Shown here: piece by piece, positions 1 to 64,000 of the stretch
Position numbering within the stretch: position 1 is the first letter of the stretch
Layout: every line of letters starts with the position of its first letter
DNA from: Polytrichum commune
Lineage: Eukaryota; Streptophyta; Polytrichopsida; Polytrichales; Polytrichaceae
Reading direction: 5' to 3'
Length of the DNA stretch: 64,000 nucleotides
Assembly: GCA_950295325.1 (NCBI GenBank)
Contig: OX485805.1
Location: 45,346,758 to 45,410,757, forward strand
Notes under the pieces: generated by a model
What the model saw: the letters and a program-made list of their open reading frames with translations, nothing else
Databases searched by the model: none
What the model was told of the DNA's origin: nothing
Position numbers and translations under genes: made by a program

Positions 1-3000
1 ACAAGTACGATTTGAATTTGTTGTCATCTTGCACTATTTGCATGTTCCATATCCTACGCGAAGTACGTACAATGTTGGAAGTGTCCGTTTAAGGCCCACT
101 TTGTTTCTGGCCGCATTAGGTTTGTGATCAACAAATACCAACAACTAGGTTTCACTATAAAGTTTTGATTATTAGAAGTTGACTACAAAATGCTTAATCA
201 TTTTTAAAAAAATCATGATGATTCTACATTCATAGCATTTGCACCATATAAATTACAGTTATCTATGTGTGCAATGTCTCATTTTTTGGGTTTGTTTTCC
301 TAGCACCTACCAAGGGGTTAGTAGTCAAAGCAACCCAATATATGGTTATTCAAAGTCTCTAACCCCAATATATATAATGGGTTAATTTAGCTTTAAATTA
401 TACTCCCATGACTCTACAATAATAATAATCATTTTCACCCCCCCCCCTAGTTTGCCTTCCCACTCATGTACAATTTCCCACCTACAAAGAAGGTTGTTTT
501 TTTTTAAAAAAAAATCACAAAAAAAAACCCCCTCTAAGTTGGTTACTAGTCCATCCCAATTCAAGTTCACCACACTAATTTGGGGCCTATGACGTCGACT
601 TAGGAGTAAGACTAGCTTTCAATTATACTTCCGGGCTCTACATTAGTAAACAACGATTTCACCCTCGCCCTCGGTAAGTGTGACATTCACCCCCTCACTT
701 TCCCTCCTCCACCTAACTTATCTCGGTTTTCACTACATAGCTCGAAACTTGGGTCAAAAGCTAGGCACACAATATAAAATCGGGGTTTAAGGTTGGGTGA
801 GTTTAAGGGGCATTATGGATCCCACATGTGTCGCGAAAGAGGACCGGACTCGAAGTTGCATGGTACTTGGGACGTGGGCACTTAAATGTGACCTAAGGCG
901 CCTACTTTTATAACTATGACACATGCAACGTCGGCTCCAATAGTAGCTTAGCATAACAATGTGACCCCTACCCAAATTCGTTCGTTCTTAGCATGGGCTA
1001 ACTTAACTTATACAATGACAAAACCATTACCGTATGGTTGTCATAAATTGATGAGTTAGCTCATATTAAGTGGGTGTGGGGCTATCCACTAGGAATAAGT
1101 AATGAGAAACCCTAAGTGTAAGTTATTGTTCCACGACCGGGCCGCATCATTGCTTTGCGACTTAGAAGGGGGAGTAAGATATTAGACAAATGAATGTTCA
1201 AGGTCAAATGGGAAGTATTCGAGTGGGCCATGGCAATCATCAACTTAGCATCTTGTGTAACTTTTGTGTTCGGAGCCGAATCGACCTATGTAGGGAAAAA
1301 TTGGATACGTAGTGGATTTCGAGTCCCTATTAATGAATGGCAAAGGAGGAATGGTATGTACCATGGACTTTATGCCTTGACCAATGAAGTCGTCTTTTGG
1401 CTTAAGGAATCGAAAACAATGTGATCCACTTCCAAATTTCACATGACCATGGCAACGAGGGAAGCTAGCATTTGAGCGGTGAGTAGGTGAGCAGCTGCAT
1501 GAGATTGAAGTTTTCATTTTAGAATGTATGCCATGACGTTTGAATAGGTTGGCTTTAAATGGAATGCAAGGAAACATTTGACATTCAGAAAACGAACCCT
1601 ATTGCCATGGAATTCATGCTCTACATCTTGTCAAGGGTTTATTTCCACGTAATCAACCTAGTATTTGTAGGTCTAGAAATAAGCCTTGATATAGTATTGT
1701 AGCTTGAATGTCAATGAATGAAACTTGAAAATAATTGCAATTACCTACATATATTGAAAGTTCATAATATTCTTATATCAACAATGTACTAACATCACCA
1801 CCTGCTTATATATCAATGACTATCAATGCTCGACAATGGTCGTAACCCTATATAATTCGGGTATGATGCGCATGACCTTGTTGTAGCTCAACTACATACG
1901 TGAAGGTGTGTGCCATCATGTAGTCAACCTTGCATATATATACATGAATAATGATACACATGTGTTTGTAGTATAACCCATTGGGATTCTTCCCCACCAT
2001 GGTATAGTACATTGTAAGTGTTTAACTTTCCATTTATTCATATGCTTTGTAGCATGTGCATTTGGATTGTGCCAAGTTTTTTGGAGCTAGAAACCAAGAT
2101 CTCCTAGATTAAATATCTCATCCCACGTTTTGCTAACAAATTAAATACTTCATCCCCAAATCATTTTTGCTTTCAAACTTGAGAATGGTTTCAAATAAAA
2201 CTTTCATACATATAACGTAACTCGTGAGATCTTGACTGTGCAACATGCATCATTGAAGCTAGGGAAATGATATAATCTATATTTACCAACAAATAACTAT
2301 TTAAGTCATAAGGTAAGCACAAACACTATCATTTTTATATTAAAAATAACCTTTAGGATTATGATCTGTACATCTACCTCTCCTTTTAAATACTCAGTAG
2401 TCATTTTATTTGTAAAAAACATCAATTACAGTAAACAATAACTCCCACTTATATATGTTTAAAACATCAATGCCTCTCAAAATCCCCTTTTATACACTCA
2501 TGTTATTAAATTTGTGTTATCCAAAGATTTATACTTACCTCTCCATATAAATACCTTCTCAACACATACGTATACCACTACACAACACATATTAGTTGTC
2601 CTCCCTAAGAACCTACCAAGAGCATGTGACCAATTCATTGTTTGTAATGAAAGGCCACAATCTCAACTATTTTGGAAGATTGTAGAAGCCTTCCTTTGTG
2701 ACCGCACTAGAATACAACCACCAACGTAGTATTGTGTTTCAACATCCTTCACTGTAATGTGTGCATCTAATTCTTGCAAGGATTTTGTGTTGAGACTAGA
2801 ACAACAATTACATGTGTTGTTGGGTGATCTTGATCATAGAGAATTATCCAAACCATAGTTGGGCTGAGACATCTTCGGATTGCATATTAACCATCAGTAT
2901 TGTACATTAGTTGCTATTGCACCCATGGCATGAAACTATGATTTTATCTTTCAAATGTTGGCCATGGTCACATCTTTCAAAGTCTCAAACTTCAAACAAA

Positions 3001-3060
3001 ATGTAATATATTAGGAATGGTTTTGAATGAAATAATATAAATTATTTTTGGTCACAAATT
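1..3060. other. gene-free AT-rich stretch
   Basis: I see no coding region, RNA gene or well-defined mobile element here. The open frames are short, lack recognisable motifs and often begin at non-ATG codons. A run of nine or more C lies near 438 and short A or T tracts near 490-530. The stretch looks like old, diverged intergenic DNA. Confidence 0.6.
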
Positions 3061-3099
3061 TGTTCTTAACTGATTGATAGGTCAAATGACCTTTGTACT

Positions 3100-3560
3100 G
3101 CTTCTCGTGGCTTTCAAAACAATTCTCAAAAGTCATCAAATCATTGAAAATTAATCACCTTGGTGTGAGTTGACTAATATGAGTATTTGAATACATCTTA
3201 TCTTCTTTCACAATTTTTTTTTCTCCCTCAAATGGTTTACAAATGGTCCTCACAACGCTTCCCAAGGTTTTCAATACGATTTTGAAAACTCTCCAACATT
3301 CGGGTACCTTTAAGTTTCGCTCACAATTTTGTTTATGTGCAACCAATGGTTTACAAATAGCCATTGCGACACTTCACATGGCTTTTACACTGATTTTGAA
3401 AAGTCTCCTAGAATTTGAAATTATTGTCTTCGGTGTTGAGGTGTCTAATATTAGTATTTAAGAACTGATTAGTTTCTCTCACGATATTTATTATTACTCT
3501 CAAATGTCTTAAAAATGGTTTTCAAAGTGACCTTGAAAAAACTCAAAAAATATTGTGATT
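3100..3560. repeat. degenerate tandem repeat region
   Basis: Similar blocks recur in direct orientation. The motif 'atggtttacaaat' followed by 'gattttgaaaa' and 'tctcc' occurs around 3230-3295 and again around 3345-3410, roughly 115-125 bases apart. A weaker third version lies near 3500-3540. A second pair resembling 'taatattagtatttaa' occurs near 3175 and 3445. The short open frames here are by-products of the repeat. Confidence 0.5.
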
Positions 3561-3931
3561 TGTGTGCTCACTGCCAAGGATACAAATATCAACATTTGGG
3601 TAGCCTTGAAGATAACTCACAACGTATTTTTATTTTGCTCAAATGCTTTATAAATGATGTTGTCAGTACTTATGTATGGGCTCTTGTGGAAAGGAGTGTG
3701 CTTTACAAAGTAATCAACCAAAAGGTAGAATTAGGTTGGTTTTGAGGAGGTAACCACAACTATCGGCGACAAAGAAGATTAATGAAGGATAAATATAAGA
3801 GTGGTGTTTGTAACCCTTTGGATGACCACATAAAAAGTGGTGGCTAGGATAGTGAACCGAGGGTTTCTTAGGCCACAAGTCCTAGTACCTACTTCAAAAG
3901 TGGAAAAACGGGTGAGCACTACAACCTTGCT

Positions 3932-3960
3932 GATGAATGTTATAGTGTTGGTCCTTGGAA
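3932..3960. repeat. target-site duplication, left copy (29 bp)
   Basis: This 29-base sequence, starting gatgaatgttatag and ending ggtccttggaa, is repeated exactly at 6936-6964 in the same orientation. It directly abuts both ends of the retroelement. A perfect direct repeat of this length flanking a LINE-like ORF is the expected product of target-primed reverse transcription, and its lack of mutations suggests a fairly recent insertion. Confidence 0.9.
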
Positions 3961-6935
3961 GAAGAAAAGAAAAGAAAAAATACGCCCGTATCTTAAGTAC
4001 CGGCGTGAATATGAGCCCGTTGGTCTTATGCTGATCACGGTGTCCCGTGATGCAACAAGAGATTTTGTGCCTCCGTTAGGAGGTGGGCTCTTGGTAGGTG
4101 TAAAGTTAGCTTAATATCATTGTGGTGGGGAGACCGGTGATTGTTTGTTATCAAGTTTTCTTTTGTTTAGTATTAAGTAGGTTAGGTATTTAATGGCATT
4201 TTGGTGTAGGTGTTTCATGAGGGTTTTGATGCTAGTTTTAGGGATTTTTAGATTAGTTAGTTTTTCGATAGAGTGTTCGTGTATTGCTCCTCGTACACCT
4301 GCTGTGATGGTTATGAGGGGGTTAGTTTTCCATCCATTCATTTGTATAGCGTTTATTAGTGGGTCGTATTTAGTATGTTTTTGTGCGATGGCTTGTTCTG
4401 GGAACCTATCGTGGCAATATGTGAATTCTATGAATTGGACTGTAGTTGTGGGAGATGGGTCCATGGGTGTTTGTGTATGATTTGGGGCTCCGATTATGCA
4501 TAGGATGTATGGTCTAAGTTTGGCATAACATTGGCAAGGGGCTTGTGGGCATGTACATTTGAGTAACCATTCTGGGATTGTTCGGTCTGGTGGTTGATTA
4601 TTGTTTTTACCAGCGTTGGTTAGTGTAAAGAAGCGAGTATTTTTGTTAGCTTGTAGTGTTTGTTTGATGAGGTGTACCGCTTTATCGTGTCTAGAAATTC
4701 TTAGGCCTTTGAGGTATGGGTTTTCACATGTTGAGAGGAGGTGCGGCCATGTGTCTCTATCATTTTTATAGCATAGTGTGCAGTTGGGGTTTTGGTGTGT
4801 GTGTGGCCAAAAGATGTTTTTTCTATGGTTGCCCATGTATTGGGCGTATCTGAATTTTAGTGTTTGGGATATTTGTGCATCTGTTATTTTTTCATTTTTC
4901 CAAAAGTGGTTGGAGAGTTTGTGGTTTATTTGGTCATTTGAAAGCCATTTGTCAACGTATGGGAATTTGTTTTTGGCTATTGCCGCTTCACGGGTTTCGT
5001 GCTCTTTGGTTATAGTGTTGCGGAGGTTTTGGATGGCCCCGTCGTGTGTGGCGGTTGGGCAACTAGTTAGCCAATATGGTGTGGGGTGTGTTGTGTGTTC
5101 ATGGGGTGTTTTATTTGGTTTGTCTTTAAGGGTCCCTTCATTGGCTAGTGTATCAGCAATTTCATTACCTGTAATTCCTGTGTGTGCACGTACTTTATGT
5201 AAGTGGATTGTGTATGGGGTCCAGTAAATATGTTGTACTATGGCTGCTATGAGTAGTTTGTCTGGGTGATGATGTTGTGATGTTGGGTGTCGAATATGGT
5301 TGTTGATTAAGAATAAACTATTAAGGCTATCCGTGAATATGTGAGTGTCTGTCCGGGTGGTTTGGATGGTTTTTATAGCAATGTGTATTGCGTTAAGCTC
5401 TGCTCTAAGGATGTTTTGGTACCCTGGTAGTCTCTATGATATTTTGGTGTTTTTGTTGGGGCTGTATACTCCGGATCCAGTTGTGTTGCCTTCTATTTGT
5501 CCTTCTGAGTTTTTGGTTGGTGGGATGAATGAACCGTCCGTGTACATGCATTGTTGTGGATGGAATTTAAGTGGATGGATGTGGTAGTATTTTATGGGGA
5601 GAGGTGTTATCGTGTAGTTAGGTATAGTGGGGTTTGTTTTGGGGGCGTTTATCCATGCTTTGGAGAATTTAACCTTGTAGTGGGTTGTTGTGGGGGTAAT
5701 AGGATATGTATCTATGTGCGTTTTTAATGTTCTTTTTAGGATATTTTGTAACTCTTGTGGGGTTTGTAGGTTTATTGGGAGGTGTGTCTGGTTGTGTACG
5801 CATATTATAGATGTGAGTGCCGGTTCTATGTATTGGTAGTATTTGGGCCATTCCGGTGCGGGGTCGTATTGTATGGTATGCGGCGGGATGGTTGCTATTA
5901 TGTGTATGTCAGCTTGCTCTGTGATAGGTAGTTGTTGTGAGGTCCAATCTTTGTAGTTAACTATTAGGATGGTGTAGGTTTGGTTGTCCTCCTTGGCGGC
6001 CATTTTGGCCCAGTGTATAGCTTCCAGGGTAGAGTTATGATCTTTGGGGTGGGCTAATCCTGTTCCTACCCAACGGGAGGACTTCGTATGTCCTACTGAT
6101 CCGAATAGTATGTCTCTAGTATGTGGCGAGTTATATTGTGTGAGTTGAGTGGGACAAGTGAGGGGGGTTGAGTAGTATGCGTGTGTGATCTTAAAGGATT
6201 CTATTAGTAATTTGGTGATGTCCGGGTGTAGGATGTGGTGTAGGTTGGTTGGGCGTATGTTTTTTGGTTTTTTCTTAGGGAGAATGGTTATGTATCTTTG
6301 GATTAGCCAAAGTATTTCGGTTTCGAAGTCTTGTGGTGGGGGTTGTAAGAAGGTGGTTAGGTGTGGGAGACTGTTATGGGAAAATTGGTTCCATAGCCAT
6401 TGTAATCTGTCGGTGTGGAGTGTGGCTATGTAATTCCCATTTTGGTCATATATGTTGGCTGTCGAGTTTTGGATTTGTATGGTTGGTTTGTTGGTATTTA
6501 TGTCTTTGTCGGGATTACATTCTTGTGTGGAAATCTTGAGATTTGTAATATTGAGGGGGGGATGGATGAATTTGTTGTCTTTCGATTGGGAGTAATTGGA
6601 GTAATCTTCATACATTTTTGTGGTTTTGTTTTTTAATATTGTCTTGTGGTATTGTGTTATGAGGAGTAAGTTGTGGTCTACTAGGATGTTGTCCGGGTTT
6701 AGGAGACTTTCCTCTGTGCGCCATTGTTGTGTTGTTTCGTTTGGAGTATGCCATTGGCATAAGTATTGTCTTTTTATGGCAAGTGCACCCCATTTATCTT
6801 TTCTCTTGGTGGTTTTTTTCATTAGTTATGGTGTGGATTGCTCGTCCAAAGGTGGGTTGTGTAGAGGGGGTTGGTTTATGCGTGTTATGGGTGGGGGTGT
6901 GTTGTGGTGGTAAGGTGTGGTTTGTATTGGTTATA
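3961..6935 (-). mobile_element. 5'-truncated non-LTR retrotransposon (LINE-like) insertion
   Basis: This 2975-bp insertion is bounded by a perfect 29-bp duplication and read on the minus strand. Most of it is one long reading frame with RNase H and a C-terminal zinc finger, the order found at the 3' end of LINE ORF2. No reverse-transcriptase catalytic motif is visible, so the 5' part was probably lost, as is common for LINE insertions. The 3' untranslated segment (4116-3961 in sense) holds two short potential stem-loops, cctcc/ggagg and atcacgg/ccgtgat. It ends in a pyrimidine-rich TTTTC-type tail rather than poly(A). The coding strand is strikingly rich in A and C, so the plus strand is G/T-rich throughout, unlike the flanks. 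Confidence 0.85.
4117..6822 (-). pseudogene. retrotransposon ORF2 C-terminal part: MTase-like segment, RNase H, zinc finger; one in-frame stop
   Basis: One frame runs 902 codons from the ATG at 6822 to the TGA at 4117, broken only by a TAG at 5434-5436 (codon 463). Residues about 205-345 resemble the methyltransferase-like segment of some retroelement polyproteins and of PCIF1-type enzymes (FGS..., then a WA helix and a hydrophobic strand), but the NPPF-like catalytic motif reads AHPKD. RNase H follows with all four acidic positions: YTDGS (D429), RAELNAI (E475), FTDSLNS (D498) and GNEIAD. The C-terminal knuckle CTLCYKNDRDTWPHLLSTC is CX2CX9HX4C, followed by a RHDKA motif usual in LINEs. The stop lies between the first two RNase H acids, so the copy is probably dead. 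Just upstream, another frame reads FGRAIHTITNE into the A-run at the ATG, suggesting a frameshift and no true start at 6822. Confidence 0.8.
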
Positions 6936-6964
6936 GATGAATGTTATAGTGTTGGTCCTTGGAA
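6936..6964. repeat. target-site duplication, right copy (29 bp)
   Basis: This is an exact direct copy of 3932-3960. It marks the 5' (truncated) junction of the minus-strand retroelement. Confidence 0.9.
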
Positions 6965-9815
6965 TATTAGTATTTGGATTGAAAAGGATTCCTAGCTTGT
7001 TTGTAATTGTAGTATGGTTTGTCATTGTGTAAGTACTTAGATCCAAATAGTCTTGGAGAGACGAGACTTACATATGTCTTACAATCATTTTCATTAATAA
7101 CAAGAAGTATCTACCGTATTAGTGTTAGATTTAAGAGGACTAAGTTGGTTAATGTCTCAATATCACTAGCAACTAGGGACCCACCCTTTATAATGTTGCG
7201 CAATAATCTTGGTCATCGTAGACAAAGTTGGGGGAGCTAGAAATAAACATGGTAGATTAATAAGGGCAAAAGTGCATAATCACAGGTTGGAAGGTTATAC
7301 CCAATGTTGGATTGGTATATTGGTGAATACATGGTATCAATAATTAGATTTTATAATAATACCAACGAACCTACATGTGGTTATCAAAATTGTAATAGCA
7401 ATCAAATATTGATATTTGGTGGGTATGTCAAGGTGAGAGAATCTTTGTATACATGAGTTATTATTTGGATCAATACCATTCTAAACCATGTTGATACTAG
7501 TACGATTTTCTATGGGTATGAAGGTTCTTGCATGGTGTATATACTTGAATGGTATCCAAAACAAAAATATTGTCAAATACCCCTACCCTACTCTTACAAA
7601 AAAAGAATGTGGCATCCTCATTATAGATACACGAATGGTATTTAATAAAACAATACTACTCCAATATCGCCGGTATGAAAGAGAGTAAATCTAAAGATAT
7701 ATCATATAACTAGCATAGAGATGTGGTTATAAGCAAGTCAGATTATGAGGTGGTACATCTATGAATTTCGACCAATATCAGGGGTGGGCAATATCAATGC
7801 AACCTTCAAGAATAGTATCACTACCCAAAATAAGATATTTAGTGTTTGATACACTAAATATTGACTATGGTAATATGTGGAAATTACATGTTTGAATTTA
7901 GTGGTAGTAAGAATATGATACATATATATAAGGGAGGTGGTGGCAACAGGGATGATAGCGACACAGTTATGTCTAACAACACTAAATATCCTATTTAGTG
8001 TAGTGACATCGTAGTAATAAAGTGTAGGTAGTAGGGTAATGTAGTATAGAAGGGGTAGCAAACATTGGTGGTAGAGTGGATTCCATAAAAACTACTAACA
8101 TTTTTCAATCACGTCACTGCATAAATGAAAATTATGAAAGTAAATGTGTCGTGGAGAGGTGGACAAGAAGAAACAAGAAAACAACGTCTTTGCAATTCTC
8201 AATAGAGACATTGATTAAAATGAGATCATTTATTGATGCTTATGCATCTACATGAGATTTTTTTTTAAATGTAACTGTGAATTTCAGAAACTAAATACAA
8301 TCTCTATATTTATGTGAATTGCACATGCATTTATACATGTTTGTTGGTGTAGTTATGCTACTTCATCTCCTTAGAGAGAGACTCTGCCATATTCAATGCC
8401 ATCTTGACATCATCATACGATACTCTATCCTCACCTCATAGTGATGGCTCAAATGGGAAAGATGATCTTCCTCGATAATGATGAGGAACCTATTTGGAAA
8501 GTTTCCACGAAATCCCAATGGAATACGTTTATTCGCCACTTGTTTCATGTTTGTTCGATTTTGAAATCAACGAACATGTTACTATCCAATAATGAATGCT
8601 ATCACTAGAGTTTTTTTTTGTTTGGTTGATGTTCCCTCCCACTTGCATAATTATCCCATTACATGCAAAGGCGGTCACAAAGGTTGTGGATCCAACCTCA
8701 ACACCATCACATTATAGTAGGTCGTTGGGTTATGATCGTTGCATCTTGCCTTTCATAGATGACAAGGCGAAGGAATGTATTAAACATGTTAGTGACAAAA
8801 AGGTGGGAATGGAAGATAATAGGGTTAGTTATGGAGCTTCTACACATGATTCCACATTAACTACATTGAATGCGCTCATTACTTTGCGGACATTGATATG
8901 TGCGAGTAATTTCCCACCTGTACTTCCATCCATGTCCAAAAACTTATGTTTCCAAACTGTAATGCCTCCATCAATTTTATTTTTGAAACCTACATGAATT
9001 ATGGAAATATAGTCTAGAGCATGCTCAATACCTGGGTCGTGGTTCCAATTATTTGAAGAAATTGAATGTTAAATATAATGAGAATGTTAAAAATCATCCT
9101 TAAACTCTCATCCCAAGCTTGCGGTTGTTGTTTTTAAGAGTAAAGTAAGGCATTCATTAGGTTGATTGCACTTTATGTGAACTTCCCACTCATATTATCA
9201 TAAACAATGATGTTTTTATTTATGCAAAATTACCATGTTCTAGGAATCTAGTGGGTGTATCTCCAAATATTTTGTCAGCCTCATTGCTCACAAGTTATCG
9301 CTCATTGGTCACCACTCACATGTTAGCAACCACTCACATGTATTTTTGACATAGTTTTTGCAAGTTTTTTATATTTGACATGCAAGAACTTGCACAAGGA
9401 ATAATGTATGTTGATTGACACACATAGTTTAGAATTTGACACATAGCTAGTGTGGCTTGTGAAGATAAAAATCCATGTGTCATTGACACATTAGAAATTG
9501 AAATGGCGCGTACCACTAGATAGTTTAAAATTGAGGCGGCATTTTAGAATCAAATGTAGATGTTAGTTGACATTCATTTTTGTTTTTGAAAGTGTCACTT
9601 GACACTTTTGATTTGAAGTTGAACTTCAAATGAAATTTGTCAAACATACACATTGATGGCAACAAGAGCCTCCGGTGGGCAATTAAGTATGCATGTGATT
9701 GGGGTTTTGTAGGCACATAGGGAGGAAGAGAGGAGAAGGGAAAGGCACCCAATAGTGACAATTGTGATCCATTAATAATAAGGTAAAATAAGGGCATGTT
9801 TACAGTACTATAATG
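6965..9815. other. gene-free stretch with short palindromic motifs
   Basis: No gene is supported. Short repeats built on 'atatttagtgt' occur at 7838-7862 (gatatttagtg ... cactaaatat, a small hairpin) and near 7978-8003, and similar motifs recur near 25570 and 25770. The 133-codon frame at 8596-8997 has no recognisable domain and I do not call it a gene. Confidence 0.5.
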
Positions 9816-9819
9816 ACCA

Positions 9820-10280
9820 ATGACCATGACCTCTATATTCTAAAATCTTTCGTCGGTTGAGGTATGAATGGCAATCTCACTTCATTTTACACAAGGTCAC
9901 CAAAACTAGAAGTGACCATGGGTGAGCACATCAAAAATTGACTGATAAAATGACATGGAATCATACATGTCCATGATTGGATAATGTTAGGTGTTCACCT
10001 GGATTTTGTAGCGACAAAACCCAAATAGGTTGTCTCAACATAAAATAAGATGACCATGTCAACTTTTTAAAAAGAGAAAATTAAGTAGCTTTCAACTGTA
10101 GATGATGCTTAGTATTTGCAAGTTTCATGTATGATTTTTCATTCAAATGAACTACGTCTCAATCTAAGTCCAATTTACACTATGTCCATTGATAAGCTTT
10201 TATGATAAGCGATGTGGATTTCTCCTGGAAATGGTCTTTGGACCACCAACCATGACCGTGAGAATCTTGAATCCTTCCCA
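9820..10280. repeat. dispersed repeat family, copy A
   Basis: This roughly 460-base segment is similar along its length, in the same orientation, to 63490-64000 at the other end of the window. Shared blocks include 'aagtgaccatggg', 'acccaaataggttgt', 'gaccatgtcaa' and a terminal block containing 'ttttggaccac' and 'tgagaa.ctt'. Divergence is considerable. The type of element is not clear; no coding capacity is visible. Confidence 0.65.
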
Positions 10281-10699
10281 CATGCCTTGGTCACGTGTGT
10301 AAAACAACCCTGATTGGTGAAATGGTGACAATTGCAATCCACGCGGACCAAATAAACATGGATAATATAAACCTAAAAACACATGAACCCGGTTCCCAAA
10401 CAAAGGATGGCATGACTAGCAACTATACATTGTGTAATCTTTGACACCTGCGGTATAAACATCCCTTTGGTAAGATGACTTCACAAAAGTGAGAACTCAA
10501 TTTCATGATTTTTCAAAATAATTTAGCAATAGGTTACACCAATTTCATCGGAGTCGTGAACCAAACACACTTTATAGACAATCAATTTAACTTGAACTTT
10601 CAACCAATTTCACTGCATGAATTGTATAGTTTTATTTCAAAATGAATGGTACATTTTCCATAAGATTATCCTAGTCGCTCCCCGCAACTAGCTATACCA

Positions 10700-10738
10700 A
10701 CAAAAAAATTAAAAAATTAAAAAATTAAAAAATTAAAA
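10700..10738. repeat. A/T microsatellite (AAAAAATT-type)
   Basis: An 8-base unit, aaaaaatt, repeats about four times in tandem. Confidence 0.85.
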
Positions 10739-11168
10739 TCAATTGACTTCTCTTATCCATCCTTGCACACGGGGAGGTCACTTCATTGTGAAGTTGACAC
10801 CACATGCGGACAAAGTTTGCTACCCCTATATTACATGCCATATATAATTTGAAAATTGATGATATTTTTTCTACATATACATAACCATTGATAGTATCTT
10901 TTGCATACTTTTTTGAAATTTTTAGTCATCTTTATTTTTTTAGTAATTGTTTTAGTTCAATTCTGTGTCATTCTAGTTAGAAATGGTATGTTTTATGAAA
11001 AAAAACAAATCATCAAATTTAGTTACCTCTTTTGACTATGTCATAGGTACTGTGTATATCTACTCATGAAAAGATTTTGATAAAATTTTGACCCATTTTG
11101 GTGGTGCAACTTACCAAAAGAAGATTTTTTTTGGTCGCACGTGGTGTTCAACTTGACAATGGAGTGAT

Positions 11169-11960
11169 CTACCCGTGTCCTTGCACTATGTTTGTAGTGA
11201 TTGCTTGTACGTCGTCATTAATGTGAAGGAGCAATGTTTGATGATTTTGGAGATCATACCGTCGGACATGGCTTTTGATGTGTCCAAATACCCATTTTGC
11301 AATATTGAGAAATGGACTATAAGATAGAAAATGGGAGTGGATGTGTCCAATATCTTCTAAAGCTTGTTGTATTTCATGAGATTTGTGAAATGGGACATTG
11401 TTCATGAGGATGAACCTTTGTTTATCAAGGCTAGGAATGACCTTGGTCTAAATGAATTCTAAAAACTTGTTTGTATTGTAGGCACCAAGTGTGACATCAC
11501 GTGCAATGACTCCTTCACGACCAATTGCAACCGCCAAAGATAATTTCTGACCACTTTGAATTGGACAAACTCGTTGGCATCTTTGTCCTCAACGAGCCCT
11601 TCCAAATCAACATGTCAAATGTAAATTGAAACCAACCTTGTCCACGTATACATCATCAACCATATTGTCACCGAGTTCTAAAAACTTTTGACACCACTTT
11701 ATGTGTTGTCTAATACAATCTTCATTGTTATAATCAGTTGGTTCATAGCACATCAACTTGAGAGTAAATCCTAGCTTGGCTTTGAATGGCTTTTGAAACA
11801 CAACTAATAAAGAAAGGGTGTGGGAATTGAAAAACTTCATTCAATTGACAATGGAGAGGTTCTACGGTGATGTCTAGATCTTCATGAAGCCTCTCTACTC
11901 ACCATTGAATGTGCACGTCTTGTAAAATTGGACAGTGAACACTGCCTTTGGGTTTGGGCA
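11169..11960 (-). pseudogene. decayed Tc1/mariner (IS630-like) DDE transposase
   Basis: Read on the minus strand, pieces of one transposase appear in order but in different frames. The 11840-11607 frame has LGFTLKLMCYEP and YVDKVGFNLHL, matching the region around the first catalytic aspartate (usually IDE.GFN). Next comes GQKLSLAVAIGREGV and a stop codon near 11455. The 11405-11169 frame has FILMNNVPFHKS, SYSPFLN and FGHIKSHVRR, matching the usual MDNA.FH, PYSP.LNPIE and KIK..VRR blocks. The second catalytic aspartate (MDN) is N here. Frameshifts, stops and the substitution show a dead copy. The N-terminal helix-turn-helix part is not clearly seen, and I could not define terminal inverted repeats. 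Confidence 0.8.
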
Positions 11961-11969
11961 CCAATCAAC

Positions 11970-14540
11970 CATTTTTTTCAAAAGCGATGGCTATGCTCTT
12001 TATAGTCCCATAAAGATAACCGTAAAGTTCACTTTGTCAGCATAAGATAAGCCCTCATTAAAGATAGAATGTATGATTCATGAGCAAAGTGCATCATCAA
12101 TGTGGGCGACTAAACATAGCTACATAGGCACCCACAAATTCAATGATTATGTAGGAGACGACTCAAGTGATTTATACCGAATTTAACTATGTATTTGGAA
12201 AGGTACCAACAAAGTCACAACTTTTGGTCACTTACAGTAGGTCCCTATGAATTCTATGATTATCTAGGAGACGCCTCGAGTGATTTGAATAGATTGCAAA
12301 GTGATTAGATTGAATAATCATATTCACAAATTGTAGATAAACATAGAATTTGGTGATTTTAGACACTCAAAGTTTGTTGGTCTAGCCTATAGACCATGCA
12401 TGTGTTTGAAATGCTAAGCAACATATCTATGTTGGGCGATAATAAATGCCCAATCAGTAACATTAAATACTTTGGATTGATAGAGATTCACCACATGAGA
12501 AAATCCAGCCAACTCGACAAGGACGGGTCACAAATAGATGAGATTATAAACATGCTCAACATAAAGCAAATATTCCTTTGCAAACTTGACCTCGAAAAGT
12601 ACTTCAGGCTCTCCTTGATTGAAAGGATTTATTCACTCAAAGTTTGATGGTTTATTTACTTTGGGTTTATTCACTCTAGATGACTTGAATGATATGGAGT
12701 CATTGCAAATTCTTTGATTATCTACAATATGTGAATACAAAGAACCTTTGCGAATGTGAATACGATTTGTGTATTAGAGTTTGCGAACACAACGAATGCA
12801 CAATGAAAACAAAACATATTGTCATTTTTTGTTGAGTCGTGCAAAAGAGGCCTTGAGGCACATAACCATTTCAAAACCTTGTAAGAGAACCTGAGTATGT
12901 AGAGAACTAGATCAACACATTGGAGAACTAAAGAGTTGTATGTGGGCACACACATTTGCTTCCAAATTGATTCTATTGTGAGTCCTAAAACAAAGGTTGT
13001 CACCAACAACCCAATGTTGTGAAACGAGAAGGCAAGAAGTTGAGAAATTGAGAATATGAAAATTGCTCGGTTTAAAAGATTTATGAAATTGGTTTGAAAG
13101 ATTCATGAAGTTACTAGAGGTAAAGGTCCACTATCATGAAATTGAGGTGTGCCACATATCAAGTTGGTTTAGAAGAATCTTGAACAAATCTAGAAGGTTC
13201 ATGAATTCGGTAGAACACTTCGAAAACACGAGTTAGAAGGTTCATGAAGTAGCTTGAGAACCTTCATGAAATTGACTTTCCACTTATTGTAGCTCTCTAA
13301 CAGATTGAGCTGAAAATAATTAATTTGAAAGGTGCCTAAATTCGTGGGAAATTAATTTTGTTGATTGTCCAAAAAAAGAAATAACATTCAAATAGTGCCT
13401 AAAATCGCAATAATGCAAGTGACATGCCCTGGAATCCAACAAAGAAGTATCAAATCAAAGCAAAATTTGTTGCCAAGCAAAACACCGACATACAAGTAAA
13501 TAACAAACTTCACGATAAGGAATATTGGTCAAAGGAAGTGTTTAGGTTAATCATAGCCGCCATAGATGAAATTAAGAAAACCATATGTGAATTATAGAAA
13601 TGACTTGGATGAATGTCTAACTTATTTTAAATTACTTTTTTAATATGCCTACTTTTAGAATATTGTTTTTTTGGATTTCCTAACTTACTTTTGCACTTTA
13701 ATCAATTATTAGGCAGAAAGGAGCCCAAACTGCTACAGAGCTACGGTATGTGAAGTCGTCTTACCAAATGAATAGTTACAAAGAAGAGGTAGGGTAGGGA
13801 CGGGACTCCAACACTCAAAAGGGATAGAAACCAATTTTCCTCCTCCCATTGCTTTTGATGTTCAATTATCCTAGTGAAAACAAATCTCATGGTTATCCCA
13901 AAGGAGAAAGGGGGCTAAACTTCTCATTGACCATGTGACCTCATCTATACGACTCATGTCTAATTGAAATTGGACATGTGCTCAAAATTTGGTTTCTTTG
14001 TTCAACTTAATTCTATAAGAGGATTTGTCATCTCTCTCTCCCTCTCTCTCGTGATTGTTTGAATCTTACAATACTTTCAATAGATATAATCTAGTGATGA
14101 GCAATGCAATGTTGATATGAACAACCATTTTATTACATGTTGTAATCATGTATGTATATGTAGTTACGTCAAAATATCTTACCATACAATCCAAACATGC
14201 TATAATTATAGAGCGGGCCTTGGTTTGACTTTACTCATATATGAGAGTTTAGAAGGTGAAAATGCAAGATGCCGGATATACAAGCGCAAGATGTTAGATC
14301 TTACTTCAATTTTATTCTTTTTGAAGCAAAAAAGGGAGAAAGAGGGAATAGGCTTTCTTCCAACGTTTAGATAGGTAACATGCTTCATAGGCTGACAATT
14401 GTAACATGGGGACATGTGAAGATTGGGCATTACCTTGGACAAATAGGCACCTACTTACCAACATGTGGTTGTAAAAAAAACATAAAGCTTGTTTGAAAAC
14501 TCTTGTGTACAAAGGAGCATGTCATATAAGGTCGTGATGT
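11970..14540. other. gene-free stretch with weak local repeats
   Basis: No gene is supported. Two similar blocks near 12135-12175 and 12245-12285 share 'atgattat.taggagacg.ctc.agtgattt'. Between 13085 and 13270 the phrase 'gaaggttcatgaa' recurs. A CT-rich microsatellite lies at 14030-14050. The frame at 12396-12647 faintly recalls a Ty3-type reverse transcriptase (KLDLEKYF) but is too weak to call. Confidence 0.45.
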
Positions 14541-14544
14541 TGCA

Positions 14545-15145
14545 ATATCCTTGGTTTAATTGCGACCCAAATTTGAAGTGGACGAAAAGGTGAGAGAGAA
14601 TTTACTTTGCTTTACTATATTAGAAAGAGAACAAGTTTCATGGGTTGTGTGGCAAGGTTAGCCAATAACTTGGATCACCGTACTTAGGGTGAGCCCACAC
14701 ATCACATTAAGTACGTGCCAATGGGTGGCCCTAATGGAAACTCAAAACTTGTCCAAAACCCCAAACCCGCGAGGGCATGCTTAAACCTATCGTGACCACA
14801 AACACCTCATGCACTCATACCCTCACCATTTGCAAAAGGAAAAGGGAGTCGGGTGCATCCATGCCACATGACATGATGACCAAATGACCGAACCACCGCA
14901 ATTTTTCAACTTGAATTCGAAGTGGACTAAAGATGGGGAACAATCTATACTTACTACTAGGTTTTGAAAGAGGTTCAAGAGCTTTCGTAGGCCGAGGATG
15001 TTAACGTTATGCAAGGCCAACCAAAGGGAAGAACTAGCAAATAACTTGGACAACTAAATTTTAGGGCGGCCCCCACTCGGACGCACTAGTACTTGCCCAC
15101 ATGCGGCCCCAACGGAAACCCAAAACTTGTCACTAGTGAGGAGGG
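14545..15145. repeat. two direct copies of a diverged ~230-bp unit
   Basis: Segments about 14565-14775 and 14915-15140 align in the same orientation. They share 'gaagtgga', 'aataacttgga', a 'gcac..gtacttgcc.a' region and the block 'ggaaacccaaaacttgtc' (ggaaactcaaaacttgtc in the first copy). The second copy is followed by a region resembling the start of the modules at 15774 and 16029. Confidence 0.55.
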
Positions 15146-15445
15146 AGTTGGGAAGGGAGGCTTGAACCTAAGGCGAGCGATTCTTACTCCGTTACCTTTC
15201 TCATTGGGATGCCTATATTCAAGTGGTACGTTGTTAGGTGTGCCTCCAAGAAAGGATACCCAAAAGACACGTGTTTAAAAGCGATTGGGCTGCATGGTCA
15301 CACTATGAAACCTTTTTTAAGCTTGATGATCAACATAACTTGTTATACGAGCTATAAAAACTATGACCAAAGTGAATACGGCCTTGATTTGGATTTGCTA
15401 AACCGTGTTGGAGTTGTGATCGGGGAGAACCTGCAGTTAGTGACA

Positions 15446-15645
15446 AATAAACCGGTTGAATTTGAGAAATGACCTGTTGAAGTTCAAGACTGTAGGGAAA
15501 TTACCGATAATTTTAGAAGAATTTATAGAGTATACCCCGATTCAATGAAGGGAAACCGAAAGATGTCAACATGTAAACCGGTTGGACTTGCAAACACCAA
15601 GATCTCAACCGATTATGCCCAAAAATCTCCCCAATCACCGTGTCG
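15446..15645 (+). repeat. inverted repeat, left arm (KANADI upstream)
   Basis: This segment matches the reverse complement of 16290-16445. Shared parts include 'aaattcaagact' (aagttcaagact here), 'aattaccgat', 'gaaagatgtcaacatg', 'accggt' and 'tctc.accgat'. This arm carries about 50 extra bases in the middle. Together the arms enclose two of the three pyrimidine-rich modules. Confidence 0.7.
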
Positions 15646-15773
15646 GAGTACTAATGGCATATTTCATATCCTAGGAGAAGTGGGCTAGCCGGGGTAAAAT
15701 AAATAAATAAATAAAAGAAATATATGCATACTTTAAAGGGTTGTCTACCTTATCATGACCACAGATACGTTGG

Positions 15774-16690
15774 GCCATTACACCCTCCCCATTTGACAGG
15801 GATAGCCAGGACTCAGCTGGGTGATCCCATGGCACACACAAGGGCCAAACAATCAAACGAGCGCACCCGCACGGCAGCGTCAGGCCCACACACAAGAAAG
15901 AAGATGCGACCCTAGCCGCCATCTCATTCCCTCCCTTCCCTTCCCTTCCCTTCCCTTCCCTTCCTTTCCTTTCCTTTGTTTCTTTCCTCCTCCTTTCTTT
16001 CTATCTGACTCGCTCTCTGAAGGCTCCTTGGGGCAAATTATACCATCCCCCGTTTGAAAGGGAAAGGACTCCTGAGCTGGGTGCTCCATGGCAGAAAGGA
16101 ACAAAAGGGCCCAGAACGCGAGCGCGCGTCAGCGGCCGGCACACTCAAGAAGAAAAGATCCGTCTCTCTCCTTTCCTTTTCTGCTGTCTTACCTTGGTTT
16201 GTTTGTTTGTTCCCTTCTTTCTTTCTTTCTTTCTTTCTTTCTACCGATTATGTCTTCCAAGCTCTGAAGTTCCTTGGGCAATTATACTATGGGCGGCATG
16301 AGTGACCGGGAAGATTTCTGGGCATTAAATCGGTCGAGATCCTATGATTGTTTCCAATGTTCACCGGTTGCATGTTGACATCTTTCAATCGGTAATTGTC
16401 CTGAAGTCTTGAATTTGAGCCGGTTATTTCTCAGACTCAACCGAGCTGGGTGATGATGCATGGGAGAGCAGCGAGGGCCAAGTAAAACAAGCGGCCGCGG
16501 GCGCGCGGCAACGGCCGTCAGAAGTGAAGACTCGTGGGACACACAAGAAGAAGATGCGACCCTAGCCGCCGTCTCTTTCCTTTCCTTTCCTTTCCCTTCG
16601 CTTCCCTTCCCTTCCCTTCCCTTTCTTTCCTCACCCCTTTGTTTCTTTCCTTCTTTCTATCTGTCGTGCTCTGAAGCTCCCCGGCCCCTT
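15774..16690 (+). repeat. triplicated module with long CCCTT/CTTTC tracts
   Basis: Three related units begin near 15774, 16029 and 16274. Each has a 'ttgggc.attata' start, a 'gagctgggtg' block, a 'catgg' block, a GC-rich stretch, 'acacaagaagaa', then a long pyrimidine tract and a 'gctctgaag.ctcc' end. The first and third share 'agatgcgaccctagccgcc' exactly. The tracts are CCCTT/CCTTT repeats (15925-15975 and 16570-16630) and TTTC repeats (16217-16243). The third unit is interrupted after its start by the right arm of the inverted repeat. The units lie 1.7-2.6 kb upstream of the likely KANADI start and may be promoter or leader sequence. Confidence 0.7.
16290..16445 (-). repeat. inverted repeat, right arm
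   Basis: This is the reverse-complement partner of 15446-15645. It sits between the start and the 'gagctgggtg' block of the third pyrimidine-rich module, so it looks inserted into that module. Confidence 0.65.
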
Positions 16691-16859
16691 GTCTTCGCTT
16701 TCATCGCCATCGCCATCGTCACCGCTCCCCCATCGCCATCGCCATCCCATGGCATCCGAACGGTCGAGCGAAAGGCGGGCCGGATTCATCGACTGCGAAG
16801 TTGCCGTCGACGTCGTAGCTCCTTCTCTTTCTTAGGTTAGGTTAGCTTAGCTCAGCTCA

Positions 16860-18425
16860 TCACGAGAGTCGGGACAGAGAAGCTAAGTTAGTAGCGGACG
16901 AACCAACGAACGCATATCTCAAATGAGGGGGACAGAAGAGGAGAGGTTCAATGGCCAGCAGCAGAAGCAGCAGCAGCAGCGAAACCCTAGAATTGGCAAT
17001 GCGCGGGGCGCGGAGGGAGGGAATGTGATGCGCAGCCGCTGACCAAGATTGGAGCCGATGAGAAGATTCTTCTGCTATGATGATGGTCACCTCGATCTGA
17101 AATGAGTCTACGGCCTGGAGATCTCACGTAGGAAGTTCCAGTTCCAGTTCGAGGTGGAGTTGGAGTGGAAGAGAAGGACTGGAATCTTTCTTTCTTTCTT
17201 TCTTTTTGGTTTTGGTTTTGGTTTTGGTTCGGTTCGGTTTGGCTCGGCAGATCGTTGGTTGTGGTTGTGTGGCGCCGGTCGATCCCATGGTGCGAGCAGC
17301 GAGCAGTCCCTCCGGGGAAGCGAAGAAGAAGCTGCTGCGGCGCGTTTGCCTATTGTAGGGCAAGGTGTTGGCGGCACTCAAGGTTTTATTGTCATCACAG
17401 CTTCTCTGTGCTCTCTCTCTTCAGGTCACTTGTTACTTTTCGTGCTTCGTATCGTTCCAAGTTCTGGTGCAAAGCATCATCCCTGGATTCTACCTTACCA
17501 CAAGGTTGAAGGAACGGTAACGGTAACGGGAATCAGAGACGGAAACCGAAACCGAAACTGAAACGGGAGAATTAGCTGCATGCACAATTGCTGCAGTTGG
17601 TTGGTTGTTGGACACTGTTTTCGTCTATTTTGAACACGGCGTGCTTGGCGGAGGAGGAGCAGGAGCAGCAGGAGGTTCGTGTCTCCTGCGAAGTGTCCTG
17701 TCAGTTTCCTGGAATCCGGATGAACAGGTCAGGAACAATTGTTTGCGTAGGAGTTTTCAGACAGGGTGACAGAGTTCGCAGAGTGTGGCTTGTAAGGTAG
17801 CATCAGGCTTCGAGGTTATATTCTCCGACACTTGTTCTGCTGCTTCTTGCTGCCAGTTGTTGTCAGTTCGGCTTCTAGTTCTCAGATAACATCTCATCTC
17901 CTCTTTTTCTCTTCCTAGCTACATAGCAGATGTGAGTGTGACGGCTTGCTGGAACTCTCTTTCTCGCTACTTTGTAGTCGGGGATCCTATCTCAGTCCTC
18001 CTCAATCTTAGAATGGAGGGCTCAGGCTCAGGAGGAGCAAGTGATCTGTATGTGTTTGTGAGTCAAATGAGGTACTTGTATTTCCTAGGTAGCCTGCGCT
18101 CGGTGCGATCTCCACCCTCTTACGGCTGAGTATTGGAGTGAATCTCTTGCCTTATATTCTCCACTTGGAAAGGGAGGGGTTTGAGGATGCCACACACGTG
18201 AAGGATTTAGGAAGAGGTAGGGATTCCCGGATGTGTTTGGGCATCATTGAGCTCGTGGTTTTGGACATCAAGGGGGAATTGTGTGTGGAGCTTTTCGACC
18301 GGGTCATACTGAGGGTTCGTTTCTTGTGGATAAAGCTCATACCAGCCGTTAGGGCGATAGTATCGTTAAGAAGGGATAAGGATCACGCAGCTGCAGCAGC
18401 AGAAGAAATAAGTGCCTACCATACA
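16860..18425 (+). other. probable KANADI leader / promoter-proximal region
   Basis: GC content rises compared with the flanks and low-complexity tracts are frequent: a cagcag run near 16962-16980, TTTC then GGTTTT repeats at 17186-17230, and 'aacggtaacggtaacgg' near 17512. An open frame continuous with the KANADI exon reaches back to a stop at 18090 but has no convincing conserved residues before 18426. I therefore treat it as 5' untranslated sequence. Transcription start and any leader introns cannot be placed by eye. Confidence 0.45.
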
Positions 18426-21397
18426 ATGCAAGAGCCTTATATAGACAAATATATGAGTGTTTCAAGCTCTGCCAACAGACCATCTGGCCCTGACTTGGCG
18501 CTTCAGATCAGCCCACCCAATATCTGCAGCAATGACACTACCCACCACCAAAAGTCCTCTGATGAGGTTCATCTGAATGAAGAAGACTTGCCCGAGCATG
18601 TTCACGGCTTCGATCTCTGGAAACAGCCTCCCAAATCTGTCAGCTGCGGCGGCGGTAGTGACATTGAGAGCAATGTCTCCAGCTCTGCAAGCGATACGTG
18701 CCCAGGTGGCAGCGGTGGCTATGACAATTTGGGAGCTTCAACAGTCCTCTGCCTGGCTAATCCAACCACTGATTTGCAGTTTCTTAAGGGAGCACCACGA
18801 AGCACCATGAAGAATAATCGGGGCAATGAGGAAACCATCATAGGAGGAAGTAGGGATGGAATGCAGGAAGACAGACAGCAGGGTGGTAGCTCTGCAGAGT
18901 ATCTCTGTAGTAGTCGTGCGCATCCTTTCTTGCTGGATATGGACAGCAGATCGGAAGTAAAGCACAGTGACCCTGATAGGACATCTCTGCAGAATGAAAG
19001 TGAAGAATATCCAAGGTTGTACAACAGTAGTGTGTACACAAGTGAATTTCAGGACGACTTTTCTCGGAGGCCAGTGGATAGAAGTATGGAGTACTTGCAC
19101 TTGCAGCAGGGGCAATCACCACCAAATCCACATTTTGGCCCGAGCCAGTCAGCTATACATGAACTGTCGCTGGGACGGTTACATGAGCCAAGTCTCCATC
19201 GAGAGGCCTCCTCCAGTGCCTCTCAATGCAGACTTGGCCTGTCAAGATTACAGAGTTACAGCAGCCTTGGTATAGATGCTGGAACTTTGTTGCCTAATCA
19301 CTATGGTTACCAAGACTACAGTTCGCAGGTTGGAAAGATGGCAAGCCTGCATGGTTCATCACTGACGGGAAGTTTGTCAAGCCTCTCAGCAAACTTCAAT
19401 TCAGAACAAGAGGGTCCGTATAACATGGCACGATTTGCTCGATTTCCACCAAAGTCACCATCGAAGCGGTCTATACGAGCTCCGAGGATGAGGTGGACCA
19501 GTACACTGCATGCCCACTTTGTGCAGGCGGTGGAGCTACTTGGTGGCCATGAAAGTAAGGAAGTCTGTGGGCTGCTTAGGAATTTTGTGAGTTCTGGTAT
19601 TTGAACTAGTCAAATGACGAACTGGTCTTAATGTTGCTGTTAAAGTTCAAAGATTGGTTAGAGAGGATGTCGCCTAATTTCTGGTACTCTGGTACTCGCT
19701 CCTACAAATTCCTACATATTGTTGAATTGGGCTCTCAATTCAACCTAATTTTATGTCAATGTGAAAATCACATTCTCTTGAAACCTGTGATGGAAGTATT
19801 CATGGGATCTAATTCATATTTATCACAATTTTTTTCACATGATTCGTGAGAGTAGTATCAAATTTGTCACACGGATGTGTGCTTACCTGTACTTGACTTC
19901 CAATTAGGGCTCCGCTTAGTATCCAGTAAGTTCTATTGGTTGAACAAATCCTTCGACAAATTTATGCACTCTTAGATCATGGTGACCTATAGAACATTGA
20001 GTCACGTGTGGATTTTTTGCAGGAGCGACACCAAAATCTGTTCTGGAACTGATGAACGTGAAGGACCTCACTTTAGCACATGTCAAGAGTCATTTACAGG
20101 TAAGAAACTCTGGTCTATGGAGACTACTTTAGGTTCATGGACCACAGCAAATCTGAAAAGCAATGTCAGCTTTCTAAACATCATGAAACAGGATTTAGAG
20201 TTGTACAAGAGCAGTCATTGCCTGCTGTAATACACAGTAAAGGAACTGGTAGACTTCTGACTTCTGACTTCTGATATAGTAGCACAAGGATGAAATGAGT
20301 TGGTCCTTCTGATGATGGAGGATTTTGGATAACGACTTTGGCGTCACTCCCTTACCTCAGTATTGTGATCTAATGAATGTGGGCCCTAGTAAACATTCAA
20401 TTTAAAAGGTCCTCCTGGTACATATACCTTGTCTTCGTTGTGGTGTCTATGAGTCTTAGAGTTTCAGGTTGTTTTATATGTTGAAATATCTGGTTTTTTT
20501 TCTTATGCTTTGCAGTACATTTTGAACTTGTAAAAAATCATGTGTACTTGAACTTGTATCCGATGTTGTACATTTGAGATTTGCAGTTCTTTTTCCTAAT
20601 GGTGAAGTTCCTCTGCTGGTCAGTGTTAGTTCAAGAAGGTTCTCTTATTATTATTACAAATTTATTATGTGGTGTGCCCCAGTAGTACAAAGTTGTGTTC
20701 CATATTTCATGTCATTGTCTTGTAACAGTGATATGTAGGATTGTGAAAAAAAATTCAAGTAGTGCTCAGCTGATGCTGATTCAAGTATTGATATACTGGG
20801 TTATTGTGTATGCAGATGTATCGGACTGTGAAGACTTCTGATAAGTCAGGTCCTTCTTCAGGTTAGACTGTGAATCATTGTTGTGGGTCAACATCCTTTT
20901 ACTATCCTCCTCTATTGTAACCTCGATACATATCTTCAAACACTAGATTGATGATGGAAACTTATGTTTTGCAAACCAAAGACTTTATTCAATGTGAATT
21001 TAGAGATGGTAGTTGAGTGTCCAGAACAGAACCATGCAGTTTGCTTGTGTTTAAGGCATGAAACTGAGGCCCATTGCTCAAAACAATTCATGATGTATTA
21101 ATTGCAGGACCAGCAGAGCTATCTCAGACAAGTTCCATCGAAGTGAGGATGCCAGAGGCATTGCTTATGGGTCACACCATCTCAAGGTCAAGCAGCACTC
21201 TTGACAACTCACATTCTCCTGAAAACTTGGAGTCAAGCCATACTTACCGTACTCTTGGAGACACTCAAGGTGCGTCAGCAACAATGCAGAGTAAAGTCTG
21301 GCTCCAGGAAATGCCTCCAAATTATGGGCCAACCCAAAGAGGTATGAACCAAAGAAGCAGTTCACGTGAGACTAATGTTATCCAGACTTGTAGTTGA
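18426..21397 (+). CDS. KAN: KANADI-type GARP (MYB-like) transcription factor
   Basis: KANADI proteins bind DNA in the nucleus through a GARP domain and act in organ polarity, usually as repressors. Exons: 18426-19554, 20023-20099, 20816-20861 and 21108-21397, giving 513 codons with frame kept at each GT-AG junction. The N-terminus has the family motif DLALQISPPN just after the chosen ATG. GARP lies at about residues 352-412: PRMRWTSTLHAHFVQAVELL, then ATPKSVLELMNVKDLTLAHV, ending in KSHLQMYRTVKTSDK. This is nearly identical to angiosperm KANADI and distinct from other GARP types. The C-terminus is uncertain: the frame reads to a TGA at 21397, but a donor (gtatga) at 21342 could join an exon near 22305, where SKSSLE recalls the C-terminal SK.LPNLEFTLGRP motif in a frame the splice does not simply keep. 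An in-frame ATG near 18231 is an alternative start. Confidence 0.9.
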
Positions 21398-22600
21398 CTT
21401 TTGTTTTTCCAGCTATGCTGGTGGACATAGTAATTCATAGAGGCCTTTGCTATGTCAATCTTCAGTGAACATTTGCAAGGTTGCTCGGAATTTTGCGTAC
21501 TCAAGTTTTTACTGTGAACAAAGTTGTTGGCAAGTCATTTTCTAGTCATTTACATTCTCTTTTGAATTTCTATGTCCCCTAGAAGAAGGGGAAAGGTCTT
21601 TACCTTGATGTCTGAATGTAATGGTATGCTGAACACTTACATTGACTTGAGCTTGTTTTGAGTGAGATCCCAAGTATATGATTTTTATTTCTTGCATCTG
21701 ACCTTCGTATGCTTATTCTGTGAAATTTCATTATTATTATATTGACTGTAGTGTTGTCGCAGCTGATTTTTTGGTGCTCACAAGAGCTATATCGACTTGT
21801 CCTATTGCTGATTGTTTGGTTTTGATTTTGAACTTATATCCGAACTTGGCCTGACATTTGTACACCCTTCAGTTCAATTCTCACTGCCTGAGAATTATTA
21901 TGTCGATCATGATAGCTTCATGTGTCAGTGACTGTAGATGGCCCAATCTTCTAGTTTCTAAGGGCACTGAACTCCAGAGGATACTGCCCAGACTTATATA
22001 CACTAAATGCTAGGGGACAAGTGGATTTCAACATTGAATATTCTATTTCTGAACATGGATAGTCTTGGTCTTAGTGGGAAGTAGATATAAGTGGTTGATT
22101 TAATGATTGGTTCTGCAGCTGCTTTACATGCATAGGAGGTCAGATTCAAAGGATGATTTTCAGTCCTGTCTTTGTTTGCTCAGCCATTTTTACTAGTGTT
22201 GCCCATGTCTGTTCCGAATTGGCGACATTTGTACTCTGATTAGTTGGATATAACTATATATTTATTGGCTTTTTTCTCACATTGACTTCTCTTGGAGTGA
22301 CAGGTTCTTGGAAGTTTGGGACCCTCAGTTGTTGACATGTCCAAGAGCAGTTTGGAGTGCTGTCACACACAAACAGCGGTCATCAGCATGAACCACTTAG
22401 AGCAGGAACTAAGGAATTTTCTGTCGTTTTATATCTACTCACCTAAGATGCCTTAGGAGGTCTGGCTGGAACATAGTTAGACCTCCTCCACTGGATGCTG
22501 CATCAGCTGCATGTGTTCAGAAAGCATCTCTGTCTAGTTTTTTCTGGAGTTTAAGTTACAGAAATGTTCGTAAATTTAAGCAGTGTCGGATTTGCAATAA
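21398..22600 (+). other. KANADI 3' region, possible untranslated exons
   Basis: T-rich, intron- or UTR-like sequence follows the last clear coding exon. A plausible acceptor (gtgacag) at about 22305 is followed by exon-like sequence. A candidate polyadenylation-type signal, aataaa, lies near 22596. No further open coding sequence is supported. Confidence 0.35.
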
Positions 22601-25600
22601 ATGTCAAGGGGGTGCAGAAACTTCTCAAGCCAGTTCCCCCTCTGCTTGTGGACACCAGAAATCCTGGCTTGCTCCCTCAAGATGACAAGTTTGGTGTGAA
22701 CTTAGGTATAGAATATTAGATATCACTGTCTGGGTACGTAAGGCACAAAGTGTGGTACAGTGTTGACTTCTCTTTACAGGTCTTTTTGTCTTATGTTTCT
22801 GTAAAGAGGTATATGGCTTTTACATGGTGACTTTGATCTTGGTTCTTCGTAAGGCAATGCAAAATCTGCCTTGGAGTAAATTGTGTCTTTTGTTTCCTTC
22901 TAAATCAAGATCAAGGTTCGGACTTTTGAAGGTACAAGGGGAGGAGCTTGTCTCATCCTACGTGCTCAAGCTGTTCGGTCTTCATTTCCAGTCAATTTTT
23001 TTTTTTTGGTTAAATTTTGTATGGTGGGCTCTTTCTTGGTTCGTAGTAAAGGTGTTGAGGTGTTAAAGGTACCAGGTAACAGTTCATTCCTAGTTTCATA
23101 TTTGCGTTCTGGAACATGGCAAATGATTCACATTGGTGCTGCTCTGCACATTATGTGCTCTTAGTTGGGAGCTAATGAATTGGGAACCGAAGTCACAGTG
23201 GGTTTTTTCTTTAATTGTTGCCAATCCATGAAAAGTATGCTCACTCTCTATGACTATGTTATGGTTGACTGGGAAGGGGAAGTCTGGTTACTATGAAAAA
23301 TGTTGCTTTCCAGGTGATAACCAGGTTTGGTACTTTGGTGCCGAAATGCTAAATTTGTGAGATGATGCATAGGATTTTGTAGAGGTTGTATCGCACAGTG
23401 AAGCGACACATTGTACTTGGCTCAAATTCTTGAATTAATTTGTGTTGAACCTGCTTATTATCTATGGGTATTCTTGGATGAGAATATGGCATGGTGCATC
23501 ACATTAAAGCAAAAGGAACATATGTCACTTTTGATTTGTTCATGGAAATATGGAGCGTGCAGTATGACTAATGCAGCCTTAGAACTTCATGAGCATATAA
23601 GCCCAATTTCTGTTCCAGGTCATGTACCTAATTAAGTTTTTCAACCTCCTGTCAATCAGATGTGCACTCATCTTTGAGAATTTGGTGATAATTTGAGCTT
23701 GTTGGAAAGCTCGAGAAGATATACTCTTCATTTGCTTGATTTGAGTAAGATTTACGTACTACTTTTAATGAGGGCAAATCTGACCTGCAGCAGGTCATAT
23801 GGATCAAATGGCAGAGTGGGATTTGATGGGTGACAGCTTTTTGGATAGCTCTTGAGAAGGTGAGCAAAAGAAACTCTTCATTCGGCTTCATTCTGGCAAG
23901 ATTTGAGCATGAGTACGAACCTTAGAAGAATCTGGCTTTTGAAAGCTTACTGAATTCGAAAGGTCAGGTTCGTATAGGTCCTCGGAATCTATCTAACAAA
24001 GCTATTCCAAAGAGCTAGACTACAAAGACTCACTTGCTTTAGTTGACTTAGAAACGGCGAGGATGTAATGAACAACCTGAGAATTCAAACATTCCTTCAA
24101 ACGTTGAGTGGAATTTGAGTGGAATTTGACTGGTGACAGCTACTTGTATAATTACTGAGAACTTTTTCAGGGAAAACCTCGTTCACTTGATCAGGCCCAC
24201 AAGGGATTGTGCAATTATGCTCCAAAAGATTTGAAGAATCTTGAGTGGGTTTCTTGGAATAATGTCAAATGTAACTGAGTGCTATTATATCCCCCATTTT
24301 GGTTTCATGCTTGTGTGTAACACAGTATCCAATGTGAGTGGTTAAACATCCCCCGACGAGCTTTTAGAATGCAAGGCCAGCCCCACAAAACCCATTTGGG
24401 ATTTGTCTCATTTGACGTTCTCCAATGAATCCATTGGAGGCCGTCAGGCCAGCCTTGGGCAAGTTGTCTGGATCTGCTTAAAAAATAGAAATCTTACTCA
24501 GTTTTTCCTTTTTCTCAATTCCTATATTTACTTTACTTTAGAAAATGATTATCCTAGAATAGTGGTTGTTTGGTTGACAGATGCATGATCAACTGTTTAT
24601 TTAGGGATGACACCTAAACCTACATAACATTGCTGAGCATAAGCCAAGCTTTCCCTTTCCACATATAGGAGCTGGCTCACGGAATAAAACATGGCCAGCC
24701 TCCTAACTTTTAGGTATAATGTTTTCTTTATTAGTAAGCCCATCCATGGGCCCATCCCATTCAAGGGTGAGGTTGTCAGCTTGAGGTCACCTTGCCAAAA
24801 TATCTGGTGACCTCGCCGACTTCTTCACTTTTGAAGCCGCGTCACTGATGCGTTGTGAATGCCTCTTGTGTGGTCGTGGGCAGATCTCCACTGTCGATTG
24901 CATTCTACCAGATCTAAAGGCTTCTACGCTGCCCCAGCTAGGGGTGCGTTTCATTTTAATTTACTTTAAAATGTGCATTTCAAAATGAATTTTAAAGTAC
25001 TCGGCAAACTTGGAGGTGTTTTTTTAATGTTTTAAATTGTAAATTCACCACTACAGTCAGTTTAGGTCAATATGACAAATATAAGACACATGCAACTTTG
25101 TCAATTGTTCCATATTACCATATGGCATTAGTACATTCAAACTCAGCGGCAGTGTTGAAGCCTTGAGCCTTGCCATACGAATTGATCAATACTTGGGTAG
25201 TGAAGGGTTGGAAGAATTGATCTTGGATGAGGGGAGTGTTTTTGACAACGATTTGTTGTAAAGGACCTCACGGATTGATGTCTTCAATGATTTTCAATAA
25301 AAAAACATTACAAATGTTTTGAAATAATTTTAAATGTATTTTATAATGCTGCCTCCGACCTCTAGAATAAAAAATGCAACACTAGCCCTAGCCCTCCACT
25401 TCTCTCCCCTTCATGCAGAGTTTAAACAACTTTTGGTCGGATGTGATTTCCACCTTCACCTTCTTGCAAAGCCTAGGATGAAAAAAATCCAACTGAATAA
25501 TCCATCAAAGGCTATATGGAGTGTGTGAAGGTGAGGGAGTTCAAACCCCTATCTCCTCCTTCCCAAATGGTATACTAAATATGATATTTAGTGTGACTTA

Positions 25601-25860
25601 CTATTGGAATTACACAATGCTATATTTATTAATTGTATATCTCATAATTTACCAACAAAGGTCAAGTTGGTTGTTTGGACATTATAGCACATCGACAACT
25701 TTACTTGGTAAAAAGTTACATCAATAATAGAAAGATTTAGCATCGTGTACCTCCAAATCGTAAGTGGCATTGAATATCATATTTAGTGTAGTGCAAGGGG
25801 TATTAACCACAATGGCCAAGCCCTCATCGATGAACATTGATGCGATGTAATTAAATATGA
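22600..25860. other. gene-free stretch downstream of KANADI
   Basis: I see no gene. Weak direct repetition occurs between about 23680-23750 and 23830-23910 (both contain 'actcttcatt.g' followed by 'aagattt'). Two 'catatttagtgt'-type motifs near 25575 and 25770 lie in partly inverted arrangement and may be the remains of a small element. Confidence 0.4.
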
Positions 25861-25862
25861 TT

Positions 25863-26027
25863 AGTTGTATGGGAGGTATTGTGTGGAATTTTAGGGGTTC
25901 CGATCCCTTAGCGTTCCTTAAGTTCTTTTTAGGGGGGGGGGGGGGGAACCTCGAAGTGAACTTTGAAAGGAACTTACGGAATGCTAAGGGAACCCCTAAA
26001 ATTCCATGCATTACCTCCCATACAACT
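25863..26027. mobile_element. foldback element with a 15-G run in the loop
   Basis: Arms of about 60 bases (25863-25924 and 25965-26027) are inverted copies: 'agttgtatgggaggta', 'ggaattttaggggttcc', 'cccttagc.ttcc'. The centre includes 15 consecutive G at 25932-25946. No coding sequence and no convincing target duplication are visible. It is likely a small non-autonomous foldback or MITE. Confidence 0.8.
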
Positions 26028-26029
26028 GG

Positions 26030-28580
26030 GATAAACAACTAGTTGCTTCATTATGCAAACGTTGATTATTCATCCTCTCAAACTTCTTCCATCAAAATTT
26101 TGTTTGGGTTGCCCGGATGGTTCTATGCACCATAGGATGAGGCTTTATGAATGGGTGGCTTGGATGTGATTTGCCCAGAATCACATGGGATGTGTTCAGA
26201 ACACCTCCGTGACTTGGCTTGTGAAGTGTAAGTGGCAGGTCCATCTTAGCAATGTTATGTCTTCAGATTGAAATAACTTGAAACATATTTTGAACAAACT
26301 ATTTTATGCATGAGGCCCCACATCAATCGGTGTGATATTAAATTGGGTTGCTTGTTGTAAGATAGGACCCACACCATGGCCAAAATGTATTCGAAATACA
26401 TAGGCGAAACAATATTTTTTTCCTAACAAATGGGACTTGTAGGAAACCGGCCTTGGCCAATGGGGTTGTGACTTTTGGGGCGTAGTCCATAGTACATCAA
26501 TGCGTTGCTAAATAATGGTGTGTATTCCATTGCAAGAGGGAAATACACAACCAAGACACTAGAACCTTCCAAAAAGCCGTGTTCCAAAATGAATACTAAC
26601 TAAGATAAAGACACCCAAAGAGTAGCTCATTTTTGGGGAGCATGAAGATAGTTGTGCCATCGCACACCAATTGGTGGATGTCCCAAAGCATCCCTATTGT
26701 TGATCCCCTTAGGCCCACTTTACAACTTGACCAAGGGTAATGGCCATGAAACATTGAGGGGCTATTCCATGAGTTGTACCTTGGAAAAGGTAAAAATCCA
26801 AATGTGGACGGTCACATGCCCTCAAGCTTTATGTGAAGTGAAAGAGTTTCATGTGGCAATTCCTTCAACAAGGAAATTATAATGTTAGGCAATCATCTTA
26901 CACTTGTAACAATTCACTTTACAATAGAGATTAAGGGGGTGAGGTACTTGTGAGGTATTCGTGCTCTTAACCCCTAAATTCTTGAGAGACCCAAAATGAC
27001 CAATTTTTTATGGTTTTTGTTTTGAAAAAGACCTTTGACTATTTTAAGAAGGAGATTAAATTTTTGTTAGAATGAATGAATTTCATTTTGCATCCAACAT
27101 CCCAATTGGATTTGGACTAAACTTCATGATACGCTTGGAAATGTTTCAAATAGGAAAACAACACTCATATGTACTTGGAAAGCTATGTAATTTTTTCAAG
27201 GATCTAATTTATTTTATGCTTCAAATATCTACTATTGGGATTGGTAATTGGGGTTTTTGAAGTTACTATAGCAATATTATGTAAGAGTGGATGTAAAATG
27301 AAGTGCTACATATTGCAAGGGCTCTCAAAAACTCAAATTTGTTGAAAACATATAAGTTTCAACCCTCAAAGGTTCATTATTAAGTTGGAAATCTTATGCA
27401 ATTTTTTTCATCCAAATTGGGTCTCATCTCATCATCCATTTGATGATGTCAGTAGGCTCTTTTTTGTGTACAATCATTTGCCCCGCCCATTATACCTTCA
27501 CATATGTACAAGATTCTCATTCAAATTGCCATGTGGACGATGGATAAAAGCTCATACAAAGGACGATATCATGTCCGTATGGTTGGATGCTCAGAAACAC
27601 CCACAGATTGAGTCCTAAATTATCTCTCTTGTAAACAATGATTTGAGGCCAATCTTGAGGAGAATGGTGCTTATATTTCAGGGGTTAATTCAGAGAGCAA
27701 AGTTTGCACGTATCACAAACTACCTAAACTTATCCTCTACCCTGGGTGTTAGAATTTAACTTACATGGTCTTTTGGATTTTGCATAATGCCCACCTCTTT
27801 GCGCTACTTAACTCCTAAAGGATTTGGAGTCATATGTGGCCCCAAGTTCTATACATGCTTTTGTTTTGTATAGAAATCTATCCAAAATGGCATAAGTTCT
27901 GATCATAATTTACGTTTGGTAATGAAGATCCATGTCTCCAGAAAAACTATTGACAAATTTATTATTAAGCAACTTAGAAAATATTTTTATGTAGAAGGGG
28001 GTTGCATTGTCCAAACAGGTCATGAGCCTGAATTGGCACCAATCAACACGTCAACAAATCCTGCGGTGCCACCTCTTTGAGATCTTGAAACATTATCTCA
28101 TCCTTGTCATATAGAATGCCACATATGATTTTCATCCATGTGGAACATACATGGACGGTCTCGACCATTTCCAATGAGAGTTTTTCAATTTCAAGGGTTA
28201 CATGCCCTTCAACTTGAGTTTCATTTGGCCCATAGCATACCCCATTTGCAGTTTTATTTTGGTTTGCATAGAGTGTCCTTAATCATTCATTCTCTAAACA
28301 AAATTTCTTTAATTAATGTGGGTGGACGATTAGTGTGGATATCATATGTTTTGTTGAGTACAACATGCGATTGTGAGATCAATTCAAGGGTTGTAGTGCA
28401 TCATTCAAGTGGGGAAGAAAGATGGTCTTAAAAATTATTGCATGGACATTAAATCAACAATTAGGTGTAATTGCAAAAAATTCTATAGACAATCTATTTT
28501 AAGACTAAAGATGATGTTTGAGAAAAACTCACATTAGTTAGGCTTAGAGTATGTTGTCATGGTTGCTCCATCATGGAACC
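26030..28580. other. gene-free stretch
   Basis: No gene, RNA gene or clear repeat is supported. A short block near 28130-28175 containing 'tggacggtctcgacc' is shared with the MITE at 45759-46087 and may be a degraded relative. Confidence 0.4.
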
Positions 28581-28587
28581 ACAGGGG

Positions 28588-29377
28588 GTGCACTCCCGGG
28601 TAGGGCACTCATACATGTATTTAATAACCCATCTGCGACGGAAGGGTATTTATCATGGGGCTATTTATCTAAGAAATTGGAATTCTTTACACCTTATCAA
28701 TACATATAAATCTAAATTTTGTCATTTTAGATGACCCTATTTGTATTTATAAAGTCGCAAGTGAACTAGTTTCTAGTACCCTATGTTCCTTATAATTTTT
28801 ATATTTGACCCCATGAGTGACGAATCATAGGACTCTTGAAAGTTTGTAGTGAAAATTCAATAAACCATGTCTAGACTGAAGACATCAAACAATGTACCAA
28901 AACATGAAAACTTGAAGCATTATTTGGACCTCTTATTGTTCCAAAACATAAAAACTTGAAGCATTATTAGGACCTCCTATTGTTCCAAAACATACATCAA
29001 ACAATGTTCAAATCAAACAAACTTGAGAGAAGCACCAAAATAAAAAAATATGAACATCTAAGCTCATTCGGGAATTTGGATTGAAAATGGATAGTTTTTC
29101 ATTCATTGACCACCATAAAATGCATTGTATGCCTCTGCCTCAATATTTTTTTCTCTACTTACTATTCCCAACCTTATTTTAGATTGAAGGAATTAGATAA
29201 ATTGATGCATTATATGGTACCCTTATTTTTTTTATACACACAACTTTGTAATTGAAGAGGTGCTTCATTATATCGAAGAAATGTATATATTTTCTCACAA
29301 ATGAATAAAAAATACCCTACATTCTTTCTCACATGGTTTAATAAATTTTTGTGAGTGCCCTACCCGGGGGTGTATTG
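28588..29377. mobile_element. inverted-repeat element with CCCGGGTAGGGCAC termini
   Basis: The left end (28588-28626) contains 'cccgggtagggcactca'. The right end (29340-29377) is its reverse complement, 'tgagtgccctacccggg', about 790 bases away. The interior is AT-rich with no transposase. I could not find a clean target duplication. A related left end occurs at about 30676. Confidence 0.6.
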
Positions 29378-30483
29378 TACTAAACACATATGAGTACATG
29401 TGGATGCACAAAAGGGGTATTAATTTGAGCTTTGCTGTATTACATACACGCATGTTACACAAATTTTAACTCATAATTATGTACATGTACGGAGGAATAA
29501 TAAAAATATATAACATTTATACTTGTATGGTATTGTTATTATGTTAAATTTTGGCTGTGATTGTGGTGTGTGTTTTCTGAACACACCTTAAGCTAAAACT
29601 ATAAAAAAATGACATACACCAGTAAACAACACCCTCAATTAAGGTTTGGTTGTTGGGAAAGTTTAAAGATGTGTAGAAAGTTTGGTAATCGTTGGGTGGA
29701 GTAGACCTAATTGACTCGATGGACTATCCATCAAACATAGAGATTGGCTTGTATTGCTATATAAAAGGAACCAGCAAGAAGTGGACGCAAAATCTTATTG
29801 ATCATTTGCTGGTAGACTTAGAACCCAATAATTGCATTAGGTGCTATGACATATAATGCAAACTTAGATGCTTATGAGGTAATATCGGGGATGAGAAAGT
29901 CTTCAATGACTTTGTTGATGGGTTTTGCATTGTACATATGATAGGGGTTGATTGTTATGCAAAACTATGTTTGTATACTTATGTTAATGACCATATATGA
30001 ATGTAATTTTTTAAAAATAATTTTTGTATACATATTGACACTTATAATTTTTATCAGTGAAATGGTACGTGTATTGCTCGATTCTACATAACAAAAATTG
30101 TATATGGGGGTTTCTTAAGAATATGTTGCAAATGCATGTGATTCTTGGTTTTGATGAAAGGTGCACCCCTTGGGCATGAAACACTACTAGAAAACCCTTG
30201 CGGAGGCGGTTAGAAGACCTTGGTAACCCTAACAACTCATATGTGCTTCTTTATGTACATCAAAGGGGAGAGCACTCATAAAATCACCCACTCCTCTTAA
30301 AACATGCAAGTAAGTAGGCATCACCCTCTACATGCAATAGTGCATAATCCTCAAGCATCAAGGCTCTTAAATTCTAGAGTGTAGCCAACTTTTCAACACA
30401 AACAATGTTTCATAACACCTCTCGCCAACACCCTTTGTAAATGTACTTGAAGAATGCATTGCCCAATATCCATCAATGATAAT

Positions 30484-30529
30484 GGATAGCACTGTAGGGC
30501 TATATAAATAAATAAATAAATAAATAAAA
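30484..30529. repeat. AAAT microsatellite
   Basis: The unit 'aaat' is repeated about five times ('ataaataaataaataaat') near 30506-30528. Confidence 0.8.
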
Positions 30530-30675
30530 TGACTCAATTAAAGTTTTGAGTATATCATAACAATTTGGCACAAGAGATGGAATCCTGGAATTGAGGAAGA
30601 GAACACCTTGCACAAAACATAATCTCTCCTTTCCAAGCTCTTAATCTGAGCCATCGATTCTCATGATCAATGGGT

Positions 30676-30840
30676 TCATTGGAGCTCGGGTAGGTCACTC
30701 TATAGGATTTTTGTGCACCATGTGCGGTGGAGAGGTATTTGCTTAAGGGCTATTTACCTCCAAAGCACGAATTAAAAGCTCCCTATAATTACTTAATTCT
30801 CTAAAAATGGCCTATTTGTTTTTTTTGCACCCTACCATTA
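30676..30840 (+). mobile_element. partial relative of the 28588 element
   Basis: The segment starts with 'ctcgggtaggtcactc' and continues with 'gcggtggagaggtattt' and 'gggctattta', matching in order the left 160 bases of the element at 28588. The matching right end was not found, so this is a truncated or decayed copy. Confidence 0.55.
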
Positions 30841-32726
30841 CTTATATTGCCCATGTCATTGTAATTTTTGATAGTCTACATTTCTTTTGATGAAATAATA
30901 TTAATTTAGAAATGTCTACAATGCAAAAGTGGTGGGAAGAAACATGGCAACAAAAAGGCATAAAGTAAACATAGCATTGCAAAAACTAAGTGCAAAAAAT
31001 CTTTCCTTGCAAAATATGTGTATCATTAACCACATCATAAAAGAATAAGTGTGATAACATGATGCATATCATTCCAAGACCATAACCTGAATGATATCAT
31101 ACAATTGCAAATGATGAAGTAATGATACTTAAGGATATTGCAATTATGTCCAGTAACCCCTCTTGACCATCCTAGGCCTCAAAGGTTGCCTAGTCCATAT
31201 ATGTGGTGCTCAACCAAGTCCCTAAGAAAACAAGGCACAATTCTTTACAAGGTATGGATGTCATTAAGGATTAGGGTTTTATGAGTTCATTTAACAATGG
31301 GTGGTTCCTTTGAATGCAAACCATCCATAAAATTGCCACCTCCATGTGAAATGAGTTTTCATCCAGCCATATGGAACTCATTCAATTACAAACTTTCTTT
31401 CATGTAAATCAACATTCTTGCAAAACTAGGACAACTTTCATCCACTGTGAAAAAATCTTGTAAGGTACTCAAATATACTTTAAGTTAGAGAATGTGCTCT
31501 CCACCTAAGGTAGTCGTGTTTTGTTTAAATATTTTTCTCTTTGCACCTACTTCTCATAGGATATGGAACACACTATTAGTGTGACATGATAAGCAAATCC
31601 AAATCCACTTTGTAGACATTTGCCTCTCAAATGAATATTAGATTCATTATCAAAGCAAAAGGTCTCATGCTCATTAAGTGGTTATAGACCCCCCCACACC
31701 CCCCCGCCCCCAAAAGAAGAAGAAGAAGAAGTCATGTTGACTATTGAGCCTGGAATGATTAGCATAATCTAAGCATGTACTGCAATCCTTTTTCAGCATA
31801 TCTATCTATCTATCTATTGTTATTGGGTGTCTGTTCATGGATCCGCACCTAATTTCATGTCATTCAAATATATCGTAGAGGGCACTCTATTCCGACACAA
31901 AAGAATGATTTTCCCCTCAAAATGTGCCATGTGTCATGCTTACATTTGCCACGAGCCACTTTTATCCCACATGGAAACTACAATCCGGCACATGTAAAGA
32001 TGAAATGGGGAGCCCTCTACAGTAGATGTCCAAATTATTGTTGCGTTGAAATTAGGGATATCTACTTTGTAAGCAAATAAATGTCTTTGAGTAGGTGGAT
32101 GCCACCAACACATCATGTATTGTCCTTATCATGAAGATCTATGGCTTAGATTGAGAGCAGAAGAGGGCGAGGATTATGCTTTAGTTTAAAAAAGTCATCC
32201 TCTTCTCCAATCTTGTAACACCATCTCAAATTCGAAATGATTATGTAGTGCATGATGTTAGTGCTCTTTAGATAAACTATTGTGTACATGTGATTTATTG
32301 TGGCCCACATTGTTCATCATCGACCCCAAGTAGATAAACTTGCAATCACTAGGTGACCACTGCAGACTGGAAAACCAACGAGAGGAGAGTGGATGACAAG
32401 CCACAAGAGCCTTAAGTCATCCACTTAATCAAGCTAAATACTGGACATAAGTGATCGCTCATCCAAGAGCATAAAAGTCATCAAAAGTCATCATATTTCC
32501 ATCCACGATTCCCAAAATTTGTCCATGAGTTGATCGGCTATGTCTAATGACCATTTTGAGTAGGCAGATGACTCGTCGCTCCCAAGGTTTTTCATCCACT
32601 CTCCTCTCATTGGTTATCGAGTCCATAACCGTTCAACTCATGAACAAAATATGATAGTTATGGATGATATTGGGTCTCTGTGGATGAAATTTGTGACAAG
32701 TTTTGATAACCCTTCTGCTCTCGGAT
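30841..32726. other. gene-free stretch
   Basis: I see no gene. A short C-rich tract followed by 'aagaagaagaagaag' lies at 31690-31728 and a 'tatc' microsatellite near 31800. Several blocks around 32400-32640 share 'tcatcca' and 'gagaggagagtggatga'-like phrases in both orientations, suggesting small degraded repeats. Confidence 0.4.
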
Positions 32727-33249
32727 AAGGGATCCCCAGGTACGCAACTCCCGTATTATATGGTCCTGATCATAATCACTTATAATGCGTTTTAGTCCAA
32801 TATTGAGTGATACAATTTGTTTTAATGTAGGAAACCCTTGTAGCCCTTCTAACAAGGAATCCAAAAATGTAATTATATATAGGAAATGAATATATTTTGA
32901 AGCATATAATTGCATTAAAAACCTAATTATATGATTTTTTTTAATACAAGTACCATAGGTCAAACTACCCAACTTTTTGGACTTTTTAATAAAATTTTAA
33001 CATTGTGAATGAATTATAATTTTAATGGGAGTCAACTATTCGTGGCTTATAATTTTAATGGGAGGCTTAATAAATATGCAACCCAACTTTTTTTTTCATC
33101 TCATTTATTTAATTTGGTCTTCACCCAACTTTTTGATCATTTTAATTTGATATAATTTGATATAATTTTTACAAAAGCCGTCCTCTAAGCCATTTTAAGT
33201 ACGATGCCCCTTGCGTATAATATGGGAGTTGCGTACCCAGGAAGGGATC
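32727..33249. mobile_element. hAT-like MITE with 8-bp target duplication
   Basis: The element proper is 32735-33241 (507 bp). Its ends are inverted repeats of about 27 bp containing 'ggtacgcaactccc' and, reversed, 'gggagttgcgtacc'. It is flanked by the exact 8-base direct repeat aagggatc at 32727-32734 and 33242-33249. The 8-bp duplication is typical of hAT transposons. The AT-rich interior has no transposase, so the copy is non-autonomous. Confidence 0.85.
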
Positions 33250-33450
33250 GGTTATGACCATAGATTGTGGCATGGCATGGCATGGGACACTTGTTGCTAT
33301 AGGACAAGTCATGAAGACCACTCTAATAAACATGCCACCCACAATGAGGCGACTATTGCACTGATTTGATGTGCAACTGAAGACAAAAGTCCATGATTTG
33401 CCAACTCCCAACGCTTAGGAAAACTTGGAGCAGATCGAAGTGCTGCAATC

Positions 33451-36400
33451 ATGAAGATTGAGCTGTTCTTGCCGCCTCACTCTCCTCGTATCCTTTCAAA
33501 TAACAAACAATCATAAAAATGTGTGTAAGTTAGCAACCATGAAATGTGTGGTGCCATATGCAGACCTGAACTCGTTCACGAAGGTTGCAAAGGACAAGAT
33601 CAGGTTGATTGACAATGGGCACTGGAATCTTGTATAAGAACACAAAGAAATTGGAGATTCGGCCAGAATAATGGGTGTGTTTGCTGCATGCATGCGTGGT
33701 TAGTTCCACAATTGCTTTAAATTTTCTACCATTGGTGCTGTTTTTTTGCATCAAGCGGTGAGGTCAGGGTTCTGCAATTCAGTGTTACCCCAATTTTTTT
33801 TTAAAGTGCAGGAAATGTCTTAGCTACAGAAAAATCACACATAGTTTGTAATGTGGCTATGTAATTTCTAAGATGAGGCATTGTTGCTTGACATGCAACT
33901 TATTGAGGAAGGCTTGGAGAGGTTGGGTTAATCTGTTTGGTTTCTGCTTATTTTGTGTTGTGGCGATGTAATTTATCCGATGAGACATTGTTGCTTGACA
34001 TGCAACTTATTTGAAAAAGGCATGGAGAGGTTAGGTAAATCTGTTTGGTTTTTTCTTATTTTTTGTTGTGGCGATGTAATTTATCCGATGAGACATTGTT
34101 GCTTGACATGCAACTTATTGAGGAAGGCATGGAGAGCTTAGGTTATATATGCTTGTTTTCTGCTTATTATGGTGTGGCTATGTAATTTCTCCGATTAGAC
34201 ATTGTTGCTTGACATGAAATTTTTGTGGGAAGGCATGGGGAGGTTAAGGTAATCTCCTTGTTTTCGAAGTGAAGTTCTACCCTTGACAAGAAGAAAAATT
34301 AAAATGAACAGACACAGGTTTAGTGTCTGCAGTCGGTTGGAATTTATCAAACGAGCTGTACACCTGCAGTGATGATCAGACGATATGGCGATGGAACCGT
34401 AGAGGCGAAGCTTTAAATAAGGTATCAAAAAAGGTCAATGCAATTGACAGAGTCTTCATTACTGGGTCTTTTTCTATGGTACTTCAGGGAGGGAGAGAGA
34501 CTCTACATCTCCCCTCGCTGTAGTTATAACAATTTTGAGTCCAACGTTGGTACTCACATCTTAACGTAACGGTGTGAGGTCAGTGTACAAGTTATGGGGT
34601 CGTGTTTCTATTTTTAGTTTCTCCTTCTGTGCAGGTGTGCACATCGGAAGCTTCGGTCACAGACATTCATTGGTTTCCTTCCATGTCCCAACGGCACCGG
34701 AGTGGAGCTGGCACGGACATTTTCGTTGTTGGTTGCACTGATGGTAAGTTAACACATTTCCTGCAAATTTGGCAAAAGATGAGAGAATCATATGTGGATG
34801 TGGTAAACTGTTATCCATCCTAAGGTTAATCTTGCATTGAAGATCCATGCCAAGGTCAATCTTTACATCGTGGATGTGGGACTTCCTAATCCATGCTAAG
34901 AATAAACTTACGTTGTAGATCCATGCCGAGGTACATCCTTACATTGTGGATTTGGGAAACTCTAATCCATGATACGTGTAAAAATAACTTTACATAACAT
35001 TTCTTGAGTAGCCTTACATGTCCAACGAGACCGAAGTGGATCTGGCACTGACATCTTCGTTGTGGATTGCGCCGATGGTAGTACATGCATTCCCTGCAGA
35101 TTGGCAAGAGATGAGAGAATTGTATGTGGATGTAGCAAACCTTAATCCATGCTAAGGTTAATCCTTACGGATGTGGGAACCCCTAATCCATGGTAAATCT
35201 AATCTTACATTGTAGATCCATGCTGAGGTTAATCCTTATATTGTGAATGTGGAAAGCCCTAATCCATGCCACAATTTAAGATTAACCTTACGTAACATTC
35301 TTCAGTAGCCTTCTATGTTCCAATGGCATCGAAGTGGTGCTCGCACTGACATCTGGTTCTTGGTTGCACTGATGGTAAGTACATGCATTCCCTCAAAATG
35401 GCAAGAGATGAGAGAATTACATGAGGATGTGGGAAACCTTATCCCATCCTAAGCTTAGTCCGTACATTGTGGATGAGGGAACCCTAATCTATCCTACAAT
35501 GTAAGAATAGCCTTACATAACACTCTTAAGTAGCCTATGAATAATTCTTAGGTAATCTGGGTAAAGGAAATAATAATTTTATTTGAGGCGAACCTCTTGA
35601 ATTGCATCTTCGTAGATGGGAGAAGGCTTCATGTCTGAAATTAGGCAGCAACGAGGTGACAGTCGACTAATGAGAGCTTGCCACTTGAAAATGCTGGGCG
35701 TTCATGCATGGAAACAAGGAGTTCGATTCTTCAAAAGTTATTTTTGAATCTAGAATAGTAAGAGAGCGTCCTTACAAGACGTAGGAATGTTGTGTATGTA
35801 GCATGAATTTGTTAAATCCTAATCCGGCATGTATGAAATATCTTCATGGAATGACATTTTGATCATGCATTGATACCTCAAGCATTTGCAGCACTTTTTT
35901 TTGTTCTCCAGTTAAAGATTAGTAGGGCACAGAGCTCATTAGCTGCAAAAGGGGTAACTAACTGGGTTTATAATTCTAATATTACTTTTAATCAGGAGCA
36001 TTTTACATCATGAGTAAAGGAGGAAGGGAGGAGAAGCGTGTCGAGGCCCACGAGGGCGCAGTCATTTGCATCCGCTGGAATTTCGAAGGTCTCCTCACTT
36101 CTCACTTTGCACTCAAGAATTCTCTCATGAATTAGGACATGAAATACTAGTTCCTTAATAAACATAACAGCGACAAGAGATTGATCAGAATAAATTCATG
36201 AAGTGTTTCTGGTGAAGTAGATAAGTTTGTGCTGAACTTGGTTTCTGGGTGGTGCTAAACATGCAAGTGTGGTTTTGGACAGGAACTGCAGTTGCAACCG
36301 GGGGTGAAGATGGGGCTCTGAAAATATGGTCGCGGAGTGGGATACACCGATGCACTTTGGCGCAACATGGTAGGGTTTTGTCAATTTGTGATAATAAGCA

Positions 36401-39400
36401 CATATCTCAAAATGCAAGTGGACAGCGTTAATGTCGTTGTTACATACCCTATCAGGGTTTAACATCTTTCCCGTGCTTACTCATCAACATTTAGCTAATG
36501 ATTTAATCAGCACTGATTCAGCTCATAGTTTCACCTTTTAATCTTGCAACGATTTAATATAGAAACAAAAGATTGAAGTTGCAACCCTATGTTTGGTAGG
36601 CGTTGATTCGATGTGGTAAATTGATGTAATTGAATCAATGTGAATTTGGTGTTGATGATATTTGAACTTAGAACTTTGTGATCTGTGCAGAACAGGCGAT
36701 CTATGCTTTAGCTTGGAGCCCTGATTCAGACCAAATTGTTTCCTCATGCGGCCCCAACTTGTCTATCAAGCCAATCCAGGTGCTCATCTCAGAGCAAGCT
36801 ATGTTTCCGGAAGACAAGATTGCCCAAGAATATGTTGCGTGTAGAATGTTAGGAATAAAATTCTAGAGTGAACTTTTTGACGAAGAAGTGAACCTTTGAT
36901 ACATGTTTCTCTTTGTAATGGAGTGACCGAATTTTCTTAGAGCTGTCATTGACTTGGGCTGTTGCCATTTGGTCATCCCCATTTGATTACAAGTATGACC
37001 AGAATGTTGCGATGTCTTGAAAAACCTTAAGGAACTTTCAAGTTTTCAATACTCCTGAAGTATCATAATCTCACAATTGACTAATATACGGAACTGGCAT
37101 TGCAGTCGTCTTTAAAGCAAGTGCAATGGGTCGGCCACGATGGTCTCGTCCTAAAACTGGACTGGAATCCTATCAACAACTCCATTATTTCTGCTGGCGA
37201 GGATTGCCACTACAAGGTGCTACTTTACCCAAAAAATCAATGTCTCAATATCGCCGTTGTATGAGGTGTTTCAGCTTCATTTGTGGAGATAAACTGTATT
37301 GACACGATTGTATATGTGTGCAGGTGTGGGACTGCTATGGTAGGCAGTTATATCAAAGTTCAAAAGGAGATTTTCCCATCACGTCTCTTGCGTGGTGCCC
37401 ATCCGGCGAGGTGTTTGTTGTTGGGTCTTTCAACTCCCTCATCTTGTGTGACAAGACTGGGGTATGTAAGCACTCAATACCCTAAATATCTTATTTAATT
37501 AAGTTATCCTTAAAGTCTTCCAAAAATTCATGTTTTGGTATGGAGTTTCGCCCCACTTTTTACAATTAATAATGTTGAAGGAGCTTTCCAGTGGTGTCAG
37601 AACCCTCAATTTTGGTGAATTGGAGCAGAGGCATTTGACTTTGGCCAAACGATGGCTACATAAACATGAATTTCATGGCAAACTTTTGAAGGGTACCTGA
37701 AATGGTGCTCTCGAAAGTTTGACAAGGAGTTCATTTTTATAGAACTGCCTCTTGCTTGGCCAAAGTCAAACACCTCTCCTTCAATTCACCAAAATTGGTG
37801 GTGTTGACACCACTTCTACACTTCAAAGTTTGACAGCACTATAAATTGTCAAAAGTGGGGCGAAACTCCCTACCAGAAGATTGGTTTTTGAGAGACTTTA
37901 AGAATGACTTTAATGCGCCACATACCTATTTACCATGGGCCACATTAATATTTAAACTCTTCAAAAGTGACGTGTTAACTTGTTACAATGACTGGAGCCT
38001 CTTGTCATAGCCAATGACTAACTTTTATATTCTGACAGTTCTGAACCCACATTTATCCACGTTCATGATATATCATGTGGCCCACGATTATAAACATTAA
38101 TGAAAAAAGGTGTTACTAGAGAAATAATGCAACCCAATATAATTAGCTTAATGTTCCTTGTTGTGGGTTGCTGATGAATAGTAGTGTGGCCCACACTGAA
38201 ATCATAGTGTAGCATTTGATCCAGGTCGGGCTTTGTCCACACAGAATTCAAATTCTTCCAAGAAGATGATTCTAAGTTGTCTGCAATTGGCGTAGTAACA
38301 AAGAGGGGGCTTGTGCATTGCATACAGTGGTTAGACACACAGGAAAAACCCAATTCAGGTTCCCTGCTCAGTGTTGCATGGAGCCTTGATGGGACACAAA
38401 TTGCTGGTGTCGGTGGAAATGGAACAATCATTTTTGGGCAGCTTGTGCACAGGTGAATTAATTCACTTTTGTTTTTTGAAGGGAAGAGTTGGTTTATTAC
38501 AATTCTCAGCTTGGAGACATAGTTTCGATACGTGTCATTTCTCTCATATAAGTGATTGGTTGGGTGTTTTTCTCTGTAGGATGATTGAATGGAACAGGAT
38601 AACAGCGACACTGAAAGATTACAACCGCATTGTTATTCAGGTCGATAAAGGAAAGTCTTTGATTAAACTAAAGCATGGGCAAAATATTTGCTATTGATTC
38701 TTGAAATCTGTCAATGTGTAGTAAAGTGTGTAACCACCATGAACACTCCAATGACATTGTTCTTTTGGCTGTATTCACGTCTTTTTCAGGATATATTGAG
38801 CGAGACATTTGAGGAATTGGATTTCCGGGATCGAGTTATAAAATTCAGCCTTTGTTTTCAGCATCTGGTGGTTGTAACTGCTATGCAGGTAGCGTAATTT
38901 CCTTATCTAGTCCATAATGAGCTCTCAACATGACTATTATGGAGTGCGGGTTGGAAATTAATAGAGACACTTGCAGTAAAGTGCAGAAATGTTTTTGCAG
39001 TGCTGTATTTATGCGGTCACAAACTGGCACATCCCTCAAATTCTTGACATAGATGATTCCATCACTTTGTTGAAGCAATGTGAAAACTGCTTCCTCATTG
39101 TGAGTTGCTTAGCGGGCCTGCAACTATTTACATATGGAGGACGGCGTCTTTCAAATCCAAAGTTTCAAGGTATTTATTCGTCACTTCAATATGAAACAAA
39201 ATTGTTTAAAGTCATCAGACTTTGAGATAACCCAACATAATTATTGAAGAGCCATTGAATAAAACTGGGCTTGAATGAGTTGTACACTCATAGGACTGTG
39301 GTTGTCTATCATTTTATCATGTTGAGAAATGTAATTGTCTGTTGGATATTAGTAGAAGTGGGTCTATAACTAAGAAAGATTGTCATACTACCTGTCAATG

Positions 39401-42400
39401 CCACACAATGTGTGTTTCATGTCTCTAATCTGGTTCCAATATACACAAAGTTTGAATAGATGAAGCGAAAATTGCTCAAGAATGCCATGAACCCTATGTT
39501 GCACTTCAACAATGCCTTGACCATGTAGAAATTATTAAAAAAATTCGAAGTGCTTGCATGATGCAGGTCTCTCTATAGAGTCGGTAAATGACAAAAACAT
39601 TAGCCTGTCGAATGATGTTCTGGCAATGATTGACCACAATGATAAGAAGAGTGGGTGATTCCTTTCCAAGTTGGTATATAGCTGAAATCTTACAGCTCAA
39701 TGCTGACCACCTGAAATCTGATCTAGTTACATGTGCCGAACTGCTGTGCCCAACTTCTACCGAGAAAACGTTGCCATTGTCAGTTATTTGTATCCATAAA
39801 TATAGGACTTACAAATTGATAGATTTCTGCTTCTTGCCACTCTAGATATAACCAAATTTGGAATATCCTGCTTGTATCCATAAATGCTTACACTGCAACA
39901 ACACCTAGTTCTCATAGATTTTCAGATTTATTTTTGAAGATCCAGTGATATTTTGGCGTTGAAATTTCAGTTAGGGTTATAGTTTTTCTGTTTTCGGGTG
40001 CAGTGATACGCTTCTTAGATGTAACCTCAGGAAAGATGGTGGGCGAAGCTGTACATGTGACACTTGAGGTTGTGGAGATTGCATTAAGCCAGGGGGGCAT
40101 GTCAGCAGATAGAAAGCTCTTCATGATTGATGCTAATCGAGACCTCTACATCACCCCAATACTTGTAAATGACAAAAGACCATAAATACTATGCTTTTAT
40201 AGAATCACACTTTACCTCAAATGGGACTTTTTGTCCGGAGTTGGTATCGTAAGATTTTTCATTGGTTGTTTTGCTTACAGAACTACTAATTTCTTTCCAG
40301 TTGTGGTGCATGCTCGAATGCAGTGCTTGGATTTCAATCAAGAGCAACCTATTCTGGTTCATTGAGGGCCAAACTCAGTTTAGCATGTCTCAACATGCCA
40401 AAATGTGTCTGCCCCTCAATGAATTCTATGTTCAAACCTCCACAGTACCTCCAAGCATGCACCAAATACGGAAGGTCTTGTATCCAAGACAGAAAACTTC
40501 CAACCAAAAGTCATGTTGAGTTAGAGGATAAAGCTAATATGAACAAATTTTATATCCTCAGCAATATTGTTTCCAGTACTTTATTTATCACACTATAAAT
40601 CCAAACTTAGCTAGCATTTCTAACCTGAAATCTGGATGAACTGGAAATTTTCAACCAACCATATAGGAACCCAAGGTCTTGCCCTTGGGGGAGATAGGTG
40701 TAGGCCTGGTTGTCCACGCCCATTTAAGGTTTCACCTTGAGAAGGAGAGAATTGTGTTCAAGGCCTTCTAATTCTTGTGATACATGCTCTGGAATTACAT
40801 ATAGACTTAGACCAACTCAAAGATGAAGCAACACCATAATTCACACCAGTGGCAACATTGGAGTCGTCTCTCTCTAGTTGCCTCATGACCTGACGTGTAC
40901 ATCTAAATTATGGTTCCTTGATGTGCAGATGTCTGCAGTGTTCAAGTTGGCTATCATGGTTAACAGTTGCATGTGGAATGAGGTTGGCGATGTTTTGGTA
41001 GCTGTGGCTGATGAGAGGCTGGTCGTGTGGTATTATCCACACGTTGCATATGTGGACAAAGACCTCCTCCAATATGTCAAGATCACACAAGACCAGTGAG
41101 GACTCCATTTTCTCCTATCATTGCACGTTAAACTGTTCACAATCACAAAGTGCTCAACTCAATACATATCACAAGAATATGTAATAGTTTATTTTATCTA
41201 AGTCTCGTCACCACACCTGGAGATACACACAAAACAAAACTTGTGTTCACCTTTCCACAAGGTCTATCTATACATAGTATCTGAGAGATACTTTTAGTCG
41301 TTCTTTCTTTGACTTAAATATCACAGATATTATAGGTAAACACACTCAATTACTTCTCATATTGCATATTGAGTGTAGGAATTGAGCGATGTCCATATGC
41401 TTGGTATGTCTCACAGTTCTGCAACTCCAAGGATTTTTGCACTTGCAGTCACATAGGCAAGCGGGCGAAGCTGCAGAATTTCTATGGCCCCCGATGTACG
41501 ATACGGCGTGCAGATGGTGCAACCATTTTAGCATATGTGTCTTCATATCCCTTCCTCTTATTTGAGCATGTGGCAGCCAACCAATGGGACCATGCGCACC
41601 GCTTTTGTTCGTATATGCAGGTGCCAACACTACCCTAAATGTGCATGTCAGTTTCATACATTATCACTTCTACCCATGAATTTCCATTTGCTATGTGTCA
41701 CATGGCATTTTGTCATTGGTCAAAGATTGCCAATAAATCCTACGTGGCACCTTATTTCATTTATTTCATCACATAGGTGACTATAATGTACAGTACATGA
41801 TTGGTCATTGTAGTGTTTGGGCACGTCGCTTAGAAATTTTAAAACTTTGGAAATTTGACACTCATAAAGGCTGTGGCAGGACAATTTCCTTTGGGCGTGT
41901 ATGGCAGGCGCAGCTGTGAAAGCAAAGGAGTTGAATAAGGCCAAAGTTGCCTACGCTGCCCTTGACGAGGTAATTACCTCATAACCACACGGTGCAAAGT
42001 CACTCCAAAACGAAGTCAGTTTTCTCCTCTCGGAGAACTACTGTAGTATACCGTTTATGACAACTATTGTGGATTATCATCTGGAACTACATAGTGTTTT
42101 AACTTATTACAGAGAATGTAACTTTTGTTACGTTCTATAAGTACATCCTATCATTTGTGTGGCACCCACAACAAATTGTATCCTCAGTAAACACTTACTG
42201 CACTATGTGCCTCCAGATGGCAATCCACACTTGTTGAAATAAACGGTGTACTAGTCATGAATGGTAATATTGAGTTACATTTGATGTTTTGTGCAGGTTG
42301 ATAAAGTTCACTACATTATTCATCTACAAAACCTACCCACTAAAGAAGCTCAACAAGCAGAGTTGATGTTGTTCCAGAGGCAGCCGAAGGAAGCAGAATC

Positions 42401-43465
42401 CATTCTGCTCCAAGCAACTCTCACTCACCGGGCTATTATCCTCAATATTCGCCTCTTCAACTGGGACAGGTGCTTACTTGAGAAAGTGTAGTTTTAAGGT
42501 CAAAGGGACGAGTTGTGAAGGTCATCATGGATGTATTTATTGATAAAGAGAATAAAGCAACCTAGAGTAGTGGGTGGTAATGTCTTTGGAGGGTTGAACT
42601 GGCACCCATTTGGTTTCACCCATTAACTTATGGGATCCCTGTTTATGTGAGACCCCAAAGTGACCCGTCCAACCCATCCAACCCACCCAACCCGTCCATG
42701 TTTATTTGGACCCGTCAGGTGCAAGGTATCAATTACATAAAGTGAACATATACACATCAAGTTTTGAAAATGGGTGGGTTGACAGGTACATGGGACTGAC
42801 CCTAAGAGGTGATCAACAATTTGAGTCTTGTATAAGACTTCTATCTCTCAACTTAGTCAAATTCCTGATTGGTAGAACAACCACCTGCAAGGTGGCTTAC
42901 TTTGATACTGTGAAAGAATTAGTTGTTGTTCAGTGGTTTTATACTTTGGTTGTGTTGGCATAGAGATGTCAAGAAATTGAGGAGGATCTAATTTTGGACT
43001 CAAAATAAATCAGGCAACATTGTTTAACTCCTTGTCGGTGTACTTCCTTCATGCAGAGCCCTGGAGCTAGCATTGTTGAATGAAAAGGCACACTTGGACA
43101 CTGTCTTGTGGTATCGTCACCAATATCTTCAAAGCACCAAACAAGGCGAAACCAGACAGCAATTCCTTCGTTTTGCACAGGTTTCTTAACCCAGTCTCCT
43201 TTCTTGAGTACACTCTCCATGAATTAAATTTGGGGAGAAGTTGTATGTGGGTTCTGGTTTATAAAATCTATTACCAGTTGGCACATATATATATATGCGT
43301 TTTTTCCGGACTTTATATAATTTATTTGTATAATCATTTTCATGATCCATTTTGAATGCATGCTGGAACTATAAACTGTTATTTGTGCAGGTTGTCATCA
43401 ACCCAGAGCACGTCATGACCAAAATTGAAAGTGAAAAGAAGAAAGAAGTCCGTTCCCTGAGTTGA
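33451..43465 (+). CDS. IFT80: intraflagellar transport protein IFT80 (IFT-B subunit)
   Basis: IFT80 is a subunit of the IFT-B complex that carries cargo along axonemes during cilium and flagellum assembly. Coding exons: 33451-33487, 34318-34421, 34635-34743, 35996-36088, 36283-36369, 36691-36779, 37106-37216, 37324-37461, 38328-38452, 38580-38640, 38790-38888, 39001-39169, 39567-39650, 40004-40164, 40929-41095, 41449-41620, 41880-41969, 42297-42469, 43057-43180, 43391-43465. They total 2268 nt (755 aa), close to animal IFT80 (777 aa). Family landmarks appear in order: [107 protein letters not shown], and LF.WDRALELAL in the helical C-terminus. WD40 propellers fill the N-terminal part. No frame break or missing segment is seen, so the gene looks functional. 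The start gives MKIELFLPP, like the family N-terminus. Confidence 0.95.
33848..34262 (+). repeat. four-copy ~110-bp minisatellite in IFT80 intron 1
   Basis: Four tandem units start near 33848, 33956, 34066 and 34171. Each has 'gatgtaattt', 'gacattgttgcttgacatg', 'aaggcatgg.gagg' and 'ctgcttatt' blocks. The middle two copies are the most alike. The array ends about 55 bases before the exon 2 acceptor. Confidence 0.85.
34679..35540 (+). repeat. tandem partial duplications of IFT80 exon 3 in intron 3
   Basis: The 3' half of exon 3 together with the following intron is repeated near 35015 and 35303, with a partial fourth unit near 35505; spacing is about 300-335 bases. In the second unit the exon frame is intact ([16 protein letters not shown], against [16 protein letters not shown] in exon 3), but the donor gtaagt has become gtagta. 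In the third unit the donor gtaagt is kept but the frame is altered. Neither extra unit has the exon's upstream half or its original acceptor. Confidence 0.8.
37509..37909. mobile_element. long foldback element in IFT80 intron 8
   Basis: Two arms of roughly 180-190 bases are inverted copies. Shared outer parts are 'cttaaagtct' and 'ggagtttcgccccactttt'; inner parts are 'caattttggtgaatt' and 'tttgactttggcca'. The loop is short (about 37690-37730). No coding sequence is present. The structure resembles a foldback MITE and its transcript would form a long hairpin within the IFT80 pre-mRNA. Confidence 0.8.
40260..40520 (+). mobile_element. intronic MITE-like repeat, copy 1 (IFT80 intron 14)
   Basis: This segment is similar in order and orientation to 52618-52918. 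Shared blocks are 'attggttgttt', 'tggttcatt', 'agggccaaactcaatttagca' (with small changes), 'atgccaaaatg', 'ttcaaacctccac' and 'atgcaccaaat'. Its two ends are partly inverted to each other ('ggtgcatgct' against 'agcatgcacc'), as in a non-autonomous TIR element. Confidence 0.7.
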
Positions 43466-45296
43466 GTAAGAACAGTTTTTGCCGATATGGCATACTCAAC
43501 AGCAAAAGTTGCCATGTGGATTTTGTACATTTCTCCCCCATAGATGAAATTCAATTCCCGTCCAACTAAAACCTCGTAGCATATTCAAGCTCCATGGATA
43601 TCTATAATTCAAAGATTAAAGTTTGTTAGGTTTTTGAACATGGCACAACGGTAATGAGTTACTGCACAAAACGTTTTCCTAAAAGTGAGTGCTAGGAGAC
43701 AAAGTGGGGTTGCCTTCAAACTTGGGAGAACAGTTCCTTTTTCATCCTGAGGACAACAAATTTCATGAGAACGAAAGAAAAGTTGTTCTTTAAGCTCATT
43801 AGTTTAATCAAACCAGCTAAGTACAAGCATAGCATCACCACTCAAATTAGACCCATTCCAGGTGTCAATGACAAGCGTCAGTTACGTGTGCCCCATATCA
43901 GTTTGCAAAATAAGCTCTATGAAGATGTCATTGCTTGATCATCTTAGATGACCATTATAATATGATTGTGTAAGATTAACTGTATGATAGCCTTGAAAGG
44001 TTGGTAGATTAGAAGATGTGTATGCTAAGGAAATGGAAGAGTAATACATGGATGGATTCAAAACACATCTCAAAGGATGTGGTTCTTTACAATAGTGAGT
44101 GAGTGTTGCTCTGGTCTCAAGACAAATCCATTGCTCACTGAGCAAAAAGTGCATCCTCCTTCAATGCGACCGCTTATTGATGATGTACTTTGCAAATTTT
44201 GTCAAATGAGGTGAATGTTAGATATTTGAGTTCATTGAGGTGTTCACGATGACATGCAAAAGAAAGTTTCCCCAAAATAATCTTAAAAATAAAGATGAAT
44301 ACATACTTCCATATAGCTAATTCCGACTTAATATCAATAATCGATGTAAAAAATTGCATAGAAAACCTTCAACCTCAAAGCTCTGAAAATTTATTAAAAT
44401 ATGTACTAGTTTCTATCTCTATAGAGAGTCGATAGTGCCGAACCCTCTATGTACAATATGGTAATTTATTGTGCCACCAACGAATTTGTAAGTAATTTTT
44501 TTTAAAGTTATCGGTAGCCTAGGACTTACCATGAAAGGCCATCGGGGCTCCAGATGTGGGTAGGGCAGTACCTACTACCACTTGCCCTACTATTGCCCCG
44601 GAGGCAGTTGCAGGTGCAATCCTCGTAGTAGCCTGTAGTAGCTAGTGATGGCTGGTTTGAAGGTCTTGGTTGGGTCATGTGCCAGGCCCTTATGGCTTAT
44701 CAAATGAGGGTTTTATTCATCCAAATATATCTTATATTGGGTAGTGCATCTTAATATACTATAGCACTTGGGTGCACAAAAGGGGTATTCATGTGGCAAG
44801 CTTACAAAATATACAATGCATGCTATTTCTTGACCATGCATTTGTATCTAAAATGCAATATATAGGGGTAATAATTTGAAGGTAATACACACATGTGATT
44901 TCTGCTTTTAAGAAAGCATGCAAGCACCCCCCCCCCCCGGCCCCTATGTCTAGGGACCCCCATGGTTATTGTCATATATATGTCATCATTCAAAATAATG
45001 AAACCCTTTTACATAATTCAAGCAATTTACTCTAGGAGTTTAAAATTGTTGTATGCATACATAAGACATCATTACATCTATGCTTTGTATAGTCTTCTTC
45101 TTCTTTTTATTTATTTTGTATATACAAGGTTATAATAAGAAGATATGCACTTACTTAAGATACTCGTTGTCAACATTATTAGAGTCAGAGTTGAGATGCA
45201 AAAATGATCATAGGTCTAAGTGATTGTTTTTTCTTTCTTTAAATAATCACATCACCCCTTCTCAACCCCTCCCATTCAAGTTAAACTAGTGTACCT
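43466..45296. other. IFT80 3' flank and gene-free stretch
   Basis: The first few hundred bases are probably IFT80 3' untranslated sequence; no poly(A) site can be fixed by eye. The rest is repeat-poor, with a run of 12 C at 44927-44938. No gene is supported. Confidence 0.45.
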
Positions 45297-46190
45297 AGAA
45301 TGATGATTATATTTTTGAGCCCATAGTCCAATTCATCATGACACTTGTCCTTTTAGTGTCCATTCTTAACTACAAGCCTTTGCCATGTACCATTCAAATC
45401 ATTAGGTGTTCACTTACCACATAAGACACACAAACCTTAAACCATGATAACTTAGGTTTGGTCTTGTGGATTTGCTAATAGTTGAAATTCTAGTTTGTAT
45501 TCTCTCACAAATAAATTGGCAAGTGTTTGATTCTCTTTTTCCTTAAGCTATCACATATGAAGCCCTCCCAACTATATTACCTATTGAACCTATTGAACTT
45601 GAAATGATGTCTAAATTTAGAACACATAGTCCAATCACATCATGACACACGTTTGTTTTGTGCTCATTCTTAACTACAAGCCATTGCAATATACCACTCA
45701 CATCATTAAGTGTTCATTTATCACATAAGACACACATACCTTAAACCATAATAACTTAGGGTCACTTTGTACATGAGTCAAGGGCCATGAATATGTAATT
45801 GTGAGGGTCCTTGACTCTCATTCAAAGGCCATACCAACTGTTTAAGGCCCTTGACTCTGACATAATTTGTCAGAATTTGCGTCAGGCCTACCTCTTGAAA
45901 GTGGACCTGACGAATATTCCAAAAAACCATTAAAAATTTATCCATAGTTTGTCATGTAAGAATCCATGTTGACTTTTCATCCATGATAATTTTTGGGCCT
46001 TAAGGTGAAGTGAACTTGGACGGTCTCGACCTTTTCGACTAACGATGGAATGGTCACGGGCCTTCAGTCTCGTGTGTGAAGTGGCCCTTAGGTTTGCGGC
46101 CTCCAAGTTGTACCTTAGATTTACTCATAGTTGAAATTCGAGTTCGTGCTCTCACAAAATTTTGGCAAGTATCTGATTTAGTGTGAACGG
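45297..46190 (+). repeat. direct duplication of ~300 bp upstream of COX19, second copy split by a MITE
   Basis: Copy 1 (about 45297-45545) and copy 2 (about 45598-45758 plus 46091-46180) share 'catagtccaat.', 'catgacac', 'cattcttaactacaagcc', 'ttcactta'/'ttcattta', 'cacataagacacaca' and, after the insertion point, 'agttgaaattc.agtt'. Copy 2 ends about 105 bases before the COX19 ATG, so the COX19 promoter probably lies at the repeat edge. Confidence 0.7.
45759..46087. mobile_element. Tourist/PIF-Harbinger-like MITE with TTA duplication
   Basis: The 329-bp insertion starts with GGGTCACTTTGTACATGAG and ends with the imperfect reverse complement, CTCGTGTGTGAAGTGGCCC. It is flanked by TTA on both sides (45756-45758 and 46088-46090). 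The empty site 'aacttaggtttg' is preserved in the upstream duplicate near 45450, confirming the boundaries. The 3-bp TTA duplication fits the PIF/Harbinger group. No ORF is present. Confidence 0.85.
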
Positions 46191-46285
46191 CAACGATGCA
46201 AGTGGAACACTATAATTTTGTACAAATCTAACGTTAAAGTGCGTCATTCAACTTGAAGCCAGGTTTCTGGCGGGATTGTGGAGCT

Positions 46286-48091
46286 ATGGCAGCCGCAGGG
46301 GGAGCCTTTGGAGGGAACAGAGGAATGCAACCTCTCGCCCCTGAGAAGGGTGTCTTCCCATTGGATCATCTCCAAGAATGCAAACATGTAAGCCTGAATT
46401 TTTTTTTTTGATTTTTTGATTTTTGTAGATTGGTATGTGTGGGATCATGTGAAATAGCATCAGACTTCGCCGTGACCAATATTTCTAGTCATATTGGATA
46501 CAGAAATGTGTGAGCAATATATACCCAACCAAATTTGTGGGTAGTTGGTGTTGGATTGGCTTTGGAAGCATTTCGTAAGCATTTGCCGGAGTGTATCGAA
46601 CTGAATCTACAGTTACCAAGAAAAGAAGACATGCTCTTACTATGGTGTGAAGAACCCTAATTTTGAGTGCCAAGTAGGGGTGACAGATCTGTAATGAAAA
46701 ATGTTTGTGTTGGCTCCGAGACCAATATGCGAGTCTACTCAAGCCAAGTTTTTTGGGTATGCTGTTGTTGAGAGCATCAGGTTTTTTACCATAGAGATAT
46801 TTGTAATGGCCTTTGAAAGCATTGGGGTGAGAAATTTTTGAAGAATTCGAAGCAATTAGGGGATGATTAGGGGGATTATGTTTTGCAATGAAAACTGTTT
46901 GTATTGGTTTTGAGAGAAAAATGCTGAGTCCACTCACATCAATTTGTCTGGGGACGCCATTGTTGGGAGCATTTATCAGGGTTGATCAGGAGAAGCATCA
47001 GGTTTATTTTGTAATGACTTTGAGAGCATTTAGGTGAGCAATTTTTGGAGTATTCCAACCAATTTACCGTTACCAGGAGTTAAACGTTGTGATTGCTTGC
47101 CATCACTATGGTGCGATCAATGCTTCAAAGCCATTACAAAAATGAGGGTTAGCCATGGGAAATATTTTTATCAGCCCGGGTGGTCACTGGTGTTTACCTG
47201 CCCTAATTGATAGTTATCAGGATGGAAGTGTGGTCTGATTATGCGACAAAATCAATTATGGTTTTCTTCTTTTTTTTAAATATTTGGGGTGTGGTGGTGG
47301 CACAGGCGATGAGGGAATATATGCAATGCTTGAAGGAGAGCAAGTTCTCATCTGAAAGATGCCGCCGACTTTCGAGCGATTACCTCAAGTGTCGCATGGA
47401 TCGGTGTGCATTCTTGACTATGCAATTACATCCTTTTTCACATTTTTTCACATATTTCACTGTAAAATGCTGTTTTGGATTTACAGTGTGATCATTTTTG
47501 GCAGAGCTGTTATGCGATAAGCCATTTGTTATCCTTGGTGTTTGCCTTGTAACTCGTAAGGTGGACTGGTGTTAATCCAACCACCCCAAAATGTGGACAC
47601 CTATATTGGACGTGTGTGGTTAGATGTGGATTGAAGAATGGACATTCAAAAGGCATCATGTATTGAAGAGATGAATGGACTACATGCTCAAAATTTGTTA
47701 ATTATTCTAGACTCAAACGTCAACATAATTTTTTTGGGGGGGGGGGGGGGGGGCGCTATATGAGCTCCAAAAATTATGAGGAAAATAGCTACTGCCACAA
47801 TTTGGAATTGGAAATCATCCTGCATTAATTGTGTGTTTCAAATCCTATGAGAAGTTGGTGCAAAGCTAAAACTGTCCATTTTAAGGCCTGGTTACATCAA
47901 CTCATATTTTTTGTCACAGGAATTTGATGGTCAAGCAGGACTTGTCCGAATTAGGGTACAGGGAAGGTGAGACTCCAAATCAAGGGGAAAATCTGGGAGG
48001 TGTATCAGCAGCAGCGGATGAGGTACACAAGAACGAACGCAATGGGTTTATCTCCGGCCTTCCATTGAAGCAAACAAGAAACACAGCTTGA
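46286..48091 (+). CDS. COX19: cytochrome c oxidase assembly protein COX19 (twin CX9C)
   Basis: COX19 is a small mitochondrial intermembrane-space protein needed for assembly and copper supply of cytochrome c oxidase. Exons: 46286-46387, 47306-47403 and 47920-48091; 123 aa. The N-terminus AAAGGAFGGNRGMQPLAPEK and the PEKGVFPLDHL motif match plant COX19. The CHCH fold has both CX9C pairs (C32/C42 and C53/C63), followed by RNLMVKQDLSELGY, also typical of the family. Introns fall in phase 0 after H34 and within the R67 codon. About 35 residues after LGYREGE extend past the usual end of the shorter family members (about 90-100 aa). The first intron contains two degenerate direct repeats and the second an 18-G run. 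Confidence 0.93.
46690..47070 (+). repeat. degenerate direct repeats in COX19 intron 1
   Basis: Two diverged units (about 46700-46830 and 46895-47050) share 'gagtc.actca', a 'gttg.gagcat' block, 'ttttgtaatg.cttt' and a 'gaatt' region followed by 'aagcaatt'/'accaattta'. They explain a 150-codon open frame on the minus strand that has no recognisable product. Confidence 0.45.
47736..47753 (+). repeat. 18-G homopolymer in COX19 intron 2
   Basis: Seven T are followed by 18 consecutive G. The length may be uncertain because homopolymers are error-prone in sequencing. Confidence 0.8.
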
Positions 48092-50825
48092 CACAATTTT
48101 GTAAACATTTTTACACGGCAATTCTTCTTCCCTCATGTTGTTAGCATACAGTTAGGTGAGTTTTGTATAATAGGGACTCTTGAACATTTCAGCACTGTCA
48201 TGAGCAGACTTGCTTTGGCCTCTCTAACGGCCGTAAATTATTCGCTGACATGGCATGGCTTTTGCTTGTGTTTCTGTTCGCTCTCAAAACCAACCACAAT
48301 TCGTAGTATCATGTGGACCCTATGAACTAGGTAATGGGTGCCTACTACAGTGGATGGCAAGGCAAGAAGTCGTGTCCAATACTAGGCTTAGCGATCAATT
48401 ACAATTCGCAGTATCATGTGGACACCTATATGATCATTATTGACACCATAATCTTCACTTTGATAATGACTAAGATTTTCATATGAGCTCCTAAATTTTG
48501 ATTTGGATTTGCTAACCATCTCGTACTAACCTACTTGTTTCACATCATGCCATAAGTAGAGTAAGGCTAACCAACTAGTTATTTAGTAAGTAGAGTAAGG
48601 GTAACCAACTAGTTATATAATAAGCAGGCCTAGCCACTGGGCCCGCCTAGCCACTAGGCCCGACACCACCCTAAATCCGGCCTCTCCAAAAAAGTCATGA
48701 GGCCCACGGCCCCACCCTGTCTTGGTGGCAAGCACCACCCCCGCCCCCCACCCCATCGCCACCTAGGATCATTGAGGCCCTTGGATGGGCCTTGGTGGAT
48801 CAACGGTCTGGATGCACCATGAAGAATCTCATATATAGCGCCTCAGTGACACGGCAACCGAACCGGCAAAAAGGTGTGAATCTAGCCAAAAAAGGTATGG
48901 AAATAGCAATCCCCTTTCTTATGACTTATATTTCTTAACTGCATTGTCATGTAGAAAAACAACATAGAACCATCCATAACATTACTCAGTTGATGAGATG
49001 TGCTTCGTTGCCCTAATTTCAGATATAATCTAAAACAGTGGAATTCCGACATCTGAAGTCTTTATTCTCGAATCTACAACTGGACCCATGAACACAACTC
49101 ATTAGTTGAGTATGTTATGTCCTTACAAAGATCTCATATTGTTTCGATTCATAAATTTTTGTAGAGAGGAGGTGATTTGGGAACCCAATAACCACATTCA
49201 AGACCTTGGACGTCATATATGATTGTTGATCCTGTTGGTTGATCCTAATGACAGATACAATATATACACTCTAGATGGATACCACCATCTACAATATGAG
49301 CTTGATGTTTCTTCATTTTAATCCGAAGTAACATGGTTAAGTCCTGACCTTGAGGACCTGTTTCGTCCACCAACAGCAGCCCTGACCAAGGGCCTGAGTG
49401 GCTAGTTTCACTAGAGCCCCTTCATCCACAATGGATGGGTTTACACAGAAGCCACAAATCCCAAGCTGTCAGGTTAGGTGTGAATACAAGGACGAAAACT
49501 ACAAAGGTGTATTCAGAAGTGATTGGACTCTGATCAAGACTTGTTACATATTTTAGGTCCAATAATCAACATAATTGGGGGACTCAGCTGGTCATTCAAG
49601 AAGGAAAGTCTTGACTTTGATAATGTATTAGATATTCATGTGAGCTTCAAAATTTGAGAGGAAAAAGGCTACAGCCTCTATGTAGATGTGCTAATCAGCT
49701 TGTAAATAGATACTTCTTCCAATTAGCCCATGTCTATTAAGATAGGGTAGACATGGACTAATAGGAAGAAGCAACCATTTAAAACATCAAGTTGCTATAT
49801 TGAAAGAAGACTCGATAGCAACAACAACAAAAACAAGCCAAAAAGGATACCTGGCACATCAACCACCCGTCACTACTACCATCAAGTTCCAAGAGACATG
49901 CAAGAGTGGGGTGGCAGCTAGAGAGTTGCAAAAATGACATGACAATAAGTAAGGTACATTAGAAGTCTGGAAATATACAAACACATAAAAATTGCGGGAA
50001 GCCAACCTCATCTTGACTGTCAGATAGGTTAGTTAAACTTAAAATCTGCCGTTATTTGTACACAACTCACAATCAGTTCTCACAAATAGAAACCTAGAAT
50101 ACACGTATCACTAAAGCAGTGAATGGATACTGCCAGTACCAACTTGAGATATCAAAATTGATTGCATTGTTTATTGCCACAAACAAGAAATTTAACTTTT
50201 ATCTTTATCTTACTCCTACCAGCTACCTCCTACCTCCTACAAAAAAGGGGAACAATTTTCTCTTTTTGATGCACAGCAAAAAAAAAAGGCTGTAAAGTGC
50301 ATAAGAAATCGTAGTTGGATTCTCCGTGCCCACCATCTCTTGGGTTGTAACAGACTCTCCTCTTGCTCTTGGATGCCTTTGAATTGGTAGTCACAACATA
50401 AGCAGAAACTGCAATTTCAACTAGAAAAAGTCCACTGAATTGAATACATCAAAAATAGTGAACTCATCCACTCTACCATAATCCATCGTCAATAGGCGGC
50501 GATGATTCGTGCATTGCATTCATAAAGCCCTGTACCGAAGTTATATCCAGTGAGGATGGCTCCATCTTTGATTTGTCAGTCATCCACAGAAACCATGCAT
50601 GTAATCTGCTTCCATATTTTGCTTCAAAGCATCCTCCAAGTATGTGCCCCATCCATCATGCACTGTTCTCCAACGTGGTGCCGTTACTGTACTGTTACAA
50701 ACAAAAACCCCGTGGTGGTAGTTTCATGTATCAAAGATTTCAAAAATTTGTGTACGCTCCACCAATTTGTTATCATGGTGGTAGGTCATAATGTGCTAAG
50801 GAAACCCAATAATCCAGCTGTCAGG
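48092..50825. other. COX19 / DCD-nucleotidyltransferase convergent intergenic region
   Basis: The two genes converge here, so 3' untranslated sequence of each is expected at the ends. A short direct repeat, 'taagtagagtaagg.taacc', occurs twice at about 48555-48620. A hairpin is listed separately. No other gene is seen. Confidence 0.45.
49713..49771. other. near-perfect short hairpin
   Basis: Arms of about 24 bases, starting 'cttcttccaattagcccatg' on the left and ending 'ggactaataggaagaag' on the right, pair with about two mismatches around a loop of roughly 10 bases. It could be a small decayed foldback element or a structured RNA. The loop is short for a plant microRNA precursor. Confidence 0.55.
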
Positions 50826-53800
50826 CTATTGTGGTGCAAGAAAGGTATTCGAAGTCGTAAACAACTGATCAATAAGGGGAAGGGGTCGCCTTTTCCCAGG
50901 GCCCATCCCAACTCTCTGTGAACTTGCCACAGGTGGAGGACTCGTCAAAATTTGAAGCATACTTTTCAAGGCCGTCTGCAATATGAGACAACAAAGAAAT
51001 AATGTTTAATTCTGCAAAGTTGTTTCGAAAGACAGCCAGATCAGAACATAGGTTAAGTCAGATTACCAAAACAAACATGCGATTGAAATCCTATGCCTTC
51101 CGAGATAAACAACGATACTATTTGAGAGCATGGCAATCATTAAGTTAATTGTCCTCAAAAAGAACAAGGTTAACTTCTAGAGGAATGGATTTGCATGATA
51201 CATAACACATTACCCGTGAAGAAAATAGATGATGCATACCTGAACATCATGCATTTTGAATGAACCGGCCCCAATATTGTTGCCTGGGCGAAGTGGGTCA
51301 TCAATTGTCAAAGCTGCTGAACGTAACTGCTTATCATGGTAAAATAACCCTCCACTACCACCATTGCCCTGTCATGATACAAAAGTACAAAATACCAAAG
51401 CCTCCATAGATTAGTCTGCTTCCTGAATTATCTACAAAGCTTTGCATGCATGACCTGCAACTTCAAACTAGGAACGTCTAGACTGATATGTGCAAATTAT
51501 CCTGATACCCAAGCTAATTTTCCAACAATCTACAATATTTTTATTATTTATTAGCACATTATTAAAATACAGGAACTTTTTTATTGTTGTGGTTGCTACA
51601 CAGATGAATGAAAAACGTTTTTGTGATCTGATTTTGACCCACACTAATTTGCATGGTAAAAAGGTAACCTATGTGTGAAGGCAACCTAGTTGCACATATC
51701 GGTGTAAGTTAAAACCTAAGAAGAACCATGGACAGTTTTTGTGACTAATTTCAGAAATAGTGGAAAGCATACTTTTGTAACAAGGCGCACTTTGGTGAAG
51801 TCAATCTCCACCCCAAAGATGTGCAAGAAGTCGATTAACAAGATCCCAAGATTTGGAGAGGATACTGTATGCATTGATTTCTGCAACTGTTCCACAATGC
51901 CACCTGTCCAATAAACACGACGATCCACATTACTAGTCTCCACACAATAACATATTCGATCAGCCGCAACCATTTTATGAAAAGATAAAGCTTTAATACT
52001 ACAGCACACAGAGAACTTCCAACTTCTGATTTTGGAAGGTAAAAGCTTAGTTTTTCTGCATGTAGAACAACTACCCTTCATGCCTGTCAGTTTTGTACAT
52101 ATTAAATTATACCCATGAGTGCCTATATTCTTAAGTGCAACATGGCATGTTGCCATTGGCTGATCGTGGCTATAGATACTATGTGGCAATTGGTAACTTA
52201 GTATTGACTGTTCAAAACAAAGGTCTAGCTTATGGACATGAACACCTGTACCACCTAAATCCCATTGCCAAGAGATGACTAAAATCAAGTACTTACCGTT
52301 TGCCAAGGATTCTTTAGTAGGACTACTGAATGTTGATGTCCTATTTGATGCTGTTGTGGAGGTTGCAGAGGATGTAGGATCTTCAATATGAGCATCCAAG
52401 GTACCGCCAGGTGTCACAGAAGGTACTACTACAACCCCATCAGGAGATAATTGATCTGCAGAACTTGAGTTGGGAGCATCACCACTCCCTGCATACAAAA
52501 CCTGGGGTCTCACCCCCCCGGGCATACCATACAAAATCGATGTCCTCTGCCATCACCAAAAGAAAATGCATTTAGAATTTAGAGTTATCCTTTAATTCAA
52601 TGGAGGGTTTTTGTCGTGAATTGGTCCCCTATGGTCTCCCATTGGTTGTTTGAATACAAGATCAACAGTTTCTTACTACTTGTGCATGCTTGGAGGTAGT
52701 GTTTGAATTTGAACAAAGGGCAACCTAATTTGGTTCATTAAGGGTCAAACTCAATTTAGCACCTCTTGTAATGCCAAAATGAGTTTGACCCGATATAGAA
52801 TGTTCTTCATTCAAACCTCCACGATACCACCAAGGATGCACCACAAATTTACCAAACATGGAAGGTGTTGTATGCAAAACAACCAACTCCCAACCAGAAA
52901 TATAAAGGATAACTCCATCGAAGATAAAAAAAAATTAGACTAGCATTTGACATTTGACATTTGACATAGCTCTGGACTTGTCAGGGGACAAAAGAAATCT
53001 GCTATATGTAAGTCCACCAACAACCAAAAAGAGGTTTCTTCCATGATATTCATTTGAAAGAAAAGACAAAACCCAGTTAACCTCAAGAGGGTAACAAATG
53101 CTCACCTCAAGATAGAAGACTACCATAATCGTGAGTGAAAAGGACCCGAGTCCTCCTGTGTAGACATCTTTAAGTCCTTTGGCTTGCAAGTACGATTTCA
53201 GAAGTAACACCTGGTACAACCACCAAAAGTAATCTCTATATATCATTTTGTGTGATAATTGGGAGTCTCTCTGAAGAACAAAGCAAAAGCTCACCAAGGG
53301 AGTTGGTAGGCATATAAGCCAAGAAAACAGAGTTTAACTGTACAAATATATCACATACTATAGAGTTACTACAATCACCCACCACAATAAGATGGCAATA
53401 AAAATCTCTGAACATTTTGAAATTTTTATCTATTGCCCTGCATACCTGAAAACAAGTCAGGGATTGTAAGACAGGGCTCCGTCACATACCAAGGGTGCCA
53501 AAGCTGGCTGTTGATGTAACTTCTCAATCACATACTCTCTTGTTGCAGTACCATTATGGAGTATACTTGCAGATTTATTGACATTTGGCATCCCAACAAC
53601 CTGATTGTTGTTGTTGTTGCTTCCAGTAACTCCATTCCCCTGGACTCCACCAGTAGCTTCAACATTCTTCACCCTCTTACCACCAATTGTAATATCAATT
53701 TTCACAACAGATGCTTGCGGAGCAGATGCTCCATTCACTGTGGGCTTGCATTGCAACTTGATCACTGGCATGGTAGCTGACTCAATGGTGTTGATATCCA

Positions 53801-56800
53801 CACACCAAGGATAAACTTGCAGAGATGATCCCAACAAGCGGATTAAGGGTGCAAGTGCTCGGGAACCATACAGGGGGACTGCATCTGCTGTTCCTGGTGG
53901 TGGTGGGGCATCAACAACAACCACGTCCACGTCACTATGCGCGAGGGATAGCCCAGTCGCATAGGATCCAAATACCTGGAATTACAGTCCAACATGGTAC
54001 TGAGTAACATGAAAAGAGTGAGAAATCCCTAGGCTGTGTCCATACACTCAAGGGTGACATTGCAGAACCTTCACTGAGTTACACTACACTGTACTCAGAG
54101 TGGGTTGACATTAGTGTCCATGACCAAAGAAACTCCAAAATCAAGCAATCCTATTGGTCATGAGCAAAATTTTGGACCAAGGAGTTTACACGAGGGTCTG
54201 GGTCCAGGAGTATGAAAAAATGCAGTGGCACTAATGTGGTATCACTTTACCACTAAATCTCTTTGGTCTCCATCAAAGAGAATACTCCTAGTTCAAGAAA
54301 CCAATATTCAAGCTAATGTCCAATTTTGGGTCCGCAAGTAGAGTTCATGGTATTTTGGACCCCAAGTTTATTGGACCCAGACCCTAATGTAAATTCGCCC
54401 TTACACTCTAAACACATTCTGAACCATTGTGTAGAAATCTTGTGAGCCACTTGTGTAGAGTCGGTGCAGAAAGTAAAAGAGACAGCTCATTTGGACAGTA
54501 GTTCTGGTGAGCTCTACGTTTCACTGTTTCCCATAACATTTTGGGACACATGCAGATCAGCAAGGGCTAAGTATACTTCAGGATCAAACATTAAATGCAC
54601 AATAATTGATCATACCTCAACATCTGCACACGGCCAAAGTATCTTCACAGCATTTCGTACACATTCAACAGCAGCCTCTGCATAAATTCGTGCCTCGGGT
54701 GACAGGCTTGCAGTTCGTGCAAATTCCAGTATCTCCATATGTAGCTCCTCTGCATTCGCTAAGAGTTGTGCAGGCACCAGTGGGAAAAGACCATCTCCAG
54801 CCAGTGGAGGAGTAGACTGCAAGGTTATGGTTGTAGGTGAAGGTGGAACCCCACAAATGCCCTGGACCACTCCATTTTGCATTACAAGATCCCCTTCCAC
54901 CGGACTACGAGTGACGTAATGATAAGCCATTCCATGAGGTCCAACATCTACAGCAACAAAACAAGTGAGTTCATTTCTTTGTACCAACAATATTACTACT
55001 ATTCACAAGGGCAACTTATGCCGCACACTCATTTGTCCATATAGTCGTGCAAAAGCAGTGTCTCAGAGCAGGGTAAGAGAAAAAGAAATAGAACAGAGAA
55101 ATAAGACTTATGGAGTGTACAAGAATAATTTGGACTGATACTTCATATATAGATATGTATATATATAGATACGAATGACTCTACAGTGTTATCCAATTCA
55201 GGAATGAGTCTTAACACCTAAAAGCTTTTGCAGCCCCATTTGGGCCTGTTCTACATAAGGTATTTTGAAAATTGTATAGATTGTGATGTGATTAATTGGT
55301 AGATAGTGATGGCTTATTGTCTTAAGGGTTATTCTTCTTGATACCTACACAAACTACATGAAAAGGGTTTGATGGAGTTTTCATATCACCCAGCATTTAA
55401 TATAGAATACGCAATTGGTCTGAACATGCTAAAAGCGTTTTGGGTTAAGTGCAAGAGAAACCAGCACCTGATCGGACTCCCCGGTCATGATATTGTGCAG
55501 TAGGAGGTGCAGGTGACAAGGTTGAGTAGTGGAAATTCTGCTGAGGCTGTAACGGGGGGGTTGGTAATCTCAAAGGTATCAAGCTCTGCAGGGGGACTTG
55601 GTCAAGGGAGGACGTCCTCGCTAACTGTGTCAATTCGTCTCGTTCTTTTGGAAGGTCATATTGCTGGCCCCGTCTTCGATCGTGTACAGATCTATTTGTT
55701 TTTGATAATGGAACTTGGAAATGGGCTGAAGCTTTAAAGGGCTGTGCTGGAAATGAGGGATAAACAACAGCAGGTGAAGCAGCTTCAAATTGCTCTCCTG
55801 CTTGCCATAAAGTTTGGTGCCCATCAATTCCAGGAGAAGAAGTCTGTCTTGCATTTCTCCCTGCACTCATTGTTGAGTCAGAAACAGAACTCTTTTGCAG
55901 CCCGCCCTCAGAGGAACTGTTTACGGGATCAGGGCAATGGTCTAAAGGTAATACAGTACTTGACATTATTCGAATATTTGGTCCCCAACTAAACACCTGT
56001 GGATGTGAAAGCACAGCAGCAGCAGCATCAACTCCTTGCCATGAGTGGCTCTTTTGTGCAATTTCTGTAGCAGTATACTCTGTGCTATCTGCAGATAGCT
56101 TCCCTCCTGATGATCTTGCTCGATAATTCGAACTGGCCCTATCAACAACTCTTTCGCCTTCTATAGGCCTTGAGACATTCTTTAATAATTTTTGTACACT
56201 GGCACCTGCATACTCCACCGCTGCTGCCGATGTCCCAAAAGAATTAGAGCCTTCACTCATCCTTCCAACACATTCACCTTCATTCTGAAGAACCCTCTCC
56301 ACAGCCCCTGCAGCTGTAGATGTGGCACCTAAACCTGTCACTTCCTTATCACTTCCTAATTTTCTATTATCGACTTTCTTCCCATCTCCATTTCCACAAG
56401 CTGTTGTTGGTGTTCCTTCGCTCCCACCAACAACATTATGAAGCTTTGGAGCACCTGATCCTTCATTGCAAACAAGCCTCCTATTTCCACCTGACTCTAC
56501 TACAGCTTTACTACCAGCACCATTTATACTGGAAGGAACTACATTGACAGAATTGTCGCCGATTTCAACACCCCCACCAAAATTGAGGCCATCACCACCT
56601 ATGCTCAAATCAGTAAACATCCCTACCATACCAGCTTTCAAGGCAGCACTGTAAGAAGCAAACCCAGGGCGGCTAGGGGACTGAGACCCTGCTTGTGACT
56701 CTCCTGCTTGGCTGTTGCTCCTCACTCCATTTAATTCTGTATGAAGTTCATCTGAATCTGCCCTTGAGTCTCTTTCACTGCTATCCTCACATGAAACATT

Positions 56801-59800
56801 TGTGTGGTGCTCGCTACCCTTCAGATCTACTACTACTAATGATGCATCCTGCAGTTCAGGAAGCTCATTTGGCACACTTATGATGCCATTAGCTTCAACT
56901 TGGATCACTCCATTTTTCTTCACTCCCTTCTTGGACCTATTATCATCATCATGAGTCACACAACTAGAGGTTGAAACATCAGCACTTGAAGACGAAGATG
57001 CAACTGACAAGTCAGGATCGGACCGCCATTTCTGTGCAATATCAGCTCGAGACTCCCTCCCTCGTCCAAAGTCACCAGTGGTTGTGGGAACACCAGATTG
57101 GGATGCATTTCCATTGTTATTATTTGTTGAGCCATTTGATGACCCTGCCCTCCTTCTTCCTGCTGGTGGATTTGGAGAATTTGATCGTTTTGTAGGAGGA
57201 CGATAAACACGAGTCACTTTGCTCTTACTTTTAACCCTTTCCCATTCACCTCCCATATCATCCTGCCACTTTTCCATTTTCTGGATGCTGGAAGTTCCAA
57301 AGAGCTTCAACAAATCATTTGCCTGGACAGAGTACATTACCACAAATTGCAATAAATCTCTACAGGAGAAGTGTAATAGAGGAAAATGCATGAAGACAGT
57401 ATGTAACCAGTTTCACTTTTATATGATAACCACTTGCAATCTACTCTGCCTTCATGTTCATTACATTTGGTGAACATCCCTTTTGAGCAATGATGGCCCA
57501 GTAGGACGGAAGTTCCTTGCAGCAACCTAATAGTTCCCCACACCTGTTATTACCATGATTGGATGAAAAAAAGGAGGGCCATAACCTAGTGACTTAAAGT
57601 CACGCAGCACACATTTCATCCCTGTAGACCTATAAGGGTCCAGAAAAGTACTGTACAAATGTATGGAGTGGCAGAAATCAAGAACCTCAAGACAGCCAAA
57701 TTATATCCAAAAAATGGAAAGCATACCTCTTTCACTGAGAGCTCTAGTCTAAACTTGGGACCATCATAGTGATACAGGAAGGGCCGAAACTGTTCTTCTT
57801 CTAAGGGTGGTCTCTCCTCACGCCAGCGCACCCTAACCTGCACCAAAAGAAATATTGTATGTTAATATGCAAAGAGAAATGATACATATTCATATCCTAA
57901 GTACTTGAAGTAATTGCCAAAGTCCAAGTAAACTACCACACCAGGTTCGTTACAATCCTAACCTTGTGATTGATATTCAGAGTACCCTGTCATCACCTCC
58001 ATCTTGCACAACAAGAATGATATGATCACTCTCCACACTCCCTCCCTTCCAGAGAGAAAGTTGAGAAGTCATGATCTGCCACAGGAAGCCAATTGACCTC
58101 ATACTACATACCACTAGTCTCTGACCTTACCATGAAGTTGCAATAACTTGGTCACAAATTGATCAAATGTGAGGGATGTTCTATGAAGAGAAAAATGTTC
58201 AAACCCACGAGGTGATGTAATTAATGAATAGAGATCTCCCATGCAAGTTTGTGCAGACATAGGCAATTATTCTCACACTGGATATAAGTAGCAGAGGTGA
58301 CCCTGTTTTCACTTGTACACCAAAAGGGCTAACAAGAGAGCATTCCAATAGAAAATGACCCAATTTGCACAATATAGTCGACCTTTTATCTTGCTTAAGG
58401 AGATTAAGAAATATCATACAGCACATAAGGAGCAAAGATTTTCAATGAATAAATGTTCAAAAAAAAGTACAGATCTGATCCCAACCTGCGCAGGAAATCT
58501 GGACACTGGTCGACCAGCTTTTCTTGTTTCTTTGGTATCCCAAGCCTCAGGCTCAATGTTCAGGCCACCATCACTGGACGCCTGCCGTGAGAAAATACAT
58601 CAGTTAGTGCATGGAAGAGCCTCATTAAATTCTAAACCCTATGGTCAATTCAACAACATAAGCAAACACAGATCTTGCCACATGCAAAATCAGAACAGGC
58701 CCAGACAAAATCTTCCACCACAACATTCATAAAAAATATGGGTTTAACCATACTATTTCTGCATGCATAATTATGATTTCAAGCCCATTATGCCCTTGCC
58801 TAGCCATAGAAAACAAAGAAAATGTACCTCAAAGACACCATGCAAACACCTTGTGGAATAATTGTAGAGAAAAAGAGGGAGCCCTGGCTGGATAGCCTCC
58901 ACAGAATCTTGATAGCGCTGAGGGAGTCCTGTCATCGAGTAAAAGGGATCAACAAACCAAATAAGTCATCATATGTGAAAGGCAAGGGGCTAACCAGATA
59001 ATTAACTCGCAAGCTCAACCCACAAACCTTCAAGAGCTTCGTGGCTTGACAGTAGGCCACCAGTCTGTCCAGAACTCCTTGAAGCGCATAGAATGGAGAT
59101 TTTCGGAGTTAGGTTCATAAAGCTCCTATGGGAGATGAATTTCAGAGGATTTTCAGAGGAAGGTAGAAAGGGACAATGTAGAACACCAATTCACGACTGG
59201 CAGGAATAACACAATTTTATCATCCGAGACCTCACATCTCTTCAGGCAAGTTTCCAAATTCTGTAACACTAAATTGTCCCCGGAACATTAAAATCTGGAA
59301 AACAAATTTCAGGCATTATCTTTGCAACACACGGTAAAAGATACATTCAGGTGACCATACAGCTGCGGCTAAAAATATTTGCCACTAATGACCATCGTTC
59401 TCACATTGCAACCGCCAGCTATACGATTACAACATCACTACCATAAGGAAAGGAGCAGACCTCTACAAACGCTTTCCAAACTCCCATCTTTAAGCCTAGA
59501 GAGGTCTTCGAAGAACAGTTACGTCGTGCTGATCAACTTCTATGCACTCAACCCCCGCCCCCCCTTTTCTTTGCGACAACCGGCAAGGGCACCAGGATTT
59601 CAACCACCTAACATCATGTTAAGACGACCAGTTTTGATGGAAACTCCTAAATATTGAAAGTGAACCTCTTTCGTCGATGAAACATGCCTCTCCAATGGTA
59701 GGCAGTGCCTTCCTTCCTTCCATCCTTAAAAGCCTCAAATGATGAAGCAGCAGCAAGGTAAAGCACCAACTCATGGGTTAGCCGCCAACCGATGGAAAAA

Positions 59801-60158
59801 GAGAAAACCTAAATCCAAGGCGGCTCATCAAGGATTCGGGATAATGAAAATTGGGAGCCAAAACCAATGTGGCTGCTCAAATTAACCCATGCAGAGAGAG
59901 GGTCAGGATGAGCCATGAAGAATTATTTTATTGTTTACCAAATAACTGACGGTCGAGGTCTTCCGCCATGGTGTCATTGTTGCAAACGAAGATGAAGCCA
60001 CCGAGGGGCTCAATCACACCTAACCCCCCGCCACCTCCACCGCCGCCTACGCCTCCACTTCCTTCCAAAATCCCTCCCCCTCCTGCCTTCTTCATTTCCA
60101 TCGGGCTGTTGACGACCTCCAACCGATGCGCCACATTGCGATGCTTCGGGGCCACCAT
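50826..60158 (-). CDS. DCD-domain protein fused to a TRF4/5-like non-canonical nucleotidyltransferase (poly(A)/U polymerase)
   Basis: Exons (high to low): 60158-59939, 58928-58828, 58581-58486, 57837-57727, 57322-55468, 54947-54616, 53975-53490, 53210-53106, 52546-52297, 51903-51773, 51368-51240, 50975-50826. They total 3966 nt (1321 aa), with every junction in frame. Residues about 52-180 form a full DCD domain as in plant N-rich proteins: LGGFIFVCNNDTM, PGLPLFLYNYSTR, FPAQVRVRW, HHYDGPKFRLELS-type YHYDGPKFRLELSVKEA. A long low-complexity S/G/N-rich linker (about 181-794) follows. The catalytic part has VFGSYATGL with SDVDV (D920, D922), third acid KIDI (D999), the helix LKSYLQAKGLKDVYTGGLGS, NLGILLIDFLHIFGVEIDF, and the PAP-associated segment LTIDDPLRPGNNIG. 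The enzyme probably adds A or U to RNA 3' ends. About 85 mostly S/T/G/P residues (1103-1185) interrupt the catalytic half. The start ATG is the first after an in-frame TAG. Confidence 0.88.
52618..52918 (+). mobile_element. intronic MITE-like repeat, copy 2 (DCD-nucleotidyltransferase intron 8)
   Basis: This is a homologue of 40260-40520. Its ends are also imperfect inverted repeats: 'attggttgtttgaataca' at the left, and 'tgtatgcaaaacaaccaa' reversed at the right. The element lies in the intron between the exons ending at 53106 and starting at 52546. Confidence 0.7.
54171..54400. repeat. inverted repeat in DCD-nucleotidyltransferase intron 6
   Basis: 'agggtctgggtcca' (about 54193-54206) and 'tggacccagaccct' (about 54372-54385) are exact inverted copies inside longer imperfect arms. 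Smaller inverted pairs lie between them (gtggta/taccac and ctctttg/caaagag). It is probably a small foldback element. Confidence 0.6.
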
Positions 60159-60970
60159 AATGATGATGATGATGACGATGATAATGGAGGAGGATGTCCA
60201 CTACCCCACCTCAACCCCGATTCCTGCCCCCTTCCTCACACCATCGCCGCCCAACCCAGATCCACAATTCCCCAACCCACACCACTCCACCCTAGGGTTC
60301 CCCTCCAAAACTCCAACTCCACAATGCAGGTGGCCAATTCGACACCACCCCCGATCGCAACTGCCACCCTACCTACTCCTCCTAATCCTTCTACAACTCC
60401 CCCTGCCCCTCTCACTCCAATGCTGCACCCCACCATACCACCCACCACCACCTACCACTGCACCATGTCCAATGCAAGCCAACGCAAGCCAACGCAAGCC
60501 AATGCAAGTCAAGGCACTGTATGAGTGGGAGGTTTGACAGGCTTGACAGGAGTTTGGGGGGCAAAGGTAAGGTTTGAAGGCGGCTGGGCAAGGGAAGGTA
60601 AGTACAGGAGAAGCAAAAGAGGAAGAGGAAGAACTCACGACGACAGGCAGGGTGTAAAGTGTAGAGATTGAGAGATAGGGCTATGTAAGTAAGTCAACTG
60701 CAATGTTGGGTGCGTGTGTGCGGGAGAGCGGTGATCGAAACCGCAATCACAACGAGTCCACGCATAGTCAGAGCGGGCGGGCGGAGGGAGGGAGAGAGCG
60801 AGCGCGTGTGGGGAGGAGTAAGTTTAGTAGTTTAGTTTCCTTGCATTTTTCATGCGCTTGCTCTCCCTCGCTGATGAGCCTCCTCTCACAAGGGGCTGGC
60901 TGCATGTGTGTGCATGGTGGTGGTGTGCGTGTGTATGTGTATGTGTATGGATGGATGGATGGATGGATGG
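60159..60970. other. upstream region of the DCD-nucleotidyltransferase gene
   Basis: Just upstream of the ATG is a CAT/ATC trinucleotide run (60159-60185). Further out are a 10-base direct repeat, 'caagccaacg' with variants (60474-60505), a purine-rich gggaggga tract near 60785, TG-rich sequence at 60908-60945, and six GGAT units at about 60947-60972. The region probably includes promoter and leader but no element can be fixed. Confidence 0.5.
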
Positions 60971-60971
60971 A

Positions 60972-62920
60972 TGTCATGTAAATAAGTATGTACTTTGCTT
61001 TTTGGCATGTGGGTAGGTAGAAAGAGTACTTCTTTTACTCTATAGTCTCTTCTTGTTTGTTGATTATACCCGACTTCAAGGGTATTATTCACATACAACC
61101 CTGTTCCGAGGGCGTTATCAAGAGTAAAGTCTTATATCGTATTTCAACCGTTGGATGTGTGCCAAGATCTATGGTTCATATACCATTATGGTTGAAGTCA
61201 TGTTGTGATCCATCATGGGAAATTATGATGTGTAAAGCGTCTGCTTTTACGGAAGAGAAATCTAAACCAAAGTTGTGTGTGTGTGTCATGTAAGTAAGTT
61301 TTTTGTCATTTGGCATGTGGGTAGGTTGAAAGAGTACTTCATTTACTCTATAGTATGTTGTTGTTTGTTGATTATACCCGAATTCAAGGGTATTATTCAC
61401 GGATAGCCCTGTTCCGAGGCGTTATCAAGCATAAAGTCCTATATCGTATTTCAACCGTTGGATGTGTGCCAAGATCTATGATTCATATACCATTATGGGT
61501 GAAGTCGTATTGTGATCCACTATGGGAAATTACGATGTGTAAAGTGTCTTCTCTTACCAAAGAGAAATCTAAGTCAAAGCTTTGTGTGTGTGTGTGTGTC
61601 ATGTAAGTAAGTAAGTATTTTGTCATTTGGCATGTGGGTAGGTAGAAAGAGTACCCTACGTTAAGGGCAGCTTCGGCACATGTTAGCCGAATAATTAATT
61701 AAAATTCAAAAAGTAAGTTCGGCACCTAAAAATAGTATATTCCTATTTTCGGCAAATTAATCTTTTAATTTTTCAAAATTCAACCTAAATTCATTTTTAA
61801 TTTTCTATTTAAGCTTATATCTTGTACATCTCTCTTGCATTGAATGACAAGTAAGATGTGAGTGAAGAGTTGAGAATGCTCTGTGCTTTACGCAAGTAGA
61901 GTGGAGTTGTGTTCAACAATGCATATGGGATATGTAAACTTTGAGGTGAAGCACCTAGTTAGACTTCATTTTTATAACACGCATAACTTTTGCATAGAGT
62001 CTTCAAATGACATAAAATTTGTTGGAGGTGAAAGATTACTTGATTTCTAAACTTTTCTTAGACCCACAAAATTCCAAAAAAGTTGATCTTCTATGCACAA
62101 ATGAGCTCCGAAAAACTGTTATGAACGCATTTTAATTTTTTGATCTTTACACGGCTGCAATGTTTTGTCCATATCTTTTGCATAAAGACTTATTTTGACA
62201 CAAAACTTGTTGGAGGTGGAAGAAGGATTGATTTCTCAACTTTTGTTAGTTGGAAAAAATTTATAAAGCTTCATCTTCTATGCTCAATTGGACTCCAAAA
62301 ATTTGTGTACAACACATTGGAAAAGCCTCACCTAGAGTCTTGCTACTTCTTAACCCATATTCTTTGTGGACTAATGTAAGTGAGCTTGATTACAAAAGGA
62401 GCACCTTCTCTCTTTCAAAATTCACATATGCTTCCACTGCAAGTAAAACTTTAGTGAGATGTAAGTAAAACTCTAGTGAGAAGTAAAAATTTCTTACTTT
62501 TTGGCAATTTTGAAAAATAATTAATTTTATATTCCGCAAAAAATGCCAATAATTTTCCAAAATGTTCGGCATCTATTTTTAGAATTATTTTGTGCCGAAG
62601 CTGCCCTTAACGTACGGTACTTCTTTTATTCTATAGTCTCTTGTTGTTTGTTGATTATACCCGACTTCAAGGGTATTATTCACATGTAGCTATGTTCTGA
62701 GGGCATATCAAGCGTAAAGTCCTATATCGTATTTCAACCGTTGGATATGTGCCAAGATCTATGGTTCGTATACCATTATGGTTGAAGTCATGTTATGATC
62801 CACCATGGGAAATTACAATGTGTAAAGCGTTTGCACTTACCAAAGAGAAATCTAAGCCAAAGCTTTATGTGTGCGTGTGTGTGTATGTGTCATGTAAGTA
62901 AGTAAGTACTTTGTCATTTG
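60972..62920 (+). repeat. three tandem copies of a 312-bp unit plus a partial fourth
   Basis: Units start with 'tgtcatgtaa' at 60972, 61284, 61597 and 62888 (partial). Each contains 'ggcatgtgggtagg', 'agagtactt', 'tgttgattatacccga', 'ttcaagggtattattcac', 'tatatcgtatttcaaccgtt', 'gtgccaagatctatg' and a GT microsatellite. Copies 1 and 2 are about 312-313 bp. Copy 3 is about 325 bp once the inserted element is removed. Confidence 0.92.
61651..62620. mobile_element. 962-bp TIR element with GTAC target duplication
   Basis: The element proper is 61655-62616. Terminal inverted repeats of 26 bp (61655-61680 and 62591-62616) differ at one position and contain 'acgttaagggcagcttcggc'. GTAC flanks both ends (61651-61654 and 62617-62620), and the uninterrupted tandem copies read 'agagtacttc', confirming a 4-bp duplication. 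The motif TTCGGCA recurs near both ends, as subterminal binding sites do. The interior has two imperfect direct repeats of about 180 bp, each with 'aacttgttggaggtg'/'aatttgttggaggtg' and 'ttgatttct.aacttt'. No transposase is visible. The 4-bp palindromic duplication does not fit the common plant superfamilies; a Sola-type origin is possible. Confidence 0.88.
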
Positions 62921-63489
62921 TCCTCACCAACACCATACATAAAAAAAATAGTTGTTTAACATCAAAAGCAGTATATTAAAGAATAAAAATAAAAATTACT
63001 CAATTCATTTTTCTAGAAGAAGGAAAGAAGGAAAGCGGGCAATCCACACTAATTAAACTAGAGATTTGACATGGTCTGGAAATAAATGTGGCTCGCACTT
63101 ATTCTCATTATGAGCATTAATGTGGGCTCTAGAGAATTATTGTGGTCCACAACAATGGGACCGTTTGTGTAGTGTCTATTATGACATAAGGTATGTGACT
63201 ATTATTTGGTTTGTCTTTCATGTTCTCCAACTTCCACCAATTACATTTACACAACAAAGCTTGTGTCATTAGCGAATCTATGATAAAGCATCAACAAAAA
63301 TTGAATTGATAATCAGACCTCCCCTTGATTCTCGTTGTCAATAAATTCATGTTTCTTAATTCCTTAATTGAATGCATATGTCCTCCCAATTGTGTTCACT
63401 ATTTGAGTGTAGAGTGCTTAATAGAAATGAATAAGTAGTCCAATCTCTCCAAATATGTGTCTTTATGGTGTTTGTTCCTTGATTCTCAA
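62921..63489. other. gene-free stretch
   Basis: I see no gene, RNA gene or clear repeat in this AT-rich segment. Confidence 0.45.
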
Positions 63490-64000
63490 AGCATGTTTAC
63501 ACTAGTGACAAGTGGTCATGACCATTGATTTCTAAAATCTCTGAGAAATGAGTGGTGGACCCACTTCGTATTACATGGAGTCAACAAAAATAAAAGTGAC
63601 CATGGGCGAGTATATTTGAAAATGAATGAGAAAGTGGCTTGGAAGTGACATGGGATCCTACATGTCTATAAATGGATAATATGTTCGTAACCACTTGGAT
63701 TATGATGCAAGAGAACCCAAATAGGTTGTATCAGTGGAAAATAATGTGACCATGTCAAAAGAAGGAATATATGTTTAGGAAGTGTATTTTTGAAAATGTA
63801 TGATTTTTGTAAATCATATTTCCAATTAAATTTTCATCTCTAGTTATATTCTATTTTTGTTTTCGTTAAAAAAATACTACGTCCCCATCCAAGCTACTTT
63901 ACACCATGTTTGTGACCAAGGCTTTTCAAAGTGATGTGAACTCCTCTCCATCATGGAATTTTGGACCACTAACCCATCACCATGAGAAATCTTAAGTTAT
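63490..64000. repeat. dispersed repeat family, copy B (cut by window end)
   Basis: This is a diverged copy, in the same orientation, of 9820-10280. The order of shared blocks is preserved through to 'ttttggaccac' and 'tgagaaatctt'. The copy continues past the end of the window. Confidence 0.65.

Follow-up and report, generated by a model that had tools for sequence, protein, structure and literature searches.

Gene model and the fifth intron

The window (i.e. the whole 64-kb stretch of Polytrichum commune DNA that was analysed) carries on its minus strand, from 60158 to 50826, a gene of 12 exons whose introns are all of the GT-AG type. Splicing produced 1321 codons and a stop codon with no internal stop, reproducing the single in-frame protein of the original prediction, which had left the strand unstated. 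Each of the 12 exons had a higher G+C content than its flanking introns. The encoded protein consists of a DCD domain (aa 53-184), a linker of ~680 aa and a TRF4/5-type nucleotidyltransferase core, in that order.

In the splice model, exon 1 (59939-60158) contributes the start codon, a Gly-rich leader and the first part of the DCD (aa 1-73). The splice model and Pfam place the continuation of this domain in exon 2 (58828-58928; GLPQRY...HGVFE), exon 3 (58486-58581; ASSDGG...FPAQ) and exon 4 (57727-57837; VRVRW...LSVKE). Its end (ANDLLKLF) lies in exon 5 (55468-57322), which then runs stop-free into the long linker. Exon 5 was free of stops in the claimed frame and contained 35 and 58 stops in the other two frames; its codon use, scored against the other exons, averaged +0.149 bits per codon in frame as compared to -0.040 and -0.234 in the alternatives. 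The composition of the long linker shows few order-promoting residues. Short basic runs occur in exon 5 at aa 221-222, 232-234 and 725-727, and a further run (i.e. KRR, aa 1300-1302) lies near the C-terminus; such runs would be in keeping with a nuclear location. A pattern search of the 1321-aa protein found no PAM2-like, RGG or LC8 motif and no match to the arch motif of the exosome (LFx[VI]D).

The joint that decides between one gene and two is intron 5 (54948-55467; 520 bases), which separates exons 5 and 6. Its donor (CAG/GTGCTG) was the lowest-scoring of the 11 donors of the gene (1.8 bits, leave-one-out), several nearby GT sites scored higher, and use of an alternative donor 6 bases further on would likewise leave the frame intact. 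An ATTAAA is present at +67 of the intron (0.32 expected on the minus strand), as are four overlapping TATATA sites at +301, +303, +305 and +317 (0.31 expected); among 6348 segments of 520 bases taken from the window, 137 contained four or more TATATA. The weak donor, the ATTAAA and the TATATA cluster make it possible that two neighbours are present, namely a DCD protein that terminates seven codons beyond the proposed donor, within intron 5, and a TRF4/5-type enzyme of its own with a start at about Met801 in exon 6. A search of the genome (407.8 Mb, 64 contigs) returned DCD matches at eight loci and nucleotidyltransferase palm matches at six, and bears on this proposal in both directions. The two domains coincided only at the present gene and were apart at all other loci found, the next DCD-palm distance on one contig being 6.9 Mb, and the closest DCD gene (i.e. 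L003) has a frame that stops 14 codons past its fourth DCD intron. Random placement of eight and six loci would, however, give a same-strand pair within 10 kb with a probability of ~0.001 (by our own formula), an argument that a long-kept neighbour pair escapes. Exon 5 also stays open for ~600 codons from the DCD up to the donor, it reaches that donor in the phase that exon 6 requires, the in-frame alternative donor offers a second way of joining the two exons, and two genes would be separated by no more than 520 bases. Two separate genes are thus considered unlikely, and the locus appears to be a fusion gene encoding a single protein, known here from genomic sequence, that joins a DCD to an RNA-tailing enzyme.

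Other coding features were observed elsewhere in the window. Two adjacent long frames lie on the minus strand at 4120-6825: the first (4120-5433) contains an RNase H match (PF00075, 2e-10) and the second (5437-6825) a PCIF1_WW match below threshold (24.5 versus 31.1 bits). Together they are probably one retroelement. Passages of the DCD survey PMC7641849 describe PCIF1_WW as really being a CAPAM-like methyltransferase. On the plus strand, an open frame of 503 codons (stop to stop) at 18093-19601 had no Pfam match at 0.01.

The DCD domain and its possible ligand

The name DCD dates from 2005, when Tenhaken et al. gave it to a domain of plant proteins involved in development and cell death. Pfam matched the whole of the DCD profile (PF10539, positions 1-126 of 126) to aa 53-184 with an E-value of 2.1e-39 and a score of 134.7 bits (cut-off 27.8), and the protein has all four of the DCD motifs listed by Tenhaken et al., with FGLP at aa 73, LFL at aa 92, PAQV at aa 137 and PLxE at aa 150. 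The presence of a complete N-terminal DCD is therefore upheld. The domain shares 74% of its residues with the DCD of L003 (C1:51824 kb) and 48-59% with four others, all partial, in the same genome. All four DCD introns are common to L003 at the same codons and phases, with shared borders after LFG (phase 1), VFE (phase 0), PAQ (phase 0) and SV(K/P)E (phase 0). L003 is called NRP-like from its DCD and the C-terminal place of that domain. In NRP proteins (i.e. DCD subgroup I) the DCD is at the C-terminus; here it occupies aa 53-184 of 1321, so that the fusion protein falls outside that subgroup.

Several side observations were made on the DCD genes of this genome. The region L003:1201-2400 contains the C-terminal DCD and, in the intron before the last exon, a trinucleotide repeat (ACT/CTA/TAC by translations). 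Two DCD genes lying 20 Mb apart on one contig (C5:26194500-26198500 and C5:46160000-46164000) have near-identical DCD exons and are perhaps a recent duplication. For relatives of the DCD outside eukaryotes, three viral and 15 prokaryotic pattern matches were obtained, none of which passed tblastn.

A DCD profile was built from six DCDs of the same genome (two near-complete and four partial, from six of the eight loci) and compared to PDB. The two best matches were the UPF0310 proteins PH1033 (2.6e-5) and MJECL36 (0.0092), both of which we take to be EVE proteins. Methylated RNA-binding protein 1 of yeast, presumably a YTH protein and m6A reader, was matched weakly (0.072) and ranked below the unrelated MlnE (0.014). 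Sequence-profile kinship to the EVE/YTH (PUA-like) readers of modified bases was therefore found via PH1033 and MJECL36. With the single DCD as query against Pfam, neither the EVE nor the YTH family was returned up to an E-value of 10, the DCD being the only match. In the weak yeast YTH match, Trp121 (exon 3), at a W/F position of the DCD, aligned to a Trp of the YTH domain and is a possible cage residue, to be treated as a lead.

In the passages of PMC7641849 drawn on here, the DCD is placed among PUA/EVE-like binders of modified bases and is reported from modification-dependent restriction and RNA-processing fusions. The same passages describe DCDs alongside YTH, KH and zinc-finger domains in heterokont orthologues of CPSF30 (i.e. 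RNA 3'-end factors) and predict modified-RNA binding. Tenhaken et al. (2005), in contrast, favoured protein-protein contact. The label of a 'stress-responsive module' given in the original prediction undersells the DCD: a modified-nucleic-acid reader is the better guess because the DCD profile finds EVE-type proteins and, weakly, a YTH protein, in agreement with PMC7641849. Judged by these similarities, the DCD probably reads chemically marked RNA. The fusion could also be real and the enzyme A-adding with the DCD serving as a protein-protein or localisation module (e.g. for stress or P-body recruitment) and not as a base reader. The interaction proposed by Tenhaken et al. favours such a role, as do the paucity of order-promoting residues in the linker, which resembles condensate proteins, and the distance of the EVE/YTH link, which is missing from the Pfam scan. 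The UPF0310 (EVE-type) identity of both top PDB matches, followed by the m6A reader, speaks against it together with the restriction and RNA-processing fusions of PMC7641849, making a purely protein-binding DCD a somewhat unlikely alternative to a reader of modified bases.

The nucleotidyltransferase core and its paralogues

The enzyme core begins in exon 6 (54616-54947) according to the splice model, Pfam and the PDB match. Exon 7 (53490-53975) encodes GSYATG, D920, D922, D999 and an Asn-rich insertion, and exon 8 (53106-53210) the central helix YTGGLGSFSLTIMVVFYLE. A low-complexity insertion within the core occupies exon 9 (52297-52546); it is the second of two insertions, the first following D999. 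The PAP-associated region, including NLGILLIDFLHIFG, lies in exon 10 (51773-51903), the nucleotide recognition motif IDDPLRPGNNIG with Asn1259 in exon 11 (51240-51368), and the C-terminal helix, with the KRR run and the stop codon, in exon 12 (50826-50975).

Both palm profiles exceeded their Pfam cut-offs, the MTPAP-like central palm (PF22600) at aa 864-1001 with 39.7 bits against 27 (E 6.3e-10) and NTP_transf_2 (PF01909) at aa 891-930 with 29.7 bits against 21 (E 8.7e-7). PAP_assoc was matched at aa 1203-1255 with 13.4 bits against a cut-off of 22.6 (E 0.096). The best PDB match was yeast Trf4 (3nyb, 4.6e-20), followed by Cid1 (1.8e-4), and three stretches aligned to Trf4 with the NLG and DP..NN motifs included. 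The GS motif (GS908), D920, D922, D999 and the PAP-associated NN (1259-1260) were all found where they had been predicted, and the palm scores and the proximity to Trf4 bear out the assignment to the TRF4/5 type. D999, which MAFFT did not align with the paralogues, was assigned on the basis of the PF22600 profile, within whose match it lies, and of its KIDIT motif. For exon 7, 118 viral pattern matches were obtained and none passed tblastn.

In the alignment with structure 4fhx, the counterpart of Asn1259 is Cid1 residue 336, a His in unmutated Cid1. Passages of PMC9465592 identify 4fhx as the Cid1 H336N mutant and report that H336N prefers ATP. His at this position is taken here to mark uridylyl transferases of the Cid1/URT1 type; the URT1-like paralogue L011 has it (EDPFEVTHD, by eye), whereas the fusion protein has Asn, and addition of A is therefore expected. 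A uridylyl or mixed-nucleotide transferase, or a dead enzyme, would be compatible with the divergence of the core (29.6% identity to the MEE44-like and 35.7% to the TRL-like paralogue), its two low-complexity insertions and the PAP_assoc score under the Pfam cut-off, and the grouping of a plant tailing-enzyme review, in the part drawn on here, puts URT1, NTP9 and TRL in one clade. The complete set of GS, three Asp and NN residues and the Asn at the specificity position make these options very unlikely.

The six palm loci are the fusion gene, L012 and what, judged by their motifs, look like one gene each of MEE44-, TRL-, URT1- and HESO1-like type. Of these, L010 (C6:41184 kb) is presumably the MEE44-like gene and L014 (C2:29070 kb) presumably the TRL-like, TRF4/5-like gene. 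Over 208 common columns, identity is 36.5% between the fusion core and the TRL-like core, 33.7% between the fusion core and the MEE44-like core, and 38.5% between the MEE44-like and TRL-like cores. The intron after MVVFYLE/MLLTHLQ (i.e. the 3' border of exon 8) is common to the fusion gene and L014 in place and phase, and the intron before FGS is two codons off the TRL-like position. No introns in common with the MEE44-like core were seen by eye.

The possibility that the gene is simply the P. commune MEE44 (NTP9) with a long N-terminus was also considered. The DP..NN..G..F motif is shared with the MEE44-like core, as is the 29.6% identity given above, and MEE44-type enzymes had been named for comparison in the original prediction. 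That core nevertheless sits in a separate gene, L010, on whose contig no DCD match was listed, and the common columns place the fusion core no nearer to the MEE44-like than to the TRL-like core. As the fusion gene was not the closest MEE44-like gene, this identity is hardly credible and was rejected. From the shared intron and the identities to both cores, the fusion enzyme looks like a third TRF4/5-type lineage besides TRL and MEE44.

No second copy of the fusion, of the linker and its exon 5, or of the enzyme was present among the best candidates scored (9, 16 and 1), a weak indication given that the enzyme query missed the TRL-like gene returned by the palm search. A genome search with PF03828, which is insensitive to exon-split genes, returned one locus only.

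Proposed function and comparison with known systems

The explanation that we favour, held tentatively and at somewhat less than an even chance, is of one gene for a protein in which a flexible linker of ~680 aa connects a DCD to a non-canonical poly(A) polymerase of the TRF4/5 type; through this protein, marked RNA would be tailed and passed to the exosome. The open 12-exon frame and the coding of exon 5 in the claimed frame only are counted among its supports. The DCD, with a putative EVE/YTH-like fold, would bind a modified base in RNA, m5C and m6A being the obvious candidates, and the linker would allow the catalytic domain to reach the 3' end of the RNA so held. The enzyme would extend this end with A, or with a mixture of A and some G, and the exosome would then take over the tailed RNA. 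TRL offers a parallel, since according to passages of PMC13030794 it adenylates pre-rRNA for exosome decay. Such a protein would amount to a TRAMP-like polymerase with a built-in substrate reader and no separate RNA-binding partner. As the enzyme acts on RNA 3' ends, its joining to a DCD in nature strongly hints that the DCD sees RNA. The most far-reaching reading, in which a single polypeptide both reads an RNA modification and adds poly(A)-type tails, so that mark-bearing RNA is tailed at its 3' end by the protein that reads the mark, is somewhat unlikely.

A DCD-nucleotidyltransferase fusion was not found among the matches listed from the openly licensed literature (titles, abstract openings and main-text passages). 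The term DCD is absent from the sections drawn on of a 2026 review of plant tailing enzymes and of the soybean survey PMC10816777, in Table 1 of which the other domain is PAP_assoc for 2/16 proteins and Unknown for 14/16. The word 'nucleotidyltransferase' does not occur in the main text of the DCD survey PMC7641849. The architecture may already sit in protein databases. The fusion would allow the RNA recognition of the DCD to be probed on a single purified protein. Should the DCD read a modified base, a direct link would run from an RNA mark to RNA tailing; plant DCD domains would thereby gain a molecular function and the epitranscriptome would be tied directly to RNA 3'-end turnover.

Among known systems, the TRF4/5 enzymes (yeast Trf4, Arabidopsis TRL/NTP10 and human TENT4) share with the fusion protein the GS and DxD palm, third Asp, NLG and DP..NN; Trf4 is its best PDB match and the TRL-like paralogue has one intron in common with it. 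The fusion protein differs from them in its N-terminal DCD and ~680-aa linker and in the insertions after D999 and between the central helix and NLG, and a separate TRL-like gene is present in the same genome. MEE44/NTP9 (AT4G00060; soybean GmNTP3, 1547 aa) is likewise a long protein, with little conservation over most of its length and a nucleotidyltransferase towards the C-terminal end, as described in the part of PMC10816777 drawn on. No DCD is mentioned for it in those parts of the plant review and the soybean survey, and P. commune has the separate MEE44-like gene. NRP-type DCD proteins (Tenhaken subgroup I) resemble the fusion protein through the 74% identity and four of four introns shared with L003, but L003 ends soon after its DCD whereas the fusion protein combines an N-terminal DCD with an enzyme. 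The EVE/YTH readers are linked to it by the similarity of the DCD profile; this kinship is distant, with Trp121 as a lead to a possible cage residue. In the heterokont CPSF30 orthologues with a Zn-finger-YTH-DCD-KH arrangement, the passages of PMC7641849 name no polymerase, and these proteins have a YTH partner and occur outside plants, but there, as in the fusion protein, a DCD is built into an RNA 3'-end factor.
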